Shown: in pieces, positions 1 through 12,771 of the stretch
Layout: every line of letters begins with the position of its first letter
Numbering within the stretch: the first letter of the stretch is position 1
Assembly: GCA_023212695.1 (NCBI GenBank)
Contig: JALCCG010000434.1
Coordinates: 1 to 12,771 of the forward strand
Direction of reading: 5' to 3'
DNA from: Sporisorium sorghi
Taxonomy: Eukaryota > Basidiomycota > Ustilaginomycetes > Ustilaginales > Ustilaginaceae
DNA length: 12,771 nt
The notes under the pieces: model-generated
What the model was told of the DNA's origin: nothing
Database searches by the model: none
What the model saw: only the letters and a program-made list of their open reading frames with translations
Made by a program: the position numbers and the translations under genes

Positions 1-76
1 CTAACCCTAACCCTAACCCTAACCCTAACCCTAACCCTAACCCTAACCCTAACCCTAACCCTAACCCTAACCCTAA
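1..76. repeat. Telomere repeat array, (TAACCC)n on the plus strand
   Basis: About twelve and a half perfect TAACCC units (TTAGGG on the minus strand) start at base 1 and end with TAA at 74-76. There are no degenerate or interspersed units. The orientation is that of a left chromosome end, with the G-rich strand running outward on the minus strand. The array is followed immediately by unique sequence that is coding on the minus strand, without a subtelomeric repeat buffer. Confidence 0.98.
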
Positions 77-937
77 GCGCATTAGAGCAGCATGCGAGGC
101 ATCGAAGGACGGGTTGAAGGATGTGCTCGGGACAGGTATGGTTGGAGAGCGGTTGACGAGAGCGGTGGGAGAGGTGGATATCCCTTGGTGGCCACCGTCG
201 CCTGGCGCGCCAATGCCAACGTCTGGAGCATCGATGTTCTGCTCAAAGTAGGAGGCAGCCCACTTGGAAGGAGGCTCGCCGGTGAGGGCGGCATGTATCC
301 TGTGCACGTATGAGAGCAGAGCATCGGCCAGACCGGGGACGCTGTCGAGGGTGAATTCGCGTGCAGCTGGGTCTCGATGGTTGCAAGTGAGCTGCACTAG
401 GCGTGACAGAGCCCAGTCGATCTGCGAGGGAAGGCCGGACTTGAGTGAGAGGAGAATACGGTTGCTCGGTCCTGGCAGTAAATAAGGAGCTTCAAAGCCG
501 TCGCCGACCATCTTGAGGCGTTTGAAGGGTGCAGCAGCCTCGCCTGCCATGTGCGGCAACCTTGCGGAGCTGCCACGGTGCTGAAGCATGGACGACGGAG
601 TCTGTGGTTTGGCAGGCATGGTTTGAGGACGAGCTGAAGGTATTTGCGGAGCTTGCATATGACGAGCGTGCGAAGGCAGCGCTGCGATGGGTCTCGATGG
701 ATTGGGAAACTGCTGATTTGGTGGTGGGAAGCCGGGGTGTTGATGCTGCTGAGGATGTTGCGCATACGGTAGCATGGGCATTCCTGGGCCTGGATGAGCG
801 AGTGGTGGAATGTAGGGCAGATTTTGGCTTCGGATGACGCTTGGGCTGGCTGCTGGGTAAGCCGCACCCGCACCCGCACCCGCAGCTGGGCCTGCAACTG
901 GGCCCGCGGGCGATGGGTGCTGTGTGTAGGACGACAT
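77..937 (-). pseudogene. RSC9: Rsc9-like chromatin-remodelling subunit, 3' end lost at the telomere
   Basis: Reading the minus strand from ATG at 937, an uninterrupted frame of 287 codons runs to the telomere. Residues 1 to about 145 are a Pro/Gln/Ala/Gly-rich linker typical of fungal nuclear proteins. It includes a GAGAGA run encoded by hexamer repeats at 863-885. Residues about 145-235 look folded: NRILLSLKSGLPSQIDWAL at about 159-177, then a Leu-rich stretch and DSVPGLADALLSYV. This resembles the conserved helical region of Rsc9/ARID2-type subunits of RSC/PBAF remodellers, which act in the nucleus. The family call is by eye. The rest of the protein, where many relatives carry an RFX-type DNA-binding region, is missing. 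The frame enters the telomere as repeated Leu-Gly with no stop. The frame is also open upstream of 937 to a TGA near 1170, so an earlier exon or start cannot be excluded. Probably a non-functional remnant unless another copy exists. Confidence 0.62.
863..885. repeat. Hexanucleotide repeat CCGCAC/CCCGCA within the Rsc9-like gene
   Basis: About four copies of a GC-rich hexamer (GCGGGT on the minus strand) encode alternating Gly-Ala in the low-complexity linker of the Rsc9-like protein. Length variation here would keep the reading frame. Confidence 0.75.
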
Positions 938-1512
938 GAGATGGGAGATTGGAGCTTGGTGCGAGCGTGCCAGAGATGAAATGTGGGATCGAGAGGTATT
1001 AACGGCGAGTTGGTGGATGGAGGAAGGACGGGAGATGCGCTCGCATGGATCAAGCGCTCGTTCCAGTGATCGATACGCTCGTTTTGACGATCGAACTTGC
1101 ACTCCACGAAGCGAATAAAGATGGCAAAGAGTGAACACCGTTGGCAGACGGTCGGATGGAGACAAGCGAGGAAGCGGTCAAGACCGAATGGCTACAGCCT
1201 TATCGATGTGCACTGCCACTTAGAAATCAGCTGAGCTGCTCTGTCGGATTGGCAGCGAGATAGAAACAGGATCCGATGCGGCAAAGTCCCGAGTGTGTGG
1301 TGACAAAGCGATCGGCTCGACCGAGTCGGGACGGATCCGAATCCAAAGTCGATCGTCGTGTCGTGGTGCGCTGTGATGCGGAATCGAGCAGCGACAGCAG
1401 CAGTCTACTCCCCCAAAGTGGGCGAGTGGGCGAAGGCAAGCGGAAGTGCCGAAGAAGAAGAGGGATGTGATTGATTGATGGGATTGTTATGTGACAGAAG
1501 AGAAAAAGGAGG

Positions 1513-1546
<34 letters not shown>
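1513..1546. repeat. A34 homopolymer tract
   Basis: Thirty-four uninterrupted A residues on the plus strand (T34 for the Rsc9-like gene). It lies about 450 bp upstream of the TFIIB-like start codon. Such tracts can exclude nucleosomes in fungal promoters, and their assembled length is often unreliable. Confidence 0.9.
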
Positions 1547-1548
<2 letters not shown>

Positions 1549-1760
1549 GGATGCGTCGAGGTTGTTCCAGAGCAGAGACGCGCATCTCGACGAGAGCAGC
1601 GTGTAGATCTTTTCCTGATCTTCCGCTCTTTCACCTCTTTCGCTCTGTGCTCGCTCTTTCTCTCGTGTCGTGAATTTTGGAGCGCGAATCACCAGCAAAA
1701 CGAAGCTCGATGTAACAACTAGATAATTTTTCAAGGCAAGGGTCCTTTCTGCACGACGGC

Positions 1761-1762
<2 letters not shown>

Positions 1763-1791
<29 letters not shown>
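1763..1791. repeat. AGC/CAG trinucleotide microsatellite
   Basis: About nine and a half perfect AGC units lie in the leader or promoter of the TFIIB-like gene, about 210 bp upstream of its ATG. No credible protein uses this stretch, so it is probably an untranslated microsatellite. Confidence 0.85.
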
Positions 1792-2000
1792 AGGGCGACT
1801 TTTTGTGATTCGACTGGAGCATACAGCTCTCCCTTTCTCTTGACTTCCATCCACTTTTCCATCGGTCGCCTTCGATACCACTCACCAAAGCGACGTTGTT
1901 GCAAATCGGCGTCGATCAAGGACTTCAAGCTGCGATGCGGTGATCAAACCCGAATCTGGCTCCGCTGGCGAAAAGTCAAGTGGATGCCCCTTCTGCAACG

Positions 2001-4109
2001 ATGCAGCAGCAGTTCTGCCCAGATTGCGGATCGTCTGGTACGGTCCACTTCATCGCAGAGATCGGCGAAAAGGTCTGCTCCAACTGCGCCACCGTCTCGC
2101 ACGACCTCCAGATCTACGAGCCCACGAATGTGCACGAAGTAGCCTACGCGCTCGGCGCTCCTCAGGCACATCGAGCCTCGTCTTCCTTTCCTCTTGCACC
2201 GGCTAGGATCTTTTGGTCCAGCGATCGCGAACATCACCGGCACTTGAATGACTTGCAGCGCAAGCCCGAAGTCGACGCTCGCATCAAGGGCACCCTCAAC
2301 ACTCTCGGATATCCTGGTCTCTTTTCGCAGGTCGAATTTCTGTTCAAACGAGCCCGCGACGAGTCTTGGAGGCGGCCGACGCAGACTTCACTTGTTGACG
2401 AGACCAAAGTAGAGGCAGATGCGTCACTAGAGGCCTTGCCACCTAGCCTTGTCGCTCCTCCCGTCAGGTGGGGAAGTGGATCCCTTCTTCTCGCCACCGC
2501 CTGCTGCTATGCCGTCTTGAGGCGCGAAGGCGTCCGCATCGACCTCGCCACCGTCGCAAATGCAGCACAATTGCCCTATCCGAAAGTCAAAACCGCCTTC
2601 AAGCGCCTCCATCTTTTGGTCAAGGGCGCGGTGCGAGACATCAAACTCGCCAACCCAGATGCCTATGTGCGCCGCATCCTCGCTTTCTTTTACTTTCATC
2701 TGGTCAACAAGAGCACATCCGCCCTGACTCCCTCCATCCTCACGTTCCTCAAGCCGCTTCAACGCGCTCTGCCTAGCGCAACTAGCCGCGCGAATACAGA
2801 CGCCACCCATATCTTGCGCAACACGCCCTTCGAGGCAGTCGAGGCGACGGCGCTCGACCTCTGCGCCTTTTGGTGGCCTACTCGAACCAATTCTCCATCC
2901 AGCTTGGCGCATCTCGCCGCGTTTGCAATCGTCGTCGTTGCTCTCGAGGCCCACGTCAAAGCCGCAGCACCCATCCTCGAGATCTTCCGCTATCCCTACG
3001 CCGCGCTCGATTTCGACCCCGACCTTCTCCGCACCGGCCTCGGCAGTGCTCGACACCTCGGCAGCGAGGCCATCTACAACAAGACAACCTGCGATCATCA
3101 TACGGAGCTCTGTGAAGCGTTGAGGCTGCAGGCCGCCAAGATCCCCTGGCTCTCTCAAGCGGCGCCCATCACCAAGACGCCACTTTCAAAACGACGTTCG
3201 AATGCGGTCACCCGCGCCGACGCCAGCAGTGCTGCATCGAGCGACTTGGCTCGCCTCGACGTCATTGTTCATGCTCTCGATGTCCTCGACGTGTGGCGCA
3301 CCCTGTCGTCTAAGCATGCTCAAGTTCAGGATTTTGGCACAAGGTACGTACCAGTGCAGGCTGCTTGGTCGTTGTCGCTAGCGGCGACACCGCCAACACA
3401 GGATACAGCTGACAGCGAGTCCTCTGAGGATGAGCATTCAGAGCGCGCAATGGACAACGACGACATGGACTGCTTCGTGTCCGCCTCGTCGTCGTCGGAA
3501 GTGGACCAAGCGCCACCGGCTGACACCGAAGCTTCGGCAGCAGTCACACGGGATGCAAACGACGAGGTCTGGCCGCGCATCCATCAACGTCTCGAAGCTG
3601 CGGGAGCTCTCAAGCACAGTGACGAGGCTGTAGACCACCCCATCGATCTGCTGACCGACGATCAGGTGGATCGACTGCTGTTTGATGCTGACGAGCTGGC
3701 GTCGCTCTTCCGCACCGATCCGAAGGAGCTCGCTGCGTTCGAACGAGCCAAGGTCGCTGCAGGAGACTGGACTTCTCAATCCGATGACCAGCGTGATGCT
3801 GAGATTGCTGCCTTGGCGCGAAGTTTGGAACAGAAGCCGGCACTAGCTCGCAAGATCAAAGCTGCACGTACAGATTCGATATCCGTGGATGTTGCTCCTG
3901 CCGATGAGATGAAGTCGAAGAAGCGTCGCAAACGGGAGAGTCCATCCCAAGCGCCATCGTCACCGCTGTCGTCAGCTGCCGCTGCTAAGACGCAGTCGCT
4001 AACGACAAGACGGTCAAGCAAACGCACGCGCACGCGCACGCGCACAACAGCAGCAGCAACGAACGCCTCTCTCGGCGAACAGCACCAAGAATCCGACTGG
4101 AGCGAGTGA
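2001..4109 (+). CDS. TFIIB-family zinc-ribbon/cyclin-fold transcription factor, Brf-like
   Basis: A 702-residue protein starting MQQQF. ATG 2001 has A at -3; the frame is open a little further upstream but without another ATG. A TFIIB-type zinc ribbon fills the N-terminus: Cys6, Cys9, Cys26 and Cys29 in a C-x2-C-x16-C-x2-C pattern. Residues about 75-250 contain a cyclin-like helical region, with a helix pair around SGSLLLATACCYAVL and LPYPKVKTAFKRLHLLV. The C-terminal half has an acidic Ser/Asp/Glu-rich stretch, a helical block with LLTDDQVDRLLFDADELASL, then a basic Lys/Arg-rich tail with a KKRRKR cluster suitable for nuclear import. By family, such proteins recruit RNA polymerase, most often Pol III as a TFIIIB subunit. 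The ribbon followed closely by a cyclin region recalls Brf1/Brf2, but I see no clear Brf1 TBP-binding block, so the exact subfamily is open. Length is near that of fungal Brf1. A possible in-frame intron lies at 3344-3415. Confidence 0.8.
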   Translation: MQQQFCPDCGSSGTVHFIAEIGEKVCSNCATVSHDLQIYEPTNVHEVAYALGAPQAHRASSSFPLAPARIFWSSDREHHRHLNDLQRKPEVDARIKGTLNTLGYPGLFSQVEFLFKRARDESWRRPTQTSLVDETKVEADASLEALPPSLVAPPVRWGSGSLLLATACCYAVLRREGVRIDLATVANAAQLPYPKVKTAFKRLHLLVKGAVRDIKLANPDAYVRRILAFFYFHLVNKSTSALTPSILTFLKPLQRALPSATSRANTDATHILRNTPFEAVEATALDLCAFWWPTRTNSPSSLAHLAAFAIVVVALEAHVKAAAPILEIFRYPYAALDFDPDLLRTGLGSARHLGSEAIYNKTTCDHHTELCEALRLQAAKIPWLSQAAPITKTPLSKRRSNAVTRADASSAASSDLARLDVIVHALDVLDVWRTLSSKHAQVQDFGTRYVPVQAAWSLSLAATPPTQDTADSESSEDEHSERAMDNDDMDCFVSASSSSEVDQAPPADTEASAAVTRDANDEVWPRIHQRLEAAGALKHSDEAVDHPIDLLTDDQVDRLLFDADELASLFRTDPKELAAFERAKVAAGDWTSQSDDQRDAEIAALARSLEQKPALARKIKAARTDSISVDVAPADEMKSKKRRKRESPSQAPSSPLSSAAAAKTQSLTTRRSSKRTRTRTRTTAAATNASLGEQHQESDWSE
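4021..4047. repeat. GCACGC hexamer repeat encoding Arg-Thr units
   Basis: A short tandem of CGCACG-type hexamers near the 3' end of the TFIIB-like gene encodes a repeated Arg-Thr run in the basic tail, followed by a short CAG stretch. Confidence 0.7.
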
Positions 4110-4855
4110 GGTCGAGCCGCAGAAGCACCTCATCTTCCGCTTCTTTTTCGATCGCAAAGATACCCTTAGAGAGGAAATGCAGAGTTTCAATATCGCTTCT
4201 AGAGCTCGAAGTGGCTGCGTTGAACCAAGTCGTCTTGCCTCAAACGCGTGTAGTGAGCGCGCGCCTTTCTTCAGAGCTCGTTCGTTGTATCCGTCTTTGG
4301 AAGGCGAAACACACTCAGCAGCAGACGCCATGCTCTGATGGCAGCGCGCGCAGAAGCACACAAGCTCGAGACCACTGAGTGGCTGAGTCAGGGCATGGAT
4401 TCAAAGAGTCATTTTCGACGCCTCCTTTTTTCGGCTTTCTTTCGCTTAGATTTGAGCTCTGTTCTTTTGACAGCTTCAAAGGACACTGACTTGGTTGCTT
4501 CGATAGCTCACTCTTCGCTATTGTCACCTGTCAACCGATACTCAGCGTCCATCGATTCCGCACCCAACTTCTCTTCTTCCCCTTTCGGAATCAGCTGACG
4601 ATGTGCTCGTGGGCCACGGTCAAGCCAAAGTCGATGGCCATCGAGGAGCGCCATGCAGTGACTAAGCCCTTTATGCGTGTGGATGTCTGTCGTGTGACAG
4701 CCTTCCTTGTCACTCGTCCACTTGAACAGTATCGAGGCTGCCTCGCTCTCTTTCGATCAGCTTCCACGTCTGAGGTTGACTCGAGCTCTGGGCTACACTG
4801 CTGAATTGCTGCTGGCAAGGCAGTCGGTCGAGTGGCTCAGTCGGAGGGTCAAAGG

Positions 4856-4863
4856 TATAAGTA
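4856..4863 (+). promoter_or_regulatory. TATA-like element of the dehydrogenase gene
   Basis: TATAAGTA lies about 150 bp upstream of ATG 5006 in otherwise GC-rich sequence. It would place transcription start roughly at 4885-4925, giving a leader of about 80-120 bases. If starts lie further upstream, the out-of-frame ATG at 4881 would open a uORF overlapping the main start and ending near 5162. Confidence 0.5.
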
Positions 4864-4922
4864 TCGGCAGCACTTTGCGGATGCCCCATCGACCCAAGGA
4901 CCTAATCGTAGTTTTCTCTCTT

Positions 4923-4946
4923 CGACTCTGCGACTCTGCGACTCTG
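4923..4946. repeat. Three tandem CGACTCTG octamers
   Basis: Three perfect direct copies of CGACTCTG lie in the leader region of the dehydrogenase gene, about 60-80 bases before its ATG. The meaning is unknown; it may be a small microsatellite or a repeated binding site. Confidence 0.8.
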
Positions 4947-5005
4947 ACTCACAACTTCTATCGACTTCAACCCTCTATCTCTCTCTCAAACTCGTCCACA
5001 TCGCC

Positions 5006-6313
5006 ATGGCTCCCACCGCTACCAACGACCTGCCCACGGCCACGTCGACGACCTACAAGCCAGGCGAGAAGAAGATGCTTGCTCTCACCTGGCACGGCGC
5101 CGAAGACGTCCGGGTCTCCGAGGTGCCCAAGCCCACCATCACGGACCCTACCGACGTGGTGATCCGCACCACAGGCATCACGATCTGCGGCAGCGACCTG
5201 CACCTGTACCACAACAAGATCCCTGACATCAAACCGGGCGACATTCTCGGCCACGAAGGCGTGGGCATCGTCGAGCAGGTCGGCGCCTCCGTCACCAACT
5301 TCACGCCCGGCGACCGCGTCGTGGCCAGCTTCTCGATCGCCTGCGGCAAGTGCGACTACTGCAAGGATCGCAAGTACACCATGTGCGACTGCACCAACAA
5401 GAGCGCCAAGATGGAGCAGCTGTACGGGCAGAAGCTGGGCGGCATCCTGGGCTACTCGCACCTGCTCGGCGGCTACGCCGGCACGCAGGCCGAATTCTTC
5501 CGCATGCCCTTTGCGGACGTCAACTGCTTCCACATCCCGCCCGAGGTGCCGGACGAAAAGGCGCTGCTGCTCGCCGACGTTTTGCTCACCGCGTACCACG
5601 CCATCGTCGACATTGAGTTCGAGCAAAACCACACCGCCGCCGTGTGGGGCGCAGGACCCATCGGCCAGCTCATCTCGCAGTGGCTGCTCAAAGTGTTTGG
5701 CGCCAAGAAGGTGATTCTCATCGACGACGTTGCGCCGCGTCTGCACTGGGCTCGCGACCGTCTGGGCGTGGAGACGATCAACTTCGACCACACCCCCGCC
5801 GTGGCTGAAGAGGTGCTCAAGAAGGTCCCCGGCGGCGTTGATGTTTCGTTCGACGCGGCGGGATTCCGCTACGCCAAGTCGCTCAAGCACAAGGCGATGC
5901 AAGCGGCGGGTGTGGAGACGGACACGTCTGAGACGCTCAACGAGTGCATCCGCGCCACGCGCAAGCTTGGCCGCATCGCCGTGATCGCCGACTACGTCGG
6001 AGAATGCAGCGGGTTTTTGATCGGTGCGCTGATGGAGAAGGGGATCATGCTGAAGGGCAACGGCCAGGCTCCTGTTCAGGCGTACATGGAGGATGTTATT
6101 AAGGAGTATATTGTGCCGGGCAAGTTTGACCCCACGCTGATCCTGACGCACAGGTTCAAGTTGGAGGATATCGCCAAGGCGTACAAGGCGTTTGATGACA
6201 AGAGGGTGGACGAGGTGCGGGGCGTGCCGTACATCAAGGCGTTTATCGAGACTAAGGCGTCCAAGCCTAGGGCCGAGGGCACGCCGGAGCTCGGCCCTGT
6301 GCCGGGCTTCTGA
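5006..6313 (+). CDS. Zinc-dependent alcohol dehydrogenase, glutathione-independent formaldehyde dehydrogenase type
   Basis: A 435-residue medium-chain dehydrogenase, intronless. The ATG at 5006 sits in a good context (gccATGG) after a pyrimidine-rich leader; the frame is open upstream but has no earlier ATG. Catalytic-zinc ligands are visible as Cys61 (in GITICGSD), His83-Glu84 (GHE) and probably Asp191 (LLADVLLTAYHA). Structural-zinc cysteines are 113, 116, 119 and 127 (CGKCDYC...C). The Rossmann motif GAGPIG is at 215-220, followed by LIDD, whose acidic residues favour NAD over NADP. The LADVLLTAYHA block and an insert around residues 130-160 resemble the glutathione-independent formaldehyde dehydrogenase branch (FDH-like ADH). 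It probably oxidises a small aldehyde or alcohol, or dismutates aldehydes, in the cytosol. The exact substrate cannot be read from sequence. Confidence 0.92.
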   Translation: MAPTATNDLPTATSTTYKPGEKKMLALTWHGAEDVRVSEVPKPTITDPTDVVIRTTGITICGSDLHLYHNKIPDIKPGDILGHEGVGIVEQVGASVTNFTPGDRVVASFSIACGKCDYCKDRKYTMCDCTNKSAKMEQLYGQKLGGILGYSHLLGGYAGTQAEFFRMPFADVNCFHIPPEVPDEKALLLADVLLTAYHAIVDIEFEQNHTAAVWGAGPIGQLISQWLLKVFGAKKVILIDDVAPRLHWARDRLGVETINFDHTPAVAEEVLKKVPGGVDVSFDAAGFRYAKSLKHKAMQAAGVETDTSETLNECIRATRKLGRIAVIADYVGECSGFLIGALMEKGIMLKGNGQAPVQAYMEDVIKEYIVPGKFDPTLILTHRFKLEDIAKAYKAFDDKRVDEVRGVPYIKAFIETKASKPRAEGTPELGPVPGF

Positions 6314-6704
6314 GGAGGTCGCTGCTTTCCAGCATTGTCGTTTGGCTTTTGGCATTCTTTTTCCCCTTCTCGGTCCTGTTGATCGTCTGGCTCCTTTCCC
6401 ATCGTTGTTCGGATTCACTCGGTGTCGTTCATCCTCAGTTCGCCGGCTCTCTTCACTCCTCTCTCGATTTCAATCAAGTGTTCAGCATTCCCACGCCCCG
6501 CGATCATCTTCCGTGAAGCGATTGAGCGTCTGATCGCGACAAGAGCCTTTCCACTCTGTCTTCCGACTTCTAGAAGAACGAAGAACGTCACCGAGCGAAA
6601 GCAAATGCAGAGCTGCGCTCGCGTGAGCGGTGAAATCATCTCACCGCAGCTCGACGTAAGTCGCTCGCTGTGATGCAGCTGCAGACGTTTTCAGCTGACT
6701 GACT

Positions 6705-6720
6705 GAGAGAGAGAGAGAGA
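6705..6720. repeat. (GA)8 dinucleotide tract
   Basis: Eight perfect GA units lie about 310 bp upstream of ATG 7031. It may be a promoter element or just a microsatellite. Confidence 0.7.
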
Positions 6721-6902
6721 TGTCAGGGTCTTGACCAAAAGCCTGTCTGTCGATTTGCGCGTGGAGGCTCACTCATCCGGTTTCGGTAAAACTCCTTCTG
6801 AGCTGCATAGAGACGTCGTTCGGTCCTGAAGCACTCCGAAAGAGCAGGTCAAACCTCGAGCGTGTGATGTGTGACGTCTTGGAAGGCAGCGCTGCAGATC
6901 AC

Positions 6903-6918
6903 ACGCAGTCACGCAGTC
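6903..6918 (+). promoter_or_regulatory. Direct repeat ACGCAGTC x2 upstream of a TATA box
   Basis: Two abutting copies of ACGCAGTC lie 28-43 bp upstream of the TATA box of the small gene, a position that would suit an activator site. The sequence pattern is clear; the function is inferred. Confidence 0.35.
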
Positions 6919-6945
6919 ACACCGACGCCTTTCCCCCTTCAGCGC

Positions 6946-6953
6946 TATATAAA
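6946..6953 (+). promoter_or_regulatory. TATA box of the 101-residue gene
   Basis: TATATAAA lies 78 bp upstream of ATG 7031. It is followed by a CT-rich stretch and CATCAATCACC sequences typical of fungal start sites. It is the clearest TATA box in the window and suggests high or inducible expression. Confidence 0.75.
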
Positions 6954-7030
6954 CCCTCGCCTCCGCTTCTTCCCTCCTCTACACCCATCACTTTCCGTTT
7001 TCCATCAATCACCGTCTCATCCCACGCACA

Positions 7031-7399
7031 ATGTCGAACCTCAACACATCGACCGGCCCGCAGCAGGAAATCGCCGGCACGCTGCCGAACAACTACTCGC
7101 TCGGTGGCGGCAACATGAAGGCGGACTACAAAGTGCCTCTCAACGCCAAGCCTAACCCGGAGGCGGGGCGCGACGACGTCAACACGGGTGGGCGTGGTGG
7201 CGATGTTCTGCGCGAGGAGACGCAGGCGCATGTGAGTTTACACCGCTGCCTCGCTTTTTGCAACTGGATACTGACTTGTTGTTGTGTTGTGTAGGATATC
7301 GATCTGCCGCCGAACAAGCCGCACATGCACCCGGGGGCGAACGAGACGCACAAGCAAGTGCACTCGTCGCAGTCTGGTCCGGATAAGCCGCGTGTATGA
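7031..7399 (+). CDS. Small hydrophilic protein of unknown function (two exons)
   Basis: Exon 1 (7031-7231, 67 codons) and exon 2 (7295-7399) join in phase 0 to give 101 residues. The ATG follows a pyrimidine-rich leader and CACA. The protein starts MSNLNTSTGPQQEIAGTLP and is rich in Gly, Asn, Pro, Asp and Lys. It has no cysteine, no signal peptide and no hydrophobic segment, so it is probably soluble and largely disordered. Motifs that look conserved by eye are PNNYSLGGGNMKADYKVPLN and a His/Pro-rich end (PPNKPHMHPGANETHKQVH). I do not recognise the family. Composition and the strong TATA promoter recall small stress- or starvation-induced fungal proteins, which is only a guess. Retention of the intron would add a short tail ending at 7294. 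Confidence 0.75.
7232..7294 (+). other. Spliceosomal intron, 63 nt
   Basis: The donor is GTGAGT at 7232 and the acceptor TGTAG ends at 7294. TACTGAC at 7269-7275 is an excellent branch site followed by a T/G-rich tract. Removal keeps the frame (phase 0) and extends the protein by 34 residues. Confidence 0.88.
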
Positions 7400-7477
7400 A
7401 AGTGTTCATTGCTATGCTATAAACGTCTCGAGTCAAGAGATCAGAGCCCCCAACGTCTCTAGCCACCGTCTGTGTAT

Positions 7478-8773
7478 TCAGAGCCTCCACCGCTCGCCCA
7501 CCTCCCCACCGTCCTCCAGCTTCCCCTCTTCCCCCTTAACCTTGGACACACCCATCCCCAACCCCTTCCGATCCACCTCCATAAAATTCGCCCTCAACCT
7601 ACCCACACTCACGTACCCGTTCAAGATCGCCCACACATCAGTGCCCTCCTCCAGCACCCTCGGTCCCAGCAACGACGCCATGTTGGGCGCAAAGTGCAGC
7701 ACGTTGCTCGGCTCGGGCGCGCCTACAGGCTGCGGTGCGGGCGGTGCGGCGTACGTCGCTGTCGTTTCAGCCGCGAACAGTGGGCCGTACCTGTTCTCCC
7801 AGATGCGCGTCCACACGACCTCTGGCTGGGAGATCGTTTCGCACAGAGGGACGTTGATAGTGTAGCACCCTACTTGGGGTTCCTGATCCCAGTTCGCGTA
7901 GAGCCGGTGGATGAGCGAGGCGGTGAACCTGTTCGCTGCAGCTGCAGTAGCCCGCAGTTGCGTGGGGTCGAGACCAGGCCCACGCGCGTTGGACCGTTCC
8001 GCGAGCGTTGGCGGGTTCGCCGTAAAATGACCGAAACTCACCGCGATGCTCCTTACGCCCGCCAGAGCGCCCGCCATCGCCGCGCCCAGTGTCCCCGACG
8101 ACAGCGCAAACGCCGTCCCCGTATTCCTGCCAAAGTTCGGACCGGACACGACCAGGTCGAACGGCGTCTGCGTCCCAGCGCGCGCGCTTCGCTCTGACTC
8201 CGAACCCCAGAACGCGTTGCCGTTGAACAGGCCCGCATTGCACGCCGTAGTGGGCGAGCCGTCCAGCAGCACCCACTCGGCAAACTCCCCGCGTGCAGTG
8301 TCGATCGCACGGCGCGTAGCTGACCATGACCCGGATGTGCCCGCGTGGCCCCCGTCGAAGTTGGACCGGATGGGGTAGTAGTACCAGTACGCGACGGGGC
8401 CTTGCAGGGAGAACTGCATCGAGCCCCAGGATTTTTGCGAGGAGGGAAGCACGACGCTCACGTCCCACCCGAGCGCGACGAGCTCTTGGTACAGCCCAAG
8501 CACGTGCGGTGAGGACGGTGAGGGCGGGCCGTCGTCGTTGACTAGCAGCACTTTGGGTGGTCGGTTGGCGGTGGCTGTGGTGGTGGAGAACATGTGGGGC
8601 GAGAAGGTTGAGGTTATGGTGGATCGAGAGGAGGTGGTGTCGGACAACTCGTGGTGGATGTATATGCCAGGAGAGTGGTGATGACGCTGTTGGTGGTCGC
8701 GGTATAGAAGCGCCGAGACGAGGAGGACGAGCAGAGGTGTGAAGAGTGTGTGCAGTGAGGGAGGGCGCAGCAT
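7478..8773 (-). CDS. SurE-type phosphatase/5'-nucleotidase with N-terminal membrane anchor
   Basis: A 431-residue intronless protein starting MLRPPSLHTLF. Residues about 9-24 form one hydrophobic segment, a signal anchor or uncleaved signal peptide. A Ser/Thr/His-rich linker follows to about residue 70. The SurE fold begins with KVLLVNDDG: Asp80 and Asp81 match the metal-binding pair of the family. Ser115 (SSQKSWGS) matches the conserved Ser, and SGPNFGRNTG at 210-219 holds the conserved Asn213. The family hydrolyses phosphate monoesters, often nucleoside monophosphates, with a divalent metal. The anchor suggests an acid phosphatase working in the secretory pathway, vacuole or cell surface, unlike the cytosolic bacterial SurE. 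The stretch of about 50 residues from 153 to 205 is longer than in bacterial SurE. Downstream it converges on the 101-residue gene, with 78 bp between stops. Start choice: ATG 8773; a later Met61 would give a protein without the anchor. Confidence 0.85.
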   Translation of the reverse strand: MLRPPSLHTLFTPLLVLLVSALLYRDHQQRHHHSPGIYIHHELSDTTSSRSTITSTFSPHMFSTTTATANRPPKVLLVNDDGPPSPSSPHVLGLYQELVALGWDVSVVLPSSQKSWGSMQFSLQGPVAYWYYYPIRSNFDGGHAGTSGSWSATRRAIDTARGEFAEWVLLDGSPTTACNAGLFNGNAFWGSESERSARAGTQTPFDLVVSGPNFGRNTGTAFALSSGTLGAAMAGALAGVRSIAVSFGHFTANPPTLAERSNARGPGLDPTQLRATAAAANRFTASLIHRLYANWDQEPQVGCYTINVPLCETISQPEVVWTRIWENRYGPLFAAETTATYAAPPAPQPVGAPEPSNVLHFAPNMASLLGPRVLEEGTDVWAILNGYVSVGRLRANFMEVDRKGLGMGVSKVKGEEGKLEDGGEVGERWRL

Positions 8774-9217
8774 TCAAGACGGGCAAAGGTGAGTCAGAGG
8801 AGAGAGATGGTGGTGGTGGCAAAGAGCCGAGGCGTTTGGAGCGATTCGCGATCTGTGCGCGATTCGGTCGGTGTTTCGAGATCGCATCACCGATCGATCA
8901 ATTTAATTATTTTTTTTTGAGCTGAAATGTGAGATCGTCGCCCGCAACAAAAGTGGAGGATGGGAAAAATCAACGCAGCGTCGACATGATCGCCTCTTTG
9001 TCACAACCACCACCATCATCGTCGTTTGCTACACTCCACCATTCGCGCGAACCCGCCACTCGCTCTAGACTGGCACACTGCAGCAAGGCGACCACTCTCA
9101 GCCGACGCAATACACCTCCTTCTTCTTGTCACGGCTCGACACATCACCATCCCTTCCACGAACGAGTCCCACGAACTGCAGCCTCTGTCTCGAGGCCTGC
9201 CCCTTCCCTCGCCCATC
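8774..9217. promoter_or_regulatory. Divergent region between the SurE-type gene and the ATPase C-terminal fragment
   Basis: 444 bp lie between divergent starts. An AT-rich patch with a T9 run (about 8899-8918) stands out in otherwise GC-rich sequence and may be the core of a bidirectional promoter. The last 150 bp before ATG 9218 are CT-rich like a fungal 5' leader. Under the inversion model this is the old promoter of the SurE-type gene, now also upstream of the ATPase fragment. I see no other gene. Confidence 0.5.
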
Positions 9218-9856
9218 ATGGCCACCACCACCACCACCGTCACCCGCCCCACCCACGGCCACACGCCGATCCATCCACGCGCGCCCACCGCCAACCTCGT
9301 CTCCGTCAAAGTCCTCGTCTCGCTCATCGGTCAAGTCCTCATCTGCGGCGGCTTCCAGCTCTGGGCCTTCACCCACGTCCGCGCACAACCCTGGTACACC
9401 CCACCCATCATCGACCCAGATGCAGAGCTCGACTCGTCCAACCCCGAGAACTCCGCCGTGTTCCTCGTCTCCTCGTTTCAGTACACCATCGGCTGCCTGG
9501 TGTACACGACGGGCTATCCGTACCGCAAGAATCCGATCACGAACGTGTGGTTGATGGCGAGTGTCGTGGTGTTGTTGGCCTTCTCGCTGTATGCGCTGTT
9601 TGCGGAAGATGGGGTGGTGGTAGGCGTGTTGGGGCTGGTGCATTTCCCAAGGTCTTTTAGGGTGACGTTGTTCGTGGCGGTGGTGGTGAATACCGTGCTG
9701 AGCTTTGTGTTTGAGAGCGTGTTGGCGAGGTACGTCGTGCAAGGGGTCAAGGCGGTTCAGAGGCTGTCGAGGCGCTCGAGGCGCAACAGGCGCAAACATG
9801 CGAGTAAGACGTACAAGGCTGTTGAAAGGAGTATGCAGCACGACGGTGATGCCTGA
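9218..9856 (+). pseudogene. YPK9: C-terminal fragment (TM7-TM10) of a P5B ATPase, on the opposite strand from its body
   Basis: The frame encodes 212 residues from ATG 9218, which has an excellent context (A at -3, G at +4). Residues 1-16 (MATTTTTVTRPTHGHT) look unrelated to ATPases. From about Pro17-Ile18 the sequence is typical of the end of P5B pumps: HPRAPTANLVSVKVLVSLIG leads into TM7, then a PWYTPP loop. TM8 is around FLVSSFQYTIGCLVYTTG, TM9 around NVWLMASVVVLLAFSLYALF, and TM10 around VTLFVAVVVNTVLSFVFESV. A basic Arg/Lys-rich cytosolic tail ends the protein. These are exactly the segments missing from the neighbouring minus-strand ATPase. The fragment lacks any catalytic domain, so it cannot pump alone. 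It has no stop or frameshift, so the break is recent, or the piece is still expressed. Upstream of 9218 the frame is open but contains no ATG. Confidence 0.85.
9264..9268 (+). repeat. Left copy of a 5-bp inverted repeat at the inversion breakpoint
   Basis: CGCCG here matches CGGCG at 9995-9999. It spans the end of the Thr codon and the Pro17 codon just before ATPase-like sequence starts in the plus-strand fragment. Confidence 0.6.
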
Positions 9857-9994
9857 AGAAAACCGCTTTCCAGTCACACACCTGTGCTTGTACTCGCTTT
9901 CCCTCTCACTGCTGCACATCGCACTCTCCAGAACCCTCCGTGTGATCATCGCTGCCATCATCCTTGAACATTGGCATTGAGGGTGAACCTTCTA
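9269..9994. other. Putative inverted 726-bp segment
   Basis: The segment is bounded by CGCCG (9264-9268) and CGGCG (9995-9999). It holds TM7-TM10, the tail and the former 3' region of the P5B ATPase gene. Turning it round joins the codon for the last Pro of the minus-strand ORF to Ile18 of the plus-strand fragment in the same frame, giving RTGPP followed by IHPRAPTANLVS. That order is expected between TM6 and TM7 of P5B ATPases. It could be a genomic inversion or an assembly error. Confidence 0.75.
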
Positions 9995-9999
9995 CGGCG
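9995..9999 (-). repeat. Right copy of a 5-bp inverted repeat at the inversion breakpoint
   Basis: CGGCG on the plus strand reads CGCCG on the minus strand. It covers the last two proline codons of the truncated ATPase, directly before its stop codon. Confidence 0.6.
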
Positions 10000-12696
10000 G
10001 ACCAGTACGCGCCGAAAACACACTCAACAGCAACGCCGAAAAGTCGGCCAGCATAAACTGTCCGTCCGACAACGAGCTGCCGATCGAGTACATCAGCAAC
10101 ACCGAGCTGAACTGGATCAGCGACGTCAGACAGATATAACTGAAACAGTTGAACGACGTCACCAGCGCCGCTCTTCCCTCTGCGATCGCATCGAGCACGC
10201 ACGAGATATCGCCCCTGTTTGACGTAAACGGCGCGGCGACCGACGCCTCGGCCTCGCTGAGCGAGATCCCAATGTCGGCCGCCTTGAGCGCGCCGCAGTC
10301 GTTGGCGCCGTCGCCGCAGAACCCGACGCAGTAGTTCAAAGCCTGCAATCTCTCAACCAGCTCGTGCTTCTCGTCCGGCGACATGCGCGCAAAGATCGTG
10401 CCCTTGATCAGCATCCGCCGCACCGTCTCGATCGGCGCGAAATCGATCATCCAACGGAACACGTCGCCCGTCAATGCGAGCTGGTAGTCCTGGAAGTCGA
10501 ACTCTTCCAGATCCAACACGTGCGGGTCCACCTCCCTCGGCTGCAGGTTGTACGCATCCAGCTTGATCCGATCGTCGTCGACGCTCGACCAGTCCACCAC
10601 CGCCCGCGCGCTCCGCTGGTCGCCCTCCACAAACGTCGGCATAAACACGTGCGCCGACTGCCCCACCATGCCGCACTCCCTCGCCACGCTGATCGCCGTA
10701 CGCGGATTGTCGCCCGTCACCATCTTGGCGACGATGTTGGCGTTGCGCAGCACCTCGATCGCCGGCGCACTGCCTTCCTTGAGCTTGTTCTCGAAGATGA
10801 TTAACCCCAAGAAGCGCAGTCCGCTCTCGGCCTGCTCGCGTCGCATGCGTTGAGCCTTGATCCAGCTCATGCCCGCCATCGACTTGCCTGCGCATGCGAT
10901 GACGCGGTAGCCGTGTTTGGTGTAATACGACAGCAGATCGTCGTAGTCCGCAGGGAAGGTGTCCTTGTCGCAGATGTCCGACATGACTTCGGGCGCGCCT
11001 TTGACAAACACCTCCATCGACTGCGACTTGAGCCGTTTGACGATCACCGACATGCGACGCAGCGAAGAGACAAACTCAAACGTGCGCAGCACGCCCAGCT
11101 CGAGAAAGTGCGCGTGTCGACCGGACTTGATCGCATCTTCCACCTCGAAAGCCTGCCCACCGGGAGGACGGACTACGGTCTGCACCAGCGCAGGCGGACG
11201 CTCCGTCAGCTTCGACTTGCCGTTCTTGGCCGTGCCCGTTTTCGTTGTCGCCTTGGCCGATCGATCTTTGCCCTCGTCGAGCGTCCAGCCGGTATACTCG
11301 AACATCTTGACATCGAGCGGATCGCCAATCACCTCGCCATCCACCACTTTCAGCGAGTGGCACGTCGCCAACGCATACAGCAACGGCATCTTGCGCGCAT
11401 CCGCGTCATTCTTGCCCCCAACACCCACAGGCATCTCGTCGACCGTCTCGTGCAGCTCGCTGAACCGCCCGGCCTTGAGATCGATGGTGCGCGTCCCCAG
11501 CACGTCCAGCCCCTCGGCGGTGAGTGTGCCCGTCTTGTCAAAGCAAAACACGTCCACTTTGCCTCCGATGATGACGCGGTTGGGCGATATACAGAAAATG
11601 CCCACCTTGCGCAGACGGTTGATGGCGAACGAGATGCCGATCGACATGGTGGCGGGCAGCGCGGGGGGCACCACCACCGTGATCAGATCAAGCGCACGGA
11701 CGACGATGGTGTGCCACGCAATGCCGATCTTGACAAAGTTGACGGCGGCAAACGTGAAGCCGATGCCTGCGATCATGGCGAGGAAGCCAATGAAGCGGAA
11801 CGAGTCGCGGTAAAACTTGAAGCCCATGGGCTTGGGGAAGAGCATGCTGCGCACCAGAGCACCTTTGGTCGTGTTGAAGCCAGTTCGGACCACCATGGCC
11901 TTGGCGCCGACCTCGTTCTTGTCCGTCGATCCGCTCCCACGGATACGAATGATGCGCGTGCCAGAGAAAAGGAAGTGCTTCGCGAGATCAGCAGTGACTT
12001 CAGTCCCTGCTGCATGAAGCCCAACCATGCTAGGCGTAGTCAGCGGCACCTTGCTGACGGGCACACTCTCTCCCGTCAACATGCTCTCGTTAACAATCGC
12101 ATCGCCGCTGAGCAAGACGCTGTCTGCAGGAAACAGCAGCAACCCTGGCTCGGCCACATCGTAGACATCGCCAGGCACCAAGTCGTTCGAATCGAGTACC
12201 TGCCAGTTGCCCTCGCGCAGCACGCGCACGTCGCACGAGAAGCGACTCATCTCGCGCATGCGGTTGACCGTCTGGCGCGTCTCGACGAGCGTGGTGAAGA
12301 TCGAGACGAGCGAGATGACGGCAATGCAAAACGCATAGTAGTAGTAGTTGTCGAACGACCACAGGATGATCGAGACGATCTGGAACATGTAGAACGGGTG
12401 GAGCACTTCGTCGACCAGAAGCTGCCACGTGGATTTGGCCTGGATCTCGATGGCGTTCTTGCCAAAGATGGTGGTGCGGTCCTTCTCTGCGTCCCAGCTG
12501 ATGCCGCTGTTGATGGCGCCGAGCGAGGTCCAGAGCGGGTCTCGCCAGTCCTTGATCATGCGAAGACGGCCTGTGGGAGGGTGCAAAGCGTAGCGGGTGT
12601 AGCGGTAGTCGAAAAAGGTGAGGTCCATGAGCTGCTCTGTCTGGACGCCCGAAAGCATGGGTAGGCCGCCAGTCGCTGATACTTCGCCACCATTGC

Positions 12697-12721
12697 CAGC
12701 GCCAGCGCCAGTGCCAGTGCC
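12697..12721. repeat. Hexamer repeat GCCAGC/GCCAGT encoding Gly-Ala and Gly-Thr
   Basis: Tandem hexamers in the N-terminal linker of the ATPase encode alternating Gly-Ala and Gly-Thr on the minus strand. They are in frame with the downstream catalytic part, which supports translation upstream of Met 12658. Confidence 0.7.
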
Positions 12722-12771
12722 ATTTGCCTCGCCGCCGTTGCCGCCATTGACAATACTGCTCCTTGCCGAAG

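What the first reader, a model, noticed from the sequence alone, without database searches (positions are those of the whole stretch)
9218..12771. P5B ATPase gene split by a 726-bp inversion at a 5-bp inverted repeat
The minus-strand ATPase stops right after TM6 at CCG-CCG-TAG. The missing TM7-TM10 lie immediately beyond on the plus strand. The two edges share CGCCG in inverted orientation, and flipping 9269-9994 restores the frame with no base added or lost, giving RTGPP then IHPRAPTANLVS. Neither piece has internal stops or frameshifts, so the event looks recent.
Basis: partly seen in the sequence, partly recalled or inferred. Interest (0 to 1): 0.9.

Follow-up and report, generated by a model that had tools for sequence, protein, structure and literature searches.

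The report
Smut polyamine pump in two genes
A membrane pump that is one protein in most fungi is made by two separate genes in true smut fungi, and the split looks old and conserved rather than a recent break, so the pump probably works as two chains.

Summary
The split is real. The minus-strand P5B (ATP13A2/Ypk9-type) ATPase ORF ends after TM6 (stop at 9992-9994), and TM7-TM10 form their own plus-strand ORF (9218-9856). The pieces tile one family profile, positions 133-904 and 921-1054 of 1055.

It is not recent. The 19 closest database relatives (85-98% identical) end at the same place, SARTGP(P/Y/A), without TM7-TM10. Of 27 hits to the C-half, 26 are stand-alone proteins, including Ustilago maydis UMAG_05267. 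Eight N/C pairs share a contig length; two have consecutive locus tags. Each half forms one clade. Violaceomyces (partial record), Tilletia and Malassezia relatives are unsplit. The break therefore predates the Ustilaginales/Urocystidales divergence.

The C-half keeps 42 of 48 near-invariant residues. The N-half keeps catalytic motifs and eight of nine polyamine-site residues (Y940 is T).

Best explanation: ancient gene fission at the core/support-domain boundary, now a two-chain pump. Physical assembly is inferred, not shown.

"Recent", exact frame restoration (two residues short) and the 5-bp repeat as proof (3.8% by chance) do not hold. An inversion origin remains plausible.

The parts
9992..12769 (-). 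N-half: P5B ATPase from before TM1 through TM6, with A, P and N domains; 925 aa in the window, 5' end cut by the contig end
   Evidence: ORF; TIGR01657 E 9.2e-281, profile 133-904 of 1055; PDB CtYpk9 and human ATP13A2
9218..9856 (+). C-half: separate 212-aa protein with TM7-TM10 (support domain) and the C-terminal tail
9218..9268 (+). New N-terminal leader of the C-half (MATTTTTVTRPTHGHTP) before the old coding sequence IHPRAPTANLVS
   Evidence: Alignment of the window and 20 of the 26 C-halves: variable leader, then (H/Y)(T/S/A)(P/A)IHP(R/K)APTA(N/D)LVS
9857..9991 (.). 135-bp stretch between the two stop codons of the convergent pair
9264..9268 (+). CGCCG, left edge of the proposed inversion
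9995..9999 (-). CGCCG on the minus strand (CGGCG on +), right edge of the proposed inversion
8774..9217 (.). Upstream region of the C-half, shared head-to-head with the SurE-domain gene 7478-8773 (-); presumed promoters of both
   Evidence: promoter role inferred from position only

Best explanation
In the common ancestor of Ustilaginales and Urocystidales, a P5B (ATP13A2/Ypk9-type) ATPase gene was cut in the TM6-TM7 loop and its 3' part was turned round, probably by an inversion. Both pieces acquired what they needed (a stop codon after TGPP; a new start codon and leader before IHP) and have since been kept as two genes. The N-half is the six-helix catalytic core (A, P, N and M domains). The C-half is the four-helix support domain. 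Most likely the two proteins are made separately, the C-half enters the membrane by TM7 with its short leader in the cytosol, and they assemble into one pump that still handles polyamines or a related cation in an endolysosomal or vacuolar membrane. Shown: the split, its conservation, its single-clade distribution, and retained constraint on both halves. Inferred: assembly, topology, location, substrate, and inversion as the original event.
For: The two pieces tile one profile (TIGR01657 133-904 and 921-1054). The 19 closest N-halves end at the same point, and 26 of 27 hits to the C-half are stand-alone proteins. N and C representatives share a longest-contig length in 8 pairs, with consecutive tags PHSY_005570/005571 and NDA16_002430/002431. 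The split group forms one clade by either half (N 100/99; C 100/100), with the unsplit Violaceomyces protein as sister of the N clade at moderate support (89/83). Constraint: 42 of 48 near-invariant support-domain sites keep their residue, and site entropies correlate between split and intact proteins (Spearman 0.62, 185 sites); N-half mean pairwise column identity over residues 41-880 is 0.92. DKTGT, TGES, PPALP and polyamine-site residues W251, D254, Y256, Y259, D463, Q944, F963 and D967 are kept (site residues as named in passages of PMC10082790 and PMC12655044). The cut lies between the six helices common to P-type ATPases and the added support helices described in PMC10654040 (passages).
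Against: No expression, interaction or transport data. Y940 of the polyamine site is T. After the split, the TM5/TM6 segment and the C-half change faster than in intact relatives at matched N-half distance (C/N 2.1-6.9 against 1.8-2.8; TM5-6/N 1.8-5.4 against 0.0-0.3), which also fits relaxed constraint or changed function. Convergent adjacency is seen directly only in the window; elsewhere linkage rests on contig lengths and tags, and strand was not seen.
Confidence: 0.75

Rival explanations
1. The N-half works alone as a six-helix pump, and the C-half has taken another role (regulator, chaperone or unrelated membrane protein).
For: The catalytic core is complete; TM5/TM6 and TM8 carry clade-specific changes; the C-half evolves faster than its counterpart in intact relatives.
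Against: The C-half keeps 42 of 48 near-invariant support-domain sites, a correlated constraint pattern and the conserved KxYK...ER tail; the halves share a contig length in 8 pairs.
Confidence: 0.15
2. The two transcripts are joined by trans-splicing into one mRNA and one full-length pump.
For: The N-half ends and the C-half begins at almost the same residue; an in-frame peptide just upstream of the C-half ATG resembles one in P0137.
Against: A stop follows TGPP directly in the window; the 21 aligned C-halves (window and 20 of 26) have their own start and leader, though start codons are chosen by the annotators; the nearest AG before IHP in the window is about 75 bp upstream.
Confidence: 0.05
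3. A recent, strain-level inversion that broke the gene, or an assembly error.
For: Inverted 5-bp edges; open frames; contig end nearby.
Against: Stand-alone C-halves are named from 12 smut species, in two orders, and the N-halves stop at the same point.
Confidence: 0.02
4. A variant on origin, compatible with the best explanation: the fission arose not by a short inversion but by gene duplication with loss of complementary parts, or by a larger rearrangement later reduced to the present neighbourhood.
For: The halves carry tags 6 apart in P. flocculosa and 12 apart in T. frezii, which branch early in the split clade.
Against: The ends abut in the same loop with no shared coding sequence, which fits a cut better than two independent losses.
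Confidence: 0.35

Closest known systems
P5B ATPases (ATP13A2, yeast Ypk9, CtYpk9)
   Same: Sequence, catalytic motifs, PPALP motif, eight of nine polyamine-site residues; the C-half model matches TM7-TM10
   Different: Two genes and, presumably, two chains instead of one; TM6 one residue shorter without its proline; Y940 to T in TM5; changes in and next to TM8
P-type ATPases with accessory subunits (Na,K-ATPase beta/gamma, P4 with Cdc50, KdpFABC)
   Same: A pump made of more than one chain
   Different: There the extra chain is an added protein; here it is the pump's own support domain. The passages seen of the review PMC10654040 name no such case; the whole review was not read
Gene fission in fungi (Durrens et al. 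2008, PMC2557144)
   Same: A gene divided into separately kept parts; inversion named as a possible route (passages)
   Different: Here the fission cuts within the membrane domain of one enzyme, and in the window the parts face each other. The words ATPase and Ustilago do not occur in that paper's main text

Membership tests
P5B ATPase (ATP13A2/Ypk9) | Family profile TIGR01657 above cut-off | tested here: met
   N-half 933.9 bits against a cut-off of 618.25; the C-half covers 921-1054 at E 1.5e-20 but with 72.4 bits is below the whole-protein cut-off alone
P5B ATPase (ATP13A2/Ypk9) | Catalytic motifs DKTGT, TGES and GDGAND, and the PPALP motif in TM4 | tested here: met
   ORF translation; aligned
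P5B ATPase (ATP13A2/Ypk9) | Polyamine-site residues W251, D254, Y256, Y259, D463, Y940, Q944, F963, D967 | tested here: inconclusive
   Eight of nine kept; Y940 is T in the window
P5B ATPase (ATP13A2/Ypk9) | Ten core membrane helices in one polypeptide | tested here: not met
   TM7-TM10 on a separate opposite-strand ORF; separate proteins in the relatives too
P5B ATPase (ATP13A2/Ypk9) | P5-ATPase N-terminal domain PF12409 | tested here: inconclusive
   Not in the window's piece, which is cut by the contig end; listed among the precomputed domains of P0001-P0019
P5B ATPase (ATP13A2/Ypk9) | Polyamine-stimulated ATPase activity | not testable with these tools
   -
Functional gene fission (both products kept) | Both parts conserved without stops in many lineages | tested here: met
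   19 N-halves and 26 C-halves besides the window
Functional gene fission (both products kept) | Unsplit orthologues outside the clade | tested here: met
   99 of the 101 further listed hits P0020-P0120 also match the C-half, some only in part; the other 2 stop within TM6. Only the best 120 of 4,286 hits were listed
Functional gene fission (both products kept) | Products act together | not testable with these tools
   -

The most novel reading that the evidence does not exclude
A natural two-chain P-type ATPase whose support domain (TM7-TM10) is a separate, independently transcribed subunit, kept since before the Ustilaginales/Urocystidales split. Its transport site was remodelled around the break (TM5 FKYMALY to FSYICLT, TM6 shortened, changes in and next to TM8), so the C-half could act as a regulatory subunit that switches, localises or retunes a polyamine-type pump.
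Probability: 0.35. Interest if true: 0.85.

Novelty: new variant of a known kind. Interest (0 to 1): 0.72.

Why it matters
P-type ATPases are thought of as single-chain catalytic pumps in which further helices support a six-helix core. Here evolution has made a cut at that boundary and kept it for a very long time, which makes the role of the support domain directly testable: each half can be deleted, tagged or expressed alone. It also matters for annotation: the C-half of Ustilago maydis is an 'uncharacterized protein' in one source and a 'Cation-transporting P-type ATPase' in another, while the N-half is filed as a whole pump. P5B pumps are of medical interest through ATP13A2 (Parkinson-type disease).

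Tried and rejected
A recent inversion or assembly error: rejected because the same break recurs in the 19 closest N-halves. An intact copy of the same gene in the own genome: not found. The C-half hits itself, the paralogue on C257 (34%) and two weak places with E 0.03 and 0.07.

The 5-bp repeat as proof of mechanism: 3.8% of random point pairs have one, and only the window's DNA was available, so it could not be checked in relatives. Metagenome scans were capped at zero and not tried; the viral and genome contigs collections were not searched.

The alignment search for further stand-alone TM7-TM10 proteins (35 hits; only the 7,995 candidates sharing most words were scored) gave one more smut piece (P0149). 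The other new hits I read as fragments of intact genes: P0150-P0153 and P0155 carry sequence before TM7, P0154 starts inside TM7, and P0148 (Meira) is marked partial and starts at IHPKRP.

Literature: searches for UMAG_05267, split gene + P-type ATPase + Ustilago (25) and P5B + ATPase + gene fission (26) gave 0 papers. Six phrases such as 'split P-type ATPase' (59) gave 1, not on this. Searches (1 listed; 14; 12 of 81; 15 of 18) listed no title or abstract on it. This covers only the open library.

Rate comparison: 10 split species (45 pairs) and 36 intact proteins; pairs are not independent, and the closest distance bin has one intact pair. The small intact Exobasidiomycete set has a TM5-6/N ratio of 0.98 at larger distance, higher than other intact groups (0.27-0.52). 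Codon usage: the C-half frame scores 0.22, but one antisense frame scores 0.17, so this test is weak alone.

Full report
WHAT IS THERE. The window is the whole of contig C373 (12,771 bp) of a 23.17-Mb, 469-contig draft genome. Its proteins place it near Sporisorium: the N-half is 97 and 98% identical to two Sporisorium proteins, and the C-half pairs with S. reilianum P0121 in the tree (96/82). The species itself is not named. On the minus strand an ORF runs from the contig end to a TAG at 9992-9994 and ends SVFSARTGPP. On the plus strand a 212-aa ORF runs from ATG 9218 to TGA 9856. The genes converge, with 135 bp between their stop codons.

IT IS OLD AND SHARED. Of 4,286 hits to the N-half at E 1e-100 or better, the best 120 were listed. 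The first 19 (85-98% identical) stop at SARTGPP (17), SARTGPY (P0012) or SARTGPA (P0019) and have no TM7-TM10 match. They include Sporisorium, Ustilago, Pseudozyma hubeiensis, Kalmanozyma, Melanopsichium, Testicularia, P. flocculosa and Thecaphora frezii. Of the other 101, 99 also match the C-half, some only in part, and the remaining two (P0031, P0106) are cut inside TM6. Of 27 hits to the C-half, 26 are stand-alone proteins; the other, P0147, is a fragment of an intact gene. Three of the 26 begin at an internal methionine (P0141, P0142, P0146) and two have longer upstream frames (P0127, P0137). The named ones cover 12 species and include UMAG_05267 (listed as Mycosarcoma maydis), SPSC_05204, PHSY_005571, NDA16_002431 and UTRI_06282.

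LINKAGE. The longest contig of the N cluster and of the C cluster has the same length in eight pairs: P0002/P0122, P0005/P0141, P0008/P0129, P0010/P0130, P0015/P0136, P0016/P0149, P0017/P0145 and P0018/P0144. That they are the same contig is inferred. Other named clusters could not be matched this way: P0006 and P0019 have no contig listed, and P0001, P0011, P0013, P0121, P0123, P0124, P0126 and P0131 have no partner of equal length in the lists. Tags are consecutive in P. hubeiensis and U. loliicola, 6 apart in P. flocculosa and 12 apart in T. frezii. Strand in these genomes was not seen.

ONE ORIGIN. In the N-half tree (27 rows: 20 split, 7 chosen intact; sequence from late TM5 on left out) the split proteins form one clade (100/99), and the intact Violaceomyces protein is its sister at moderate support (89/83). 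In the C-half tree (34 rows: 23 split, 11 chosen intact, no Violaceomyces) the split rows form one clade (100/100). The Violaceomyces record P0020 is partial: it runs unbroken through TM6 into TM7 and ends at about residue 84 of the C-half. By NCBI taxonomy Thecaphora is Urocystidales, Testicularia Ustilaginales and Violaceomyces Violaceomycetales. A published chronogram puts the divergence of Violaceomycetales/Uleiellales from Urocystidales/Ustilaginales at about 209 (137-285) million years and most orders in the Triassic-Jurassic (PMC4738420, passages). So the cut happened after that node and before the two orders parted. The exact age was not computed here; 'over 100 million years' would be my inference.

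BOTH HALVES ARE UNDER CONSTRAINT. In 23 split C-halves (the window and 22 of the 26) against 36 chosen intact relatives, 42 of 48 sites that are at least 90% one residue in intact proteins keep the same majority residue. The six that differ are window C-half residues 21, 22, 92, 93, 96 and 100; three lie in the TM8 helix of the model (76-99) and one just after it. Site entropies correlate (Spearman 0.62, 185 sites). The N-half core, residues 41-880, has mean pairwise column identity 0.92 among 20 split proteins and 0.72 among 21 chosen intact ones. Results against simple conservation: at matched N-half distance the C-half differs more among split than among intact species (ratios 6.9, 4.1, 2.9 and 2.1 against 2.8, 2.5, 2.1 and 1.8), and the TM5-TM6 stretch 886-918 far more (4.0, 5.4, 2.6 and 1.8 against 0, 0.2, 0.3 and 0.2). 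The pairs overlap and one bin has a single intact pair.

TRANSPORT SITE. Mapped on human ATP13A2 (isoform 1 numbering from chain 8iek), the window keeps W251, D254, Y256, Y259, D463, Q944, F963 and D967, which PMC10082790 and PMC12655044 name around the polyamine site (passages), but has T for Y940 and S for K935. TM6 is one residue shorter and lacks the proline of the intact fungal relatives aligned. Violaceomyces already has the S but keeps the Y, so part of the change predates the cut. That TM5, TM6 and TM8 pack together in this superfamily is recalled knowledge.

HOW IT PROBABLY WORKS. P-type ATPases share A, P and N domains and six membrane helices; further helices form a support domain (PMC10654040, passages). 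The cut lies at that boundary. The TM6-TM7 loop is cytosolic (recalled), so neither half would need its topology changed. In the CtYpk9 structures a part that the authors discuss as the C-terminus interacts with the P-domain, though they found it hard to assign it a critical role (PMC8233418, passage). I infer that the C-half still docks on the N-half core. This is not shown.

THE INVERSION CLAIM. The edges do carry CGCCG in inverted order (9264-9268 and 9995-9999), but 3.8% of random point pairs do too. A flip would leave RTGPP-IHPRAP, two residues shorter than intact relatives such as RTLPYPDIHPKRP. After so long a time these details are unlikely to be the untouched scar. A reversal of the 3' part remains the simplest origin, but its size is open.

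PARALOGUE. The genome holds a second, intact P5B gene on C257 (48% identical over the core; 1,342-aa frame). It carries its own TM7-TM10 and could in principle mask loss of the split pump.

VERDICT. A real, conserved gene fission giving a probable two-chain P5B pump: a new variant of a known kind. I found no earlier report in the open library.

Noticed in passing
window 10028-10054 (-), TM6 of the N-half, and P0001-P0019: TM6 residues 906-914 occur in three alternative packings (MLADFSALLL-like; DFACLFL; LAVDFGVL(A/T)L). The second is in P0006, P0007 and P0014 and the third in P0010 and P0012, rows that the N-half tree places apart, partly on weak forks. Parallel change, gene conversion or old polymorphism is unexplained.
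   Followed up: partly
window 9161-9217 (+): In frame just upstream of the C-half ATG lies NESHELQPLSRGLPLPSPI, matched in P0137 (NEIELQPLSRGLPPPSPP), yet the window has no ATG in that open frame upstream. A spliced 5' exon, a longer protein or a conserved leader element is possible.
   Followed up: partly
G000 contig C257, 16821-20057 (-): A second, intact P5B ATPase gene, 48% identical to the N-half core.
   Followed up: partly
window 12771 (contig end): The first ~540 aa of the ATPase seem absent from this assembly: a 153-aa conserved piece gave no match. The contig breaks in a Gly/Asn-rich repeat.
   Followed up: partly
window, about 2-75: The left contig end is a (Gly-Leu)n coding repeat in one frame, probably where the assembly broke.
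   Followed up: no
window 7478-8773 (-): SurE-domain (5'/3'-nucleotidase-like) gene whose start faces the C-half; the two share one upstream region.
   Followed up: no
P0012 and P0150: Records named Cichorium endivia and Adiantum nelumboides carry smut-type or related fungal ATPase proteins, probably fungal contamination of plant assemblies.
   Followed up: no
P0017 and P0018: P. flocculosa, filed under Ustilaginaceae, groups with Thecaphora (Urocystidales) in the N-half tree (100/99), weakly so in the C-half tree (83/55).
   Followed up: no
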